Positions 1 through 64,000 of a stretch of DNA of 64,000 nucleotides are shown here, in pieces (positions within the stretch are counted from its first letter, which is position 1; the number at the start of each line of letters is the position of its first letter). A program made the translations under genes and the position numbers. Source of the stretch: Roseibacillus sp. (GTDB taxonomy: Bacteria > Verrucomicrobiota > Verrucomicrobiia > Verrucomicrobiales > Akkermansiaceae); assembly GCA_022448985.1 (NCBI GenBank), contig JAKVCR010000044.1:1-64000 (forward strand), written 5' to 3'. Under the pieces are notes generated by a model, which saw nothing but the letters and a program-made list of their open reading frames with translations, searched no databases and had not been told where the DNA came from.

Positions 1-808
1 CGGCATCGGAGGGCTCACGGTGGTCAACGCCATCCAGGAGCACCTCCCCAACGAGGATATCGTCTACGTCGGAGACACCGCCCGCGTCCCCTACGGATCC
101 CGGAGCCCCGGCACCGTCATTGAATACGCGACTCAGATCGCAGCCCACCTTGAGCACCTCGGCGTGAAGGAGATTCTCATCGCCTGCAACACAGCGTCTG
201 CAGTCGCCCTCGAGGCGGTGGCCGCCCGGACCTCCCTCCCGGTCTCCGGGGTGATCACACCCGGTGCCGAGGCCGCGCTGAAACTCAGTGGTTCCGCCCC
301 CATCGGGGTCATCGCCACCCGGGCCACCATCACGAGCGACGCCTACCGAAATGCCATCCAAGATCTCAATCCCGCCGCCGAGGTGGTATCGGTTTCCACT
401 CCCCTGCTGGTCCCCCTGATCGAGGAGGACTGCATGGATGAACCCTTCACCCCGGACATCCTGCAACACTACTTTGAGCCCACCCGGCTCCATGCCTGCG
501 ACACCCTGATCCTTGGCTGTACCCACTATCCTCTCCTCGCAGATCAGATTGCCAGGGTCTTCGGCAAGCCTGTCGTCGACACTCCCACTGCCACCGCGCT
601 TACCCTGGCAGAGAGCCTGGACCAGAGAGGCGTCCGTAACGAATCAGACAAGGCAGGCTCTCTCTCCGTTCTCCTGACCGACGATGCCGATCGCTCCCTC
701 GGCATCGTCTCACGTCGCCTGGGAGTGCGAGTCACGGAAACGAGGAGGATTGATCTCTCCGAACTCGCGGCACCGGAAACCAGACCGCCAGGATCACCCG
801 GTTCATGA
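1..808 (+). CDS. murI: Glutamate racemase, 5' end outside window
   Basis: Converts L- to D-glutamate for peptidoglycan in the cytoplasm. The reading frame is open to the left edge and begins GIGGLTVV, the part of the family just after the N-terminal FDSG, so only about ten codons are missing. Both catalytic cysteines are visible in their usual settings: ACNTAS near residue 59 and GCTHYPLL near residue 166, counted from the internal GTG at position 20. The VYVGDTARVPYG segment is also typical. That internal GTG should not be taken as the start. The gene is followed 49 bp later by a sulfatase on the same strand, with a small palindrome between them. Confidence 0.95.
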   Translation, partial: GIGGLTVVNAIQEHLPNEDIVYVGDTARVPYGSRSPGTVIEYATQIAAHLEHLGVKEILIACNTASAVALEAVAARTSLPVSGVITPGAEAALKLSGSAPIGVIATRATITSDAYRNAIQDLNPAAEVVSVSTPLLVPLIEEDCMDEPFTPDILQHYFEPTRLHACDTLILGCTHYPLLADQIARVFGKPVVDTPTATALTLAESLDQRGVRNESDKAGSLSVLLTDDADRSLGIVSRRLGVRVTETRRIDLSELAAPETRPPGSPGS

Positions 809-820
809 ATCAACTTCTTG

Positions 821-834
821 CCACCTGCAGGTGG
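821..834. repeat. 14-bp perfect palindrome between murI and sulfatase
   Basis: CCACCTGCAGGTGG reads the same on both strands. As RNA it would form a 5-bp stem with a TGCA loop, followed by TCTTCAAATAA. It could be a weak terminator for murI or a binding site for a dimeric regulator of the sulfatase gene 24 bp downstream. No function is established. Confidence 0.35.
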
Positions 835-857
835 TCTTCAAATAACCTGTTCAATTC

Positions 858-2471
858 ATGAGAGTCCTCCTCCGTACCCTGGTCGGATTCCTGCTACCCC
901 TCGCGGCAGTCGGCGGGGAGCGCAAACAGCCGGATATCGTGGTGATTCTGGCCGATGATGCCGGCTACTCGGATTTCGGCTGTTATGGCGGTGAGATCGA
1001 GACCCCGGCCCTGGATAAGCTTGCCGCCAAAGGCCTGCGCTTTTCCCAGTTTTACAATACCGGTCGCTGCTGTCCCTCCCGTGCGGCCTTGCTTACCGGC
1101 ATTTATCAGCACCAGGCGGGAATGGGCCACATGGCGAGGGACCGGGGTATTCCCAGCTACAGCGGCACGATCCTTCCCCATGTGCCGACCCTGGCCGAGC
1201 ACCTGAAGAAAGGAGGCTACCGCACGATGATGACCGGCAAATGGCACCTGGGAACAGACCCGGCGCAGTCGCCCGTTGCCCGCGGCTTTGACCGGTTTTA
1301 CGGCACGCGCAACTTTATTGATTCCTACTTTACCGTTCTCAAACATTGCCCGGTTTTCCTGGATGACAGGGTAGTGCTCCCCGGCACCGAGACCCCCATC
1401 AACCACCTTCATCCGGATCAGGAATGGTACACCACGGACGTGTTCACGGACTATGCCCTGCATTTCATGGATGAATCGTTCAAGCAGCACTCCGATCAGC
1501 CCCTGTTTCTCTATCTCGCCTACAACGCACCCCATTTCCCACTCCACGCACGGGAGGAGGACACCAAGAAATACCGCGGCCGATTTCGGGATGTGGGCTG
1601 GGACAAACTTCGCCAGAAACGTCATGAACGGATGACGAAGATGGGATTGATCAAAAAGGACTGGGCCCTCTCGCCGCTCGATGTTCCCGGGTGGAAAACC
1701 TACGATCGCAAGCTGCGTGATGAACTCGACTTCAAGATGGCACTCTACTCCGCCATTATTGACCGGATGGATCAGAACATTGGCCGCGTGGTGGAAAAAC
1801 TCAGGTCAGCAGGCCGGCTGGACAACACCCTGATCCTGTTCATGGTCGATAACGGGGTGCCCGGCACGGGCGTACACGATTGGCGCGGCCTCTTTGCAAA
1901 GAGCGGCAAGCATCCCGAAACGCGGGTGGACAATTACGCGGAGTGGGCGAGGCGGGGAGGGTGGTCCTCAAGTTCCGGCCGCGGCTGGGCCAACCTGAGT
2001 AACGCTCCCTTCCGGATGTACAAACGCTACACCCACGAGGGCGGGGTCGCCACCCCGCTGATCGTACACTGGCCGGACAAGGTCAAGGCCAGGGGGGAGC
2101 TTCGCCACGCACCCGGCCATCTCATCGATATCGCCCCGACCTGCCTTGCCGCAGCAGGCCTAACGGCCAAGGGCATGGAGGGGGAAAGTTTATTGCCTGT
2201 TTTTGCCAGGGACAGGAAACAGGAACGCACTCTCTTCTGGGAACACGAGGGCAACCGAGCAGTGCGCAGGGGCAGCTACAAGCTGGTGGCCCTGCATGAT
2301 TCACCCTGGGAACTCTACGACATGGACAGGGACCGCAGTGAATTAAACGACCTCTCAAGGGTCATGCCCGGGAAAGTTCAGGAGTTGCAACGTGCTTACG
2401 AGGCCTGGGCCAGACGTGCAGGGGTAAAGCCTTGGAATGAGGTAAACGCGAAGAGGCCGAAGAAGAACTGA
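858..2471 (+). CDS. Secreted sulfatase (arylsulfatase type)
   Basis: Predicted sulfate-ester hydrolase of the formylglycine-dependent sulfatase family, 537 aa. An N-terminal hydrophobic signal (residues 1-20) suggests export. Asp33-Asp34 (LADDAGYSDFG) are the usual metal ligands. The catalytic motif is C-C-P-S-R at 71-75, so Cys71 is the residue expected to become formylglycine, followed by AALLTG. TGKWHLG near 128 and the C-terminal region with substrate-site residues fit the family. The substrate cannot be told from sequence, but sulfated algal or host glycans are usual for PVC bacteria. No maturation enzyme (FGE or anSME) is in the window. Confidence 0.92.
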   Translation: MRVLLRTLVGFLLPLAAVGGERKQPDIVVILADDAGYSDFGCYGGEIETPALDKLAAKGLRFSQFYNTGRCCPSRAALLTGIYQHQAGMGHMARDRGIPSYSGTILPHVPTLAEHLKKGGYRTMMTGKWHLGTDPAQSPVARGFDRFYGTRNFIDSYFTVLKHCPVFLDDRVVLPGTETPINHLHPDQEWYTTDVFTDYALHFMDESFKQHSDQPLFLYLAYNAPHFPLHAREEDTKKYRGRFRDVGWDKLRQKRHERMTKMGLIKKDWALSPLDVPGWKTYDRKLRDELDFKMALYSAIIDRMDQNIGRVVEKLRSAGRLDNTLILFMVDNGVPGTGVHDWRGLFAKSGKHPETRVDNYAEWARRGGWSSSSGRGWANLSNAPFRMYKRYTHEGGVATPLIVHWPDKVKARGELRHAPGHLIDIAPTCLAAAGLTAKGMEGESLLPVFARDRKQERTLFWEHEGNRAVRRGSYKLVALHDSPWELYDMDRDRSELNDLSRVMPGKVQELQRAYEAWARRAGVKPWNEVNAKRPKKN

Positions 2472-2486
2472 TATTCGATTGTATCA

Positions 2487-3767
2487 TTAGGCCTCATCCA
2501 GGGCAGCGCCCAGCGCTTCACATGCCCCGGTAATCTCTTCCGTCGTGCTGCACAGGGGCGGCATCATCACGATGGTGTCCCTGATCGGGCGGGTAAGCAG
2601 GCCGTGGGCGCGAGCTGCGAGACAAACACGCTCTCCCATGTGCTCCTCCCCCGGAAAGCGCTCCCCGCTTTCCTGCCGCAATTCGAGCCCGGCAATGAGC
2701 CCACAATAGCGCACTTCGTGAACGGAAGGGTGAACAATTGCTTTCAACCCCTGCACGAGGGCCTCCACCCGGGCAGGAAGGCCCTCCAGCACCCGTTCCT
2801 CCTCAAATACATCAAGGCTGGCCAGGGCTACCGCACAGCCAAGCTGGTTGGCGGTATAGCTGTGCCCATAGTAGAAGGTTCGGTCCCTGTCCCCTAGAAA
2901 CGCCTCAAAGACCGGGCCGGTGGTCAGGGTCGCGGCAAGGGGCAGGTAGCCCCCGGTAAGGCCCTTGGCCAGGCAGAGGAAGTCCGGCAGAATCGATTCC
3001 TGCTGGCAGGCGAACATCGTCCCGGTTCGGCCGAATCCGGTCATCACCTCATCAAGGATCAGGTGCACCCCCTGTTCGTCACACCAGTCCCGAATCTCCG
3101 CCAGTTGCCCGACGGGCCAGGGCCGCATTTCGTTGACCCCCTGGATCAGGGGCTCCACCACCACCGCAGCCGTGCTCGCAATTTCCGCGGCGGACAGCGT
3201 GCGTAAATCCGCCAGTGAAGCCACCCTCGTGGCGGGAAAGCCGAAGCTGCGAAAACGGTCAAAAAAAAGAGAGACTCCTCCCAGCGATGCCGCGCCCATC
3301 GTATCTCCATGATAGGCATTCTCGAAGGAGATGAAACCGGTTCGTTCTGGCTCGCCGGATTGCTGGCGGTACTGGATTGCCATCTTGATAGCAACCTCCA
3401 CCGCGGTGGACCCGTCATCCGAGAAGAAAACCCGCTCCAATGTGCCAGGGGGAAAGAAATCGACCAGCCGTTTTGCCAGTTCCGCGGCCCGGGGATTGGC
3501 GAACCCCAAAAACGAGGTGTGCGCGATCTCATCGAGCTGGGTCCTGAGGGCTGCATCGAGGCCGGGATGGCGGTGCCCGTGGATATTAGTCCAGATACTC
3601 GAGTTGCCATCGAAGTAACGCCGTCCTTCCGCATCGATCAACCACGGACCCTCCCCTCCGACGAGCACCACTTCCTCCCCCGCCATCCCCCACTCGGCGT
3701 GCTGGGTGAAAGGATGCCAGCAATGCTCCCGGTCCCACTCCCGCCAACTGTCCACGTCCCTTCTCAC
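2487..3767 (-). CDS. bioA: Adenosylmethionine-8-amino-7-oxononanoate aminotransferase
   Basis: PLP-dependent biotin synthesis enzyme (KAPA to DAPA with SAM as amino donor), 426 aa, close to the family length. The N-terminus WREWDREHCWHPFTQH is the BioA signature. DDGSTAVEVAIKMA, AYHGDTMGA and the PLP-lysine segment LAKGLTGG are present, as is the GHSYTAN segment. Its ATG overlaps the stop codon of the upstream 114-aa gene in an ATGA arrangement (3764-3767), implying translational coupling. No other bio gene lies in the window. Confidence 0.95.
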   Translation of the reverse strand: MRRDVDSWREWDREHCWHPFTQHAEWGMAGEEVVLVGGEGPWLIDAEGRRYFDGNSSIWTNIHGHRHPGLDAALRTQLDEIAHTSFLGFANPRAAELAKRLVDFFPPGTLERVFFSDDGSTAVEVAIKMAIQYRQQSGEPERTGFISFENAYHGDTMGAASLGGVSLFFDRFRSFGFPATRVASLADLRTLSAAEIASTAAVVVEPLIQGVNEMRPWPVGQLAEIRDWCDEQGVHLILDEVMTGFGRTGTMFACQQESILPDFLCLAKGLTGGYLPLAATLTTGPVFEAFLGDRDRTFYYGHSYTANQLGCAVALASLDVFEEERVLEGLPARVEALVQGLKAIVHPSVHEVRYCGLIAGLELRQESGERFPGEEHMGERVCLAARAHGLLTRPIRDTIVMMPPLCSTTEEITGACEALGAALDEA

Positions 3768-4108
3768 TCTCCTCCCCTGTCGCGACCTCCCTCCTCAGCT
3801 GAATCCGAACCTCCCTCGGCCAAATCCTCCAACTGCAGATCAATCCGTTCAATCAGCTTCCACGGACAGCGTCCCCGCTGGTATTTGCGCCAGAGGACCT
3901 CACGCAACTTCCCCCACTCGTCCCTGCTGATGGGATCATGGAGCTGCCAATCCTCTTCTCCCTTGAGCTGGGACTGCAGAGTCCACTTCGAGGAGTGGTG
4001 GGAGGCCCGGTAGAACCGGACTCCTTCCTCAGTGTGTTCCCGCCAGGAATGCCTCTGCATGTCCCCTTCCCATACGGACCTGCGCTCAAATCCCAAGAAC
4101 AAACACAA
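3764..4108 (-). CDS. Conserved-looking small protein coupled to bioA
   Basis: 114 aa at most; an internal ATG at 4060 would give 98 aa starting MQRHSWREHTEEG and may be the true start. No family is recognised. The protein is hydrophilic and rich in Trp, Arg and acidic residues (FYRASHHSSKW, DWQLHDPISRDEW), with a low-complexity Glu/Gly tail. Two things argue that it is real: the 4-bp stop/start overlap with bioA, and its position just upstream in the same orientation. It faces the divergent CPBP gene across a short gap. Function unknown; a biotin link is only inferred from location. Confidence 0.6.
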   Translation of the reverse strand: MCLFLGFERRSVWEGDMQRHSWREHTEEGVRFYRASHHSSKWTLQSQLKGEEDWQLHDPISRDEWGKLREVLWRKYQRGRCPWKLIERIDLQLEDLAEGGSDSAEEGGRDRGGE

Positions 4109-4109
4109 T

Positions 4110-4137
4110 TTGACTTTTTACCCGGGCCGCTTACAGA
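4110..4137 (+). promoter_or_regulatory. Candidate promoter of the CPBP gene
   Basis: TTGACT (4110-4115), a 16-bp spacer, then TACAGA (4132-4137). The -35 match is good and the -10 is weak. The -10 ends only 10 bases before the ATG at 4148, so the mRNA would have almost no leader. Confidence 0.4.
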
Positions 4138-4147
4138 TCCCGACAGA

Positions 4148-5230
4148 ATGAGAGTGCTCAGGAGCGACGCCGCCAAGCTCGTGCTCTATCTCATTTCCTG
4201 CTTCCTCCTGGCCGCCCTCACGACCCCCTGGCTCTACAATGCCGGCACCACGCTCGGTGAGATCACCGAGGAGCGGAGCTTCAACCAGGTGATCGACTAC
4301 GTCGGCGAGCATGCCCGGACGGCTGAATTGCCCAAGTACTTCAAGCGGTGCCTGCTCGCAGCTGCTCTCCTGCTGTTGCTTCCTCTCATCTTTGCCCTCA
4401 AACTGCGCAATGCGCCCGCTCCCCTGCGCGATTCTCCGTGGTCGGTCTATCTTCCCTCCCGCGTGGTGGCTCCATCAGGCGGGCAACCACTCCGCAACAG
4501 CAGATGGGGTCCGCTTCAGCTTCTGGTCGGGCTCATCCTGGCCGCCGGGCTCCTCTTCGGCATGGGATGGCTTCTGATTTCGATGGGATGGTTCTCCCTC
4601 AGGGATCCCATTCCCTGGTCCATGGCCTGGAAAAAATCGGTCGGTCCCGCCATCACCGCTTCGCTCCTGGAAGAGATCATCTTCCGGGGTGTATTCCTCG
4701 GTATCTGTCTGCGGACATTCCGCCCGGCCACTGCGATCATTGTCGTATCCCTCATCTTCTCGGGTCTCCACTTTCTTCAACCCCCCCGCGATGTGGCCGT
4801 CTTTGTGCAGGGAGAGACCGTTCCCGGGGGGGCCATGTACATCGACCCCAACAATCCCCTCTCCGGGTTCCAACTGCTTCAGGCCATAGGGATGCGCTTT
4901 CAAAATTTCGAGCTCGTTCTCTTCGAGTTCATCTCGCTGACCGTAATCGGCCTGATCCTGGCCTACTCACGCTACGCAACCGCCTCCCTCTGGCTCCCCA
5001 TCGGCCTCCACACGGGCTGGATCTTCGCCTACATCTTCTTCAAGCGCATCGCCCACCGTGCTCCCGAGCTGGATGAAAACCTGCACTACCTCATCGGATC
5101 CAATCTCAAGGAAGGCCTTGTCCCCCTTGCCACCCTGTCGCTCACCGCTCTCCTGGTCGTGCTCTTTGTCCGAATCTTTCCCCGTCGGGATTCATCTCCC
5201 GTCAACGGGACGGCTCCTCCCGAGAGCTGA
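4148..5230 (+). CDS. CPBP family intramembrane metalloprotease
   Basis: Integral membrane protein, 360 aa, of the CPBP (Abi/Rce1-like) glutamic-type protease family. Hydrophobic segments lie near residues 10-27, 66-84, 125-145 and through the C-terminal half. The family motifs are EEIIFR at 175-180, a histidine in FSGLHF near 208, and a later GLHTGW. The catalytic motif is intact. Members process prenylated or other membrane proteins, or act in bacteriocin-type self-immunity; the substrate here is unknown. I chose the ATG at 4148 because it follows a promoter-like sequence and the frame upstream has no membrane-protein character. Confidence 0.85.
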   Translation: MRVLRSDAAKLVLYLISCFLLAALTTPWLYNAGTTLGEITEERSFNQVIDYVGEHARTAELPKYFKRCLLAAALLLLLPLIFALKLRNAPAPLRDSPWSVYLPSRVVAPSGGQPLRNSRWGPLQLLVGLILAAGLLFGMGWLLISMGWFSLRDPIPWSMAWKKSVGPAITASLLEEIIFRGVFLGICLRTFRPATAIIVVSLIFSGLHFLQPPRDVAVFVQGETVPGGAMYIDPNNPLSGFQLLQAIGMRFQNFELVLFEFISLTVIGLILAYSRYATASLWLPIGLHTGWIFAYIFFKRIAHRAPELDENLHYLIGSNLKEGLVPLATLSLTALLVVLFVRIFPRRDSSPVNGTAPPES

Positions 5231-5335
5231 CCGCGGGACCATTTCCATGCTCCCCATATAACCGGACGCTGCATGGGCTCCCCTATCCCGTATTGCCCTG
5301 GGAACTGACTTCCCCTCCTGAATAGTTCTTCCAAG

Positions 5336-6064
5336 ATGTCCCTCGCTCGCTGGCTCGATTTCCTCTACCCGCCATCTTGCGGCCTGTGCCGGACCCCCCT
5401 CCGGGACGGACGCTACCTCTGCCCCCCCTGCCGGGATGGTCTTCCGCGGATCGAGAAACCCTATTGCATCCAATGTGGAGAACAGATCGAAGGAATCGTA
5501 GCTGACGATGTGCTCTGCAGTCAGTGCCGTGGACTGGAATTCGCCTTCGATTTTGCCCGGGCGGCTGCCAGCGCGCAGGGTCCGGCACGCGAACTCATGC
5601 ATGCCTACAAGTACGGAAGGCAGGTCCACCTGCATCGTGAGCTCGCCCTTCTGGCCGAAGAAGTCTGGGACGATCCGCGGGTGTCCGCACAGTGCGATCC
5701 TCCCTGGATCCTCGTCCCCGTTCCGCTGCACTGGCGACGACAACGGTGGAGATGGTTCAATCAATCTCACGAAATCGCTCGAATCCTCGCCAAACGGCGC
5801 AAGCTGCGTTGTGAGCAGGCTCTCCGGCGCGTCCGTCATACCGACCAGCAGACCCTCCTCAATCGAACCGAACGTCTTGCCAACCTGCGCGGGGCCTTCC
5901 GCCTGAGCCGTCGCCAACGACGTGTCCAGAGCCTCCGGAACAAACCAGTTCTGCTTGTTGACGATGTGTTCACAACCGGCTCAACCGCAGAGGAATGTGC
6001 CCGGGTCCTTATAGAGGAAGGGGGCGCTGAAAAGGTGGTTGTCCTCACTGTCCTGCGGGGATAA
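5336..6064 (+). CDS. ComF family protein (phosphoribosyltransferase-like)
   Basis: 242 aa. The N-terminus carries four Cys pairs (C15/C18, C29/C32, C44/C47, C61/C64), which form the zinc-binding part of ComF/GntX proteins. The C-terminal half is a phosphoribosyltransferase fold, with the PRPP-binding loop VDDVFTTGSTAEEC near residue 208. ComF proteins are linked to DNA uptake in naturally competent bacteria, but the biochemical activity is not established. No other competence gene is nearby. The gene stands alone between the CPBP gene and accD. Confidence 0.88.
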   Translation: MSLARWLDFLYPPSCGLCRTPLRDGRYLCPPCRDGLPRIEKPYCIQCGEQIEGIVADDVLCSQCRGLEFAFDFARAAASAQGPARELMHAYKYGRQVHLHRELALLAEEVWDDPRVSAQCDPPWILVPVPLHWRRQRWRWFNQSHEIARILAKRRKLRCEQALRRVRHTDQQTLLNRTERLANLRGAFRLSRRQRRVQSLRNKPVLLVDDVFTTGSTAEECARVLIEEGGAEKVVVLTVLRG

Positions 6065-6170
6065 CATTTTGACGCTCCTTCACTCATAGATTTTCTTTCC
6101 GCGCCAGCAATTCCAAGCGAAGACCATCAGCAGTCTCGCGTGTTTCCTTCAAGACTTAGCGCTCCTCGCC

Positions 6171-7004
6171 ATGGGCATCTTTAACAAGCCGAAGCTCCGT
6201 CGCGGCAGCAAAAAGAAGGACACCGTCCCCGACGATCTCTGGGCCAAGTGCCCGGACTGTGGTGAGTTGATCCACACGCTGGATCTCAAGCAGAACTATC
6301 AAGTCTGCACGCACTGCAACCACCACTTTCTCATGGACGTGCACGATCGCATCACCCTCCTGGCCGATCCCGACAGCTTCGAAGAAACCGAGGAGGACCT
6401 GGAATCCGCCAACCCGCTCGGGTTCGAAAAGTACGACGACAAGATCTCGCTTCTAAAGGAAAAGACCAAGATGAAGGAAGCGGTGGTCACAGGACGTGCC
6501 AGCATTGGCCGTCATCCCGCCATGCTGGCAGTCATGGACTTCAAGTTCTTCGCCGGGTCGATGGGCTCGGTGGTCGGTGAGAAGATCGCCCGCGCCATAG
6601 AACTCGCAACCAGGGAGAACCGCGCCCTCATCATCATCTCCTCCTCCTCCGGCGCACGCATGCAGGAAGGAATGCTTTCCCTCCTGCAGATGGCCAAGAC
6701 CTGCGGCGCCATCGCCCGGCACAACAATGCTGGCCTGCCCTATCTGTCCGTCCTTACCCATCCCACTACCGGGGGCGTAACGGCCTCCTTTGCCACCATT
6801 GGCGACATCAACCTTGCCGAGCCCAGGTGCATGATCGGATTTGCCGGGCCACGCGTGGTGAAGGAGACCACCCATCAGGACCTCCCTCCCGGCTTCCAGA
6901 CTGCCGAGTTCATGCTTGAGCACGGCCTTATCGACTCCATCGTGGAGCGCCGTTTCCTGCGCGAGCGGCTGGTGCAATTGCTGGGCTACATGATGCCCGC
7001 CTAG
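6171..7004 (+). CDS. accD: Acetyl-CoA carboxylase carboxyltransferase subunit beta
   Basis: Transfers carboxyl from biotin to acetyl-CoA, giving malonyl-CoA for fatty acid synthesis; works with AccA. 277 aa, the usual length. The N-terminal four-cysteine zinc ribbon (C27, C30, C46, C49) is complete. The carboxyltransferase core is seen in SSSSGARMQEGMLSLLQMAKT, split here around residues 160-180, and in GGVTASFA and GFAGPRVV. folC follows after 15 bp, the common accD-folC arrangement, so the two are probably co-transcribed. Confidence 0.97.
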   Translation: MGIFNKPKLRRGSKKKDTVPDDLWAKCPDCGELIHTLDLKQNYQVCTHCNHHFLMDVHDRITLLADPDSFEETEEDLESANPLGFEKYDDKISLLKEKTKMKEAVVTGRASIGRHPAMLAVMDFKFFAGSMGSVVGEKIARAIELATRENRALIIISSSSGARMQEGMLSLLQMAKTCGAIARHNNAGLPYLSVLTHPTTGGVTASFATIGDINLAEPRCMIGFAGPRVVKETTHQDLPPGFQTAEFMLEHGLIDSIVERRFLRERLVQLLGYMMPA

Positions 7005-7019
7005 AGGAGACCCTGCCTG

Positions 7020-8246
7020 GTGAACTACTCCGAGGCTCTCGACTGGCTCTACTCCACCCAGCTTTTCGGGATCAAGCTGGGCCTGGAGAATCCAAAGCGA
7101 CTCCTGCGTGAATACCTCGCCTATCCCCCGCGCAGGACCAGGGTTATTCATGTGGCGGGAACCAATGGCAAAGGGTCGACCTGCGCGTTTATCGAGTCCG
7201 TGGCCCGCGCAACCGGAACACGGACGGGACTTTTCACTTCTCCCCACCTCGTCCGATACAGTGAACGCATCCGCGTCTCAGGCGCCGAGATCAGCGAGGA
7301 TGAAATCGCTTCCCACCTCACCGCCCTGCGCGAGTTGGTGACGGAATGGGAACACCATCCCACCTTCTTCGAGCTGAGCCTTGCCCTTGCAATGAAATAT
7401 TTCTCTGAGCGGGGCTGCGAGCTGGTCATCCTCGAAACCGGGATGGGCGGACGCCTCGACGCCACCACTGCCGTTCCCGCCGATGTGGCGGTGCTCACTC
7501 CCATCGCCCTCGATCATCAGCAATGGCTGGGAGAAACCCTCGGCGAAATCGCGGCCGAGAAGGCCTCCATCATCGTTCCCGGGAAGAAGGCCTTCTCCTC
7601 TCCTCAGCCTCCCGAGGCCCGCGTCATTATCGAACAGGTCGCTAACGAACGCCGGGCTCCCCTCGAGTTTATTGAGGAACCGCTCTACGGCTACGCCCTC
7701 GGCCTGGCCGGAGAGCACCAGCACGAGAACGCCGCCCTCGCTCTCGAGGCCCTCCACGCCTCGGGCATCACGCTCGGCTACGAAACAGTAAAAGCCGGAC
7801 TGGGGTCCACCAGCTGGCCCGGCCGCTTTGAACGCCTCGATTCCAGTCCGGGGGATACATCCTCCGGCCTTGTCCTCGATATCGCCCACAACCCGGCAGC
7901 GGCCGCCGCCCTGGCCTCCAACTGGGTGCGCGAGTTTGGTGACCGCAAGGCCAACCTCATCTTCGGGGCGGTCGAATCCAAGGATGTTCCCGGTATCCTG
8001 AAAGCACTTCTTCCCATTGCGGCGCAGGTGCACTTCGTTCCCGTAAATTCACCCCGGGCCCTGCCACCCGCCGAACTGACTACCCTTCTGCCCGCAAATT
8101 CCCCCCCGGCCAAAATCCACCTGAACTTGCAATCCGCCTTCGATATTCCAGCTGACCTCCCCACCCTGGTCACCGGATCTGCCTTTCTCGTGGGGGAAGT
8201 GAAGTCCCTTCTGGATGACTCTTCCCACCGTTCGACTACCCAGTAG
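7020..8246 (+). CDS. folC: Folylpolyglutamate / dihydrofolate synthase
   Basis: ATP-dependent ligase that adds glutamate to folates and, in many bacteria, also makes dihydrofolate. 408 aa. The P-loop GTNGKGS is at 47-53, with TSPHLVRYSERIRV, ETGMGGRLDATT and the later DIAHNPAA segment as family markers. The start is GTG at 7020, with a GAGGAG Shine-Dalgarno-like site just after the accD stop, supporting a joint operon. The following MBL-fold gene is on the same strand 64 bp downstream. Confidence 0.95.
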   Translation: MNYSEALDWLYSTQLFGIKLGLENPKRLLREYLAYPPRRTRVIHVAGTNGKGSTCAFIESVARATGTRTGLFTSPHLVRYSERIRVSGAEISEDEIASHLTALRELVTEWEHHPTFFELSLALAMKYFSERGCELVILETGMGGRLDATTAVPADVAVLTPIALDHQQWLGETLGEIAAEKASIIVPGKKAFSSPQPPEARVIIEQVANERRAPLEFIEEPLYGYALGLAGEHQHENAALALEALHASGITLGYETVKAGLGSTSWPGRFERLDSSPGDTSSGLVLDIAHNPAAAAALASNWVREFGDRKANLIFGAVESKDVPGILKALLPIAAQVHFVPVNSPRALPPAELTTLLPANSPPAKIHLNLQSAFDIPADLPTLVTGSAFLVGEVKSLLDDSSHRSTTQ

Positions 8247-8263
8247 CGATCACGACATTCCGA

Positions 8264-8290
8264 TTCACAGTGATCGCCCCGCAGTATAAA
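8264..8290 (+). promoter_or_regulatory. Candidate promoter of the MBL nuclease gene
   Basis: TTCACA (8264-8269), a 15-bp spacer and TATAAA (8285-8290), with 20 bases to the ATG at 8311. The spacer is short, so this is only a moderate match. Confidence 0.3.
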
Positions 8291-8310
8291 AAAGCGCACT
8301 CTGATCACCC

Positions 8311-9309
8311 ATGCGCGACCCGATCCCGCTCGAGACTGAGAACGGCCTCTACCTGCCCGAACTGGAACTGTTCCTCGATTCACGTCATCCAAAAGAGAAT
8401 GGCTTCGTATCCCACGCCCATGCTGATCACTTCGGTCGCCACGAAAATATCCTCTGTTCCGAGACCACTGCGCACCTCCTCAAGGCCCGCTACAACGTGG
8501 CCGCCGAGCGTCTCAATCCTCATCCCTTCCATGAACCCCTGGAAGTGGGCCCATTCCGCCTGCAACTCCTCCCCGCGGGCCACATCTATGGGTCCGCCAT
8601 GCTCCATGTGACCCGCAAGAGCGACGGAGAGTCGCTCCTCTATACCGGGGATTTCAAGGTGCACCACAGTCTCACCGCCGAAGAACCCGTCTTCCGGAGA
8701 GCTGACACTCTCGTGATGGAAACCACCTTCGGTGCTCCCAAATGGGTCTTTCCCGGCGAGAACGAGATCACCGGGATGATCCTTAACTTCGTCAACAAGT
8801 GCCTGGAAGAAGGAGTTGTCCCTGCTCTCCTCGCCTACTCCCTGGGTAAAGCCCAGGAGGTCCAGGCTATTCTCACCCGGTCGGGGATCCCCGCGGTCTC
8901 ACACCCCGCGGTAGCAAAAATGACCGCGGCCTGCCGGGAAGCTGGCTGCCAGCTGCCTGAACCGCTCACCTTTGAGGGCACCGTTCCAGCCGGACATGCT
9001 CTGATCTGTCCCCCCAATGTCATGCGTTCGAAAGAATATCAGGCCATTCCCAACCTCAGGACTGCAATCCTCTCGGGCTGGGCGCTGGACAAGAACGCAA
9101 CCCACCGCTTCGGCGTGGATGCAGCCTTTCCGCTCTCTGACCACGCCGACTTCCCCGGGCTTCTCGATGCCGTCCGCCGCGTTAACCCCAGGCGCATCGT
9201 CACCATCCACGGCTATACGAAGGAATTCTCCTCCGAACTGCGCCGACAAAACTACGATGCCAGGTCCGTAGACGGTGGTGATCAGATGGAGTTTGATCTA
9301 CCGCGCTAG
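8311..9309 (+). CDS. Metallo-beta-lactamase fold exonuclease-like protein
   Basis: 332 aa. The zinc motif HAHADH sits at residues 35-40, followed by family features such as LLPAGHIYGSAM, YTGDFK and, near the end, LSDHADF and the C-terminal HGY. This is the pattern of the beta-CASP/Mbl nucleases annotated as mRNA 3'-end processing factor-like or ligase-associated exonucleases. No ATP-dependent DNA ligase lies beside it, so a role in DNA repair is not supported by context. It probably acts on RNA or DNA ends in the cytoplasm. Confidence 0.85.
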   Translation: MRDPIPLETENGLYLPELELFLDSRHPKENGFVSHAHADHFGRHENILCSETTAHLLKARYNVAAERLNPHPFHEPLEVGPFRLQLLPAGHIYGSAMLHVTRKSDGESLLYTGDFKVHHSLTAEEPVFRRADTLVMETTFGAPKWVFPGENEITGMILNFVNKCLEEGVVPALLAYSLGKAQEVQAILTRSGIPAVSHPAVAKMTAACREAGCQLPEPLTFEGTVPAGHALICPPNVMRSKEYQAIPNLRTAILSGWALDKNATHRFGVDAAFPLSDHADFPGLLDAVRRVNPRRIVTIHGYTKEFSSELRRQNYDARSVDGGDQMEFDLPR

Positions 9310-9337
9310 TCTCCAGGGCCGGGAGCCGTAATCCCAT

Positions 9338-9487
9338 TTACTCATTCTCTCCCCGGGGAACCACCTCGGAAGCGGGTGAGGATCCGGATCGGCTTCCGTC
9401 GAAGACTCCCCGTCCCGCGACATAACCCACGATCAGGCCCACCGCCACGCCAGCCAGCAACATCCAGATAGAATAGCGGGGAGCCAT
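9338..9487 (-). CDS. 49-aa single-pass membrane miniprotein
   Basis: Small reading frame, 49 codons plus TAA, read from the ATG at 9487. It begins MAPRYSIWMLLAG and has one hydrophobic helix of about 17 residues rich in small residues (GVAVGLIVGYVAG, a glycine-zipper-like pattern). A short polar Ser/Arg/Glu tail follows. GGAGG lies 13 bases upstream of the ATG, a rather long spacing. It fills the otherwise empty gap between the MBL nuclease (ends 9309) and cysQ. No family is recognised; the start and the reality of the gene rest on composition and position. Confidence 0.5.
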   Translation of the reverse strand: MAPRYSIWMLLAGVAVGLIVGYVAGRGVFDGSRSGSSPASEVVPRGENE

Positions 9488-9582
9488 GGATTGAGTCTAT
9501 CCCTCCATCACCAGGCGATGCAACTGCGCGGCAGGTGGATCCTATCCCGACCACCCTCCATCCAGTCCCCCTGGCGCTACGT

Positions 9583-10368
9583 TTACTCTACAATAAAATA
9601 AGGATTGAGAAGATTCTCCTTATTGTAGGACAGCGGCTTGCGGGTCTCTGCATTGAGGACCTGCTTGCCCGCAGCGGCAGCCACCGCCTGTGCGGCCCCC
9701 GTGTCCCACTCCATGGTGGGCCCAAAACGCGGGTAGACGTCAGCCGCTCCCTCCGCCACCAGACAAAGCTTCAGCGAGCTGCCCGCCGAGAGAAAGTCAA
9801 CCTCCTTACCCTGTTCTCGGAGCTCCTGCACGAAGGCCTCCACCTCGGGAGTAAGGTGCGAACGACTGGCCACCACCTGCACCTGATCCTTCTCCAGGTA
9901 ATGCGGACCACCCATGATGACCTGGGGATTCCCCCCCGTCTCTATCCGCCAGGATCCGGCATTCTCCACGCCAAGATAAAGAGTGTCGTTCACCGGTTGG
10001 TAGACCACTCCAAGAATCGGTTGGCCATTCTCCACCAGCGCAATGTTAACGGTGAACTCGTCGTTCTTCTTGATGAATTCCTTGGTCCCGTCAAGAGGGT
10101 CCACCAGCCAGAAACGCCGCCAGTCACGCCGTTCCCCGTATGCGATCTCCCTGTTTTCCTCGGAGATTACAGGCATTCCCGGGTACCTCGAATCCAGGAA
10201 GGCCATGATGACCTGATTGGCAGCCTTGTCGGCCTCGGTGAGCGGAGAGTCGTCCCCCTTGTATTCGACCTCAAAGTCGCGCCCATATACCTCCAGGATC
10301 TTCGCACCTGCCACCCGCGCCGCCTCCATCAGCGGCCCAATCGGCACCCCATGCGCTTCATCAATCAC
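9583..10368 (-). CDS. cysQ: 3'(2'),5'-bisphosphate nucleotidase
   Basis: Mg2+-dependent phosphatase that removes the 3'-phosphate from PAP/PAPS, a by-product of sulfate assimilation; inositol monophosphatase superfamily, 261 aa. Metal-site motifs are in order: SPLTEADKAAN near 41-51, SEEN at 69-72, DPLDGTKEF at 90-98 and WDTGAAQAVAAAAG near 220. KKNDEFTVNIAL is typical of CysQ rather than SuhB. It is 43 bp downstream of the aminotransferase gene on the same strand and may be co-transcribed. Confidence 0.93.
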   Translation of the reverse strand: MIDEAHGVPIGPLMEAARVAGAKILEVYGRDFEVEYKGDDSPLTEADKAANQVIMAFLDSRYPGMPVISEENREIAYGERRDWRRFWLVDPLDGTKEFIKKNDEFTVNIALVENGQPILGVVYQPVNDTLYLGVENAGSWRIETGGNPQVIMGGPHYLEKDQVQVVASRSHLTPEVEAFVQELREQGKEVDFLSAGSSLKLCLVAEGAADVYPRFGPTMEWDTGAAQAVAAAAGKQVLNAETRKPLSYNKENLLNPYFIVE

Positions 10369-10410
10369 GATCTCTGATCTCCAATTGACTAATTCCCGCT
10401 CCGCAGGGCC

Positions 10411-11583
10411 CTAGTGTGCGCGACAGAACTCCTCGAAACGCGTGATGCCTTCGTTAAGCACATCGAGAGTAGTGCAATAACTCAGACGCACCGCGGCATC
10501 GTGCCCAAAAGCGATGCCCGGCACCGCTGCAACCTTGTAGCGGGTCAGGAGCTTGTCACAGAGATTCTGTGACTTGAGTCCGATCGGTTCGCAATTGACG
10601 AAGAAGTAGAAGGCGCCCCCGGGATTCTGCACGCTCACATTCGGAATCGCACTCAGGCGGGCATAAACGAACTGCCGACGCACGTCGTATTCATTGCGCA
10701 TGTCCTCCACGAAGTCCTGCGGACCGCTCAGGGCGGCCAGTGCGCCGTACTGCGCAAAGGTGGTGGCGTTGGAAGTGGTATGACTTTGAATCTTGGAGAT
10801 CGCCGCGGCCATCTCAGGCGGAGCAGCGGTATAACCCAACCGCCAACCAGTCATGGAATAGGCCTTGGCAAAGCCGTGGCAAATCACGGTAAGTCCCTTC
10901 AGTTCCTCGCTGATGGAGGCGATGCTCACATGTTTCTGCCCATCGTAGATGAGTTTCTCGTAAATCTCATCGGAAAGGATGACGATGTCCTCGTAGGAAG
11001 CCACCTCCCCGATGGCCCGGAGTTCCTCCTCGGTATAGACCGCTCCGGTGGGGTTGCCCGGGGAATTGATGATGACCATCTTGGTCCGTGGCGTCATCGC
11101 CTCCTCAAACTGCTCGGCGGTCATCTTCCAGCCATTCTCTTCGGTGGTTTCCACAACGACTGGCTCTGCCCCGCAGAGACGCACCATCTCGGGATAGCTC
11201 ACCCAGTACGGTCCGGGAATAATCACCTCATCCCCCTCATCGCACATCGCCATGATGGCGTTCATGCAGGCCTGCTTGCCCCCCGAAGTGACACAGATCT
11301 GCTTGGGCTCATATTCCAGGCCGTTGTCGGCGAGGAGTTTCCCGGCAATGGCCTCACGCAACTCAGGGATACCGGCTGCCGGGGTATACTTGGTCTTACC
11401 ATCCTGGAGAGCCTTGACCGCCGCCGCCTTGATGTGGTCGGGGGTATCCATTTCAGGCTCACCGCCAGCGAGGCCATAGACCTCATCGCCTTGTGCCCGC
11501 AGGGCCTTGGCCTGATTGGTGACTGCCAGAGTGAGGGAGGGAGTGACCCCTTGAACGCGTGAAGAAAGAGAATCTGGATCCAT
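10411..11583 (-). CDS. Aspartate-type aminotransferase, class I
   Basis: PLP-dependent aminotransferase of fold type I, subgroup 1-gamma, 390 aa. It is most likely aspartate aminotransferase (oxaloacetate/glutamate exchange) or a closely related aromatic or prephenate enzyme. Visible are YTPAAGIPELREAIA, NSPGNPTGAVY (substrate carboxylate contact), DEIYEKLIYDG and the PLP-lysine segment FAKAYSMTGWRLGY. The C-terminus has RLSYCTT, with the arginine that binds the alpha-carboxylate. Aspartate-family genes lysC and hom are elsewhere in the window, which fits but does not prove this substrate. Confidence 0.9.
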   Translation of the reverse strand: MDPDSLSSRVQGVTPSLTLAVTNQAKALRAQGDEVYGLAGGEPEMDTPDHIKAAAVKALQDGKTKYTPAAGIPELREAIAGKLLADNGLEYEPKQICVTSGGKQACMNAIMAMCDEGDEVIIPGPYWVSYPEMVRLCGAEPVVVETTEENGWKMTAEQFEEAMTPRTKMVIINSPGNPTGAVYTEEELRAIGEVASYEDIVILSDEIYEKLIYDGQKHVSIASISEELKGLTVICHGFAKAYSMTGWRLGYTAAPPEMAAAISKIQSHTTSNATTFAQYGALAALSGPQDFVEDMRNEYDVRRQFVYARLSAIPNVSVQNPGGAFYFFVNCEPIGLKSQNLCDKLLTRYKVAAVPGIAFGHDAAVRLSYCTTLDVLNEGITRFEEFCRAH

Positions 11584-11704
11584 CTGAAAGAGTCTGTGCC
11601 TGGGCTGAGATTACCGCCGAGGAGGCGGAGTCACGGACGCTGGGCGAACACACTCCCCTCCGGAGCGGGGGCACTTCATAGCGCTGCTCCTCCCGGATGC
11701 AAGC

Positions 11705-11720
11705 GGAATTCAGGAATTCA
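11705..11720. repeat. Tandem direct repeat GGAATTCA x2
   Basis: Two perfect adjacent 8-bp copies, between the 3' end of the coiled-coil gene and the start of the aminotransferase gene on the minus strand. Probably trivial; it could be part of the aminotransferase promoter region. Confidence 0.4.
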
Positions 11721-11727
11721 GCCGCGG

Positions 11728-14700
11728 TTAAGGCGCTCGGCCATACTTCTCCTTGTGCAGGACACGGGCCTGCTTCTGCCAGCCATCACGCCGAACGCGA
11801 TCCCGCAGCTTGAGTTCCTCGCTGATCGCCCTGACCTGAGGGGCCCGCCATTCCACAACCTGTCGATAGGTATAAATGCCAACTTCATGGAGCCGCCCGC
11901 AGATGACCTCCCCGACCCCCTGAAGCCTGGTCAGGTCGTCAATTTCGGCCGGAGCCTTGAGATAAATCCGCCCCAAGCGGGGGTCCTCGACCAAGTTCCT
12001 TTTCCCTCCGGACGGCAGCTTGACCACCGGATCAGGTGGAACCTCCAGGCGCAGTGGCTTTGTCACCCGCTTCGCGGGCCGTTTCATCGCGGTGAGTTCC
12101 GCCCGCAGTTCACTGGCAGCAGCGGCACTGCGCTTTCCTTTCTCTCTCTCAACCTCCAATTCCGCCCTCAGGGCCGTCTCCGTTTCGAGGCGGGCGTTCT
12201 CGGCAGCCTCCTCCACTTCTCTTCGTGTTTCGGCGACAGCCTCACGAATGGCCTCCTCGCGCCCAGCTCTGAGAGCTGCGGCCTCCTCGCCGAGGAGCCG
12301 CTGCGTTTCGACCGAGACCGCCGAAGCCGTTTCTACCGATTCGAATTTTCCCGCGAGTGACTTGTAGTCCCCCAGCGACTTGGCCAGGTCCACTTGCGTA
12401 CGCCGGAGGCGTTCCTCGGCTGAAATCACCCGGCCCTGTAATTCAGACAGGGCTCCGAGCTTCTGTTCGGCCTCAACCAGCTCGCTGCGCAATCCATGCA
12501 TCTCCCGCCGCAGTACGCGAGCCGCATCTTCCATCTGCTGCCGCTCACGTTGCTGATCTCCCAGTTCGTGCAGGAGACGGTCCTTCTCCGCCTTCATCTG
12601 CCTGACAACCACCTCTGCCTTGCTGTCACCCGAGAGGATGGCCATGTGCTGGTGGAGCTCTTTCTTTTCTTCGCGGAGGCGGTGCAGTTCGTCAGCCCAC
12701 TTCATCTCGGCCGCCTTACGCCGTTCCAGTTCCTTATGCTCGTGTTCGTGCTCCTGGCGAGCCAGGTCAAAATCCATCCGGACTTGTTCCATCTCAGCAC
12801 GAGCGGCCAGAACCTGCTCCTCCAGCACGTCCCTGGTTCCGGACAACTCTTCCAGTTCGCCGGTGGCCCTCGTGACAAGCTCCTCCAGCTGGCCCACCCT
12901 GGATTTGAGGCCATCCTTCTCCTCCTGCATCTCCATCAGTGAGCGTTCCGCCTCTCCCCGTGACTCACGCAGCCCGACAAGCTCTCTCTCGAGTTTTCCC
13001 TTCTCATCCAGCACCCCGTGGAGCTTGGACTCCGTTTTACTGGCGCCCGCCTGGGCTCTCACGAGAATGCGTTCCAGATCCGAGCGCTCTGCAGCCAGAC
13101 GGGCCAGTTCACTCGATCCCTCTTCTTGTTCCTGGCGAATGTCCACCAACTGCTTTTCAAGATCAACACCCCTGCTGCGCAATTCCTCCAACCGCGCTGA
13201 AGCCTTTTGCTTTTCGTCATTCCGCAACCTGATTTCAGACTCCAGTTTCCCGGACAACTCCCTCCCTTTCTCCCCCAGGCGGGCCAGCTCCGCCTCCTTC
13301 TCGTCACGCTCGCGTGTCACTCCCTCCATCCGCTTTGCAAGCGCTTCCCGCCCCTCCTGGACCTCTGCAAGCTCTCTCGTGAGCTGTTCACATCTTTCCT
13401 TCTGGCCCTCCGACTCCCTGCTGAGGTGGTCCGCCATTTCCTGATGCTGGATCCTGAGTTTCTTCAACTCCTCAGCACCTTGATCGTGCTCCTCTTTAAC
13501 TCCTGCAAGTTTCTCTTCCAGTCCCACCCGTTCCCCTCGCAGTTGCTCCAAGTCCCCCTCCAGCCTCGCCCTCTCTTTTGTCCGCCCCTTTTCCATGGTC
13601 TCCAGGTCCGCCATCAGGGCTACACGTTCCTTCTGCAGGGAAGACAGCTCCCGAACCTTCCCATCGCGTTCCCCTTCGAGCGCCTTGAATGACTTCTCGA
13701 GTTCGTCCCTTGCCTTCTGCACGACAGAAAGATCCTTTTCCAACCGTTCCCCCTCCTGCTGACGGCCCTTGACCTCGGCCTGCAGCCTGCGATCCAGTTC
13801 ATCGCGCTCCTGCCCCAGGATCGCCAGCTCAGCCACCTTCTCGTCGCGCTCCTTCGTGATCGCACTGAGTTTTTTCTCCACTCCATCCCTCGCATTGCGA
13901 AGTTCCCCAATCTCCTTTCCCGTTTTCCGGGCCTCGGATCCCTTTTCAGCGAGCTCGGATTCCAGCTTCGTCCGGGACGCGGCCAGTTCATCTACTTCTG
14001 AAATCTTTCTCTGCAGTCGCCGATCAAGGTCTCCCACCTTCTTCTCAAGACCGCTCACCACGCGTCTGGTGGTCTTCTCCTGGGCCCCCAGCTTCTTTTG
14101 CAGATCACGCTCGGTGGCCACCAGCTTCTTCTCCAGCGTCCGCTTCTCGATCTTGAATTTCTTACGCTCCGACTTGATGTCCGACGCCCGCGATCCGGAA
14201 GTCCTGGCCGCCACCTCCTGCACCCCATCGACCTCACCCTTGGCTCCGGCCCTGATGGGCCTCTTCTCTTCCTCCGCCGAAGAGTCCCCGGAGGCCAGCT
14301 TCCTTTCCAGTTCCTCCTTCGCCAGGCTGAGTTTAACCAGGTCCCCGGAAAGACTCTCTTTCTCCTTGGCCGATTCGGCCAGACTGGCCTCGGCCTTCTC
14401 CCGCTCCTTGCGGGCAGCCTTCAGGATCTTCTCCAGTTCCTCATTGTCCCGACGCAAGGCCGCCATCTTCCCATCCAGATCCGGGGAAGACGGTACGGTT
14501 CCACCCTCCGCTGCAGCCTCCTGATACAGCTTGAACTGTTCCCGCTCCTTGCTCAGCGCAATCTCGACCTCCTGAGTCACCCGCTCAGCCTCCTGAAGGC
14601 GCCGCCGCGATTCCATCGAACCTGCCCGATGCTTACCCCAGGCAATCCAGCCATAGGCGATTCCCAGTAGTCCCGCTGGCACCACCAGAAGCAGGCTGTA

Positions 14701-14739
14701 GAGGCCATAATTGACCAGGAAGTAAGTAATCGCGTCCAT
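11728..14739 (-). CDS. Membrane-anchored giant coiled-coil protein with C-terminal H3TH domain
   Basis: 1003 aa. A short N-terminus precedes one hydrophobic helix (about residues 12-33, SLLLVVPAGLLGIAYGWIAW). Residues of roughly 40-900 are almost pure heptad coiled coil rich in Glu, Lys, Arg, Leu. The last 70 residues form a helix-hairpin-helix unit (LTRLQGVGEVICGRLHEVGI, then RDGWQKQARVL) like the COG3743 'flap-endonuclease-like 5' nuclease' H3TH domain, which usually binds DNA or other macromolecules without nuclease residues. A basic stretch (KRPAKRVTKPLRLEV) precedes it. The gene lies 27 bp downstream of an OmpA/BON-like gene, almost certainly one operon. Probable role: link between envelope and nucleoid or a structural filament, by inference only. 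Confidence 0.85.
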   Translation of the reverse strand: MDAITYFLVNYGLYSLLLVVPAGLLGIAYGWIAWGKHRAGSMESRRRLQEAERVTQEVEIALSKEREQFKLYQEAAAEGGTVPSSPDLDGKMAALRRDNEELEKILKAARKEREKAEASLAESAKEKESLSGDLVKLSLAKEELERKLASGDSSAEEEKRPIRAGAKGEVDGVQEVAARTSGSRASDIKSERKKFKIEKRTLEKKLVATERDLQKKLGAQEKTTRRVVSGLEKKVGDLDRRLQRKISEVDELAASRTKLESELAEKGSEARKTGKEIGELRNARDGVEKKLSAITKERDEKVAELAILGQERDELDRRLQAEVKGRQQEGERLEKDLSVVQKARDELEKSFKALEGERDGKVRELSSLQKERVALMADLETMEKGRTKERARLEGDLEQLRGERVGLEEKLAGVKEEHDQGAEELKKLRIQHQEMADHLSRESEGQKERCEQLTRELAEVQEGREALAKRMEGVTRERDEKEAELARLGEKGRELSGKLESEIRLRNDEKQKASARLEELRSRGVDLEKQLVDIRQEQEEGSSELARLAAERSDLERILVRAQAGASKTESKLHGVLDEKGKLERELVGLRESRGEAERSLMEMQEEKDGLKSRVGQLEELVTRATGELEELSGTRDVLEEQVLAARAEMEQVRMDFDLARQEHEHEHKELERRKAAEMKWADELHRLREEKKELHQHMAILSGDSKAEVVVRQMKAEKDRLLHELGDQQRERQQMEDAARVLRREMHGLRSELVEAEQKLGALSELQGRVISAEERLRRTQVDLAKSLGDYKSLAGKFESVETASAVSVETQRLLGEEAAALRAGREEAIREAVAETRREVEEAAENARLETETALRAELEVEREKGKRSAAAASELRAELTAMKRPAKRVTKPLRLEVPPDPVVKLPSGGKRNLVEDPRLGRIYLKAPAEIDDLTRLQGVGEVICGRLHEVGIYTYRQVVEWRAPQVRAISEELKLRDRVRRDGWQKQARVLHKEKYGRAP

Positions 14740-14766
14740 CCGGATATTCTGTCCTGAGCTCTCCCT

Positions 14767-15777
14767 CTACTTCACTACGATCTCAACCTGATTGTCGCGG
14801 TCTCCCTCCGGAGCCACACTGAAGGGAACGATCTCGATTTGACCAACCGGCACACCATGATCCACCAGAATCTTCACTACAACCTCTGCCCGGATGCGAG
14901 CCAACTGGCTGTTCACAGTCGCGTTCCCATCACGCGCCGGATGCCCTCCTACCGCATAGCGGGCCCTTTCCCCCGCCGTGATAATGGCCCGGGCTGCCAG
15001 GATGACCTTGTCCCGGTCCGCGCTCAGGAGCTGCCCGCTGCCCGGCCGGAAGGTCACCACATTTGAGTCCAGCTTCCGCCGTAATTGTTCAAGGACCACC
15101 TCATCGCTCAGCGAATACGGCTGGTAGCCTGGAAAGTGATATGGCGACGACCGGAGGCTGAAATCATCGAAAACCATATCCTTGGGGACAACCCCGCTCG
15201 CCTTGGAGAGCCAGTCGCTCCGTAGTCCAGCGGTGGCATCACCACGCATGATCAGACTGCCCTTGTGCAGCTCCACACTGCGATCACCCGGCTCGCGGAA
15301 ATAGTAGATGAGAAAGTCCTCCCAGTCCCGGAGCCCCCCGGGGTCTCCCACTATCTCACGCCGCTCCAACCCATCGTCCCATCCCTCCGTCATCTCCAGG
15401 GGCTCGGGAAGCCGAACCGCCAGACCCTCGGTCACTACCCCCGTTGCGGCAAACCGCCCTCCCCTCCTCTCGACGCGCAACCATCCAGGGGGGCGAAGCC
15501 GTTCTCCCTTCCTTGTCACCCGCACACCCGATAAGGCATCAACCCGGGCGACCACCCGCGCGCGATGTTCATCAGATTCGACCCTCCCGGAGATCACGGC
15601 ATCAAGATAATCAAGATGCACCGCCGGGGTAACTACTCCTTCCTCCTCCAGGATTTCCTTCACCTGAGCCTCCAACCCCGGCTTGAGATGCTCAAGAAAA
15701 TGCTGCTTATGGAAGTAGCCGATGCTGGGGATCAGCAGCAAGATCGCCAACACCACGAACCTTTTCACGGCGTGCAT
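14767..15777 (-). CDS. OmpA-family envelope protein with N-terminal anchor and BON-like region
   Basis: 336 aa from the ATG at 15777; an upstream start at 15804 would add nine residues. One hydrophobic N-terminal helix (VKRFVVLAILLLIPSIGYF) anchors it. A BON-like segment follows (VHLDYLDAVISGRVESDEHRARV...LSGVRVTRKGE). The C-terminal third is OmpA-like: VTFRPGSGQLLSADRDKV, then NSQLARIRAEVVVKILVDHGV and NQVEIVVK, though the peptidoglycan-binding consensus is weak. The helix + BON + OmpA order resembles mycobacterial OmpATb. It is the first gene of a pair with the downstream coiled-coil protein; the two likely work together in the envelope. Confidence 0.78.
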   Translation of the reverse strand: MHAVKRFVVLAILLLIPSIGYFHKQHFLEHLKPGLEAQVKEILEEEGVVTPAVHLDYLDAVISGRVESDEHRARVVARVDALSGVRVTRKGERLRPPGWLRVERRGGRFAATGVVTEGLAVRLPEPLEMTEGWDDGLERREIVGDPGGLRDWEDFLIYYFREPGDRSVELHKGSLIMRGDATAGLRSDWLSKASGVVPKDMVFDDFSLRSSPYHFPGYQPYSLSDEVVLEQLRRKLDSNVVTFRPGSGQLLSADRDKVILAARAIITAGERARYAVGGHPARDGNATVNSQLARIRAEVVVKILVDHGVPVGQIEIVPFSVAPEGDRDNQVEIVVK

Positions 15778-15898
15778 GCTCGACGAGGGACAGGCTGGCG
15801 ACAAAAGAAAAATTCGGGATCCACCTGCAACTCCATCGAAAGAGCCCTGATCCCACCCAGAAGCCTGCCCTCAAATCCCTCCGAGGCAGATTCCAGGC

Positions 15899-16738
15899 CT
15901 ATGCAAGCCCTCCCTTCGCAGAGATCCACTTCCCCTTCTTCTTCACGACTTCAAAATCCAGGCCTGCTGTCCGGCCAGCTTCTTCGGTTTCCGCCCACTG
16001 TTCGCGGAGGACCCCGGAAAGTATAAAAACGCATCCCGGTCCGAGAGCCCGGCGGATCTTGCCGAAAGAGACCTGCAGAACATCGGCAAAGAGATTGGCC
16101 GCCACTACTTCATACTGCTGTTCGGTACTCCACTCCCGTATGTCTACCTCCTTCACCTGCACCCCGTTCGCCTCATTCCGCTCCACATTATGACGTGCCA
16201 CCTCGACCGCCTGAGGATCAAAATCAAGCGCCTCACACTCCTCTGCCCCAAGCAGATTCGCTGCAATGGCAAGCACTCCGCTCCCGCAGCCGAGATCCAG
16301 CATCCGCCAGTGTCGTCCCTTCCGCGCTCTGGCCTCGTCGGCCAGAAATCGCAGGCACGCGGCAGTGGTGGGATGATCCCCGGTACCAAACGCCATTTCT
16401 GGTGGAATACTCACCACCACGCGGCCCTCGTGGAGCTCCAGCAGTTCACGCAGACCCGGGGGGGTCACTTCTGCAGTTACAAGGAGACTTCCGCGGATCT
16501 TGATGGGCGGCCCGGGATCGGCCGAAAGAGCCACCCAGTTTTTATCCGCCACTTCCTTGACCAACCCGCCAAACTGAGCCGCGATCTCCAAAGCCTGCAC
16601 TTCCTCCTCACAATAGACATCGACCCGCACCGACTTGCCTCCCTTGAGCCAGGTCATAACCGCATTCCGATTCCCGTGGAAACGCTCTTCCCAGGCGTCC
16701 TCCCACTTTGCAGCCGACAATTTCGACCAAACCCACAT
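15899..16738 (-). CDS. prmA: Ribosomal protein L11 methyltransferase
   Basis: SAM-dependent methyltransferase for L11, 279 aa. I start it at the ATG at 16738 (MWVWSKLSAAKWEDAWEERF); a TTG five codons upstream is possible. The N-terminal substrate domain is followed by PPEMAFGTGDHPTT, diagnostic of PrmA, then the SAM motif LDLGCGSGVLAIAA and an acidic LDFDPQAVEVA loop. The catalytic segment VVAANLFADVL follows. The downstream OmpA-like gene is 121 bp away on the same strand. Confidence 0.94.
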   Translation of the reverse strand: MWVWSKLSAAKWEDAWEERFHGNRNAVMTWLKGGKSVRVDVYCEEEVQALEIAAQFGGLVKEVADKNWVALSADPGPPIKIRGSLLVTAEVTPPGLRELLELHEGRVVVSIPPEMAFGTGDHPTTAACLRFLADEARARKGRHWRMLDLGCGSGVLAIAANLLGAEECEALDFDPQAVEVARHNVERNEANGVQVKEVDIREWSTEQQYEVVAANLFADVLQVSFGKIRRALGPGCVFILSGVLREQWAETEEAGRTAGLDFEVVKKKGKWISAKGGLA

Positions 16739-16808
16739 ACGGCTTTGAGCCAATCAAATATGACGGAGATGGAGAACAAAAAATCCACGGTCCCTGAAAC
16801 ACCGCCGT

Positions 16809-17207
16809 CTAACTGGTCTTCTGTGTCAACTGGCACAAGGCACCTACGAGCTTATCCTGCTCCCCCTCGAAGTGGTACCCGATGAGGGACGCTCGATGTT
16901 CATCTGCAATGGCCCAGACATTGAGGGTCTTGCTTGCTCCGAAGAAGGAAAGAACCCGCAGGGGATGGTCGCAGGAATACGAGTAATGCGAGCGCCCCTC
17001 ACGGATCGGCATCACCTGCAGGATGCGATCGTCATCAACCAGCCCCAAGGCAGGCGGACAACGGTTCCGTTTCTCTGCCAGCGCCTCTTCGTAGCAGACC
17101 AGTTCGCTTTCCCAGTCAAAGGACTGCAGCAAATCGAGACATTGCCCCACAGTCGGATCCGGGACCGATGCCATGCTACAGTCATGCCGCTGAATCCATG
17201 CCTCCAT
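16809..17207 (-). CDS. Hypothetical protein, 132 aa
   Basis: No family recognised. The composition is that of a soluble globular protein (LDLLQSFDWESELVCYEEAL, then HYSYSCDHPLRVLSFFGA, NVWAIADEHRASLIGYHFEG), with no signal peptide or membrane helix. An internal ATG (MASVPDP) at 17174 would give 121 aa. It is 70 bp upstream of prmA in the same orientation and may share its transcript. The good codon structure and lack of a better frame on either strand support it as a gene. Confidence 0.6.
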   Translation of the reverse strand: MEAWIQRHDCSMASVPDPTVGQCLDLLQSFDWESELVCYEEALAEKRNRCPPALGLVDDDRILQVMPIREGRSHYSYSCDHPLRVLSFFGASKTLNVWAIADEHRASLIGYHFEGEQDKLVGALCQLTQKTS

Positions 17208-17428
17208 TCAGGCCCTTCTCTCGTTCCTCTCCGCCAATGTCCAGCCTGGAAGCAGGGAGAGAATTGACCCGGGAAAGGCCCTCTCCATTATTGCAAGGAA
17301 TTCCCTTTTCCAACCCGTCCCTTCATCGCTGCCGCTGGCTCAGGATCGGAGGGCGTTCATTGACTGGTAATTCTAATTCTGAAGCTTGTGGGGAGGCCGC
17401 ATTAAAGGTAATTAAAGGAAGCATTTTT

Positions 17429-17456
17429 TTGCACTTATAGAACTATTTGATAACTT
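17429..17456 (+). promoter_or_regulatory. AT-rich region with candidate promoter before the PSD1 gene
   Basis: The segment 17380-17460 is clearly AT-rich compared with its surroundings. TTGCAC (17429-17434), a 16-bp spacer and TAACTT (17451-17456) make a weak promoter match 19 bases before the ATG at 17476. Confidence 0.3.
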
Positions 17457-17475
17457 TATCAGGACGGGTTCACCG

Positions 17476-19338
17476 ATGAGGCGACTTTTGTTTTTTTTGA
17501 GTTCGATGGCATGCCTGGGCCCGCCCGGGGTGGCTCAGGAATCTGAATACTGGGCTTTCCGTTCTCTGGAACCGATAAAGATTCCAGCTAAGGGTAGCCA
17601 GTGGGCCCGGAATTCTATTGATCATTTCGTGTTGGCCGGGGCCCGGGAGAAGGGCATTGCGCCAAACGCTCCGGCTGATCGCCAAACGTTGATCCGTCGG
17701 GTTTACTTTGACCTGATCGGCCTTGCCCCCACGCGTGCGGAAGTGGCGGATTTTGTCGGGAGCAAATCGCCTGATGCTTATTCAGAAATCATTACGCGGC
17801 TCCTTGCCAGCCCTCATTACGGCGAACGCTGGGGACGGCACTGGCTTGATGTCGCACGTTTTGGTGAAAGTCACGGTTATGAAAGTGATAACGAGCGGCC
17901 GACGGCCTGGACGTATCGTGATGCGGTTATTCGCGCGCTCAATGAGGACATGCCTTTTGATCAGTTCGCCCGCTGGCAGGTTGCTGGTGATGCCTTGCAG
18001 GGTGATGATCCCCTGGCCCTGGCGCTTACCGGATTTGTCACGTCAGGATCAACCGTGACTAATGTCGATGGTGTTGACAAGGAGAGGGCAACCTATGACA
18101 AGATGGATGACATCGTCTCGTCCACGGGTTCGGCTTTCCTCGGGTTGACCATAGGGTGTGCCAGGTGCCATGACCACAAGTACGACCCGATTTCCCAACG
18201 CGATTATTACCGGCTTGTCGGATTTTTCCTGCCGGGCAAGGCCGGAGATCGCAAGGTGGCCATCGGTAGTGCCGGTTCCGAGGTCAAGGCCCTCACCTGG
18301 AATGGCGGGAACAAGCGCAACAACCCGTTTCTGAAGCGTGGTGACGTTGATCAGAAAGAAGGTGATGTTGGATTTGGCGTGCTAACGGCCCTGAGCCCAG
18401 GGGACGGAGACCTTGAGGGCTGGATCAATTCGAATGACAACAAGGTCGGGGACGGCAGGCCCGGCCTGGCCCGATGGCTGACGGATGTTACGGACGGGGC
18501 AGGAGCCCTGTTGGCAAGGGTGATCGTTAACCGTCTCTGGCAACATCACTTTGGCGTTGGTCTCGTGAAGACCAGCAACAACTTTGGCGGTGTTGGGGAT
18601 AAACCTGCTCACCCTGAACTGCTGGATTGGTTAGCTGGTGAACTTGTCAGGGGGGGCTGGCGGCTAAAGCCGATACACCACCTCATCATGAGTAGTTCGG
18701 TCTATATGCAGAACACGCAGTGGGATCAGAAGAGGCATGAGATTGACCCGGATAACAGCCTGCTGTGGCGCCGCCAACCTCGACGCCTTGAAGCCGAGAT
18801 CCTGCGCGACTCGATCATGAACACGGCGGGAACACTTAATCGCAAGCTTTACGGGCCGAGTATCAAGCCCTGGGTCTCCAGTGACGCGATCAAGACTGGG
18901 TCGACGAACAAGTGGCCAACCAATGTAAAGGATGGCCCGGAGACCTGGCGTCGCAGTATTTATGTGTTCATGCGTCGTTCCATGCGCGTGCCGTTTTTTG
19001 AGACCTTTGATGTTCCTGATGCGATGCAAAGTCGCGGTGTGCGCGAGCAGACCACGGTTGCCACGCAGGCTTTGCTCCTGCTGAACAACAAGTTCGTGCG
19101 TGACCAAGCTGGGCATTTTGCGGCCCGGGTTGTTACTGCGGCAAAGGATCCCGCTTCCCCGGACGGCGAGAAGAACCTGCAGGCGATCGTCGAGGAGGCC
19201 TATTGGCTGGCTTTTTCCCGTGCCCCGACCACGGAGGAACTGGATCTAGGAGTTGATCTTCTTTCTCAGGAGGGCCAGAATGTAGAGAACTTCTGCCATA
19301 TTCTCCTTACCCTCAATGAATTTGCCTATGTTGACTGA
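17476..19338 (+). CDS. DUF1549/DUF1553 (PSD1-type) secreted protein
   Basis: 620 aa with a signal peptide ending near residue 20 (GVAQESEYW). DUF1549 covers about residues 35-250, with RRVYFDLIGLAPT, HYGERWGRHWLDVARF and the conserved CARCHDHKYDP, a CxxCH motif that could bind heme c. DUF1553 follows from about 340 (ARVIVNRLWQHHFG, RRQPRRLEAEILRD). The protein is compact: the N-terminal cytochrome module and the long central insert of many planctomycete members are absent. The family is restricted mostly to PVC bacteria; its biochemical role is unknown, and members sit beside DUF1501 proteins and sulfatases, as here. The 3' end overlaps the downstream DUF1501 reading frame. Confidence 0.9.
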   Translation: MRRLLFFLSSMACLGPPGVAQESEYWAFRSLEPIKIPAKGSQWARNSIDHFVLAGAREKGIAPNAPADRQTLIRRVYFDLIGLAPTRAEVADFVGSKSPDAYSEIITRLLASPHYGERWGRHWLDVARFGESHGYESDNERPTAWTYRDAVIRALNEDMPFDQFARWQVAGDALQGDDPLALALTGFVTSGSTVTNVDGVDKERATYDKMDDIVSSTGSAFLGLTIGCARCHDHKYDPISQRDYYRLVGFFLPGKAGDRKVAIGSAGSEVKALTWNGGNKRNNPFLKRGDVDQKEGDVGFGVLTALSPGDGDLEGWINSNDNKVGDGRPGLARWLTDVTDGAGALLARVIVNRLWQHHFGVGLVKTSNNFGGVGDKPAHPELLDWLAGELVRGGWRLKPIHHLIMSSSVYMQNTQWDQKRHEIDPDNSLLWRRQPRRLEAEILRDSIMNTAGTLNRKLYGPSIKPWVSSDAIKTGSTNKWPTNVKDGPETWRRSIYVFMRRSMRVPFFETFDVPDAMQSRGVREQTTVATQALLLLNNKFVRDQAGHFAARVVTAAKDPASPDGEKNLQAIVEEAYWLAFSRAPTTEELDLGVDLLSQEGQNVENFCHILLTLNEFAYVD

Positions 19339-19339
19339 G

Positions 19340-20779
19340 ATGGAAAGCAGCAGGGGCCTGATGACGCGTCGGGATCTCCTTGCCCGTGCAGGGTGTGGAT
19401 TTGGCTCGCTGGCCCTCGCCGGGCTGATGTCTGAACAAGACTTGCTGGCTGGCCCGGGTGCAGCGGCTGGAGAGTCGAAGCTGCCGTTATCATCAAGGTC
19501 CCCACATTTTACCTGTCGTGCCAAGAGTGTCATTTTCCTCTTCATGTATGGTGGGCCGAGCCATGTGGATCTTTTCGACTACAAACCGGACCTGGCGAAA
19601 CACGCGGGAAAAAAGGTTGGTGAAGTCGTCGACACCAAGGGAGCTCGCAGCGGTGGCGGACTGTTCCCTTCTCCTTACAAGTTTGCGCGCCATGGGCAGA
19701 GCGGTCACTGGGTATCCGACCGTTATCCGCACCTCTCCAGCGTGATCGACCACACCGCGATGCTGCGCGGCGTATACGGGCATTCGATAAGCCATGCGCC
19801 GGCACTCTTCGAACTCAATACCGGAATGATCCGCACTGGTTTTCCAAGCCTGGGCTCGTGGGTAACCTACGGACTCGGCAGCGACAACCAGGACCTGCCC
19901 GGATTTGTGGTAATGTATGATTACCGCGGCGGCCCGATCGGGGGGGCCCCGAACTGGGGATCTGGCTTTCTTCCCGGCGCCTTCCAGGGAACCCCGGTGC
20001 GCTCAAAAGGCACCCCGATCCTCAACCTCAACAGGCCGGAAAAACTAGGCACCCCCCAGCAGCGGCAACTGCTTGACTATGCAGGCACGCTCAATCGCCG
20101 GCACATGGCGGATTATCCTGCTGATAATGCGCTCGAGGCTCGTATTGAGTCCTTTGAGCTTGCCTACCGGATGCAGTCGGCGGCTCCCGAGGCACTTGAT
20201 ATCTCCCAGGAGAATGACGCGACCAAGAAACTTTACGGCATCGAACCCGGCAACCCCGGAGAGTATTTCGGCAGCCAGTGCCTGATGGCCAGGCGCCTTG
20301 TTGAGCGTGGTGTGCGCTTTGTACAACTCTATTCAGGTGGTGGGCATGGAGACAACAACTGGGATGCCCATGGCAACATCACCGGTAACCATAACAAGCA
20401 CTGCGCAGCGACGGATCAACCCATGGCGGGATTGCTCCGGGATCTGGAACAGCGGGGGCTCCTTGATGAGACCCTGGTAGTGTGGGGCGGGGAATTCGGG
20501 CGCACACCGCACAAGCAGGGAGGCAGTGGCCGTGATCATCACCCTTTCGGTTTCACCATGTGGATGGCCGGCGGTGGTATCAAAGGGGGAACAAACTACG
20601 GCGAAACCGACGAGATCGGCTATCATGCCGCGGTTGACCGCACATCCGTCCATGACGTGCATGCCACAATTCTTCACCTGATGGGAATCGACCATAAACG
20701 GCTTACCTATCATTTCAGCGGGCGTGATTTCCGTTTGACGGATGTCGCAGGGAAAGTGATCAACAAGATCATTACCTGA
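19340..20779 (+). CDS. DUF1501 protein with Tat-type signal
   Basis: Sulfatase-like fold protein of unknown activity, 479 aa from the ATG at 19340; an upstream ATG at 19316 overlaps the previous gene by 23 bp. A twin-arginine signal is evident: MTRRDLLARAGCGFGSLALA. Family blocks include VIFLFMYGGPSHVDLFDYKP, SRYPHLSSVIDHTAMLRG-like text, HGDNNWDAHG, and ETLVVWGGEFGRTPH near the end. It almost always follows a DUF1549/DUF1553 gene, so the two probably act together outside the cytoplasm, perhaps on sulfated polysaccharides. That role is inference. Confidence 0.9.
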   Translation: MESSRGLMTRRDLLARAGCGFGSLALAGLMSEQDLLAGPGAAAGESKLPLSSRSPHFTCRAKSVIFLFMYGGPSHVDLFDYKPDLAKHAGKKVGEVVDTKGARSGGGLFPSPYKFARHGQSGHWVSDRYPHLSSVIDHTAMLRGVYGHSISHAPALFELNTGMIRTGFPSLGSWVTYGLGSDNQDLPGFVVMYDYRGGPIGGAPNWGSGFLPGAFQGTPVRSKGTPILNLNRPEKLGTPQQRQLLDYAGTLNRRHMADYPADNALEARIESFELAYRMQSAAPEALDISQENDATKKLYGIEPGNPGEYFGSQCLMARRLVERGVRFVQLYSGGGHGDNNWDAHGNITGNHNKHCAATDQPMAGLLRDLEQRGLLDETLVVWGGEFGRTPHKQGGSGRDHHPFGFTMWMAGGGIKGGTNYGETDEIGYHAAVDRTSVHDVHATILHLMGIDHKRLTYHFSGRDFRLTDVAGKVINKIIT

Positions 20780-20850
20780 TCAGCACGGTGACGATGGGCA
20801 GTCGCCGTATGGAGGACGGCCTGTAAATGAGTCCTCGCCATCTGCGGTTA

Positions 20851-22047
20851 TCAAATAACCCCCAGCTCCCGGCCTGTTCTGGCAAAGGCCTCCACCGCGC
20901 GATCGAGGTGCTCCCGGGTGTGGGCCGCCGAAACCTGCGTGCGGATGCGCGCCGTATCCTGAGGAACCACGGGGTAAAAGAACCCAATGGCATAGACCCC
21001 GTGTTCCAGGAGTTTCTCCGCAAAGCGTTGCGAAAGGGCGGCATCCCCCAGCATGATGGGCGTAATGGGGTGATCTGCACCCGCAATCTGGAAGCCCGTC
21101 CGGGCCATGGCCTCACGAAAGTAGGTGGTGTTCTCCTTCACGCGGTCAGCCAGCTCGGTGGAGGACGCCAGCAACTCAAAAACCTTGAGCGAAGCCGCCA
21201 CGATGGATGGGGCAATACTGTTGGAGAACAGGTAGGGGCGCGAACGTTGGCGCAGCAAATCGATGATCTCCCTGCGCCCGGAGGTATAGCCCCCGGAAGC
21301 ACCCCCAAGGGCCTTGCCCAGGGTGGAAGTGGTAAGGTCGATCCTGCCGAATAGGCCGCAATGCTCATGTGTGCCACGCCCCCTTGAACCAAGAAATCCG
21401 GTGGCGTGACAGTCGTCGAAATGCACGAGCGCATCGTACCTGGCGGCCAGTTCGTGAATACCCTCGAGCTGCGCGATCACGCCATCCATGGAGAATACCC
21501 CGTCGGATGTGATCAACTTCTGACGGGCACCCGCAGCATCCGCCTCCTGCAACCTTGCTTCCAGGTCGCTCAGGTCGTTGTTGTCATAACGATAACGCCG
21601 CGCCTTGCAGAGCCGGACTCCATCAATGATGGAAGCGTGATTGAGGCTATCCGAAATGACAGCGTCCTCGGCGGTGAGAAGCGTCTCAAAGAGTCCGCCG
21701 TTAGCGTCAAAACACGACGGATAGAGGATCGTATCTTCCGTACCGAGGAATGCGGTAATGGTCTCCTCCAGCTCGCGATGCACGCTCTGGCTGCCACAGA
21801 TAAAGCGCACCGATGCCGTCCCGAAACCCCACCGCTTCAGGGCCGCACGTGCCGCCTCCACAACCTCGGGATGGTCCGCCAGACCCAGATAATTGTTGGC
21901 GCACATGTTGAGAACTTCGCTCCCGTCCTGCAGCGTAATAAGGGCACTTTGCGGCGAGCCGATGAAACGCTCCTGCTTGTAGAGTCCAGCCTGCTTGATC
22001 TCCCCAAGAGTGCGGCGGAGCTGGGACTGAAGGCCGGCGGAGAACAC
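20851..22047 (-). CDS. kbl: Glycine C-acetyltransferase (2-amino-3-ketobutyrate CoA ligase)
   Basis: PLP enzyme of the alpha-oxoamine synthase family, 398 aa; cleaves 2-amino-3-ketobutyrate with CoA into glycine and acetyl-CoA in threonine breakdown. [45 protein letters not shown] and the PLP-lysine segment [18 protein letters not shown] are visible. The pattern fits Kbl better than BioF (FICGSQ). The start is a GTG at 22047. Threonine dehydrogenase (tdh), its usual partner, is not adjacent. It is convergent with the DUF1501 gene. Confidence 0.93.
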
Positions 22048-22207
22048 GGCTGGATTAGAACGGCTAATGCAGCCAAATGAACGCGAATTCTCGCTGATTT
22101 ATCCCCTTCTCCCCATTTGCACGACAAGAACCGTGCCAAAAGCCCGCCCCTTCGCAGGCCGACCCTGCGATCCGTCCACATCCCCGCGAACGGGAAGGCC
22201 GATCAGA

Positions 22208-23431
22208 CTATGCCGGAGCGGAATCCAAGCCAAACACGGTATGGACCACGCGGGCCGCATCTTCAATCCGCGTCTCATCTACGGTGACCGAAATCTTGAT
22301 CTCGGAAGTGCTGATCATCCCGATATTGATTCCTCCCTCGCCCAAGGCCTTGAACATCTGGGCTGCTACCCCGGAGTGTGATCGCATCCCGATACCAACC
22401 ACTGAGAGTTTTGCAATGCCCGCCTCGGTCTCGAGGTTGGCATCTCCGCCCAGTTCAGAGAGGACGGGCTTGAGCGCAGCCTGGGCCCGTCCGAGGTCAT
22501 TGGTGTGCATCGTGAACGAATGGCGGGCATAGCCATCGTGCGCTATATTGGAGACAATCATGTCGATGTTGATCTCATCATCTCCCAGGACACCGAGAAT
22601 GCGGGCGGACATCCCGGGCTCGTCGGGGATGCCGGTGATGGTCACGCGGGCTTGGGAGCGCTCGATGGAGACTCCTCGAATGACGACAGCTTCCATGGCT
22701 TCGTGTTCTTCTGTCACAATAGTACCGGGGTTGTTGTTAAGGGAGGAACGGACTTCAAATTTTACTCCATACTTCTTGGCAAATTCGACCGAGCGCGACT
22801 GCATTACCTTGGTGCCGAGAGAGGCGAGTTCGAGAAGCTCGTCGTAGGAAATCTCGGGGAGCTTGCGCGCATCCTGCACCACGCGTGGATCGGCGGTGTA
22901 GACCCCATCGACATCGGTGAGAATCTGACACAGGTCGGCATCAACCGATGAGGCAAAGGCGATCGCGGAGAGATCCGATCCCCCGCGCCCGAGCGTCTGG
23001 ATCAGGCCTTCTTCGTTCACCCCCTGGAATCCTGCTACGATGACCACCTTGCCCTCTTTCAGGTAGCGTCGGCTGAGAGTGGAGTCGATGGCCTCAATCC
23101 TCGCCCTCGTGTGAGACCCGGAAGTTTTCAATCCCGCCTGGCGGCCGGTGATAGAGACCGCTTCCACTCCGATCTGGTTGAGAGCCATGGTCACCAGGGC
23201 GATGGACTGCTGCTCCCCAGTCGAGAGCAGGACATCCATTTCCCGATCAGACGGCTCGTCGCAGAGCTCCTGCGCCATGGCGATGAGCTTGTCGGTCACT
23301 CCTCCCATGGCCGATACCACCACCGCAACTTCGTGCCCTTCCTCAAGCAGGGACTTGATGCGCCTGGCTACATTACGGATTCGATCAAAGGAACCGACCG
23401 AAGTGCCGCCATATTTCTGGACGATGAGCAT
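22208..23431 (-). CDS. lysC: Aspartate kinase
   Basis: Phosphorylates aspartate, the first step towards lysine, threonine and methionine. 407 aa from the ATG at 23431, giving the canonical MLIVQKYGGTSVGS; a longer frame begins ten codons upstream but adds no family sequence. GRGGSDLSA and TDVDGVYTADPR mark the kinase domain. Two ACT domains follow (IERSQARVTITGIPDEPGMS and AKLSVVGIGMRSHSGVAA), so feedback inhibition by lysine and/or threonine is expected. No lysine riboswitch is evident in the 254-bp upstream gap. hom is 2.3 kb away on the same strand. Confidence 0.96.
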   Translation of the reverse strand: MLIVQKYGGTSVGSFDRIRNVARRIKSLLEEGHEVAVVVSAMGGVTDKLIAMAQELCDEPSDREMDVLLSTGEQQSIALVTMALNQIGVEAVSITGRQAGLKTSGSHTRARIEAIDSTLSRRYLKEGKVVIVAGFQGVNEEGLIQTLGRGGSDLSAIAFASSVDADLCQILTDVDGVYTADPRVVQDARKLPEISYDELLELASLGTKVMQSRSVEFAKKYGVKFEVRSSLNNNPGTIVTEEHEAMEAVVIRGVSIERSQARVTITGIPDEPGMSARILGVLGDDEINIDMIVSNIAHDGYARHSFTMHTNDLGRAQAALKPVLSELGGDANLETEAGIAKLSVVGIGMRSHSGVAAQMFKALGEGGINIGMISTSEIKISVTVDETRIEDAARVVHTVFGLDSAPA

Positions 23432-23685
23432 GAGAAACAGGAAAAGCCCCGCCTGCGCCAATCAGTCCCGTCACCAGCGGACGAGAACGAGATATCGCGG
23501 GCTAAAGCGCAGACGGGTTAGCGGTCTCCGGCAGCAAGGGCAAGCTTCAGTTCCCGATTTAACCTTCCGGACATCCTCAACACCATCCCCGGAAAGCCTA
23601 CGGGCACTCGGGAGGGTGAATCCCGCCAACGGTCGACTCCCTCTCTTCCGCCCATGGATCCTGAGATCGATAGAGGCCAGATCAC

Positions 23686-24702
23686 CTACTTCGCCAATGG
23701 CACGATCGGCGTCTCCCAACCGGCCATGTCGGCAGGCTTGGTTCCCGATTTACGCCGACCCCCGCCCCTGCCCCAGGTTGGATTAAAGGGGCCAACGAAG
23801 CTGACCTCGGCAGCGGGAACAATTTGATCCTCCAACCCCACTGCCCAGAAGCAGCCATTTATGAGGAGCCTGCGGTAACCTTCGCTGAGAATGTCATTGG
23901 AAGCCCCGTAGGTGCTGGTGAATACCCTCCCATCCTTTCCCGACTTGCCCCGATAGCTCCGTGTCCAGGCACCAGGGACAGGAGGCATTTTCTCATTAGC
24001 CGGCGAGTCCGGGGTCATTCCCTGTAACGGCTGAGCCATGGCAAGAACCGTGCTGGGCGCAAGAGGGGCTGCTTTGTACCCGCCACACTGGGCCCACATG
24101 TCCTTTACCCCGCGCAGGATGGGATGGTCCTTCTGGGCCGGAACGATATCAAGGCGGGTGCTCTGACGATGGTTGCCCCCGTAATGACCGGCCCACTTTT
24201 CGCCCAGGACCTGGCGGCCCCAACCGCCCTTGTAATCCTCCCCACCAAAACCGTTGCTGTACTTGGCCCACTTGCTATCACCGGGGATGCGGAACCCATG
24301 GGTAGCAGTGCGCAGGCCAACAATGGGCCCCCCCCGGTCCAGGTAATCAACGAAGTGCTGCATCTGCTCGTCGGGCCAGTTCTGGAAACGGGTAAAGACC
24401 ACCATGAGATCTGCTGACCTGAGAGAATCCAGGCCCGGGACATTGGAGTGTCCCGGAACAATCTCACCCTTGTCGTTCACTCCGAAGAGAACAGTACATT
24501 TGAAGCCATGGTGCCTGGCCAGGATGCGGGCGAGCGCAGGAAGGGTTTCTTCCGATTTGTACTCGTGGTCGCTGGCGATGAATACGAGGTGCTTGCCCTT
24601 CCCGGGCCCACTGGCACCTTCGTAGACAAGTGGCCCGGCTGAAACAGGACAAGCCAGCAGGACAGGGAGAGTGGCAGACAGGAGGAGACGGGCTATCTTC
24701 AT
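23686..24702 (-). CDS. Secreted ThuA-domain protein
   Basis: 338 aa with a signal peptide (ARLLLSATLPVLLACPVSAG). The ThuA/trehalose-utilisation domain, a glutamine-amidotransferase-like fold, is recognised by LVFIASDHEYKSEETLPALARIL, PGLDSLRSADLMVVFTRF, MQHFVDYLDRGGPIVGLRT and THGF. The C-terminal part contains FTSTYGASNDILSEGYRRLLINGCFWA, typical of PVC ThuA proteins. Such proteins usually go with sugar dehydrogenases and cytochromes; substrate unknown. It is divergent from the prepilin-like gene. Confidence 0.85.
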   Translation of the reverse strand: MKIARLLLSATLPVLLACPVSAGPLVYEGASGPGKGKHLVFIASDHEYKSEETLPALARILARHHGFKCTVLFGVNDKGEIVPGHSNVPGLDSLRSADLMVVFTRFQNWPDEQMQHFVDYLDRGGPIVGLRTATHGFRIPGDSKWAKYSNGFGGEDYKGGWGRQVLGEKWAGHYGGNHRQSTRLDIVPAQKDHPILRGVKDMWAQCGGYKAAPLAPSTVLAMAQPLQGMTPDSPANEKMPPVPGAWTRSYRGKSGKDGRVFTSTYGASNDILSEGYRRLLINGCFWAVGLEDQIVPAAEVSFVGPFNPTWGRGGGRRKSGTKPADMAGWETPIVPLAK

Positions 24703-24897
24703 GAGTCAAAACTAGAATCCGGCATGCAGCTCCCGCAAGCTCTCTCCGCCTCATGAAATGGTGAGTTGTCCACTGCTACAGCCCCATTTGCCTCCATCAT
24801 CGGGACATTTGAGGTATGGATAGGCGTAATTGTAGGCTTGCAAGTAGGTTATGCAGGAGTTGGGCTATCTCAAGTCACACCTCCGCATCCGCCTTCC

Positions 24898-25674
24898 ATG
24901 AACAATCGTCGCAAATCCAATCCGGCCCTCCGCTCCGGGAAGTCACGCATGATGGAGATTCTCATTGGGGCGGCCGTACTGGTCATAGCCATCGGCATTG
25001 GCACAACCATGATAAAGTCTGGAGGGGTCAAGCGGAACAAGGCCGAAGCCCTCAAGAAGATGAGAACCATCGGGGAGGCCCTGACAGGCTATCTCAACGA
25101 CAACAATGGCGAATTTCCCCTTGAGGATGCCACTGGCAAGGATGACTGGCTCAACGCCGCCAAGCCAGAGTCCGAAACGGTCTGGTACAATGCCCTCCCG
25201 AAGCAGATGGGTGCTACCCCGGTAAGCGAACTGGGGGATAACCCCGCACCACAGTTCTACCAGGAGAGCTACCCGCTCTTTCTCTCCGGCGCGGACTACC
25301 CCCCTAACAAAAAGGAAGGCAGACCTTACTTTGCCTTTGGATTCAACAGTAGCCTGCAGTCCAAAGCCGAGGACGGCTCCGAGAGGCCGGCCAATCTCGC
25401 CGGCATCCAGCACCAGGACCGAACCGTTGCCTTCCTTGAGCGCGGGGTAAAGAAGGCCGAGGAGACGACCAAGCTGCAGAGCAATTTTGATGGAGGGCCC
25501 AAGGCCAAGGCCAAGAATTTCGTAGGACGCTACAAGGGCAAGGGGCACCTCCTGTTCGTCGATGGCCACGTTGAGGAGTTCACCTTCCAGGATCTAACAG
25601 ATGGCATGGGGCAGGCCGAAAACGGCAAGTCCAATGTCTACTGGACCGGAGATCCCGACAAGCGTCCCAACTAG
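24898..25674 (+). CDS. Prepilin-like secreted protein with degenerate type III signal
   Basis: 258 aa from the ATG at 24898. After a basic leader (NNRRKSNPALRSGKSR) comes a hydrophobic helix MMEILIGAAVLVIAIGIG, resembling the pseudopilin G-FTLIE-helix pattern but with the glutamate one position late and no aromatic +1 residue. The rest is the globular part of the PVC prepilin-like family, including MRTIGEALTGYLNDNNGEFP and the characteristic late GKGHLLFVDGHVEEF (DG-H) motif. Likely a type II secretion or type IV pilus minor pilin-like protein, with uncertain processing. Convergent with hom. Confidence 0.75.
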   Translation: MNNRRKSNPALRSGKSRMMEILIGAAVLVIAIGIGTTMIKSGGVKRNKAEALKKMRTIGEALTGYLNDNNGEFPLEDATGKDDWLNAAKPESETVWYNALPKQMGATPVSELGDNPAPQFYQESYPLFLSGADYPPNKKEGRPYFAFGFNSSLQSKAEDGSERPANLAGIQHQDRTVAFLERGVKKAEETTKLQSNFDGGPKAKAKNFVGRYKGKGHLLFVDGHVEEFTFQDLTDGMGQAENGKSNVYWTGDPDKRPN

Positions 25675-25724
25675 GGATCGGAGCAGCAGAAGACGCGCAG
25701 GTGGTCCGCAGGACGGGGGCCCGC

Positions 25725-27050
25725 CTAAAGTGTCTCAATACGGAACACCACGGGGCGCTCCGTCACGCAGTCCAGAGCCTCTATCTTCTTCAGTGCTCCC
25801 TTGAGGGTTCCAAAAGGACAGGTATGCAGGAGAAACACCATGTCGACGAACTCCGCATCAGGCTGATCGGGATCAACCGGAGAATGCGTTCCGCTGATGC
25901 CAATCCCCGCCTCCGCCAGCAGAGAAGCGATATCGGCCACTACACCGGGACGATCTGTCACCGGAAAGCGCACGTAGTAAGCAGTTTCGGTCTCGTCAAT
26001 GGGCTTGAGGGTTCCCGTCTCCCGGTAGGGCAGAAACCCACGATGACCCGATCCCCTGCCCTGGCGCAGTAATCGCCCTGCTTCCACCAGATCGGCTACT
26101 ACCGAAGAAGAGGTGGGATCCTGCCCCGCACCCCGACCATAGAACAGCGCATCGCCAATCGCGTCTCCTCGCACTGCCACCGCATTGAACACGTCATTGA
26201 CTGAGGCAAGGATGTGCGATTTTGGAATAAACGAAGGCTGGGTCCGGATCTCAATGGACCCGTCTCCGTGTTCGCGCACAATGCAGAGAAGCTTCACCAC
26301 GTAGCCAAGGTCCTTGGCGAAACGGATGTCGAGTGGACGGACATACTCAATTCCGCGGACGTAGACCTCTTCCGGATCTATGAGGAACCCATGGGCGATC
26401 GTTCCCAGCAAAATCGCCTTGTGGGCAGCGTCCCATCCATTGACATCAAGAGTTTCGTCAACCTCTGCGTATCCCAGCTCCTTGGCTTCCTTAAGCGCAG
26501 CAGGATAATCGAGCTCAGCCTCCGTCATGCGCATGAGGATGTAGTTGGACGTGCCGTTGATGATCCCCGTTATCGAACTGACACGATTACCCACCAACGA
26601 TTCCTGCAAGGCCTTGATAATGGGAATTCCTCCGGCCACCGCAGCTTCGAAATGGATAGGAGTGTCATGTTCGCGAGAGAGCGCAAACAGGTCCCCGCCC
26701 CGCTCTGCCAGGAGCGCCTTGTTACCGGTGACCACTGGTTTGCCGGCCACAAGCGCCGCGGCTACCAGTTCGTATGCCACGTCCGTTCCGCCGATCAACT
26801 CCACCACCACATCCACGGAGGGATCTTCAACCACCGACTGCCAGTCGGTTGTAAAGAGCTCCGCTGGCGCAGTGACCTCCCGCTCCTTCCCGGGGTCCCG
26901 CACAACAATTCGACGGATCTCAAACCGCAGCGCACCCCTGGCACGATCGGCAATCAGACCCCCGTTACGCGCCAGCATATTCCAGACGCCGGATCCAACC
27001 GTCCCGAACCCCGCCAGACCAATGCCGATCGTGTCGCAGCTTGCGCTCAC
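25725..27050 (-). CDS. hom: Homoserine dehydrogenase
   Basis: NAD(P)H-dependent reduction of aspartate semialdehyde to homoserine, for threonine and methionine. 441 aa from the GTG at 27050, just before IGIGLAGFGTVGSGV (Rossmann fold); the frame stays open further upstream but that extra 79 residues is low-quality sequence. ELIGGTDVAYELV, GNKALLAERG, EAAVAGGIPIIKAL, GTSNYILMRM and DVNGWDAAHKA are family blocks. A C-terminal ACT domain (TDRPGVVADIASLLAEAGI) indicates allosteric control, probably by threonine. Confidence 0.94.
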   Translation of the reverse strand: MSASCDTIGIGLAGFGTVGSGVWNMLARNGGLIADRARGALRFEIRRIVVRDPGKEREVTAPAELFTTDWQSVVEDPSVDVVVELIGGTDVAYELVAAALVAGKPVVTGNKALLAERGGDLFALSREHDTPIHFEAAVAGGIPIIKALQESLVGNRVSSITGIINGTSNYILMRMTEAELDYPAALKEAKELGYAEVDETLDVNGWDAAHKAILLGTIAHGFLIDPEEVYVRGIEYVRPLDIRFAKDLGYVVKLLCIVREHGDGSIEIRTQPSFIPKSHILASVNDVFNAVAVRGDAIGDALFYGRGAGQDPTSSSVVADLVEAGRLLRQGRGSGHRGFLPYRETGTLKPIDETETAYYVRFPVTDRPGVVADIASLLAEAGIGISGTHSPVDPDQPDAEFVDMVFLLHTCPFGTLKGALKKIEALDCVTERPVVFRIETL

Positions 27051-27380
27051 AGGGAAGCGATAGCGGATGGAGCGAGAAGCGCAAAGGCCCAAAGGCGCAA
27101 AGATCAATCGAATCCCTGCCAGGGAGGAAGATCGGCAGGAACACGGCAACGCCCTGGTATCAGGCTCCACACTCCCGCCCGTCGGGGTTGCGGGGAACCC
27201 ATTGAAGAACTTCGGCCAACCACACCTGGGAAGGCCCAGTTGCGGCTGGAGGGGCCTCAAAGTGGCCTGTTCTGGACGCCTTTTCATGCCTCCTGCGGGA
27301 AATTTCGAGGTTTCCAGGCCAGATATTCGCGTTTGTCTGAATTGAGACTGCGCTCCGTGACGTTATAATAAACAGAACGC
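27051..27380. other. 330-bp divergent intergenic region, hom / OmpA
   Basis: Both neighbours start here and point outward. The only clear signals are the strong promoter for the OmpA gene at its right end (separate entry) and a small tandem-like stretch around 27085-27100 (GCAAAGGCCCAAAGGCGCAAAG). No RNA gene or further coding sequence is recognised. Confidence 0.5.
27342..27369 (+). promoter_or_regulatory. Strong sigma-70-type promoter of the TonB-like OmpA gene
   Basis: TTGAGA (27342-27347), 16-bp spacer, perfect TATAAT (27364-27369). The ATG follows after only 11 bases, so transcription probably starts four to six bases before the start codon and the mRNA has almost no leader. Confidence 0.65.
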
Positions 27381-28658
27381 ATGAGTATCGATTCGCGTTA
27401 CACTTGGGATTCCGCCCGCACGGGAGGAACCCGCTACCGGGGCCCCCGTCGCCGGAAATTCGGCTCCTGGATCCTGCTTGCGGTGGGCGCCGCAGTGGTC
27501 CTCCATGCGATTGGGCTCTGGGCCCTTGGCCGCTTTAATCTCCTGCTGGAACTTGCCGACTTCGAGTGGACCTCCCAGACCTTTCAGGTGAGCAAGATCG
27601 AGGAGCTGCCCGAAGAGGTTGTGGCCCCCGAGACCGAGAGCGAGGAGGCCGAACCGCCGGAGGAGGCGGAAGATCTCCTCACCGAAATCGAGGAGCTCAT
27701 CCCCGAGCTCGACGACACTGAGATCGATATCATCCCTGACCTGGAAAAGCCCAAGGTGTCCCTTGAGCCACTCAAGCCAGCAAAGATCGGGGAAGAAGAC
27801 GGCCAACTCCTTGAACCGCTCAAGGCTCCGGAAGTGCAGGCCAACCTCGAAGAAATCGGACGCAACGAACCGCTATTCACCGAAGTCCCCGAAGGACGGG
27901 TGATCATTGAGGAGGGCAGCATCTCCGCCGATGTCCCCGATCCCGATTCCTTCCTGAAGGACGCCGCGGTTCGTGGCGCGAACGGACTGGAAGAAAATGG
28001 CCTGATGAAGGGTTACACCGAATTGGGCCGCTACCTCAACTTCGATGTCGACCAGCTCGACAAGGGGCGAGCCGCTCTTCCCAGTGATCTCCTTTTCGAA
28101 TTCAACAAGGCCGAACTCAAGCAGAATGCCAAGCTCGGTCTCATGAAGCTCGGCATGCTTATTGATCGCAATCCTGAAATGTATTGCATCCTGGAAGGAC
28201 ATTCCGATCTCTTCGGGACTGATTCCTATAACCTTGGGCTCTCAAGGAAGCGCGCGCAGGCCGTGAAGAGCTGGCTGGTGAGTTCCCTGGGCCTCGATAG
28301 CACCCACATCATCGTCCGGGCCTACGGTCACTCCAAGCCAAAGGTCCTGGAGGGCGATCAGGACCAGCAGGCCATTAACCGTCGCGTCGATATTCTCATG
28401 CGGAAGCAGATCCCACCCGAGGAAGTCATCCCCGTCCGGGTCACCCCAAAGGCCCCCCCTCCTGCCCCCATCCCGCCAAAGGCCCTGCCCGTACCCGAGG
28501 AGGTGCCGTCCCCACCACCAGCGCCAGCCCAGCCAGGGCCGGAAGAACCACCACCCCGCGCCGTCCCGGTAGAGGAGAACGTCCCTCCACGTGCCGTTCC
28601 AATTCCTGAAGGCATCTCCCCGGTCCGCCCGCCCGAGCAGATCGGGGATACCCCATAA
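27381..28658 (+). CDS. TonB-shaped OmpA-domain protein with proline-rich tail
   Basis: 425 aa. After a basic N-terminus one helix (residues 28-49, SWILLAVGAAVVLHAIGLWA) anchors it in the inner membrane, as in TonB. Residues 70-200 are very acidic and rich in Glu, Pro, Ile (EEAEPPEEAEDLLTEIEELI). An OmpA peptidoglycan-binding domain spans about 225-335: LLFEFNKAELKQNAKLGL, ILEGHSDLFGTDSYN, LSRKRAQAVKSWLV, QQAINRRVDI. Unusually, a further 85-residue Pro/Ala/Val-rich tail follows the OmpA domain. It probably spans the periplasm and binds cell wall; a TonB function is not supported, as the TonB C-terminal domain is absent. Confidence 0.82.
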   Translation: MSIDSRYTWDSARTGGTRYRGPRRRKFGSWILLAVGAAVVLHAIGLWALGRFNLLLELADFEWTSQTFQVSKIEELPEEVVAPETESEEAEPPEEAEDLLTEIEELIPELDDTEIDIIPDLEKPKVSLEPLKPAKIGEEDGQLLEPLKAPEVQANLEEIGRNEPLFTEVPEGRVIIEEGSISADVPDPDSFLKDAAVRGANGLEENGLMKGYTELGRYLNFDVDQLDKGRAALPSDLLFEFNKAELKQNAKLGLMKLGMLIDRNPEMYCILEGHSDLFGTDSYNLGLSRKRAQAVKSWLVSSLGLDSTHIIVRAYGHSKPKVLEGDQDQQAINRRVDILMRKQIPPEEVIPVRVTPKAPPPAPIPPKALPVPEEVPSPPPAPAQPGPEEPPPRAVPVEENVPPRAVPIPEGISPVRPPEQIGDTP

Positions 28659-28685
28659 ACGGACATCTTCAACAGGCTCCCCGCC

Positions 28686-29282
28686 CTACTGTTCCTGGGG
28701 TTCCTGGGGAACGTCCGGCTCCGGCTCTACCACCGCTGCCTCTTCGGAAACCCCTTCCGGTTCAATCTGCGGCTCCGGCACGTTGCCGAGCACGATACGC
28801 CCGTCGTTGGCCAGCATGTCGGCCAGGGCATCCCATCCCCCGGGCCGCTGGAGATTGAAGAGATGTAGATAAAGGGAGACGATCCTGGGGTTGAAGTCGG
28901 CATAGAGCCCGTCAACCGTCTCCGTGAGCTTGGCGGCATCCATCTCGGCTGGGAGTTCGCCCTCCACCGAGCCCTCGCCATTGTGCCCGATCCCCATTCC
29001 ATCGCAGAACCTGATAAGGAGGGGCTGCTGGAATTTCATGAACCAGACCTGCAGAAGATGCTCACCTACCATATCACTACCACGCAGCATCAGCGTCTTG
29101 TGCATCCAGGCAATCTGCTCCACTACCGGCTTCTTCTGAATAAAGACGGGCCGCAATTTCCGCGACTGGGCCAGGCTCGTCAGCGCGCTCTTATAGACCT
29201 CCCGGTCCTCGTCGCGGAACGTGGTGAAGAGTTCCGTCACGACGGCGGGATCGATTTCCTTGAAGAGTTCGTGCGGTTTCAC
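28686..29282 (-). CDS. Hypothetical protein, 198 aa, acidic tail
   Basis: No family recognised. I start it at the GTG at 29282 (VKPHELFKEIDPAVVTELF), as the frame upstream is low-quality. The core is globular and mostly helical (ALTSLAQSRKLRPVFIQKKPV, EHLLQVWFMKFQQPLLIRFCDGMGIG), followed by a 35-residue Glu/Pro/Val-rich tail. There is no signal peptide or membrane segment. It lies 85 bp downstream of trpC on the same strand and ends convergently, 27 bp from the OmpA gene. Confidence 0.65.
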   Translation of the reverse strand: MKPHELFKEIDPAVVTELFTTFRDEDREVYKSALTSLAQSRKLRPVFIQKKPVVEQIAWMHKTLMLRGSDMVGEHLLQVWFMKFQQPLLIRFCDGMGIGHNGEGSVEGELPAEMDAAKLTETVDGLYADFNPRIVSLYLHLFNLQRPGGWDALADMLANDGRIVLGNVPEPQIEPEGVSEEAAVVEPEPDVPQEPQEQ

Positions 29283-29367
29283 GTGATTGCTGGGTCGGTT
29301 ATCCGCTCTCAAGTGGCAAGGGTCAAGACCCGGGGACGGGCGGTTGGAGGGAACCCCGTCAGGCAGG

Positions 29368-30174
29368 TCAAATTCCCTCCCGGCCACTACCTGAAGCAGT
29401 CAACGCGAGATAGGACTCGATCTCCGCCCCCGGGACGTTGGCCCGCATGAGGGATTCTCCCACCAGAATGGCGTTAGCGCCGGCATCAAGTACTCGCTGG
29501 GCATCGTCCACACTCTTGATTCCGGACTCCGAAATGACGGTCACATGATCCGGCACCTCTTCAACCAGCTGCCTGGTAGTGGCAAGATCGGTCTGGAAGG
29601 TCTTCAGATTGCGGTTGTTGATCCCGACCAGATCTGCCCCGAGATCGAGGGCTCGCTCCATCTCGGGCAGGTCGTGCACCTCCACGAGGACATCAAGCTG
29701 CAGGTCGCAGGCAGTGTGGTAGAGCCTGTGCAGATCCTCGTCACTGAGACAGGCAACTATAAGCAGGATGGCATCCGCCCCGGCGATGACCGCCTCATAG
29801 ATCTGCGCCTCGTGAACAATGAAATCCTTACGCAGGAGCGGAACAGGCGACTCCTTCGAAATCTCCGTGAGATAAGCCAGCGAACCCTCGAAGTACTTCT
29901 TGTCAGTGAGAATCGACATGCAGGACGCACCACCATCGACATACATGCGGGCCTGCCGGAGAGGATCGAAGTTCGGATCGATCACACCGGCGGATGGAGA
30001 GGCCTTCTTCACTTCCGCAATCACGCCGAGCCGTTCGGATCCCCGATCAAGAGCAGTTCGGAATCCTCTGAACTCATTTCGCTGGAGGGCCTGTGCCTTC
30101 AACTTCGCGGCGAGTGGAACGAGGGGCTCCACCTCAGTGCGTTTGTGGGCAACGATTTCCTCAAGCTTGTTCAT
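29368..30174 (-). CDS. trpC: Indole-3-glycerol-phosphate synthase
   Basis: Tryptophan synthesis: ring closure of CdRP to indole-3-glycerol phosphate. 268 aa from the ATG at 30174 (MNKLEEIVAHKRTEV). TIM-barrel motifs are complete: VIAEVKKASPSAGVI, LTDKKYFEGSLAYL, VPLLRKDFIVHEAQIYEA, GADAILLIVA, GINNRNLKTFQTDL, ISESGIKSVDDAQRV and AILVGESLMRA. The catalytic Lys residues in EVKKASPS and LLRKDFI are present. No other trp gene is adjacent. Confidence 0.96.
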   Translation of the reverse strand: MNKLEEIVAHKRTEVEPLVPLAAKLKAQALQRNEFRGFRTALDRGSERLGVIAEVKKASPSAGVIDPNFDPLRQARMYVDGGASCMSILTDKKYFEGSLAYLTEISKESPVPLLRKDFIVHEAQIYEAVIAGADAILLIVACLSDEDLHRLYHTACDLQLDVLVEVHDLPEMERALDLGADLVGINNRNLKTFQTDLATTRQLVEEVPDHVTVISESGIKSVDDAQRVLDAGANAILVGESLMRANVPGAEIESYLALTASGSGREGI

Positions 30175-30312
30175 GCGACGGAAAGGGTTTAACCGGGAAT
30201 CCGTCCCGATGGATACGAGATTTTTCACCACAAGGATCCGGAATACCCTTCACCCAGCGCGAAAAAGGGCTTGCGGGCCTGAACCGGGGGTGTATCTAAA
30301 CGCCCCACGGAT

Positions 30313-30387
30313 GCGGGTGTAGCTCAGTGGTAGAGCGTCACCTTGCCAAGGTGAATGTCGACGGTTCGAATCCGTTCACCCGCTCCA
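30313..30387 (+). tRNA. tRNA-Gly (anticodon GCC), CCA encoded
   Basis: Acceptor stem GCGGGTG (30313-30319) pairs with CACCCGC (30377-30383), followed by discriminator T and an encoded CCA (30385-30387). The anticodon arm is TCACC-TTGCCAA-GGTGA with anticodon GCC. The T-loop GTTCGAATCC and the D-arm AGCTCAGTGGTAGAGC are standard. Confidence 0.97.
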
Positions 30388-30393
30388 TCCAAC

Positions 30394-30431
30394 CAGCCGG
30401 GACAGGGAAACCTCTCCCGGCTGACTTGTTT
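30394..30431 (+). terminator. Intrinsic terminator after tRNA-Gly
   Basis: CAGCCGGGA (30394-30402) pairs with TCCCGGCTG (30415-30423). The loop contains a further AGG-GAAA-CCT mini-stem, and the hairpin is followed by the T-rich ACTTGTTT. Placed 7 bases after the tRNA. Confidence 0.75.
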
Positions 30432-30547
30432 CCGGGATCGGGACACGAAAAAACGCGGCCCCAGAGATGGAAGGGTCAAAACAAACGGTGGGAGCTTGCC
30501 TCCAACCCCCCCATGTTCTGATACTGCAACCCTCCGCCCCGAACCCC

Positions 30548-33500
30548 ATGAGCCGCTCCCTTTCCCTCCTGAGCACCCTTCTTTCCGGCGCTGCCCTCTT
30601 CTTCTCGTCCCTTCCCTCCGATGGCGCTCTTCCGCGCATCGACCTTTTCGTTCCCAGCGAACCCTCTGTCGCATCCGGCACAAGCGTAAACCTGGGATGG
30701 ATCGTCGTGGATGCCGAGTCCCTCAGTCTTGACGGAGTGGATGTCACCGGCATGACCACCGTGGCCGTCAGCCCCCTCATCTCCACCACCTATACCCTCA
30801 CGGCCACCAACACGGAGGGATCAGTGGAGGCCGATCTGGAAATAAACGTCTTCAATGCCCCTCGCGTGATCGGAGCGGAAGCACGCTTCGTCGAGGTGAT
30901 CAAAAACAACCTCTTCGCTCAGGTGGCAGGTGTCGAAAATACCCGCCTCCACCTCTCCGAAATCGAGGTCTTCCGCATCGGGGTCACTCCCGATGAGGCG
31001 GATCCGGATGGCACCAGCAGCAATGACCTGGTGCAGATCGGTACACCTGCGGTGGTGCCTTCCCGCACCACGGCCCTTCTCGACCATGGGGATGCCGACA
31101 ACGTGTTCGATGGAGATCTCGAGCGGAGCAGTGCGGTCTGGTCTACCAGGCATGTCGCCGGAACAACCGCCCGCTACATGCTCGACCTTGGCGCAACGCA
31201 TTCGATCGGGTTCGTTCGCCTCTTCGGCCGCGAAGACGCCTGCTGCCTCGACCGCCTTGAGAATGTCACCGTCAATCTCTACGCCGACGACAGCGGCAGC
31301 CCGGGAGCACTCGTCAACAGCGCCACCTTTGCCGGCACTGCCCCGGCGGGAGAAGCCGGCTTCGCGGAACTGGATCTCTCCCTGCCCGATCCCAGCATCA
31401 GCAGTTTCACAAGCGACCAGAGCTCAACCCCACCCGGCGGCCCGGTCACCCTCTCCTGGACGGTGAATTCCGAAGTCACCTCGGTGAGGATCGACCAGGG
31501 CGTGGGCGGCGTCACCGCGCAGACTGTGAATGGCGAGGGGAACATCACCCTCGATCCCGGACCGGACTCCACCACCGTCTACACCCTGACCGCGGAGTGG
31601 CCCGGAGGCACAAGCCAGGCCAGCCTCGCGGTGGAAGTCTCGTCCCTTCCCCTCATCTATGACTTCACCGCCGACCAGAACCTGATTGTAACGGGAACTT
31701 CGGTCTCCCTCAGTTGGAATGTCGTCAACGCCACCACCCTCACCCTCGATGGCATGGACGTCACAGGAAGGCAGGGAGTGGATTTCTCTCCCGGCGAAAC
31801 TGCTACCTACACGCTGACCGCCAGCAACGCCCGCGGCAGCGAATCGCGGAACATCCGTATCGCCGTGGTCGCCCCCGGGGAACCGCTCATCACCGAGTTC
31901 ATGGCCGACAACAAAAGTGTCCTCCTCAATGCAGACAACGAATACTCCGACTGGATTGAGATCTACAACCCCACCGGGCAATCCGCCTCACTGGACGGCT
32001 ACTACCTCACCGACGATCCAGACAACTTGACGATGTGGCGCTTCCCCGGTGTCACCCTCGCCCCGGGCGACTATCTCCTCGTTTTCGCATCCGGCAAAAA
32101 CCGGGCAATCCCGGGCAACGAATTGCATACGAATTTCAATCTCGACCGCGATGGTGAATACCTTGCTCTCATCAGCCCGGATGGGGTCACTGTTCTCAAT
32201 GAATTCGCCCCCTATCCCTCCCAGCGCCCGGACGTCTCCTATGGATTCGACGCCGAGTCCCTGCAGGAGGGCTACTTTACCACCGCCAGCCCGGGAACAA
32301 CCAACCAGTCGACCTTTACCGGCTTCGTGGCCGACACCGCCTTCTCCATCGATCGTGGGTTCTTCGACGATCCCATTGAAGTGGCCATCACGAGCAGCAC
32401 AGAGGGGTCCGTCATCCGCTACACCGTCGATGGCTCCAGGCCGACCAACCGCACCGGACTGGCCTACACCGGCCCGATCCGGATCGAATCTACCACCGTC
32501 CTGCGCGCCGCCGCATTCAAGGCGGGCCTCGTTGCCACCAACGTGGACACCCAGACCTACATTTTCCCCGCCGATGTCGTGGCCCTGCCCACCATGAATC
32601 GCATCGTGACGGCGCACCCGGTCTATGGCCCCCAGATGCATGATGCCCTCAAGGCAGTGCCCTCCATCTCGCTTGTCTTTCCCGGAGATGTGGACCGCAC
32701 CGAAAAACAGGCTTCGGTGGAGTTCATCAACTTCGAAGCGGGCAGCACTCAGATGGACATCGGGATGGAGCGTTACGGCAACTACCATACCAACTTTGCC
32801 AAGCGTAGCATCCGGATGAACTTCCGCTCCGAGTACGGACCGGCCAAGCTACGCTTTCCCATTTTTGATGGACACGACTACGAGACGATCCCCCCGGCCG
32901 ACCAGTTCGACAGCATCGATCTACGTTCCGGTAATCACGACATGCAGAGCCGGGGTGCCTACATGTCCAACCGCTTCACGGATGACACCATGCTCGACAT
33001 GGGCAACATTGCCCCCCACGGGCGGTTCGTCCACGTCTACCTGAACGGCCAGTACTGGGGTCAGTACCACCTTCGTGAGCGTTGGAATGCCGCCATGTTT
33101 TCCGAGTATTTCGGTGGGGCCAGGGAAGACTACGAAGCCATCAATGCCAACAACACTGGCGGCGATTTCCTCTCCGGCACAGTCTATAACGGAAGCGGTC
33201 GATTCTGGAACCGGGCAAGGACCCTCGTCAACCAGCCCAATCCCTTCGCCACAACCCGCCGCTACATCGATATCCCCAACATCATCGACTTCATGATCCT
33301 GTGGGCCAGCGGGAGCAGCGAGTCCGAGTTTCGCGCTGCCGGGGCGATTCCGCGGAACGTTCCCTTCAAGTTCTTTATCAAGGACGCCGACGGCTGGTTG
33401 CGGGGGCCCTCGAACTCTGTCACTCATCAGGGTCCTCTCGACCTCATGTCCCGTCTCCGCCAGGAGGCCCACCCTGATTATGAGATCCTGCTGGCCGACC

Positions 33501-34906
33501 GCATCCACAAGCATTTCTTCAATAACGGAGCCCTCACGGCTGGGGCAGCCATCAGCCGCCTGCAGAAACGGGTAGACGAAATCGAGGTCAGCTTTCTTGC
33601 CGAGTCTGCCCGCTGGAACATGCAGAGCCCCACTTCCTGGCGAAGCTATCAGACCAACCTCATGCGTAGCACGCTGCGCCGTCTTTCCCGTGACATGGTT
33701 GCGAAGTACAGAGCTGCCGGACTCTACCCCAGTATCACCGCTCCCACATTCTCGCCTAATGCCGGAGATCTCCCCGAGCGCCGGGTCCGTATCAGCGCCC
33801 CCTCCGGTGAAATATACTATACCACCGACGGAACCGATCCGCGGGCTCCCGGGGGGGCCATTTCAGGCACCGCCCAGCTCCATGACAGCACCGTAACCCT
33901 CGACAGGATTGCCACCCTGCGTGCCCGCGTCCTTGAAAACGGCGAGTGGTCTGCCCTCAACGAGGCGCTCTTCGTCCCCGGACAGAATTACGAGGATCTC
34001 GTGGTGTCGGAATTGATGTACAATCCCGGCCCAGCCTCCGCCGCAGAGATCGCCGTCGGTCACGACGACAGCGAGGACTTCGAGTTCCTTGAACTGTTCA
34101 ATGCCGGCAACACCACCCTGAACCTCGAAGGGGTGCGCTTCATCGAGGGTATCGAGTTCGACTTCAGCACCGGCAGCATCCCAGCACTGGAGGCCGGACA
34201 ACGTCTTCTTCTCGTGGAGGACCGCGCCGCCTTTGAGTTCCGCTATGGGACCGGCCGTCCAATAGCCGGACAATATTCGGGCCAGTTGCGGGACGAGGGT
34301 GAAACGATCCAGCTCGCCGGCCCGCTCGACGAACCCATTCAACTCTTCACCTACGACAACCACGCCCCCTGGCCAATGGGTGCGGCAGGCCGCGGGTCCT
34401 CCCTCGTCCTGATCAATCCCGCCTCCCTGCCGGATCACAACCGCGCCTCCAACTGGCAGGCCGGAGCCCTGGGCGGTACTCCCGGTTTGCAGAATGATCC
34501 TCCCCTCTCCTACCAGGTCTGGGCCGCTCAGCGGGGCATAACCGACCCCGACGGAGATCCCGACGCCGACGGTTTCAGCAGTTTGCTTGAGTTCAACCTC
34601 CTCGGGAATCCCCTCCAACCCACTCCCATGGACCAGGCAATCCGCGTAGAGGTGACCGCCCTGGACCTGGGCGCGGGACCGCAGGACTATCTTACCCTCA
34701 CGATCCGTCACCGCGTAACCACCAGTGAAATCTCCCTCATCCCCGAACTCTCTGAAGATCTCGTTAATTGGGAAAATACCCCGGGTGCGGTCCTGCACTC
34801 CCGCACCTTTCACAGGGACAACTCGGCCACCACAATCTACCGGAGCCCCAATCCCCTTACCGACAAGACCAAAGGCTACCTTCGAGTGCGCTTCCAACTC
34901 CCCTGA
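30548..34906 (+). CDS. Giant secreted CotH / lamin-tail / chitobiase-C multidomain protein
   Basis: 1452 aa from the ATG at 30548, with a signal peptide ending near residue 27. Order: Ig-like 'TYTLTATN' repeat (25-95), F5/8-like discoidin region (110-280; RYMLDLGATHSIGFVRLFG), two more Ig-like repeats, lamin-tail domain (445-570; LITEFMADNKS, DWIEIYNPTG), chitobiase C-terminal-like unit (600-670; IRYTVDGSRPTNRT), CotH region (700-1005; FVHVYLNGQYWGQYHLRERW), second chitobiase-like unit (IYYTTDGTDP), second lamin-tail domain (1150-1295) and a C-terminal Ca-binding-like strip (DPDGDPDADGFSSLLEF). CotH proteins are atypical secreted kinases; whether this one is active is unknown. Likely cell-surface or exported. 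It is the largest gene in the window. Confidence 0.85.
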   Translation: MSRSLSLLSTLLSGAALFFSSLPSDGALPRIDLFVPSEPSVASGTSVNLGWIVVDAESLSLDGVDVTGMTTVAVSPLISTTYTLTATNTEGSVEADLEINVFNAPRVIGAEARFVEVIKNNLFAQVAGVENTRLHLSEIEVFRIGVTPDEADPDGTSSNDLVQIGTPAVVPSRTTALLDHGDADNVFDGDLERSSAVWSTRHVAGTTARYMLDLGATHSIGFVRLFGREDACCLDRLENVTVNLYADDSGSPGALVNSATFAGTAPAGEAGFAELDLSLPDPSISSFTSDQSSTPPGGPVTLSWTVNSEVTSVRIDQGVGGVTAQTVNGEGNITLDPGPDSTTVYTLTAEWPGGTSQASLAVEVSSLPLIYDFTADQNLIVTGTSVSLSWNVVNATTLTLDGMDVTGRQGVDFSPGETATYTLTASNARGSESRNIRIAVVAPGEPLITEFMADNKSVLLNADNEYSDWIEIYNPTGQSASLDGYYLTDDPDNLTMWRFPGVTLAPGDYLLVFASGKNRAIPGNELHTNFNLDRDGEYLALISPDGVTVLNEFAPYPSQRPDVSYGFDAESLQEGYFTTASPGTTNQSTFTGFVADTAFSIDRGFFDDPIEVAITSSTEGSVIRYTVDGSRPTNRTGLAYTGPIRIESTTVLRAAAFKAGLVATNVDTQTYIFPADVVALPTMNRIVTAHPVYGPQMHDALKAVPSISLVFPGDVDRTEKQASVEFINFEAGSTQMDIGMERYGNYHTNFAKRSIRMNFRSEYGPAKLRFPIFDGHDYETIPPADQFDSIDLRSGNHDMQSRGAYMSNRFTDDTMLDMGNIAPHGRFVHVYLNGQYWGQYHLRERWNAAMFSEYFGGAREDYEAINANNTGGDFLSGTVYNGSGRFWNRARTLVNQPNPFATTRRYIDIPNIIDFMILWASGSSESEFRAAGAIPRNVPFKFFIKDADGWLRGPSNSVTHQGPLDLMSRLRQEAHPDYEILLADRIHKHFFNNGALTAGAAISRLQKRVDEIEVSFLAESARWNMQSPTSWRSYQTNLMRSTLRRLSRDMVAKYRAAGLYPSITAPTFSPNAGDLPERRVRISAPSGEIYYTTDGTDPRAPGGAISGTAQLHDSTVTLDRIATLRARVLENGEWSALNEALFVPGQNYEDLVVSELMYNPGPASAAEIAVGHDDSEDFEFLELFNAGNTTLNLEGVRFIEGIEFDFSTGSIPALEAGQRLLLVEDRAAFEFRYGTGRPIAGQYSGQLRDEGETIQLAGPLDEPIQLFTYDNHAPWPMGAAGRGSSLVLINPASLPDHNRASNWQAGALGGTPGLQNDPPLSYQVWAAQRGITDPDGDPDADGFSSLLEFNLLGNPLQPTPMDQAIRVEVTALDLGAGPQDYLTLTIRHRVTTSEISLIPELSEDLVNWENTPGAVLHSRTFHRDNSATTIYRSPNPLTDKTKGYLRVRFQLP

Positions 34907-35109
34907 GCAGAGCGACCTGCCCTCATCCATCCAGGAGGATCCTCAATCCTGTTCCCTTCCCGGGACGCGGGGACGTTATAAAGTCCAAGATGAGAGTTAT
35001 CAGGGCTTCCGTTATTGTTTACCATGACCGGACGCTTTCGCGTTGATTTGCGACGTATCACGGCCTAGATCCCCTCCCCCTGACAGATAACCAGTAACCC
35101 CTGCCAAAG

Positions 35110-36504
35110 TTGCCCACGCAAGTCGGTCTTATCTCCCTTGGCTGCGCCAAGAACCTGATCGATTCCGAGATCATGATCGGACACCTCCAGAAGGAGGGGA
35201 TGATCATGACGCCGGAACCGGATCTCGCCGATGTCCTCATCGTGAACACCTGTTCCTTTATCGATGTGGCCAAGGAAGAGTCCGTGCAGACAATCGTAGA
35301 GGCCGTCAACTCGCGACAGGAGGATCCCGCCCGTGAGAAGCAGAAGATCATCGTGGCAGGCTGCCTCTCACAACGCTTCAACGTCTCCAAGAACGAAGAT
35401 GAACGCCTCCCCGGCCTCCTCCCGGAAGTGGACGCCTTCATCGGACTCGACCAGGTCACCCAGGTCGCTCCCATCGTGAGAAAGGTTCTTGACCGTCCGC
35501 TGGGTGACGAGTCCCTCGACGCCGTCACCGCCAAGCCGCGCTTCATTCCGGATTACACCACGCCTCGCTTCCGCCTCACCCCCGGCCACATGGCCTACGT
35601 CAAGATCGCGGAAGGCTGCAACCATACCTGTTCCTTCTGCATTATTCCCACCATCCGTGGACAACATCGCTCCCGGACCCAGGAATCGGTGGTCCGCGAG
35701 GCAGAGAGCCTCGTGCAGGCGGGGGTGAAGGAACTCAACCTCATCTCCCAGGACACTACCTACTTCGGAATGGACCGCTGGGAGGGCCGCGGCCGACGGG
35801 CCAAGCCGACCTCAGGCGTTGATTCCTCCCGCGGGGAATCGCTTGCCTCCCTGCTGCGGGATCTCAACGGGATCGAAGGCGACTTCTGGGTACGGCTCCT
35901 CTACACCCACCCCGCCCACTGGTCCGACGAGTTGATCGAAACCATCGCCACCTGTGAAAAGGTCGCCAACTACGTCGACATCCCGCTCCAGCATATCAGT
36001 GATCACATGCTGGACACCATGAACCGGAAGACCGATGGCCGCTACATCCGCGACCTGCTGGGGAGAATGCGGCAGGGAATACCGGATCTCGCCATCCGCA
36101 CCACCTTTATCACCGGCTTCCCTGGCGAAACCAGTGAAGACCATGACGAGTTGCTTGAATTCATCCGCAGCTTTCAGTTCGAACGTTGTGGAATCTTCTC
36201 CTATTCACGCGAGGAAGGCACCCGGGCCCACGAGTTCGGGTCCCACCTCCACCACATGACCATCAAGGCCCGCCACCGCGCCCTGACCAGTGCCATCGAC
36301 CTGGTCGCAGGATCCGTGAATGAGAAGCAGGTGGGACAAACCCGCAAGGTCCTGGTGGAGGAAGAGGGAATTGCCCGCTCGGAATGGGATGCTCCCGACA
36401 TCGACGGGCGGATCTTTGTCCCCACTGACCTGCCCGTAGGAGAATTCGCAGAGGTCCGCATCACAGATCATCGCGGTTATGATCTCATTGCCGCCATGGC
36501 CTGA
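35110..36504 (+). CDS. rimO: Ribosomal protein S12 methylthiotransferase
   Basis: Radical-SAM enzyme that adds a methylthio group to Asp of ribosomal protein S12, 464 aa. The start is TTG at 35110. An N-terminal UPF0004 domain supplies the second cluster cysteines (SLGCAKNLIDSE, VNTCSFI, AGCLSQR). The radical-SAM cluster is CNHTCSFC, followed by IIPTIRG. PLQHISDHML and TGFPGET are typical, and a TRAM domain closes the protein (GQTRKVLVEEEG...EVRITDHRGYDL). The S12-type IDSE wording separates it from MiaB. The GreA/B-like gene follows after 13 bp. Confidence 0.95.
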   Translation: MPTQVGLISLGCAKNLIDSEIMIGHLQKEGMIMTPEPDLADVLIVNTCSFIDVAKEESVQTIVEAVNSRQEDPAREKQKIIVAGCLSQRFNVSKNEDERLPGLLPEVDAFIGLDQVTQVAPIVRKVLDRPLGDESLDAVTAKPRFIPDYTTPRFRLTPGHMAYVKIAEGCNHTCSFCIIPTIRGQHRSRTQESVVREAESLVQAGVKELNLISQDTTYFGMDRWEGRGRRAKPTSGVDSSRGESLASLLRDLNGIEGDFWVRLLYTHPAHWSDELIETIATCEKVANYVDIPLQHISDHMLDTMNRKTDGRYIRDLLGRMRQGIPDLAIRTTFITGFPGETSEDHDELLEFIRSFQFERCGIFSYSREEGTRAHEFGSHLHHMTIKARHRALTSAIDLVAGSVNEKQVGQTRKVLVEEEGIARSEWDAPDIDGRIFVPTDLPVGEFAEVRITDHRGYDLIAAMA

Positions 36505-36517
36505 GCGGCCCCTGATC

Positions 36518-36979
36518 ATGTCCAAGCCCGAATTGATCCGTCAGATCCGTTCCTCGCTCGAGGAACAGCTCGCAATCACGCTGGCGGCCGCGGAAGACGC
36601 CAGGGAGAATGCAACTGGCGACGAAACCAAGTCGGATGGGAAGTACGACACCCGGGCAATTGAAGCTTCCTACCTCGCCAGCGCCCAGGCCGAGCAGGCG
36701 GGGAAACTTGCCGACTCTGTTCGACTCCTGACTGTTTTCAATCCGGCTCCCTTTGATGAAGGCGAGGAGATCGGAGCTGGCGCCCTCGTCGAAACCGAAC
36801 ACGATGGCAACATCATATTCTATCTCCTCGCCCCGGCAGCTGGTGGCTGCACCGTCACGTATAATGGCTTTGACTGCACCGTCCTGACCCCGGATTCACC
36901 GCTTTACCAGGAGCTCCTGGGATCTCACGCAGGAGAAGTCCTGGAGCATTCCTCGGTCATGGTCCTGGGAGTGAGCTGA
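36518..36979 (+). CDS. GreA/GreB-family transcription factor-like protein
   Basis: 153 aa from the ATG at 36518 (MSKPELIRQIRSSLEEQL). An N-terminal helical hairpin (residues 1-70, with KSDGKYDTRAIEASYLASAQ) is followed by an FKBP-like Gre C-terminal domain (IGAGALVETEHDGNIIFYLL, GDxV-type end LEHSSVMVLGVS). Gre factors restart backtracked RNA polymerase. The coiled-coil tip acidic pair of true GreA is not obvious, so this may be a Gre-like regulator rather than a cleavage factor. It is 13 bp after rimO and likely co-transcribed. Confidence 0.72.
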   Translation: MSKPELIRQIRSSLEEQLAITLAAAEDARENATGDETKSDGKYDTRAIEASYLASAQAEQAGKLADSVRLLTVFNPAPFDEGEEIGAGALVETEHDGNIIFYLLAPAAGGCTVTYNGFDCTVLTPDSPLYQELLGSHAGEVLEHSSVMVLGVS

Positions 36980-37055
36980 GGAACTGATCCTCTTGAATCC
37001 GTCCCACCGCTGTGATCCAGTCCTGAATTCCTCTTGCTTCTAGGCAGGATCTCTC

Positions 37056-37946
37056 TTGGCTATTTCCATGCACGGCCTCCTGACCCTGCGAATCATAGTT
37101 CTGGCAACGGTGCTGCCGGCAATCCCGCTCAGCGCACAGGACGGCAAGACGCTCTTCACCCAGCACTGCGCAGCCTGCCACCTCCCCGACCGCCAGTTGG
37201 TGGGCCCCTCGCTGGTCGAGGTCTCGAAGCTCTACTCGGCCAAGATCGACGAGTTCCTTGCCTGGTGCAAAAAGCCGATCCAGAAGCGCAAGGGTGTGAT
37301 CCAGATGCCGCCCATGGGTCATGTCGGCGACCCCAACCTGAAATTGATCCACGCGCACATCCTGGAAGCGTCCAAAGGACTGAAGGAGATCAAGGTGCGC
37401 GGGCTCGATCCTTTCTACGCCTCGCCTTCCATGCGCAAGCGCCCACAGGTCCAGCGCCTCTTCATGCCGGAGGCCGGACCCGCTGCCATCGCGGTGGCCG
37501 TGAATGACGAGCTGCATTATTGCTGGGACGCGGGCGAGTGCCGCCTGCGCTACATCTGGAAGGGCGATTTCATCGACGGTTGGGCGGTCTGGAGAGGAAA
37601 CGGCAACGGCCTCGCCAAGATCCAAGGCGAGGTCCTCCTGCGGGAGGAAAAGAATCCGGTTCCCTATCTGGACCTGGTGGACTCCGCCCGGCCCCGGCCC
37701 AAGTTCCTCGGATACTCCCTCGTGGAGGGACTGCCCACCTTCCGCTGGCGAGCGGGGAAGATCGAAGTGACCGAGACCATCCGTCCCACCTCAGATGGCA
37801 AAGCCCTCACCCGCAGCTTCGCGGTAACGGGCGAGATCCCCTCCGCCCTCAAGTTCAAGTCCTCCGACAAGATGTCAGTCTCCACCGAATCCGCGGTCCT
37901 GGACGGAAACGGACGCCTTACCGTCACGCTGACCCCAAAACCATGA
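37056..37946 (+). CDS. Secreted c-type cytochrome with C-terminal PVC domain
   Basis: 296 aa, or 292 from the second ATG at 37068. The signal peptide ends at PLSAQ. One heme c site, CAACH near residue 36, sits in GKTLFTQHCAACHLPD, with a likely distal Met in VIQMPPMGH. The remaining 200 residues (FYCWDAGECRLRYIWKGDFI-like, GYSLVEGLPTFRWR) match the domain found in PVC cytochromes beside sugar dehydrogenases. Its stop overlaps the next gene's start in ATGA (37943-37946), so the two products are translationally coupled and probably form an electron-transfer pair in the periplasm. Confidence 0.87.
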   Translation: MAISMHGLLTLRIIVLATVLPAIPLSAQDGKTLFTQHCAACHLPDRQLVGPSLVEVSKLYSAKIDEFLAWCKKPIQKRKGVIQMPPMGHVGDPNLKLIHAHILEASKGLKEIKVRGLDPFYASPSMRKRPQVQRLFMPEAGPAAIAVAVNDELHYCWDAGECRLRYIWKGDFIDGWAVWRGNGNGLAKIQGEVLLREEKNPVPYLDLVDSARPRPKFLGYSLVEGLPTFRWRAGKIEVTETIRPTSDGKALTRSFAVTGEIPSALKFKSSDKMSVSTESAVLDGNGRLTVTLTPKP

Positions 37947-39442
37947 TGCGTCCCGTTTTCATCCTGGCCCTCGCCTCCTGCCTCGCCTCCGCCGATGTCT
38001 GGACGGACACCTTCCGCATCGACAAGGTCGCCATCCCAGCCGGAATCGACCCGCAGATTGGCGGCATTGATACAACCCCGTCCGGAAAACTCGCCATGTG
38101 CTTCCACCGGGGGGAGATCATGATCCATGACCCCGCAACCGGCTCCTGGAAGCGCTTTGCGGAAGGCCTCCACGAACCCCTCGGGCTGCTCGCGGAAAGC
38201 GAATCCAGCTTCCTGGTCATGCAGCGCCCCGAACTGACCCGGGTCGCAGACACCAACGGCGACGGGAAGGCTGACCTCTACGAAACCGTCTTCGATGGTT
38301 TCGGGATGACCGGAAATTACCATGAGTTCGCCTTTGGCCTCGCCCGTGACCGGGAAGGCTTTCTCTATCTCGCTCTCGGAACCGCTTCCAACGGAGCAGG
38401 CATTCGGCAGGAAATCCGCGGGCCCTGGAGCGAGATCGGACTGGCCCGTGAGCATATGCTGAATGGACCTGGCTGGGGAAGATCCAAGGGGCGGGCGGGC
38501 CGCATGTACTCCCGCGTACCCTACCGGGGATGGGTCCTGAAGGTTTCTCCCGACGGCAGCAAGTGGCAGCCCTTTGCCAGCGGATTCCGCTCCCCGGAAG
38601 GACTGGGCTTCGACAAGGATGGCCGCCTCTACGTCACCGACAACCAGGGTGACTGGCTCGGAACCAGCAAGGTCTTCCATGTCCGCGAAGGACAATTCCA
38701 CGGTCACCCGGCCTCCCTGGTCTGGAAGAAAGGCTGGGACCGCGAGCCTCTCAAGATCCCGGTGGCCGAGCTTGAGAAGATGCGCACGCCGGCCATGGGG
38801 CTACTGCCGCAGGGGGAACTGGCCAATTCCCCCACCGAGCCACGCATGATCCCCAAGGGCGTCTTCGGCCCCCTGGGTGAGCAGATGCTCATCGGCGAAA
38901 TGAATCATCCCACCCTGGTACGCTTCCTGCCCGATCCCGTGGGCGATATCTCCCAGGGCGCGGCCATTCCCTTCCTGCGCACGGGACCGCTCGGCCGGGG
39001 AAACCACCGCATGACTTTTACCCCCGATGGGTCCCTCTGGATCGCCAAGACCCATCTCTCCTGGGCCGGCGCTAATGGGCTTGTCAGGGTCCGCCTGAAG
39101 GAGGACGCCGGGGAATTCCTTGCCATTGACCGCGTGAAACTACTCGACCGGGGCTTCGCCCTCGGCTTCACCCAGCCTGTCGAGGCCGCCAGCCTGGGGA
39201 AAATCAAAGTCCGCCGCCATACCTATAAGTATCATCAGGGCTATGGATCCCCAAAGGTGGACGACAGGGAAATTCCCTGCACCGTCACCGAGGTTTCAAC
39301 GACCACCCGCACCTGCGTGGTGAAGGTCGGCGAATTGAACGAAGGCTACCTGTATACGATCAGCCTGCCGGGTGTCACCTCCACCCAAGGTAAACCGCTC
39401 CTGGGGGACAGGGTCTATTATACGCTGCAAAAGAAACGGTAA
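37943..39442 (+). CDS. Secreted beta-propeller dehydrogenase-like protein
   Basis: 499 aa starting MMRPVFILALASCLASADV with a clear signal peptide. The repeats (GIDTTPSGKLAMCFHRGEIM, LTRVADTNGDGKADLYETV, AFGLARDREGFLYLALG, PEGLGFDKDGRLYVTDNQGDW) are those of the PVC 'membrane-bound dehydrogenase' or DUF7133-like propellers, related to PQQ sugar dehydrogenases. The C-terminal 100 residues (VRRHTYKYHQGYGSPKVDDREI) are a beta-rich region usual in this family. Coupled by a 4-bp overlap to the upstream cytochrome, its likely electron acceptor. Substrate unknown. Confidence 0.83.
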   Translation: MMRPVFILALASCLASADVWTDTFRIDKVAIPAGIDPQIGGIDTTPSGKLAMCFHRGEIMIHDPATGSWKRFAEGLHEPLGLLAESESSFLVMQRPELTRVADTNGDGKADLYETVFDGFGMTGNYHEFAFGLARDREGFLYLALGTASNGAGIRQEIRGPWSEIGLAREHMLNGPGWGRSKGRAGRMYSRVPYRGWVLKVSPDGSKWQPFASGFRSPEGLGFDKDGRLYVTDNQGDWLGTSKVFHVREGQFHGHPASLVWKKGWDREPLKIPVAELEKMRTPAMGLLPQGELANSPTEPRMIPKGVFGPLGEQMLIGEMNHPTLVRFLPDPVGDISQGAAIPFLRTGPLGRGNHRMTFTPDGSLWIAKTHLSWAGANGLVRVRLKEDAGEFLAIDRVKLLDRGFALGFTQPVEAASLGKIKVRRHTYKYHQGYGSPKVDDREIPCTVTEVSTTTRTCVVKVGELNEGYLYTISLPGVTSTQGKPLLGDRVYYTLQKKR

Positions 39443-39446
39443 CGCT

Positions 39447-39480
39447 CCGTTCCTGAACGGCACACGGAACGTGTCTTTCG
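39447..39480 (+). terminator. Possible weak terminator after the propeller gene
   Basis: CGTTCC (39448-39453) pairs with GGAACG (39466-39471) around a 12-base loop, followed by TGTCTTTCGC. An alternative CCGTTC/GAACGG pairing in the same place has too small a loop. The T-run is poor. Confidence 0.3.
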
Positions 39481-39551
39481 CATTCCCCCCAGTCCGCAAT
39501 GCCGTTCCATGAGCCATCAGATAAGTGCTGGAATTTCCGCACTTCCCGGGA

Positions 39552-39557
39552 TAGAAT
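39552..39557 (+). promoter_or_regulatory. Candidate -10 box before the papain-like lipoprotein gene
   Basis: TAGAAT matches the -10 consensus at five of six positions and ends six bases before the GTG at 39564. If it is used, the mRNA is leaderless. No good -35 is visible. Confidence 0.35.
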
Positions 39558-39563
39558 TTCCGG

Positions 39564-40337
39564 GTGCGGAAGATCCTCGTCCGGTTCACCCTCGCCCTTC
39601 TGCTCGTCAGTGCCTGTTGCGCTGGCTGGGTTTACCGTACCCAGATCGTCAGCCTCGTGGAGGGCCTCATCGGTTCGTCCACCGCATCCGGCCCGACTCC
39701 CGACCCTAAGACCTATTCTGTTCTCTCAGGGGACCTCGAAGAACATCGCAAACGCCTGGGCCGGAACTACCTCCGAACCACCAACAAAACTGAGCGCACG
39801 GAAATCCTGGCGCAGGCCCGCGAGCTACTCGAATTGAGCCTTCCCCGCCTGATGCGCTGCTGGCTGGGCACACCCTGGGACTTCAATGGCACCGCCCACG
39901 AACCAGGGGCCGGCAAAGTGGCCTGTGGATACTTCGTCTCCTCCGTCCTTCAGGACGCGGGTTTTCGTGTTGAGTGGGCCCCTCTCGCCCAGCAGGCGTC
40001 ACAAAACATCCTGGGCACCTTTCTTCCCCCCGAGGACATGAGAATCCGGGTCGGCACTGACTACGAGCAGTTTCTCTCCGAAGTCGTATCCCGCGGGAAC
40101 GGAGTCTATATCGTGGGTCTCGACAGCCACGTCGCCTTCCTCGTGGTCACCGACGGAGGTGAGATCCGCTTCATCCATTCCTCCGGAGCGAGCCCTTACT
40201 GCGTGGTCGAGGAATCCCGCGAGGACGCCCGCGTCCTGCGCAGTTCCAACTACCGCGTGACCGGCAACCTCACTGCCAGCAAGGAGGTGATCCGCGACTG
40301 GCTTCTTGGGACCAAGTTCAAGACCCGGAAACTCTGA
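39564..40337 (+). CDS. Papain-like (NlpC/CHAP-type) putative lipoprotein
   Basis: 257 aa from a GTG start. The N-terminal hydrophobic segment ends in LLLVSAC, a plausible lipobox with Cys18, so the protein may be lipidated. A helical region leads to the core: GTPWDFNGTA, then KVACGYFVSSVL (candidate catalytic Cys121) and DSHVAFLVV (candidate His189), the Cys-His order of NlpC/P60-like hydrolases. It could cleave peptidoglycan stem peptides, but the match is to the general fold, not a defined subfamily. Convergent with recO. Confidence 0.65.
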   Translation: MRKILVRFTLALLLVSACCAGWVYRTQIVSLVEGLIGSSTASGPTPDPKTYSVLSGDLEEHRKRLGRNYLRTTNKTERTEILAQARELLELSLPRLMRCWLGTPWDFNGTAHEPGAGKVACGYFVSSVLQDAGFRVEWAPLAQQASQNILGTFLPPEDMRIRVGTDYEQFLSEVVSRGNGVYIVGLDSHVAFLVVTDGGEIRFIHSSGASPYCVVEESREDARVLRSSNYRVTGNLTASKEVIRDWLLGTKFKTRKL

Positions 40338-40367
40338 TCCGAACGGCATGTTCCCCACGAGGGATGC

Positions 40368-40919
40368 TCATTCAGCCGATCCGGGATCTTTCCCGAGCAG
40401 GGCCAGGCAGTCCGACCGCGCCCCCGGCAATCCTCCGAAGGCCCTCTCCAGGGCTGCTCCCGCATTCAACCCTTCGTTCCCTACTCCCAGCAGTTCCGCC
40501 AGCTGCCGCTCGTAGTGGAGAAGCGTCCGACGGTCCGCGGGCGTATTCACGAGATAGGAGAGGGCACGCCGCAACAAGTCGAAGAGCTCCGGAACAGGGT
40601 GCTCACGCTCTACGACCTTTTCCAGGAGCTGCCCGAAGTAGGCTGCCAGCATGGTGTCGGCATAGCTCCGACGCAACTCGGTGCGGAACTCCACAACCGC
40701 CACCTCCTTCAGGATGTGCAATTCGCTCTTCCGGCTGGGTAGCCACACCAGGTCCGCTTCCACAAACAGGTCGAGCTTGCCTGCAAAGGGGCTCTTTGCC
40801 CGCCGGGCTCCCTTCGCCACCGTCTTCAACAGGCCCGCCTCCTCGGTACACCAGTGCACGATCAGGCTGGTGTCGCCCAGCCTGGTGAGCCGGATTACGA
40901 TCCCACGCGCCTTGTCCAT
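40368..40919 (-). CDS. recO: DNA repair protein RecO, short form
   Basis: Helps load RecA on SSB-coated single-stranded DNA with RecR. 183 aa from the ATG at 40919. The N-terminal OB fold is clear: ARGIVIRLTRLGDTSLIVHWCTEEAG-like text and TVAKGARRAKSPFAGKL, followed by EFRTELRRSYADTMLAAYF and PELFDLLRRAL. It is about 55 residues shorter than the Escherichia protein and has no C-terminal Cys cluster, so the zinc site is missing. The sequence near the end reads normally, so this may be a lineage feature. Divergent from nupC. Confidence 0.85.
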   Translation of the reverse strand: MDKARGIVIRLTRLGDTSLIVHWCTEEAGLLKTVAKGARRAKSPFAGKLDLFVEADLVWLPSRKSELHILKEVAVVEFRTELRRSYADTMLAAYFGQLLEKVVEREHPVPELFDLLRRALSYLVNTPADRRTLLHYERQLAELLGVGNEGLNAGAALERAFGGLPGARSDCLALLGKDPGSAE

Positions 40920-41140
40920 CACCCAAGTGCTAAATGACCCCGGGACCGGAGCACCATAACCCGGCCAGCAGGGTGGCTCCATCCTGCATCCGTGCCAAAC
41001 CCTGTCCCCTTGCACATCTCATTGCCCAACCTCCCGGGACTACCTCTCCCTGTCAAGACCGCGCTGGAAGGGGAAGATTACGCAACGGTTTCGATGGCCC
41101 CCGCCCACCATCTCTGCTAGGGCATCGTTCTTCCGCTACG

Positions 41141-42361
41141 ATGTCTGCGCTTGTCTCTCTGCTTGGAATGGCCGTTCTCCTGGGCATCGCATTGCTTGCT
41201 TCCTCCAATCGGCGGGCCATTCGCTTTCGTACCGTCCTCGGCGCCTTCCTCGTCCAGGTGGGGCTCGGCGCCTTCGTCCTCTTTACTCCCTGGGGCCAGA
41301 TGGTCCTGGGTGCCCTCTCGAAGCTCGTCCGGGCCATCATCGCGAGCGGAGACAAAGGCATCGCCTTCCTCTTCGGCTCACTCGCCGAGCAGGAATCGAT
41401 GGGTTTCATCTTCGTGGTCAAGGTTCTCCCCGTCATCATCTTCTTCGCCTCCCTGATCGCGGTGCTCTACCACCTCAGGGTCATGCCGCTCATCATCCGG
41501 ACCCTTGGCGGAGCCCTCCGTAAGGCCCTCGGGACCAGCCGGGCGGAATCCCTTTCCGCCACCGCCAACATTTTCGTAGGACAGACCGAGGCCCCGCTCG
41601 TGGTGCGGCCCTACATCCCCCGGATGACTCAGTCCGAACTCTTCGCCATCATGGTGGGTGGACTGGCTTCCATTGCCGGGTCCGTCCTGGCCGCCTATGC
41701 TGGCATGGGAGTGAAACTCGAATATCTCCTCGCCGCTTCCTTCATGGCTGCGCCAGGCGGCTTGCTTTTTGCAAAGATCCTTCTCCCCGAGACCGAGATA
41801 CCCGAAGAAAATCTGCCCGAGGACGATGAGGAGGACAAACCCGTCAATGTTCTCGATGCCGCCGCCCAGGGAGCCTCCGCGGGCCTGAAACTTGCCCTCA
41901 ATGTAGGGGCCATGCTGCTCGCCTTCATTGCGCTGATCGCACTTCTCAATCTCGGCCTGGGAACTGTGGGTGGGTGGTTTGGACATTCCGATCTCACCCT
42001 CGAGCAGATTCTGGGCGCTATCTTTGCCCCTCTCGCCTGGATTCTTGGCGTTCCCTGGGATGAGGCCAGCCGGGCCGGGAGCTTCATCGGCCAGAAGATC
42101 GTCCTCAATGAATTCGTCGCCTACACGGCCCTCCTCAATGACGGATCCCTCTCCCAACTCTCCGAGGGCATCGTCACCTTCGCGCTCTGTGGCTTCGCGA
42201 ATCTTTCCTCCATCGCCATCCTGCTCGGCGGACTGGGTGGGATGGCCCCCTCCCGACGCAAGGACATCGCCCGGCTGGGACTGAAGGCTGTCTTTGCCGC
42301 CTCCCTCGCTAACTTCATGAGCGCCGCCATCGCAGGGCTCTTTCTTGCCCTGAGCCTGTAA
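41141..42361 (+). CDS. nupC: Concentrative nucleoside transporter
   Basis: Inner-membrane nucleoside symporter of the NupC/CNT family, 406 aa from the ATG at 41141. The protein is very hydrophobic. Family segments are [22 protein letters not shown]-like text, [41 protein letters not shown] (the conserved G-Q-T-E-A-P-L substrate motif), [22 protein letters not shown] and [11 protein letters not shown]. It heads a run of five same-strand genes for nucleoside uptake and breakdown; the gap to the next gene is 14 bp. Confidence 0.95.
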
Positions 42362-42375
42362 GCAGCACCAAGCCC

Positions 42376-42576
42376 ATGCCCGAGCCCAAGTCATCTTCCA
42401 GAAAACCAATGATCGAGATCCTCATCGCCCTCGCCGTCGGCATGGTCGTCGGCATCCTCTTCAGCGCCTGCAAGCTCCCCCTTCCCGCACCACCTGCCAT
42501 TGCCGGGGTAGTCGGTATCGTGGGAATCTACCTCGGGGCCCAGGCCTGGCCGCTGATCGCAAAACTGTTTTCCTGA
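42376..42576 (+). CDS. XapX-domain small membrane protein (DUF1427)
   Basis: 66 aa. Two hydrophobic helices flank the family motif [22 protein letters not shown] (residues 34-55, the strongest match). A shorter version may start at the internal MIEIL. XapX-type proteins sit beside xanthosine or nucleoside genes, and this one is between nupC and deoA, so a helper role in nucleoside transport is a reasonable guess. The mechanism is unknown. Confidence 0.85.
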
Positions 42577-42604
42577 GGAGCTGGCCGCGCCGGGACCTGC
42601 CGTG

Positions 42605-43936
42605 ATGAACTACCTTCCCCAGGAAATCATTCGCCGTAAGCGGGATGGCCATTCCCTCAGCCGGGAGGAGATCGATTTCTTCGTGGAGGGACTGACCAGT
42701 TCCACAATCAGCGAGGGTCAGACCGCAGCCCTCGCCATGGCCATCTACTTCCAGGGTCTCAGCCGGGAGGAGTGCGTGGCTCTCACCCTCGCCATGCGTG
42801 ATTCGGGAGAGGTCATGGAATGGCTGGGCGAGAATCTCGACGGCCCCGTCATCGACAAGCATTCCACCGGTGGGGTGGGAGACCTCGTCTCCCTCGTGCT
42901 CGGACCTCTCCTCTCTGCCTGCGGGGCATACGTCCCCATGATTTCCGGCCGGGGGCTGGGCCATACCGGCGGCACCCTCGATAAACTGGAGGCGATCCCG
43001 GGATACAACACCGCTCCCGGTAACTCCCTCTTCCGTAAAACCGTGCGCACCGCCGGGGTGGCCATCATCGGCCAGACCGGCCTGCTCGCGCCAGCCGATG
43101 GGCGGCTCTATGCCATCCGTGACGTCACCGCCACCGTGGAGTCCATCGGCCTCATCACGGCTTCCATCCTCTCCAAAAAACTCGCGGCTGGCCTCGATGC
43201 TCTTGTGATGGACGTCAAGGTGGGCAACGGGGCATTCATGCCCACCACGGAGGCATCGCGGGAACTGGCCCGGAGCATCGCGGAGGTTGCCACTGGAGCT
43301 GGCACGCCTACCACCGCCCTGCTCACCGACATGAACCAGTGCCTCGCCAACAGCGCAGGCAACGCGATCGAGGTGCGGGAAGCGATCGAGTTTCTCACCA
43401 CCAGCATACGCAACGACCGGCTCGAAACTGTCGTCCTCGCGCTCGGTGCGGAAGTTCTCCAGACCAGTGGCCTGTCGACCTCCGAGAACGAGGCCTTTAG
43501 TGCCCTGCGCCAAGCCCTTGACTCAGGCCAGGCAGCCGAACAGTTCGCCCGAATGGTCTGCGCGCTGGGAGGACCCGGGGATCTCCTTGAACATCCAGAA
43601 TCCCACCTCCCCCTGGGTCCAGTCGTACTGGAAGCTAGGCCCACACAAGGCGGCACCGTAACCGCAGTAGACACCCGCGAACTGGGCCTGGTTATTGTCC
43701 GCCTTGGCGGCGGACGAACCGATCCCGGACAGGCAATCGACCATCGGGTGGGACTGGGCGAGGTAGCTTCCCTCGGTGAGGAAGTGGGAAGCGAACGACC
43801 CCTCGCGGTCATTCATGCCGCCTCGGAGGAAGCCGCCCAGCGGGCAGCTCGCGAAGTATGTGCCGCTTTCACGGTGGCGGACGGAACACCAGTGGAGGCA
43901 GTTCCGGTCATTCACGAACGAGTCGCGACCGGATGA
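42605..43936 (+). CDS. deoA: Thymidine / pyrimidine-nucleoside phosphorylase
   Basis: Phosphorolysis of thymidine or pyrimidine nucleosides to base and (deoxy)ribose-1-phosphate. 443 aa from the ATG at 42605 (a GTG lies just before). [20 protein letters not shown] is the nucleoside phosphorylase family III signature. [19 protein letters not shown], the [21 protein letters not shown] strip (longer; residues 177-197), and [11 protein letters not shown] follow. The C-terminal domain is complete. Its stop overlaps the start of deoB (ATGA, 43933-43936). Confidence 0.95.
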
Positions 43937-45156
43937 AAAGAGTCTGCCTCCTCGTCATGGATTCCTTCGGCATCGGGAGCGCTCCCGATGCAGCCTCCTT
44001 CGGAGGGGACGGCTTCTCTGACGAGGGCGCCAACACCCTCGGCCATATCGCTGGAACCCTTGCCCTTGCCGGCACGCCCCTGCAGCTTCCTAATCTCGCC
44101 CGGCTGGGACTGGTGCACGCGTTCCGGGCCAGGAACGGTAACCCGCCCGCCGGCATGCTCCCTCCGGACCAGGTCGACGGCTCCTGGGCTTTCGCCCGGG
44201 AAATCAGTCCGGGCAAGGATACCACTAGCGGACACTGGGAAATTGCCGCCGTCCCCGTTCCCTTCGACTGGTCCTACTTCCCGAAGGAAATCCCATGCTT
44301 TCCCCCGGACCTGCTAGCCGGGATCGAGGATCGCAGCGGGGTGGAGGGCTCCCTCGGCAACTGCCATGCCTCGGGCACCGAGATCATCGCCCGACTGGGT
44401 GAGGAGCACCTCACGACTGGCAAGCCCATCTACTACACCTCCGCTGACAGCGTTTTCCAGGTTGCTGCTCACGAGGAACACTTCGGGCTCGCCCGGCTAC
44501 TGGAGCTATGCCGCTGCACCCGTAGTCTGCTCGACGAAAGTGACCTCATGATCGGAAGGGTCATCGCCCGGCCCTTCCTCGGGTCCGGTCCCGGAAATTT
44601 CAAACGGACCGGCAACCGCCACGATTTTGCAGTTCCTCCCCCCACGCCCACCGTTCTCCAGAAGCTCTGCGAGGCAGGCGGATCGGTCCTCGGGGTGGGT
44701 AAAATCGGCGACATCTACGCCCACACCGGCATAAGCGAGGAAATCCGGACCAGTGGTCACGCCGCGCTCTGGCAGGAAACCCTGTCCGCCGTCCAGCGGG
44801 CGGGCGACCGCTCCCTCGTAATGACCAACTTCGTCGATTTTGATACCCTCCATGGCCACCGGCGCGATGTTCTGGGCTACGGCCAAGCCCTGCAGGAATT
44901 CGATGCCGCCCTTCCCGCCCTCCTCGCGACTCTTGAACCGGACGATCTCCTCATCATCACGGCGGATCACGGAAACGACCCCACCTGGCCCGGGACCGAC
45001 CACACCCGCGAGGATGTCCCCATCCTCCTCTACGGCAAAGCGTTCCCCGCCGGGAACTATCTCGGGGCAAGGGAAACCTTTGCAGACATCGGTCAGACCA
45101 TCGCAGACTATTTTTCGTTGCCCGCCATGGAGAAAGGAACTTCCCTCCTGGGCTAG
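43933..45156 (+). CDS. deoB: Phosphopentomutase
   Basis: Interconverts (deoxy)ribose-1- and 5-phosphate; alkaline-phosphatase superfamily with two metals, 407 aa. The start ATG overlaps the deoA stop. [17 protein letters not shown] carries the first metal Asp; GANTLGHIA and [11 protein letters not shown] include the phosphorylated Thr. [28 protein letters not shown], and [20 protein letters not shown] complete the metal site. Product feeds the pentose phosphate or deoxyribose pathway. Confidence 0.96.
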
Positions 45157-45190
45157 GCCCATCCTCCCCAAGCATCCACCACTTTCAACC

Positions 45191-45901
45191 ATGCCCACGC
45201 CCACCCCTCACATTGAAGCCGTTCCCGGCGACTTTGCCGAGACTGTCCTCATGCCCGGCGACCCCCTGCGCGCCCGCCACATTGCGGAAAACTTCCTGGA
45301 AGGCGTCCGTCAGGTCAACGGCGTGCGAGGCATGCTGGCCTTCACCGGCAACTACCGGGGAACCGCGATCTCAGTCATGGGGAGCGGGATGGGCATTCCC
45401 TCCATCTCCATCTACGCCAAGGAACTGTGGACCGAGTACGGAGTGGAGAACATCATCCGGGTGGGGAGCTGCGGCACTTCGCATCATGAGGTCAAGCTGC
45501 GGGACATCCTGATCGGGACAGGAGCGTGTACGGACTCCAAGGTCAACCGCAGCCGCTTCCGGGACCACGACTTTGCCGCCATCGCGGATTTTGGCCTCAT
45601 CCGGCGGGCGGTGGCGGCCGCCGAGCAACTCAAGATCCCGATTCGAACGGGAAACCTCTTCTCGGCCGACCTCTTTTACTCCCCGGACCCCGGCATGTTC
45701 GACATCATGGAGAGAATGGGCGTGCTGGGCATTGAGATGGAAGCGGCGGGGCTTTACGGCTGTGCCGCCGAGTGCGGGAAGCGGGCCCTCACCATCTGCA
45801 CGGTCTCCGACCATATCCGGACCGGCGAGGCCACCACCTCCGAGGAGCGGCAAACAAGCTTCAACGACATGGTCCGGGTCGCCTTGGAATCGCAGGTGTA
45901 G
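45191..45901 (+). CDS. deoD: Purine-nucleoside phosphorylase, DeoD type
   Basis: Cleaves purine nucleosides with phosphate; family I hexameric type, 236 aa. The start is the ATG at 45191 ([20 protein letters not shown]). [40 protein letters not shown] (phosphate site) and [12 protein letters not shown] (ribose-binding Glu and Met), then the catalytic Asp in TVSDHI, are all present. It is the last gene of the nucleoside operon, 34 bp after deoB. Confidence 0.96.
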
Positions 45902-46042
45902 AGCCATCCAGGCCCCCTCCCGTCCTTGTTGGTTTCAACTCTTCAAATGGTGTTCCGTGGTTTTATTACACCCGGGGCACCAAGGCCTGCCCCTGCGGCG
46001 GGGTAGCGACTTGAAGGAAGCAACCGACATGGTTGTGCCCAA

Positions 46043-46501
46043 TTAAAGCACCCCGGCCAACTTCTTCACCCGCTGGAGCAGAACCTTCCCCCGACGGTCT
46101 CCCTCCGAGGTCATCACAAACGCCCCTCCTTCACTGACCTTCAGGACGCAATGGACGCGGTGGGTGCCAAACTCAACCTCGTTCAAGGCCACCTCGGCCC
46201 GGAGGGAAACCCCGGGGCCAAACCACTCCCCGAACCGCTCCTGCCCGATCGCATCTCCCCTCCGCAGGAATGCGAACCTGCCCCCCTCTCCACTTCCTGG
46301 CAGGGGCTGAAAGCCATCGGCCTGGAAAACGGTCATGATCGCTTTCTCGATATTGTAGCGGGGAGCGAACTCAATCTTACGGGAGAGCCCGCTGCCGGGT
46401 GCCGATCCGATTGCTCCCCCAGTCGATCCACAAGCCGCAAGGAACAGGAGGAAGGCCGGGACAAGACAGGAAAACAGGAGGCGCCGGACGGGGACATTCA
46501 T
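46043..46501 (-). CDS. Small lipoprotein of unknown function
   Basis: 152 aa. The N-terminus MNVPVRRLLFSCLVPAFLLF leads to a clear lipobox LAAC with Cys24, then a Gly/Ser-rich linker. The rest is a small alpha/beta domain (YNIEKAIMTVFQADGFQPL, EWFGPGVSLRAEVALNEVEF). No family is recognised. It is divergent from prfB, with a strong inverted repeat in the gap, and convergent with deoD. Confidence 0.75.
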   Translation of the reverse strand: MNVPVRRLLFSCLVPAFLLFLAACGSTGGAIGSAPGSGLSRKIEFAPRYNIEKAIMTVFQADGFQPLPGSGEGGRFAFLRRGDAIGQERFGEWFGPGVSLRAEVALNEVEFGTHRVHCVLKVSEGGAFVMTSEGDRRGKVLLQRVKKLAGVL

Positions 46502-46540
46502 GGCCGGAAGTGTGCCCCACCTGTGCCCGGAAGCAAGCAG

Positions 46541-46567
46541 CCCGGGAGGCCGTTGGGGCCTCCCGGG
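46541..46567. repeat. 11-bp perfect hairpin between lipoprotein gene and prfB
   Basis: CCCGGGAGGCC (46541-46551), loop GTTGG, then GGCCTCCCGGG (46557-46567). There is no T-run on either side. It is centred about 50 bp from each of the two divergent start codons, so it may be an operator or a leader structure rather than a terminator. Confidence 0.6.
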
Positions 46568-46615
46568 CCCAAGAGCGCCTTGACTCAGGCCGTGACGTGT
46601 CCTACCTCCGCCCTC

Positions 46616-47735
46616 ATGCCCGAATCTTCATTCAGCGACGACCTCCAGGCGCTCGACACCACGGCCCTCAAGAGCCGCTTGTCGGAACTCCGGAGGTATC
46701 TTTGACGTCCCTCAACTGGAGAAAACCATCGCCGGCATTGAGAAGAAGATGGAGGCCCCGGATTTCTGGAACGACCAGAACACCGCCCAGCAGACCGTCA
46801 GGGAGGCCAGCCGCCTCAAGGGCAAGCTGCATCCCTTTCTCAAGCTCGAAGAACGGCTCGAGAACGTGGAAGCCGGGATTGAACTGGCTCGCGAATTCGA
46901 CGATGCCGACTCGGCCAGGGAGGCCGCCGCCGAATTCAAGACCCTTAATGACGACATTGACTCCTTCGAGCTGGTGACCCTGCTCGATGGATCCACCGAT
47001 CCCAACAACGCCTACCTGTCCATTCAGGCGGGAGCCGGAGGCACGGAGGCCTTTGACTGGGCCCAGATGCTGCAACGGATGTACATGCGCTGGGCAGAGA
47101 GCCGGGGTTTCAAGGTTACTATCACCGACGAACAGGAAGGAGAGGGTGCTGGAATCTCAAGTGCATCCCTCAAGATCGAGGGCGAGTATGCCTACGGCTA
47201 CCTGAAGAACGAACGCGGGGTGCATCGGTTGGTGCGTATTTCTCCCTTCGACGCAGCCGGCAAGCGTCACACTTCATTCGTCGCCATCGACTGCACCCCG
47301 GAGATTTCCAACGACATCAATATCGAGATACCCGAGAGCGACGTCGAGGTGCAAACCACGCGCTCGGGCGGAAAGGGAGGGCAGAATGTCAACAAGGTGG
47401 AAACCGCGGTCATCCTGAAACACAAGCCCTCGAGCATCATCATTCGTTGCACCCAGGAGCGTTCCCAGCTGCGTAACCGCGAACTGGCCTGGGAACTCCT
47501 CAAGGCCAAACTCTACCAGATTGAGGAGGACAAGCAGAAAGCAGAAGCGGACCGAACCTACGGGGAAAAGGGTGAAATCGGATTCGGCAGCCAGATTCGC
47601 TCGTATGTCTTCCAACCCTACCAGATGGTCAAGGATCTCCGCACAGGCCACGAAACTGGAAACATCCAGGCCGTCATGGACGGGGACCTCGATGGCTTCA
47701 TCGAGGCCATGCTCCGCGGCAGGGAAAGGTCCTGA
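46616..47735 (+). CDS. prfB: Peptide chain release factor 2, programmed +1 frameshift
   Basis: Recognises UGA and UAA stop codons. The gene is in two frames: 29 codons from the ATG at 46616 to an in-frame TGA at 46703-46705, then the +1 frame from GAC at 46704. The fused product, 372 aa, matches RF2 length. The slippery site CTT-TGA-C is preceded by an SD-like GGAGG and TAT, the same layout as in Escherichia. The fused text reads [20 protein letters not shown]. The SPF anticodon-like motif ([14 protein letters not shown]) and the GGQ motif ([17 protein letters not shown]) are both visible. The frameshift lets RF2 control its own level. Confidence 0.96.
46692..46706 (+). promoter_or_regulatory. 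RF2 recoding site
   Basis: GGAGG (46692-46696), TAT, CTT (46700-46702), TGA (46703-46705), C. The SD-like element ends three bases before CTT, the spacing known to force the +1 shift. Slow UGA recognition at low RF2 favours the shift and so more RF2. Confidence 0.93.
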
Positions 47736-47776
47736 TTTCGGGGCGATTGATGGTTGGCACCCCGAAAAATTTTGTT
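47736..47776 (+). terminator. Terminator-like hairpin after prfB
   Basis: TTTCGGGG (47736-47743) pairs with CCCCGAAA (47760-47767) across a 16-base loop, followed by the T-rich ATTTTGTT. The hairpin begins directly after the prfB stop codon. The right arm can pair instead with TCGGGG at 47781-47786 just upstream of the next gene's ATG. Confidence 0.5.
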
Positions 47777-47790
47777 AGTCTCGGGGTCCG

Positions 47791-48372
47791 ATGAAACGAT
47801 TTTGCTGCCTCCTGATGGTTCTCGCCTGCCCTGCCCTTGCAGATGTGGAATGGCGAAGCTTTGAGAATGCGGACAAGACCAAGTCCTTCCAGGGGCGCCT
47901 GGTCGGATACGATCCCGCCCGGAAAAAGGTCACCGTGCAGAAAAAAACCACCTTACGCCCGGTCACCTTCAACGTGGCCCTGCTTTCCGACGAACACCGC
48001 AAGTTCGTGGAAAAGCGCGCCGTGGAGCTGGAAGCAGCCGGCGGCCTGCGTATGATGTTCTACCAGACGATCGATAAAACCGGAACCAGCCGCAGCGGGA
48101 ATACCCGGACGAGCAGCTATAACGGCGGCTATAAGATCGAAATAAGAAACTTCCTGCGGAGAGCCATTCAGGATGTGTCGGTGGACTACATCGTCATCTA
48201 CCGAAAGGACTCGACAAAAGGTAATGGAACAAGAGCTGTGAAGAGAGGGTCCAAGGATCTTACCGCGCTGATCCCAAACTACGACGAGAACATTGTCATC
48301 GATGGCATTCCACTCACAAGCTACTACAAGGCTGGCTCCGTCACTGTCAGCGGTGCAGCAGGCTCCACATGA
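47791..48372 (+). CDS. Secreted SHD1-like protein, interrupted by in-frame TGA
   Basis: 193 aa to the TGA at 48370-48372, with a signal peptide (MKRFCCLLMVLACPALA). Residues about 19-75 resemble the SHD1-type domain common in PVC secreted proteins (VEWRSFENADKTKSFQGRL, VALLSDEHRKFV). A beta-sandwich-like segment follows (GYKIEIRNFLRRAIQDVSV). The reading frame does not end naturally: in the same frame, 56 further codons continue to TAG at 48541-48543 with normal codon use. The interrupted full length would be 250 aa. Either this is a pseudogene-like nonsense mutation, a sequencing error, or UGA recoding. Function unknown. Confidence 0.75.
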   Translation: MKRFCCLLMVLACPALADVEWRSFENADKTKSFQGRLVGYDPARKKVTVQKKTTLRPVTFNVALLSDEHRKFVEKRAVELEAAGGLRMMFYQTIDKTGTSRSGNTRTSSYNGGYKIEIRNFLRRAIQDVSVDYIVIYRKDSTKGNGTRAVKRGSKDLTALIPNYDENIVIDGIPLTSYYKAGSVTVSGAAGST

Positions 48373-48543
48373 TGTCGAGGAGGTGGCGCGGTCAGCGCCA
48401 CGAGATCACAGCGCAGCCGCGATGCCCTCATCGGATGCATTGCCCAGATCAAGGTTGGCGGCAAGGTGGTGAAAACCGAGGCGTCCAGTGCCGATGTCCT
48501 TCGCCAGTACAGCGATGCCTTCGGAGGATCTGAGTCCAGGTAG
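48373..48543 (+). pseudogene. In-frame continuation of the SHD1-like gene beyond TGA
   Basis: 56 codons in the same frame, starting Cys-Arg-Gly-Gly-Gly and containing SRDALIGCIAQIKVGGKVVK followed by TEASSADVLRQY, then TAG. The sequence looks like two beta strands and a helix that would complete the fold, and third codon positions are mostly G or C as in neighbouring genes. It has no start codon of its own with a good ribosome site. This shows the TGA interrupts a once-continuous gene. Confidence 0.7.
48383..48401 (+). promoter_or_regulatory. SECIS-like hairpin downstream of the in-frame TGA
   Basis: GTGGCGC (48383-48389), loop GGTCA (48390-48394), GCGCCAC (48395-48401): a perfect 7-bp stem. 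The loop starts 17 nt after the TGA and begins GG followed by U. This meets the general bacterial SECIS description (short loop with early G, about 16-37 nt from UGA). It lacks the bulged U of the Escherichia fdhF element. It may be chance or residual coding constraint. Confidence 0.35.
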
Positions 48544-48630
48544 GCTGCCGACTCCCCAGAGTCTCCCGCCTGTGTAAACCCTCCGGGGCCAAGCGATCCG
48601 CTGCCCGGATATGGGCGAGACGGAGTTCCC

Positions 48631-49995
48631 CTAGCGAAAGGGAACATCCTGTCCGACTGCAACCAGCTTACCCCAGAGCTGCTGGGGGGATTCGCCGGGA
48701 GTAGTCATGACGAAGTGGGGGGCATGCTCCCGGTCCAATCCCAATTCCTCGACGAAGTCGAAAAAGAGATCCCGAAGTGCATCACGCACAACAGGATCGG
48801 AGTTCGCTGGCAGGAGAAAGAGTAGAGAGCGGTGGCCGTCCTCGTGAGAGTTGCTCAGGAGGGTCTGGCGCGGGAGCACTTCAAGAAGATCGCGAAATGA
48901 CTCGGTGGGATCGACCCCTTCGGCAAAGTCAAAGGGGACGCGCACCAGGGTGGAGGGCACCGCATACTTGGTATGGGTTGTCACCGCCGCTTCCATGGCA
49001 GCATAGAATTCCGACTGACTGATGGAGCGGTGACGAGCTTCGTCATGAAGAGGACGGGAAAGGGGAGCCCCCCTCCGGTCACATATCGACTTCATCACAT
49101 CAAAGGTGCTTGGCTTGATGTGGTTGCAAGGGAGATCCTGCACGATCAGCACATGAGTCGCTACCCTGTCGACATCGTTAATTGGATAGGCCGCAAGATA
49201 CCCGGGCCTGCGTGACGGAGGACTCTGCAGAAGGGTCTTCTGAACCAGGAAACAGTTCCGAGCCAGTGCCTCCGCCACGATCTGGTGATCATCCCGCAGC
49301 AGGTACTCAGGAAAGTGCTCGCCATCTCCAAGGGAAGCAACCCGCACAAGAGCGGCAGACCCCGAACCTGGAGGCACCTCGTAAAGTGCCGCACTGCCTA
49401 CGTGATTAATCCGGGCCAGGGTGCCGAGAAGATCTGACGGGACCAACTCATGCCCAGTTTCCACCAACTTCTCCAGTTCCTCATCCATGGGATCCGTCTC
49501 AACCCCATGGAGTTCGAGCCTTTGCTGGAGATCCTGCCGGGAAAGCATGAGCAACTTGCGCTCGGCATGTACCAGACGGTTTTCCCTCCTGAGGTGCTCG
49601 CTTTCTTCCTTCAGCCCCGACCCTCGGCGATGCAGGCCCTTTAAGAGCTGGCCAAGGAAGCCCCCGAGGAGGGGGAAGGCAATCAGGGTGTAACGGTGCT
49701 CCGAGAGGCTGATCCCCTGACCGGCCACATGCCTTCCCGCCACAAGGAGCAGAACGGTGAGCAACCCTGCCCCAAATCCGGCGCTGAAGCCGTAACGGAT
49801 CCCGAAGAACACAGGGAGGATGAGGAAGGGAGTCGGATTAGCGGCAAACCAACCAGCGTCCCCGGGAACGACCACGTAGTTTACCACTGCAAGCAGCGCG
49901 AAGAGTGCTCCGAACTGGAGAATAAGAAACCGAACAGGATGTGGGCCGGGGCAGGACCCGGAGCAATGAACAAAGGGCAAAGTCTGAACAGACAT
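48631..49995 (-). CDS. PelD-like membrane protein with GAF-like and degenerate GGDEF-like domains
   Basis: 454 aa from the ATG at 49995; Pseudomonas PelD, a c-di-GMP receptor for Pel polysaccharide export, has nearly the same length. Four hydrophobic segments fill residues 22-118, then a basic/acidic coiled coil (125-165). A GAF-like region follows (about 185-305; SAALYEVPPGSGSAALVRVA). The C-terminus aligns to a GGDEF fold but has SHEDG in place of GGDEF. The I-site position reads RQTL (376-379) instead of RxxD, so cyclase activity is excluded and c-di-GMP binding doubtful. No other pel gene is in the window. The assignment rests on architecture by eye. Confidence 0.55.
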   Translation of the reverse strand: MSVQTLPFVHCSGSCPGPHPVRFLILQFGALFALLAVVNYVVVPGDAGWFAANPTPFLILPVFFGIRYGFSAGFGAGLLTVLLLVAGRHVAGQGISLSEHRYTLIAFPLLGGFLGQLLKGLHRRGSGLKEESEHLRRENRLVHAERKLLMLSRQDLQQRLELHGVETDPMDEELEKLVETGHELVPSDLLGTLARINHVGSAALYEVPPGSGSAALVRVASLGDGEHFPEYLLRDDHQIVAEALARNCFLVQKTLLQSPPSRRPGYLAAYPINDVDRVATHVLIVQDLPCNHIKPSTFDVMKSICDRRGAPLSRPLHDEARHRSISQSEFYAAMEAAVTTHTKYAVPSTLVRVPFDFAEGVDPTESFRDLLEVLPRQTLLSNSHEDGHRSLLFLLPANSDPVVRDALRDLFFDFVEELGLDREHAPHFVMTTPGESPQQLWGKLVAVGQDVPFR

Positions 49996-50401
49996 GGATG
50001 AAGCAGAGGGCAAGGGTGTGACAGCGCCTCGCTTGAGGGGACACTGTGCGTGAGGTCCTTCAGATAACCGGACTACCTCAGTGCATCCAAAAGGAAATTT
50101 AGAAATGAAATTAAGACATGCTTATATTTAGAGTAATTTCCTCTGTCCCAGGTTACGGAAATCTTCCTAATATTTTATTTTCTCAAATTAAATACGAGAT
50201 CCCTCGTAGAATCCAAAAATCACCGCCTAATAAGGCAAATGAAGCCGGTGAGGCAATGCAGTCCACGCAAGAGATAAAACCCCGGCGCAGCCCTTGGCTT
50301 CTCTTGAAAGAACGGAAAACCCTCTTAGTCGCGCAGCGGCGAAAATAAGGAAAACTTTGATCAGGCCATCGGCCTAGAAGTTCAGTTCTCTTTATCAAAC
50401 A
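49996..50401. other. AT-rich intergenic region upstream of the PelD-like gene
   Basis: The stretch about 50085-50350 is clearly AT-rich against GC-rich neighbours. It holds the promoter region of the PelD-like gene (minus strand) and the 3' end of the M28 peptidase transcript. A weak minus-strand terminator is possible at 50363-50375 (AGGCC-GAT-GGCCT on that strand, followed by GATCAAAGTTTTCC). An open frame at 50118-50348 on the plus strand has poor coding character and is not called. Confidence 0.5.
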
Positions 50402-53389
50402 TCACTGCCGTGAGCCCGGAACCACTTCCAGGATAACCTTCATGCCCTTGCGCAAGACCGTGATTTTCACTTTTTCCCCCACCTTGAGAGACTCCAGCAC
50501 ATAAGTGTAGTCGTAGATATTCTTAATGTCCTTGCCCGCCACATTGACCACCACATCGCCACCCTTGATGCCACCCTTGTCGGCCGGACCACCCTTGGTG
50601 GCCCCGGACAGTTTGACCCCCACGAGATCCCCCTGGGAATAGTCGGGCACGGTTCCCAGATAGGCCCGCAGGTTGGCCCGTCTCCCCTGCCCCTCGGGGC
50701 GTTCCACCTTGACGTAGTCGGGCGCCTCTCCAGCAACGGCCAGCCCACGGGCAACAAGGGCCATGAACTGCGTGACACGCTCGGTGCCAGGGTAATTGAT
50801 CTTGTCGACCGTATCCCTGGGGGTGTGGTAATCATCGTGAGCACCAGTGAATGCGTTCAGTATCGGCACTTCACGCAGGTAAAAGGATGTTGCATCGGTA
50901 GGCAGGTAGGCATCGCTCTGCGTCTTGATGGGTAATCCGACAGGAACGTTGCGTTGTTCGATAACCCTGGGCCAGATTGAACTGGATCCGGTGCCCTGGA
51001 GAACGAGGGACTTGTCCAGACGCCCCACCATGTCCATGTTAAGATTGGCGGCAAAGACCTCATTCAGCTTGGCATCCTCATCGCCCTTCAACTTCCGGGC
51101 GACCTCCTTGACGAAACGGGAAGAGCCGATCAATCCGATTTCTTCGCCAGACCAGGCCGCGAAGAGGACATCACGCTTGAGAGCAAGTTTCCCCTCCTTC
51201 TGCTGGGCGGAGAGATACTGGGCGATCTCAAGCAACGCCGCCACGCCTGAGGCGTTGTCATCAGCGCCATAATGAATCTCCTTCGCTTCTTTTCCGGCAG
51301 CCCGCGAACCTCCTCCATGAGCACCCAGATGATCGACATGGGCTCCGAGAATAAGCGCCGGGCGCCTGTGGGCTTCCGGATCCACAGCAGCCAAACGTCC
51401 CACCACATTGCGACCGTTTCGCTTCTGCTGGACAATGTCGATCCGGGCCTCAAGGGCTGCCTTGGGAATCTTTATGCCCATCATCATCTCTCCCTTGTCG
51501 AGAGCGGTCTGAATCTCCTTAAGATTCTCGCCGGTTGCCGCAAACAGTTTCTCCCCGATCTCCTTGCGTAGCGAAAGCGCTGCGATACCGGAGCCCGCCA
51601 TCGAGGCGTCATAGCTCAGTCCCGCCAATTCCTCCCGCACCTTGGTATTCGGACCAGCCACGAAGATAATTCCCCTCGCGCCCTTTTGACGGGCCGTCAT
51701 GGCCTTGTAGCGCATGCTGGAATAGCGGGCGAACTGACGCCGGCGCTCCGCACTCACATTCTCAGGCATGAAACGCAGAACCAGCACCCACTTGTCTTTG
51801 ACCGCCAGATGATAATAGCTGGAATACATCGCTGTCTTGGAGCCATCGGCTCCCACCTGCCCTTTCGGAATCTCAATCCCGTAACCTGCAAAAACGATTT
51901 CCTCGGCCTTGATCGCTCCAAGCTGGGAAAAGGAAAGCGGACGCCAGTCCTTGTCCACCTCCAGGTCCAATTCCTCATTGCCCATCTTCATGACGAGCTT
52001 GTTCCCCTTTCCAAGATCCACTCCCGCCGTGAAATCGAAGGGGTGAAAGTAGTCGTCGGCCAGAAAGGGTTTCAATCCGAACTCTTCAAACGCCCGTGCC
52101 ACGTAGGCGGTCGCCTTTCGCTCCCCCGGCGTGCCCGTCATGCGCCCCTCCAGTTCAGGGCCCGCCAGGTATTCGAGGTGGTGGCGGAGGTCTCCCTGGT
52201 CAACCTTGGCAGTTGTGGCCGCCAACCCCTTGAGAGCCTTGGAAGAAAGTTCCACCTTGGAACTCTCCCCGCTTCGCGGTGACGTTCCCCGGGCGGGCGC
52301 AGCCGCGAGATGTTCAAGAGCCGCATTGTGATTCCAGTCCGCGAGAAAAATCTGTGAACCCTTCTGGCCTGACCGTTTGCTGGTCCAGGCCAAACGCTTC
52401 CCATCAGGGGAAAACGCTGGCAGCCCGTCAAATCCGTCCGTCCAGGTCACCCGCACCGGTTCCTTGGCTCCAGCAGCGTCGACCAGATAGAGTTCAAAGT
52501 TAGCGAAGCCGTTCAAGTTCGTTGCGAAGATGAGATACTCTCCGCTGGGATGAAAATAAGGAGCCCACGACATCGCGCCCAAAGCCGTAAGCTGCTTCTC
52601 GCCGCCCCCATCAACACTCATGGTGTAGATCTCGGACCTATCCCCCTCCCGATTGAAACGGCGCCAACAGATCTTCGTCCCATCCACATTAAAGAACGGC
52701 CCGCCATCGTACCCGGGCTCCGCAGTGAGGCGTTTTACGTTGGAGCCATCTGCGTCCATGATGAAAAGGTCCATCAGGAAAGACGGATTGAGCTTGAACC
52801 ACTCCCGGTCCTCTTCGCTCAACCTGGCAGGTTCAGAGTAGCCGAGGCGGTTAGATCCAAAGACCACCTTGCGCCCGTCTGGCGAATAGGCCCCTTCCGC
52901 GTCGTATCCTGGCGCTCTGGTCAGGTTGCGGAACTTCTTCGTGCCCAGATCATACTCGTATATCTCGTAAAAGGGGTCGTAGTCCCAGGAGTAGCGCTTC
53001 TCCTTGCCCTCCGCACGACGCTTCAGTTCTTCCTCCTGTTTCTTTCTCGCGTCGGGGTCGCTGTGTGTGGAGGCGAACATGACCTTCTTCCCCCCGGGAT
53101 GAATCCATGCACAGGTCGTCTTGCCATGACCAGGGGAGATGCGCTCGGTATCACCCGTCTCCAGATCAAGCAGATAGATCTGGAAGAATGGATTGTCCTT
53201 CTCCCTTTCACTCTGAAAAATCAACTTGGTTCCATCAGCACTGAAATAACCCTCTCCAGCCCGCTTCCCTGCAAAGGTCAATTGCCGGGTAGAGGAGAGA
53301 AGGCGCGCTTCATTCTCCGCCGCATCGTCACCAAGGACTGCGACAGGTAAAATGAGGGCGAGGGAAATATGGAGGGCGAGAACTCTCAT
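50402..53389 (-). CDS. Secreted M28 metallopeptidase with TolB-like propeller, PA insert and PDZ
   Basis: 995 aa with a signal peptide (residues 1-20). Residues 30-360 are TolB/PD40 propeller repeats (FSADGTKLIFQSER, YSPDGRKVVFGSNR, FSPDGKRLAWTSKR). A linker leads to an M28 aminopeptidase domain from about 400, with a protease-associated insert (about 480-640). Zinc ligands and catalytic Glu are visible: GAHVDHLG (H684, D686), YGADDNASG (D710-D711), AWSGEEIG (E749-E750) and AHDDYHTPRD. A PDZ domain closes the protein (LSGATKGGPADKGGIKGGDVV). Likely a periplasmic or exported aminopeptidase. Confidence 0.92.
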   Translation of the reverse strand: MRVLALHISLALILPVAVLGDDAAENEARLLSSTRQLTFAGKRAGEGYFSADGTKLIFQSEREKDNPFFQIYLLDLETGDTERISPGHGKTTCAWIHPGGKKVMFASTHSDPDARKKQEEELKRRAEGKEKRYSWDYDPFYEIYEYDLGTKKFRNLTRAPGYDAEGAYSPDGRKVVFGSNRLGYSEPARLSEEDREWFKLNPSFLMDLFIMDADGSNVKRLTAEPGYDGGPFFNVDGTKICWRRFNREGDRSEIYTMSVDGGGEKQLTALGAMSWAPYFHPSGEYLIFATNLNGFANFELYLVDAAGAKEPVRVTWTDGFDGLPAFSPDGKRLAWTSKRSGQKGSQIFLADWNHNAALEHLAAAPARGTSPRSGESSKVELSSKALKGLAATTAKVDQGDLRHHLEYLAGPELEGRMTGTPGERKATAYVARAFEEFGLKPFLADDYFHPFDFTAGVDLGKGNKLVMKMGNEELDLEVDKDWRPLSFSQLGAIKAEEIVFAGYGIEIPKGQVGADGSKTAMYSSYYHLAVKDKWVLVLRFMPENVSAERRRQFARYSSMRYKAMTARQKGARGIIFVAGPNTKVREELAGLSYDASMAGSGIAALSLRKEIGEKLFAATGENLKEIQTALDKGEMMMGIKIPKAALEARIDIVQQKRNGRNVVGRLAAVDPEAHRRPALILGAHVDHLGAHGGGSRAAGKEAKEIHYGADDNASGVAALLEIAQYLSAQQKEGKLALKRDVLFAAWSGEEIGLIGSSRFVKEVARKLKGDEDAKLNEVFAANLNMDMVGRLDKSLVLQGTGSSSIWPRVIEQRNVPVGLPIKTQSDAYLPTDATSFYLREVPILNAFTGAHDDYHTPRDTVDKINYPGTERVTQFMALVARGLAVAGEAPDYVKVERPEGQGRRANLRAYLGTVPDYSQGDLVGVKLSGATKGGPADKGGIKGGDVVVNVAGKDIKNIYDYTYVLESLKVGEKVKITVLRKGMKVILEVVPGSRQ

Positions 53390-53400
53390 AGCGTGGAATC

Positions 53401-53429
53401 CTAATAGAATCAGGCGCCTTATACGTCAA
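53401..53429 (-). promoter_or_regulatory. Candidate promoter of the M28 peptidase gene
   Basis: On the minus strand TTGACG (53429-53424), 17-bp spacer, TATTAG (53406-53401), then 11 bases to the ATG. The predicted transcript has almost no leader. Confidence 0.5.
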
Positions 53430-53484
53430 ATACACGCTCAGAATTGCTTTTCGTCCCAAAATTCCCCACTGAGAGGTGCTCGCC

Positions 53485-54180
53485 ATGCGCATTGATATCG
53501 TCACCCTCTTCCCCGAAATCGCCCTCGCCCCCCTCAACGAGAGCATTATCAAGCGGGCCCAGGGGGCGGGAATCGTGGAAATTCACTCCCACGATCTGCG
53601 GTCCTGGGCGCGGGACAAGCACCGCAAGACCGATGACTACCTCTGCGGGGGGGGTCAGGGCATGCTGCTCAAACCCGAGCCTCTCTTTGCCGCGGTTAAA
53701 GACCTGCGCCGGGAAACGACCCTGGTGATCCTGACGACTCCACAGGGAAGACCCTTCAAGCAGGAAGATGCCCGCCGGCTCACGACCTGCGATCACCTCC
53801 TTTTCCTCTGTGGCCACTACGAGGGCGTGGACCACCGGATTATCGAGGAGCTGGTCGACGAGGAGATCAGCATTGGTGACTATGTGCTGACCAATGGGGC
53901 TCTCGCCAGTGCGGTAATCTGCGATGCCGTGGTTCGCCTCCTGCCCGGTGCCCTTGGGGACGAACGGTCGCCCGAGGAAGAGTCCTTCTCAAACCCAAAC
54001 CTGTTAGAGGCCCCCGCCTATACAAAGCCTGTCGATTTCAGAGGGCTCAAGGTTCCGGAGGTTCTCCTTTCGGGCCACCACGGCGAGATCGAGAAATGGA
54101 AACGGGAGCGTGCTCTCGAACGGACCCGCAGGAATCGTCCCGACCTGCTTGAGCCGCCACCTGCAACAGAGCAGGAGTGA
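53485..54180 (+). CDS. trmD: tRNA (guanine-N1-)-methyltransferase
   Basis: Makes m1G37 in tRNAs, preventing frameshifts; SPOUT trefoil-knot enzyme, 231 aa from the ATG at 53485 (MRIDIVTLFPE). DDYLCGGGQGMLLKPEP, LCGHYEGVDHRIIEELVDEE, ISIGDYVLTNGALASAV (SAM knot) and the C-terminal PEVLLSGHHGEIEKWKRE are intact. The usual rpsP-rimM-trmD-rplS cluster is absent; here the neighbours are the M28 peptidase (divergent) and yicC. Confidence 0.97.
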   Translation: MRIDIVTLFPEIALAPLNESIIKRAQGAGIVEIHSHDLRSWARDKHRKTDDYLCGGGQGMLLKPEPLFAAVKDLRRETTLVILTTPQGRPFKQEDARRLTTCDHLLFLCGHYEGVDHRIIEELVDEEISIGDYVLTNGALASAVICDAVVRLLPGALGDERSPEEESFSNPNLLEAPAYTKPVDFRGLKVPEVLLSGHHGEIEKWKRERALERTRRNRPDLLEPPPATEQE

Positions 54181-54264
54181 CCAGAGCATGAGGCCCTTCC
54201 CCCAGACTCCGCAACGCGGCGTTTCTCTCTCGCCACTGCTCGCCGACCGCTGATAGAAACGAGC

Positions 54265-55137
54265 ATGCACAGCATGACGGGATTTGGCCGCGGAAGCCAT
54301 GCCACTGAGCAAATCGTAATCCGTGTGGAGGCCTCCTCGGTGAACCGCAAGCAGGGCGAGGTCCACTTCTTCATGCCCCGTAATCTCGCTGAACTGGAAT
54401 CTCGTCTGCGCAAACACGTCCTCAGCCGCATCACCCGTGGCCGAATCAACATCAACGTTAATCTCGAACACCCAGATGGCGCGGACGGCAGCATCCGGGT
54501 CGACATGGGAAAGGCGCGGGCTCTGAAAACCGCCTTCGCCAAGTTATCCGAAGGGCTCGAACAGGAGCTCACCCCCGAAAGCACCGACTATCTCCGCGCT
54601 CCCGATATCTTCGTCTTTGGAGAGGACTACCGGGTGGAAGAGATCTGGTCCGCCCTGCAACCGGCTCTTGATGAGGCCCTCGAAAGCCTCGTCGAGATGC
54701 GGGCGGAGGAGGGCGCCGACCTCCAGGCCGAACTCGAACGTATCCTTGCCACGCTCGAGAAATTCACTCACGAGATCGAGGAACACGCTCCTTCGGTCGT
54801 CACCGCCCATCGCGAGAACCTCCTGCGCCGCCTCCGTGACGCTGACCTGGATCTCGACCCTGACGACGAGCGGGTCCTCAAGGAAATCGCGCTCTTTGCT
54901 GACCGCTGCGAGATAACAGAAGAACTCACCCGGCTGCGCTCCCACTTCCGGAAGTTTCACAGCTACATCGAAAGTGCCGGAGTGGTGGGCCGATCCATGG
55001 ATTTTCTCTGCCAGGAGATCAACCGTGAGTTTAACACCATCGGATCCAAGGCCAACGATGCCACCCTTGCCCAGACTGTCGTGAACGCCAAAACGGAACT
55101 CGAAAAGATCCGCGAGCAAGTCCAGAACATCGAATGA
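54265..55137 (+). CDS. yicC: YicC-family endoribonuclease-like protein
   Basis: 290 aa, the usual family length. The N-terminus MHSMTGFGRGSH and the body SSVNRKQGEVHFFMPRNL, VLSRITRGRININVNLE, then the C-terminal VGRSMDFLCQEINREFNTIG and SKANDATLAQTVVNAKTELEKIREQVQNIE pattern are highly typical. YicC proteins are reported as RNases involved in stress and small-RNA turnover. The gene follows trmD on the same strand after 84 bp. Confidence 0.93.
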   Translation: MHSMTGFGRGSHATEQIVIRVEASSVNRKQGEVHFFMPRNLAELESRLRKHVLSRITRGRININVNLEHPDGADGSIRVDMGKARALKTAFAKLSEGLEQELTPESTDYLRAPDIFVFGEDYRVEEIWSALQPALDEALESLVEMRAEEGADLQAELERILATLEKFTHEIEEHAPSVVTAHRENLLRRLRDADLDLDPDDERVLKEIALFADRCEITEELTRLRSHFRKFHSYIESAGVVGRSMDFLCQEINREFNTIGSKANDATLAQTVVNAKTELEKIREQVQNIE

Positions 55138-55338
55138 ACTGGTCTCCATTTGAAAACAGCCCTCCCATCTTCCGGGCAATGGAAGCCAGGAAATAAAGAA
55201 CTGCTTGTTCCTGCAGAGGGTGGAGTCATGGCATAACGGCTGCGGACTCTCCGCCCCTGCCAGCCAGCTTTCCCATTCACGGCTTGCAACCCGCAGGCAG
55301 GAAAGCGTATTCCGGGAGTGCGCCTCCACCTCCCCGTG

Positions 55339-56733
55339 ATGCAGCTTCCCTCCCCCCGGCATCTTCCTCCCCTTGATGAGCGCTTCCTCTCCGCTGCGCT
55401 GTGGAACAGGGCATACCGGAAGCTGGTGGAAGCGGACCCCGGGAGCCGCGACCTGCATCTCGCCCTTGCCCGTAAGGACGGTACCACCTTCCATCAGCGC
55501 CTGCGCATTCTGCCCCATGAAGGCGGAAACGTGGACCTCAACCTCAGATACATTGAGCGCACGGTTAAATTCCTTCTCTGGATGAAGGGCGGAAGCCGTC
55601 TCTACGTGGCGGGCAACGACGAAGTGGCGACCATTCTGTCCGGCATCTACTCGGAAAACGGCGCCCGCTCCTTTGACCGGGACATCGTGGGTGATGGGAT
55701 CTTCGGTGAACCCATTACCGTTACTGCCTGCCAGCCGGGGAATCTGCCCCCTGCCTCGGAAGCAAATGTGGAACTCGGTCGCAATCTCGATGGCTGCCGA
55801 ATCGGATTTGATCTGGGCGGGTCCGACCGCAAGGCCGCCGCCCTCATTGACGGAGAAGTGGTCTTCTCCGAAGAAATCTCCTGGGACCCCTACTTCCAGT
55901 CTGATCCGCAGTATCATCTCGAAGGGATCAGGGACAGCCTGCAACGCGCTGCGGCACACCTCCCCCGGGTCGATGCCATTGGCGGATCGGCAGCCGGGGA
56001 TTACATAAACAACGAAGTCCGGGTCGCCTCTCTCTTCCGCGGGATCAAGGATCCGGCTGTCTTTGAGACGGAAGTGCGCCCCATTTTCAGCAAGCTGCAG
56101 GAGGAGTGGGGTGGAATTCCCTTTGTGGTCATCAACGACGGGGAGGTGACCGCCCTGGCCGGATCCTTGAGCATGAACGCCAACGCCGTGCTCGGCATCT
56201 CAATGGGCACCTCCCTGGCAGCCGGTTACTGTACTCCCGGAGGGCGTATCACGCCCTGGATCAACGAACTTGCCTTTGCTCCCATCGACTATCGCGACGA
56301 TGCGCCTGAAGACGAATGGTCTGGCGACATCGGGTGCGGAGTACAGTACTTTTCCCAGCAGGGGGTCGCACGTTTAGCTCCCAAAGCCGGCTTCCAGTTC
56401 GGCAAAATGGCATTCCCTGAGCAACTGGTGGAGGTGCAGACGGCAATGGCCCGGGGGCATGAGGGCGCCCGCCGGATTTATGAGACAATCGGAGTGTGCT
56501 TCGGTTACACTATTGCGCACTACGCGGAGTTCTACGAAATCGAGAACCTCCTCATCCTGGGCCGGGTTACCTCTGGGGCGGGCGGCGAACTCATCCTCGA
56601 AAAAGCCGCCGAGGTGCTGCAGGATGAATTCCCCGGATTGAGCGAACAGATCACCATGACCACCCCGGACGAACAGATGAAGCGCCACGGCCAGGCGGTG
56701 GCTGCGGCCAGCCTGCCGACCCTCGCTCCCTAA
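55339..56733 (+). CDS. ROK-like sugar kinase / ASKHA ATPase
   Basis: 464 aa from the ATG at 55339; a GTG at 55318 could add seven residues. About 150 residues of unrecognised N-terminal sequence come before the ASKHA phosphate motif RIGFDLGGSDRKAAALIDGE (residues near 153). A second glycine-rich motif, NANAVLGISMGTSLAAGYC, and IENLLILGRVTSGAGGELIL complete the fold. This is the pattern of ROK kinases and regulators, but the ROK zinc motif CxCGxxGC is not obvious. A PIG-L-type deacetylase gene follows after 16 bp, pointing to N-acetylhexosamine metabolism by inference. Confidence 0.7.
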   Translation: MQLPSPRHLPPLDERFLSAALWNRAYRKLVEADPGSRDLHLALARKDGTTFHQRLRILPHEGGNVDLNLRYIERTVKFLLWMKGGSRLYVAGNDEVATILSGIYSENGARSFDRDIVGDGIFGEPITVTACQPGNLPPASEANVELGRNLDGCRIGFDLGGSDRKAAALIDGEVVFSEEISWDPYFQSDPQYHLEGIRDSLQRAAAHLPRVDAIGGSAAGDYINNEVRVASLFRGIKDPAVFETEVRPIFSKLQEEWGGIPFVVINDGEVTALAGSLSMNANAVLGISMGTSLAAGYCTPGGRITPWINELAFAPIDYRDDAPEDEWSGDIGCGVQYFSQQGVARLAPKAGFQFGKMAFPEQLVEVQTAMARGHEGARRIYETIGVCFGYTIAHYAEFYEIENLLILGRVTSGAGGELILEKAAEVLQDEFPGLSEQITMTTPDEQMKRHGQAVAAASLPTLAP

Positions 56734-56749
56734 GATTTCCCCGATCCAG

Positions 56750-57598
56750 ATGAAATTCTCTAATCCCAGTGCCTCTATTTTCATCCCTTGCGATCAGACC
56801 ATGGAGATCGCGCTTCCCCGGATCACCCACCTGGGGATCGGGGCCCACCAGGACGATCTCGAGTTCATGGCCTTTCACGGCATCGAAGCCTGCTACCGAC
56901 AGAACGACAAGTGGTTCGGAGGGGTGACCTGTACCAACGGCGCCGGGAGTTCCCGCACCGGTCTCTACAAGGACTACTCCGACGATGAGATGTGCGAGGT
57001 GCGGCGCCGCGAGCAGGAGCAGGCGGCAGTGGTCGGAGAGTACGCTGCCATGGTTCAACTCGATTACCCGAGCAGCTCAATGAAGGACCCCTCCAACCCT
57101 TCTCCTGTCGCGGACCTCACTGCCCTCCTGAGGGCGACCCGGCCAGACATAGTCTACACCCACAATCTGGCCGACAAGCACGCCACCCATGTCGCAGTCA
57201 CCGCGGCCGTGCTGAAGGCACTTCGGGCCCTCCCACCCGAGGAACAGCCGAAACAGGTTCTCGGTTGCGAAGTCTGGCGTGGTCTGGACTGGATGCTGGA
57301 TGCCGATAAATTCCTGCTCGACGTCAGCGGCCGCCCCAACCTGTCCGCCGCAATCGGTGGGATATTCGATTCCCAGATTGCAGGTGGCAAACGCTACGAT
57401 CTCGCCGTGCAGGGACGACGCCTGGCCAATGCCACCTTCTTCGACTCCCACGCGGTCGACGAGGTGGAGCAACTCTGGTTCGCCATGGACCTCACCCCGC
57501 TGGTCAATGACCCCACGCTCGATCCTGTCGAGTTTGCCGCGGCCTTTATCCAACGTTTCGAGGAGGATGTCCGCAGCTCCCTGAAAAACTATTTCTGA
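56750..57598 (+). CDS. PIG-L (LmbE-like) deacetylase
   Basis: Zinc-dependent N-acetylglucosamine-type deacetylase family, 282 aa. The zinc motif AHQDDLE sits at residues 32-38 (GIGAHQDDLEFMAFHGI), and the third ligand is in THNLADKHATHVAV near 140. CTNGAGSSRTG and EVRRREQEQAAVVG are standard. No signal peptide is evident, so it is likely cytoplasmic. Sixteen bp separate it from the ROK-like gene, suggesting a two-gene unit for amino-sugar handling; the exact substrate is unknown. Confidence 0.88.
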   Translation: MKFSNPSASIFIPCDQTMEIALPRITHLGIGAHQDDLEFMAFHGIEACYRQNDKWFGGVTCTNGAGSSRTGLYKDYSDDEMCEVRRREQEQAAVVGEYAAMVQLDYPSSSMKDPSNPSPVADLTALLRATRPDIVYTHNLADKHATHVAVTAAVLKALRALPPEEQPKQVLGCEVWRGLDWMLDADKFLLDVSGRPNLSAAIGGIFDSQIAGGKRYDLAVQGRRLANATFFDSHAVDEVEQLWFAMDLTPLVNDPTLDPVEFAAAFIQRFEEDVRSSLKNYF

Positions 57599-57705
57599 CC
57601 GGCAGTCGACCGGAGCGGCAACAACCCGGAAAAGAAATCAACGAATCAAGAGCCCCTTACCCCATTCGGGTCCCCGCCCCCGGCCAAAGAGAAGGCAAAG
57701 GTCCT

Positions 57706-57711
57706 TTGACA
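57706..57711 (+). promoter_or_regulatory. Candidate -35 box before the secreted hypothetical gene
   Basis: A perfect TTGACA, but the -10 region 16-18 bp downstream (ATTTTGATTT) is poor. If used, transcription would begin near 57740, consistent with the ATG at 57768 rather than the upstream TTG. Confidence 0.3.
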
Positions 57712-57767
57712 CTTGCTCAAAATCCGCCATTTTGATTTCTCGCTTCTCCTTAACCCCCTTGCGGTCA

Positions 57768-59072
57768 ATGCGATTACCCGCCGCTTCTTATCCTGCCCCT
57801 GTCCCTGCGATTACCTGTGCCCTGGCACTGGCGACCGGGCCCTTGCTTGCAAGCGGTCTCGAAAATGGCGAGATCCAGGCCAACGCGCAGTTTCTCTCGG
57901 GCGGGTCCGCAGTGGGAGCCGAACAGGAACTCGCCATGGAGGTGCGTTCACCCGGGACCGATCAGTTTCCGCCCCTTCCCAATTCGGCACCAGCCCTCGC
58001 CCGGATTGATGCCACCATGGCGGCCATCACCCACCTGACGACCGCAGGATCGACCAGTGATCTCAACCAGTTCAACTCAGCGGCCCAGAGCCTGGTCGAA
58101 TACGTTGATAACCTCGTCGTCGATGCGGAGGGGATCGCAGTGGGAACGGATTTGATTGTGACCGTAGCCTGGGAGGTCTCCGGGCAGACCGAGTTTAACG
58201 CGCCTGATCGTATCCGGACGCGGAGCAGGCTTCTCCTCGATGCGGTCGGGATCGACCTTGACCCGGACCCCAACGCCCCGGACCCCCCCCGCCAGCAATG
58301 GGCCCGCGACTTCTCCAACTACGACGAGAATGTTCCCGGTGAATTTGGACAGGTCAGTTTCGACTTTCTCGTCCAGGCAGGGACTCCCAGTCCTGGGAAT
58401 ATACGCCTCCGCAGCGCTACCGGGTCCCTGGTCGGTGGTCCGGGATCCACCTTCACCGGAACCTACAACTGCCTCGCCAGGAGTGAACTGACGGCTACCC
58501 TGGTGGGGGCCATCGATGTCAAAACAAAGACGGGACAAACGCTTTATCGCTGGGCCACCAATGCCCACTCCGGGCTTGATTATGGTTTCCGTGACGATGA
58601 GCCGCCAACGGCCCCACCGCTTACGACAGGGAATTCCCCGGCTGGCAGTGAATTCACGGCACTGTCCTGGAACTCCAGAAAAAACCATCACTATTTTGTC
58701 GAGGTGACCAAGGACGGCACAAACTGGACCTTCCTCACCGAGGTCGCCGGCACCGGACAACTCGTCGACATCAATGTGATCAGGGATTCGCGGGTTACAG
58801 AATACCGCCTCCAGGAATTTTTTGGAGGCGGCTCAACGGGTCACACCGTGCGACCGCCAACCCTGCATGTCTTCCGGAAGGAGGACAATGGATTGAACGT
58901 CCGCCTCGCCTGGAACACTCACCCGAGGGAAATCTACCAGCTCAATGAAGTACTGCCTGACGGCCTCTTCTCCCCGGTCTTCGCTGCGATTGGAGACGGA
59001 AGTGCGGTCTGGTTCGACTTTCCGCCCACGGAGTCCGGCCGCGTATTCAGGATAAGCGCCATTCAAAACTGA
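57768..59072 (+). CDS. Secreted hypothetical protein
   Basis: 434 aa from the ATG at 57768; an in-frame TTG at 57732 would add twelve residues. The N-terminus contains a signal-like segment (ITCALALATGPLLASGLEN). The middle is Asp/Thr/Pro-rich beta sequence (TFTGTYNCLARSELTATLVG). The C-terminal part (FTALSWNSRKNHHYFVEVTK, VTEYRLQEFFGGG) has the look of the beta-sandwich ends common in PVC surface proteins. No enzyme motif or sorting signal is identified. Confidence 0.65.
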   Translation: MRLPAASYPAPVPAITCALALATGPLLASGLENGEIQANAQFLSGGSAVGAEQELAMEVRSPGTDQFPPLPNSAPALARIDATMAAITHLTTAGSTSDLNQFNSAAQSLVEYVDNLVVDAEGIAVGTDLIVTVAWEVSGQTEFNAPDRIRTRSRLLLDAVGIDLDPDPNAPDPPRQQWARDFSNYDENVPGEFGQVSFDFLVQAGTPSPGNIRLRSATGSLVGGPGSTFTGTYNCLARSELTATLVGAIDVKTKTGQTLYRWATNAHSGLDYGFRDDEPPTAPPLTTGNSPAGSEFTALSWNSRKNHHYFVEVTKDGTNWTFLTEVAGTGQLVDINVIRDSRVTEYRLQEFFGGGSTGHTVRPPTLHVFRKEDNGLNVRLAWNTHPREIYQLNEVLPDGLFSPVFAAIGDGSAVWFDFPPTESGRVFRISAIQN

Positions 59073-59102
59073 ACTGCGCCCCCGGTCTACCCGGGCCCTC
59101 CC

Positions 59103-60089
59103 TCACCCCAGTCGCTGGGCCACCTGCTTGGCGAAGTAGCTCAGAATCACATCCGCACCAGCACGCTTGATGCCGGTGAGGCTCTCCATCACCACCGCTT
59201 TTTCTTCCAGCCAGCCCGCGGCACAGGCGGACTTGATCATGAGGTATTCACCGCTCACCTGGTAGGCCGCCACCGGGAGGGTGGTCTCGTCCCGGAGGGC
59301 TGCAATAACATCGAGATAGGGACCAGCCGGTTTCACCATTACCATGTCCGCCCCTTCCTCTTCATCCAGAAGCAACTCGCGGACGGCCTCCCTCACATTG
59401 GCGGGCTCCATCTGGTAGGTTTTCTTGTCGCCGTCCTTGGGAGCCGAATCGAGCGCTCCACGAAAAGGGCCGTAATAGGCCGAGGCGTACTTGGCAGTGT
59501 AGCCCAGGATGGAAACCCCTTCAAAGGACGCACCATCCAGAGCAGTGCGAATGGCGGCCACCCTCCCATCCATCATGTCACTGGGTCCCACCATGTCGGC
59601 ACCCGCTTCGGCATGGCAGAGAGCCTGCCGACAGAGCACTTCCACCGTCTGGTCATTGAGAACCTCAAGGGATCCATCCTCCCCGCGCCTCACAAGACCG
59701 TCCTGGCCATCTGAATTGTAGGGATCGAGGGCCACATCTGTAATAACCACCAGGGAAGGATGAGCCGCCTTGAGAGCCTGAACCGCGCGTGGCACCAAAC
59801 CTTCCGGATTGGCACACTCCTCCGCTTCCGGGGTCTTCAGCCCTTCGGCAATAACAGGAAACAGTATCACTGCCGGGATTCCTAATGCGTGGGCCTTCCC
59901 CGCCTCCTGCACGAGGCCATCCAGGGACCAGCGTCGGCAGCCCGGCATGGACGCAATCTCTGCATCCCCCCTGTCTTCATGCAGGAAGAGCGGATAAATG
60001 AAGTCGCTGGGGGTAAGCACGGTTTCTCTCACCATGGCTCGGATAGCGGGGGACTTGCGATTGCGCCGGGGGCGATGGAACAGGTTCAT
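59103..60089 (-). CDS. hemB: Delta-aminolevulinic acid dehydratase (porphobilinogen synthase)
   Basis: Joins two 5-aminolevulinate molecules for heme and other tetrapyrroles, 328 aa. The two active-site lysines lie in ILGYTAKYASAYYGPFR and DMVMVKPAGPYLDVI. The metal strip reads DVALDPYNSDGQDG, with Asp and Ala where zinc enzymes have cysteines, so this is a magnesium-type HemB. The start has a good AGGAG site, which lies within the end of cysS; the genes are 9 bp apart, so cysS-hemB is likely an operon. Confidence 0.97.
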   Translation of the reverse strand: MNLFHRPRRNRKSPAIRAMVRETVLTPSDFIYPLFLHEDRGDAEIASMPGCRRWSLDGLVQEAGKAHALGIPAVILFPVIAEGLKTPEAEECANPEGLVPRAVQALKAAHPSLVVITDVALDPYNSDGQDGLVRRGEDGSLEVLNDQTVEVLCRQALCHAEAGADMVGPSDMMDGRVAAIRTALDGASFEGVSILGYTAKYASAYYGPFRGALDSAPKDGDKKTYQMEPANVREAVRELLLDEEEGADMVMVKPAGPYLDVIAALRDETTLPVAAYQVSGEYLMIKSACAAGWLEEKAVVMESLTGIKRAGADVILSYFAKQVAQRLG

Positions 60090-60098
60090 GGGAATCTC

Positions 60099-61505
60099 CT
60101 AGAGTGGTTTTAGTTCGTATCCATTCTGGCCGTCTTTCACGGTCCAGCCCAGTTTCTTGAGCTCGTCGCGGACCGCATCGGCTCCGGCCCAGTCCCTGGC
60201 GATCCGGGCTTCCTGCCGCTTCTCGGCCAGGGCGACAACCTCGGGGGGCGCCTCCGGATCCTCCAGATCCGGCAGCAGCAACCCCAAGGCCGCCAGAATA
60301 GCATGAAACCCCAGCCAGTTCACCCCCGGATCACCTTCGGTGGCGGCCGTCCGCAGCCCCGTGAAGAGTTGGCCCAGTCCTTCCGGAGTATTCAGGTCGT
60401 CATTGAGGGCCGCCAGGGCCGGGGTAAAAACCCCGTGATCCTCCAACCTGCAGAGCTCCTTATAGGAAGGAGCCGCTTGACCTTCCCGGCCGGCTGCTTG
60501 TGCAAGGCGGGCCTCGGCCCGCACGAGCTTGCTCAGGGCTTCCCGAGCCGCATGCAACCCATCGAGGGTAAAATTGAGCTGCTTCCGATGGTGCGCACTG
60601 ATGAGCACGTAACGCACCTCCATCGGGGTTGCCCCCGGGTCGCTCCCCAGGTCCTCCAGGGTGTAAAGGTTGTTGAGCGACTTGGACATCTTCTCCCCAT
60701 CAACCATCAGGAACCGCGGGTGGAACCAGATGCGGGCAAAGTCCCCTCCACAGGCGCACCGCGACTGGGCGATCTCGTTTTCATGGTGGGGAAACTTGAG
60801 ATCTTCGCCCCCGCTATGAAGATCAAAACTCTCTCCGAGATACTTGAAGCTCATCGCCGAGCACTCCAGATGCCAGCCAGGCCGCCCTTCGCCCCATGGG
60901 CTCTCCCAGTAATTATCCCCGTCTTCCGGTCGCCGTCCTTTCCAAAGGACGAAATCGGATACGCTGTCCTTCTCATACTCGTCGGCGTTAGCCCTTCGAT
61001 CCTGCGTCTTCCCCAGTTCGAGTTCCTGCTGGTCAAGTCGAGCCAGCTTTCCGTAGTCCCCGAAGGAAGCGATCCGGAAGTAGACTGAGCCATCCCCGGA
61101 AGGATAAGCGTGTCCCTTCTCAATCAGGGTCTCAATCATGGCGATCTGCTCCGGTATGTGCTTCACCGCACTGGGTTCCACATGGGGCTCCAGGCAGTTA
61201 AGGGCCTCACAGTCCCTGTGAAACCGGGCCGTCCATTTTTCGGTGAATTCAGTCAGCGCCATTCCGGCAGCCTGCGAATCGCGAATGGTCTTATCGTCCA
61301 CGTCCGTGATGTTACGCACGTGCTTGGTTCTCATCCCGCTCACCTCCATTACCCTCCGGAGAACGTCATTCAGAACAAAAGTCCGGAAATTTCCGATATG
61401 CGCCGGCCCGTAGACGGTGGGCCCACAGCAATAAAACCCGAAGGTTCGGCCGTCGGCTGGCTCTATTTCACGCGTCTCACGCGTCATGGTGTCGAACAAG
61501 CGCAC
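60099..61505 (-). CDS. cysS: Cysteinyl-tRNA synthetase
   Basis: Class I synthetase charging tRNA-Cys, 468 aa from the GTG at 61505 ([16 protein letters not shown], the usual CysRS opening). The zinc/active-site segment [20 protein letters not shown] contains the HIGH-equivalent HIGN. Other features are [46 protein letters not shown] and the [10 protein letters not shown] loop. The frame is open further upstream, but that part is a palindrome-rich intergenic repeat. hemB follows after 9 bp. Confidence 0.97.
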
Positions 61506-61535
61506 GCCGTGCTCTAACGGCGGGACACGCCCTTC

Positions 61536-61566
61536 GCAAGCCTCAGCTTGCCTGCCTTCGGCAGGC
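61536..61566. repeat. Adjacent palindromes upstream of cysS
   Basis: GCAAGC-CTCA-GCTTGC (61536-61551) overlaps by two bases GCCTGCC-TTC-GGCAGGC (61550-61566). Both arms are perfect. The layout resembles REP-type intergenic repeats; a second copy was not found in the window. Confidence 0.5.
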
Positions 61567-61638
61567 CCCGGCTGCGCGGGGGATTGTCCTCCTCCCATGA
61601 CCCGGCAGCACAAAGAGATTCGCAACCGATCAGGAACA

Positions 61639-61690
61639 GGCAGGACCCCCTCGAAGACAAGAATTCGCCACCTTGCGGTGGTATCCTGCC
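61639..61690 (+). repeat. Nested inverted repeat before the two-helix membrane protein gene
   Basis: Outer arms GGCAGGA (61639-61645) and TCCTGCC (61684-61690) enclose an inner hairpin CCACC-TTGC-GGTGG (61668-61681). It sits 43 bases before the ATG at 61734 and could be a leader RNA structure or part of an intergenic repeat. Confidence 0.4.
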
Positions 61691-61733
61691 CCACCCTGGT
61701 CCACATTCAGGAGTGGCCCCGCAAAAGAAAGCG

Positions 61734-62312
61734 ATGTTCACCCCCCAGCAGAAGCGGGCCCTCCTCATCGGCTTTGGGCTCATTCTGGTAGTCGCGACCA
61801 TCCTTGTCCTCATCTGGCTTGGCATGTTCCTGCCTGGTTTCGCCGGGGAAGTGTTCCGGAAAATGGCGGGGATGATGTGGACGCCGGGAGTCCTCGACTT
61901 TTCCCTCTTCCTCCTTGGAATCATCCTGATCTTCTCGCTCAACATGTTCATCCGGGCCCGAAAAGGCGATGAGTATGTCTATCTGGAGCAGGTCGAGGAT
62001 CCCCCGACAGATCTCCCCGAAGAGGCCCGTTCCGCCATCTTCCACGAAGCCCCCGACCCGGAGAGTCTCAGGCCCAGCCTCGCCGCCATTGAAGGGGCTC
62101 TTGAACTCAATGACCTCTCAGAGGCTACCAGTCTTCTCTTCGAGTTACCCTCGGACCAACTTGAGGAGCCGGACGTGCTTGCGCTCAGGATCGCGCTTGC
62201 ACACCGCAAGGGGCATCATCGAAAAGCCGACGATCTGCTGGAGCAGCTCCGGGTCAAGTCGCCTCAGCATCCCCTGTGCGAGAACTCGCGTGGGACGTCT
62301 CCCGCTGATTGA
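61734..62312 (+). CDS. Two-helix membrane protein with cytoplasmic helical domain
   Basis: 192 aa from the ATG at 61734. Two transmembrane helices: about residues 9-33 (ALLIGFGLILVVATILVLIW) and 50-74 (GVLDFSLFLLGIILIFSLNM). The remaining 115 residues are helical and acidic and resemble a TPR-like solenoid (AAIEGALELNDLSEATSLLF, ALRIALAHRKGHHRKADDLL). No family name is assigned. The 3' end overlaps the convergent potassium channel gene by 59 bp. Confidence 0.7.
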   Translation: MFTPQQKRALLIGFGLILVVATILVLIWLGMFLPGFAGEVFRKMAGMMWTPGVLDFSLFLLGIILIFSLNMFIRARKGDEYVYLEQVEDPPTDLPEEARSAIFHEAPDPESLRPSLAAIEGALELNDLSEATSLLFELPSDQLEEPDVLALRIALAHRKGHHRKADDLLEQLRVKSPQHPLCENSRGTSPAD

Positions 62313-63147
62313 GCTTTTCTCCACATCGACGACAGAACTTCGCATCGAGGAGATGACCATGCACCCCACAGGAGGGACATGCGTCGGTGGTCTCGTCCTG
62401 ACGGTTCATGGCGGCATTGAAAGTTTCGCCAATGACAATCCCGGTCGGCACCGCAATGATACAATATCCGAGCAGCACACAGAAGGCGGCCAGCGCTTTG
62501 CCCGCTACCGTGAGCAGGGGCATATCCCCATATCCCAGGGTGGTAACCGTCACAATGGCCCAGTAGACGCTGACAGGAATGTTCTCAAACTTGCTCCCTG
62601 GCTGCCCTGATTCAAGGAGATAGGCCACCGTCCCCATGATGGTAGCGAGGAGCAGCATGGCAAAGAAGAACACCGTGATCTTGGTCCGACTGGCCAGCAA
62701 TCCCCGCATGATGACACTCCCTCCCCGCACATGGCCAACCATCTTGAGGACCCGGAACATACGCAGGAGCCGTAGAATCCGGATGACCAGAAGTGATTGG
62801 CTCCCTACCACGAAAATGGCGAGGAAGGTCGGGATCCAGGAGAGAAAGTCGATAATCCCGAAAAAGCTGAAAATGTAGCGGGCAGGGCGCCGTACAATCC
62901 AGATACGCAGGAAATACTCACTCATGAAAAGAGCGGTAAAGAACCACTCTGCCCCCTTGAGCACAGGCCCCCAGCGGACCGACACCGAATCAATACTCTC
63001 CAGCATGACGGCCACCACGCTGAGGCCAATGGCCCACAACAGTATCACATCAAAGGCCTTGCCCGCCCTCGTTTCCGCCTCAAAGACAATTTTCCAGAGG
63101 CGCTCGCGGGTTTCGCTGCGCGTGGGTGGAGTCGGCTCCTCGGCCAT
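62254..63147 (-). CDS. Voltage-gated potassium channel with C-terminal zinc ribbon
   Basis: 297 aa, Kv-like. Four hydrophobic helices precede an S4 voltage sensor with arginines every third residue (R123, R126, R129, R132 in VIRILRLLRMFRVLKM). The selectivity filter TLGYGD is at 203-208, followed by S6 (AAFCVLLGYCIIAVPTGIVI). Unusually, the C-terminus carries two Cys pairs (C257/C260 in CPSCG and C272/C275 in CRRCG), a zinc-ribbon-like module. Expected in the inner membrane, conducting K+. Antiparallel overlap with the preceding gene is 59 bp. Confidence 0.92.
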   Translation of the reverse strand: MAEEPTPPTRSETRERLWKIVFEAETRAGKAFDVILLWAIGLSVVAVMLESIDSVSVRWGPVLKGAEWFFTALFMSEYFLRIWIVRRPARYIFSFFGIIDFLSWIPTFLAIFVVGSQSLLVIRILRLLRMFRVLKMVGHVRGGSVIMRGLLASRTKITVFFFAMLLLATIMGTVAYLLESGQPGSKFENIPVSVYWAIVTVTTLGYGDMPLLTVAGKALAAFCVLLGYCIIAVPTGIVIGETFNAAMNRQDETTDACPSCGVHGHLLDAKFCRRCGEKLNQRETSHASSRTGDAEAT

Positions 63148-63154
63148 CTGGCCG

Positions 63155-63163
63155 ATTCTAGCA
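63155..63163 (-). promoter_or_regulatory. Extended -10 promoter of the potassium channel gene
   Basis: On the minus strand TGCTAGAAT (63163-63155), a TGn-extended -10 box. It ends seven bases before the ATG at 63147, so transcription would start at or next to the start codon. The -35 is poor. Confidence 0.5.
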
Positions 63164-63264
63164 GGTTCCCCCTTGGCTTGGAACCCACATTCCGGAGGGG
63201 TCCCTATCCCACGAAAATCGGATCCTCCCAGTTGGAAAAAGGGCGAATTGACTACTCCCCGCCC

Positions 63265-63921
63265 TCAATCATCACGGCCCAGCACATCGCGCATCTGCTC
63301 TACCGAGCGACGGTTATACTCGTCGTCGCTGATGATGGGCGGTTCCGGAAATACCCGACGACGAAAGTCGGTGTGCCCATCCGTCGGCTTGTCGACCGGC
63401 CCAACCTTGCTTTCACGGGCTCCGCCTGCCTTGTAGCCAGCCGCCTCCACCCTGCGGCCTTGAAACCGTGAGCGGCGGGCAAGATGAGAAGGGCTCGTTA
63501 CCTGAAAACGGGACGGGGTTTTGAAATGGGCCCCATCTGTCTTTCCCGGGTAACTCCCGGTCGGGGCCTTCCGATGGCCTTTCCACCGGGGCGATTGGTA
63601 GTTTCCGGCCTGGTAGACGGCCTTTCCCACTCCACCACCAAAGGAAATGTTCCGTTTGCCTTCGTAATGGCTGCGAACCGGCCCGACAAAGTTACCCTGC
63701 TTGTCTTTCTTCAGTGAGCGGGCGTCAAAGGCGAAGCGTTCTTCAAGGGCCTTGAATCCTTCCCCCTCCCCAAGCGCAATCACCTGCTTATCGCGATTAC
63801 GGGCCTTCACCGTCGTAGTGGTGCTGGCGGCATTGATCCCATCCGTCCCCGAACACGAGCTGCACACCAGACCGCTGATCGGGAATGCTCCCAACAAGAG
63901 AATACGAAAGAGAATCCGCAA
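63265..63921 (-). CDS. Secreted basic hypothetical protein
   Basis: 218 aa from a TTG start. The hydrophobic N-terminus (ILFRILLLGAFPISGLVCSSC) is a signal peptide and may be a lipoprotein signal, although the cysteine context is not a classical lipobox. The rest is hydrophilic and rich in Arg, Lys, Gly (FGGGVGKAVYQAGNYQSPRW, RVFPEPPIISDDEYNRRSVE). No family is recognised. The 79 bp between its start and the right edge of the window contain nothing identifiable. Confidence 0.6.
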   Translation of the reverse strand: MRILFRILLLGAFPISGLVCSSCSGTDGINAASTTTTVKARNRDKQVIALGEGEGFKALEERFAFDARSLKKDKQGNFVGPVRSHYEGKRNISFGGGVGKAVYQAGNYQSPRWKGHRKAPTGSYPGKTDGAHFKTPSRFQVTSPSHLARRSRFQGRRVEAAGYKAGGARESKVGPVDKPTDGHTDFRRRVFPEPPIISDDEYNRRSVEQMRDVLGRDD

Positions 63922-64000
63922 AGGACGGGCAACGTGGAGGCATCAACATTCCTTGTCAATGACACAGGCGGGTAGCTCCTCTCTTTCTGAATCCGAAATT

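Follow-up and report, generated by a model that had tools for sequence, protein, structure and literature searches.

An in-frame UGA and a covarying bSECIS-type hairpin point to a selenoprotein family, predicted to be exported, in an order of Verrucomicrobiota

In selenoproteins of the SelB/bSECIS type, such as FdhF and SelD, an in-frame UGA is followed 16–37 nt downstream by a hairpin with a G in the first two loop positions, and selA, selB, selC and selD are encoded by the genome. The published bSECIS model describes this hairpin by a loop of 3–9 nt, a stem of 4–16 bp, a G in the first two loop positions, a spacing of 16–37 nt and an MFE of −7.5 or lower (PMC13188914). Some selenoproteins of the May 2026 inventory, for example SaoC, SaoL, HgcA, MbdU and KCU-star, have CU or UC motifs and hence a vicinal Sec/Cys pair. 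Here we describe a gene which shares these features with FdhF and SelD and whose product has a putative vicinal Sec/Cys pair as well. It lies in the window, by which we mean the whole 64,000-nt stretch of Roseibacillus sp. DNA that was analysed.

The interrupted reading frame and its conservation

An ORF of 193 aa starts at 47791 on the + strand and ends at the TGA 48370–48372. Past this triplet the same frame stays open for another 56 codons and closes at the TAG 48541–48543, which gives a form of 250 residues and bears out the TGA-interrupted frame that a preliminary description had placed at 47791–48543. The features of the gene are as follows.

47791–48543, + strand: candidate selenoprotein gene of 250 residues, Sec at codon 194, stop TAG 48541–48543 (open frame with TGA taken as Sec; full-length alignment of homologues)
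47791–47841, + strand: predicted signal peptide MKRFCCLLMVLACPALA, for export (read directly from the sequence, which begins with basic residues and has a hydrophobic core and an A-x-A site, all of which relatives keep)
47842–48042, + strand: N-terminal beta-rich SH3-like domain (profile positions 2–75 matched elsewhere in the source genome and in relatives; weakly resembles the SH3 domain at the C terminus of RimP)
48043–48369, + strand: second domain as far as the Gly/Ser-rich loop preceding Sec, a probable beta-sandwich (family conservation; strands seen in a low-confidence model only)
48370–48372, + strand: TGA codon for a putative selenocysteine at residue 194 (homologous loci keep it in the same alignment column; some genomes that lack Sec genes have Cys there)
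48373–48375, + strand: Cys codon adjoining Sec, predicted selenenylsulfide partner (Sec-Cys, Cys-Sec, Sec-Sec or Cys-Cys in homologues)
48383–48401, + strand: putative bSECIS hairpin, stem 48383–48389 with 48395–48401, loop GGTCA at 48390–48394 (agrees with the bSECIS model, is more stable than nearly all synonymous recodings, shows compensatory change at every pair)
48402–48540, + strand: C-terminal part of the second domain, RSRDALIGCIAQIKVGGKVVKTEASSADVLRQY, with a strand pair and a helix (family conservation; dN/dS about 0.06 in genus-level copies)

The in-frame TGA is present in 10 of 10 close orthologues from the genus-level group and at 61 of the 70 loci examined across the order, distant homologues included. 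Of the 97 genomes searched in the GTDB family, 26 have it at this place in the loop; they belong to many genera, and their copies range in identity from 90% down to about 24%. A profile search of 289 genomes found the TGA form in four further families of the order. TGA was seen in no match outside the order in a phylum sample of 388 genomes. With a narrower profile, the matches among relatives were Roseibacillus and Akkermansiaceae MAGs of the phylum Verrucomicrobiota; no plasmid copies of the gene were found. Alignment of homologues across the TGA position, which the preliminary description had recommended, showed TGA kept or Cys in its place.

Because the window comes from a MAG, the TGA might be an error of sequencing, or the gene might be in decay and have acquired it lately by a nonsense change from CGA; this change from CGA (Arg) had indeed been put forward as the simplest alternative. 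However, the identical TGA stands in many species and genera whose genomes were assembled independently, and Arg occupies the site in no homologue examined. Moreover, constraint past the TGA is as strong as ahead of it: the median dN/dS in nine genus-level copies was 0.059 after the TGA vs 0.09 before, ratios that are rough because synonymous sites are close to saturated in many of the pairs. The conserved coding region thus continues past the in-frame UGA, and to judge from a dN/dS of about 0.06 its downstream part is under strong purifying selection, which refutes the decaying-gene option of the preliminary description. Conservation and dN/dS together led us to reject both sequencing error and decay, whose chance we consider negligible.

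The putative bSECIS hairpin and the selenocysteine machinery

The hairpin at 48383–48401 is just as it was first described: a perfect 7-bp stem (gtggcgc/gcgccac) with the loop GGTCA. It begins 10 nt past the TGA, and 17 nt separate the TGA from the loop. With a loop of 5 nt, a stem of 7 bp, GG at the loop start, a spacing of 17 nt and −13.4 kcal/mol, it fits the published model, as a SECIS check proposed at the outset was meant to establish. The missing bulged U17, formerly an objection to selenocysteine, is no part of the general bSECIS model (PMC13188914). In the window, counting both strands, a model-type hairpin of equal stability follows 14 of the 1953 TGA triplets, and among window TGAs that are preceded by at least 80 open codons and followed by at least 40, this is the sole credible hairpin with a GGTC, AGTT or GGTT loop; two other long-frame TGAs have weaker hairpins, in frames resembling shadows of other genes. 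When the codons downstream were recoded synonymously, an equally stable hairpin arose in only 1.3% of cases. The window hairpin is more than chance.

Across the family, 65 of 67 TGAs are followed by a model-type hairpin, in 54 cases at −7.5 kcal/mol or lower, and 58 of the 67 beat 95% of synonymous recodings, a test that is independent of the choice of register. Among 33 distinct hairpins, 91.7% of cells were paired and 8 of 8 pairs had changed on both sides. The covariation score was 0.995, vs 0.262 for shuffled and at most 0.18 for slid alignments, but since the register of each sequence was set by the loop rule and best pairing, the score is inflated and 0.995 is an upper bound; with the same qualification as to register, the structure is conserved by compensatory change. 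In L036/L046 (L and G numbers denote loci and genomes), a Gly codon has changed to an Ala codon and a synonymous change in an Arg codon makes up for it, so that the hairpin pair is restored, and compensatory change even reaches into the loop, where a G–C pair becomes A–U (GGUC to AGUU). One A–C mismatch is present in the hairpin of L025/L027.

Two individual loci may be mentioned here. Compared with the other genus-level copies, L026 (G037) has the loop AGTTA for GGTCA with the stem unchanged, a natural G–C to A–U change within the presumed SelB-binding loop. In L107 (G052:C1:408500-409500), a GGTC hairpin with a 9-bp stem lies 45 nt past the TGA, outside 16–37 nt and with another hairpin between, and is possibly a displaced SECIS.

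The source genome, G000, is a 4.6-Mb MAG, 96.9% complete and 5.57% contaminated, in which the window is contig C230. The search for selA, selB, selC and selD that had been called for found all of them: selA (E 5.5e-122), selB (E 3.4e-90, over the curated cut-off), a tRNA-Sec with anticodon TCA, and two selD copies, L048 (G000:C163) and L049 (G000:C249), each with one in-frame TGA. Given 5.6% contamination, the double selD possibly reflects a strain mixture. In L049 the TGA lies within a CAGU motif and the SECIS loop contains GGTC, as does that of the window hairpin. We considered whether the sel genes as a whole might derive from a contaminant, which is unlikely because selA is present in 11 of 11 genus-level genomes and the selA, selB and tRNA-Sec loci have a GC content near that of the window.

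The downstream frame is coding, and it would also be conserved if the UGA were read through by a normal near-cognate tRNA for Trp, Cys or Arg, with the hairpin as a readthrough stimulator and not a SECIS. Against this, the TGA forms track the Sec machinery. In the GTDB family SelA was found in 26/26 genomes with TGA vs 48/97 overall (Fisher P = 1e-10) and in the order in 44/46 vs 96/289 (P = 1e-22), P-values that are descriptive since related genomes are non-independent samples. As to the two exceptions in the order, both selB and tRNA-Sec were found in G100, while G277 is a MAG of 54% completeness, so that TGA forms are confined to genomes with selenocysteine genes, bar this one incomplete MAG. 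Moreover, some genomes without the machinery have Cys instead of TGA, and the loop matches both the bSECIS model and the selD SECIS of the same genome. Hence near-cognate readthrough appears very improbable.

The sequence itself shows that the UGA is conserved, that the hairpin covaries, that the Sec machinery is complete and that coding constraint continues past the UGA. From this we infer actual Sec insertion: the UGA at 48370 very probably encodes selenocysteine. The preliminary description had listed a selenoprotein as one hedged option among others, and it now gains support from the sel genes, from TGA or Cys in the homologues and from a hairpin that both fits and covaries. In the proposed mechanism, SelB with Sec-tRNA(Sec) would bind the hairpin 48383–48401, the UGA would be read as selenocysteine, and the 56 codons past it would complete the second domain. 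UGA recoding generally competes with RF2 termination (PMC4513850), and this competition could serve as a selenium-responsive switch in which termination at the UGA gives a 193-residue form, good selenium supply gives the full form, and both products matter. We regard such a switch as improbable, because the 193-residue form would be without the strands that complete the second domain, and its sequence bears no sign of a separate role.

The predicted Sec/Cys pair across the order

The predicted selenocysteine sits in a Gly-rich loop and is usually paired with Cys or with a second Sec. The loop patterns include UC, CU, UU, CxxxU, U-x4-C, two separate Secs, CC, C..C, CPxC and none. Two points formerly held against selenocysteine, a Cys directly after the UGA and a linker-like location, are on this evidence properties of the family, since the adjacent Cys is a family feature and the Gly-rich loop houses the Sec/Cys pair throughout. 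Two in-frame TGAs occur side by side in L035 of G066 (UU) and 6–10 codons apart in L071 (G100), L074/L076/L077, L112 and L129. L140 has Ser in place of the Cys next to Sec.

Cys homologues at the Sec position were also found. L045 is a Cys-Cys form, and L070, with C..C and in a genome without selA or selB over the cut-off, is sister to L071, which has U..U. The Cys form does not require loss of the machinery, because G024 has the Cys-Cys form and retains the Sec machinery. The paralogues L043, L044, L134 and L135 have neither Sec nor Cys in the loop and keep the flanking domains, so that the pair is not essential to every member. In a tree of the 70 loci, whose root is not known, the Sec label changes four times and the 61 Sec rows are spread over the tree, for which several losses from a Sec-bearing ancestor would be the simplest reading.

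Architecture, possible roles and comparison with known selenoproteins

The protein is predicted to be exported, and the product outside the cytoplasm would consist of the SH3-like N-terminal domain and the probable beta-sandwich domain once the signal peptide had directed it there. The N-terminal domain also occurs apart from the family, in other proteins of the source genome and relatives. It had been labelled SHD1-like, but Pfam SHD1 (PF03983) was seen in 1 of 23 members at E 0.18, not over the gathering score; a better though weak hint is the RimP C-terminal domain, of SH3-like fold, which gave a weak Pfam match in 8 of the 23 (best E 0.00097). An AlphaFold2 model from 13 close sequences reached a pLDDT of 48, and because of this poor model the beta-sandwich assignment of the second domain is tentative. 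A search for a solved structure of a relative gave nothing beyond a chance-level match.

Conservation of the gene neighbourhood ends with the genus-level group, where the upstream neighbour is the following.

46749–47735, + strand: main frame of prfB, the gene for release factor 2 (adjacent in the genus-level group only)

This prfB keeps the classic programmed +1 frameshift (46643–46780; CTT TGA C after ..RRY), and two TGA recoding events of different kinds, in prfB and in the putative selenoprotein gene, thus lie about 1.7 kb apart. We considered a link to prfB, but since it is the upstream neighbour in the genus-level group only, we take its presence there to be incidental.

The Sec/Cys pair in the Gly-rich loop most likely forms a selenenylsulfide and may act outside the cytoplasm as a thiol/selenol redox site. 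The motif is compatible with this role, to which, by analogy, we give an even chance. The main functional rival is metal binding. On this reading the protein would be a selenoprotein but no redox catalyst: its pair would serve chiefly as a ligand for a metal ion (for instance Hg, Cu or Ag), or else the protein would be an exported selenium/thiol sink. The free spacing of the two chalcogens (from UC, CU and UU to CxxxU, U-x4-C and two separate Secs) is what a flexible ligand loop might display, and some known CU-motif selenoproteins are listed as metal-binding (PMC13188914). However, the alignment shows no further conserved His or Cys ligands, and a neighbourhood that changes beyond the genus-level group provides no metal context. 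We consider metal binding or a sink less likely than not.

No relevant family match was found in Pfam or NCBIfam 20.0 (June 2026), the latter including the models cited for SaoC, SaoL, HgcA, MbdU and KCU-star, and no sequence match to a catalogued selenoprotein family was obtained. The inventory of 119 families of May 2026 (PMC13188914) has no corresponding entry, a comparison that for GOS_A and the families without models was made by table entry, and our literature search found no paper tying selenoproteins to the family of this gene or to its genus. It appears, then, that this is an uncatalogued selenoprotein family across a whole order of Verrucomicrobiota, of which an unnamed member annotated in GenBank may exist. 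Standard annotation would stop the gene at the UGA and so leave the family truncated. Its recognition would add a selenoprotein family common in this order and a selenium-dependent function, probably extracytoplasmic, for these marine bacteria.

Compared with known systems, the hairpin has the same GGUC loop as selD of its own genome, whereas the protein is unrelated to FdhF and SelD, is predicted to be exported, and showed no thioredoxin fold or molybdopterin domain. Unlike in SaoC, SaoL, HgcA, MbdU and KCU-star, the pair here lies in an internal Gly-rich loop and its spacing varies within the family. We tentatively propose, at slightly less than an even chance, a lineage-wide family of exported selenoproteins whose fold is not that of thioredoxin. 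In one flexible loop of these proteins the Sec/Cys pair would shift in position, order and number, and a covarying SECIS would be kept each time. If this is true, the family would represent extracytoplasmic dichalcogenide proteins of a new type. The family also provides naturally occurring variants in the position of Sec and Cys, together with the matching SECIS loops (GGUC, AGUU), on which recognition by SelB and the advantage of Sec over Cys could be tested.
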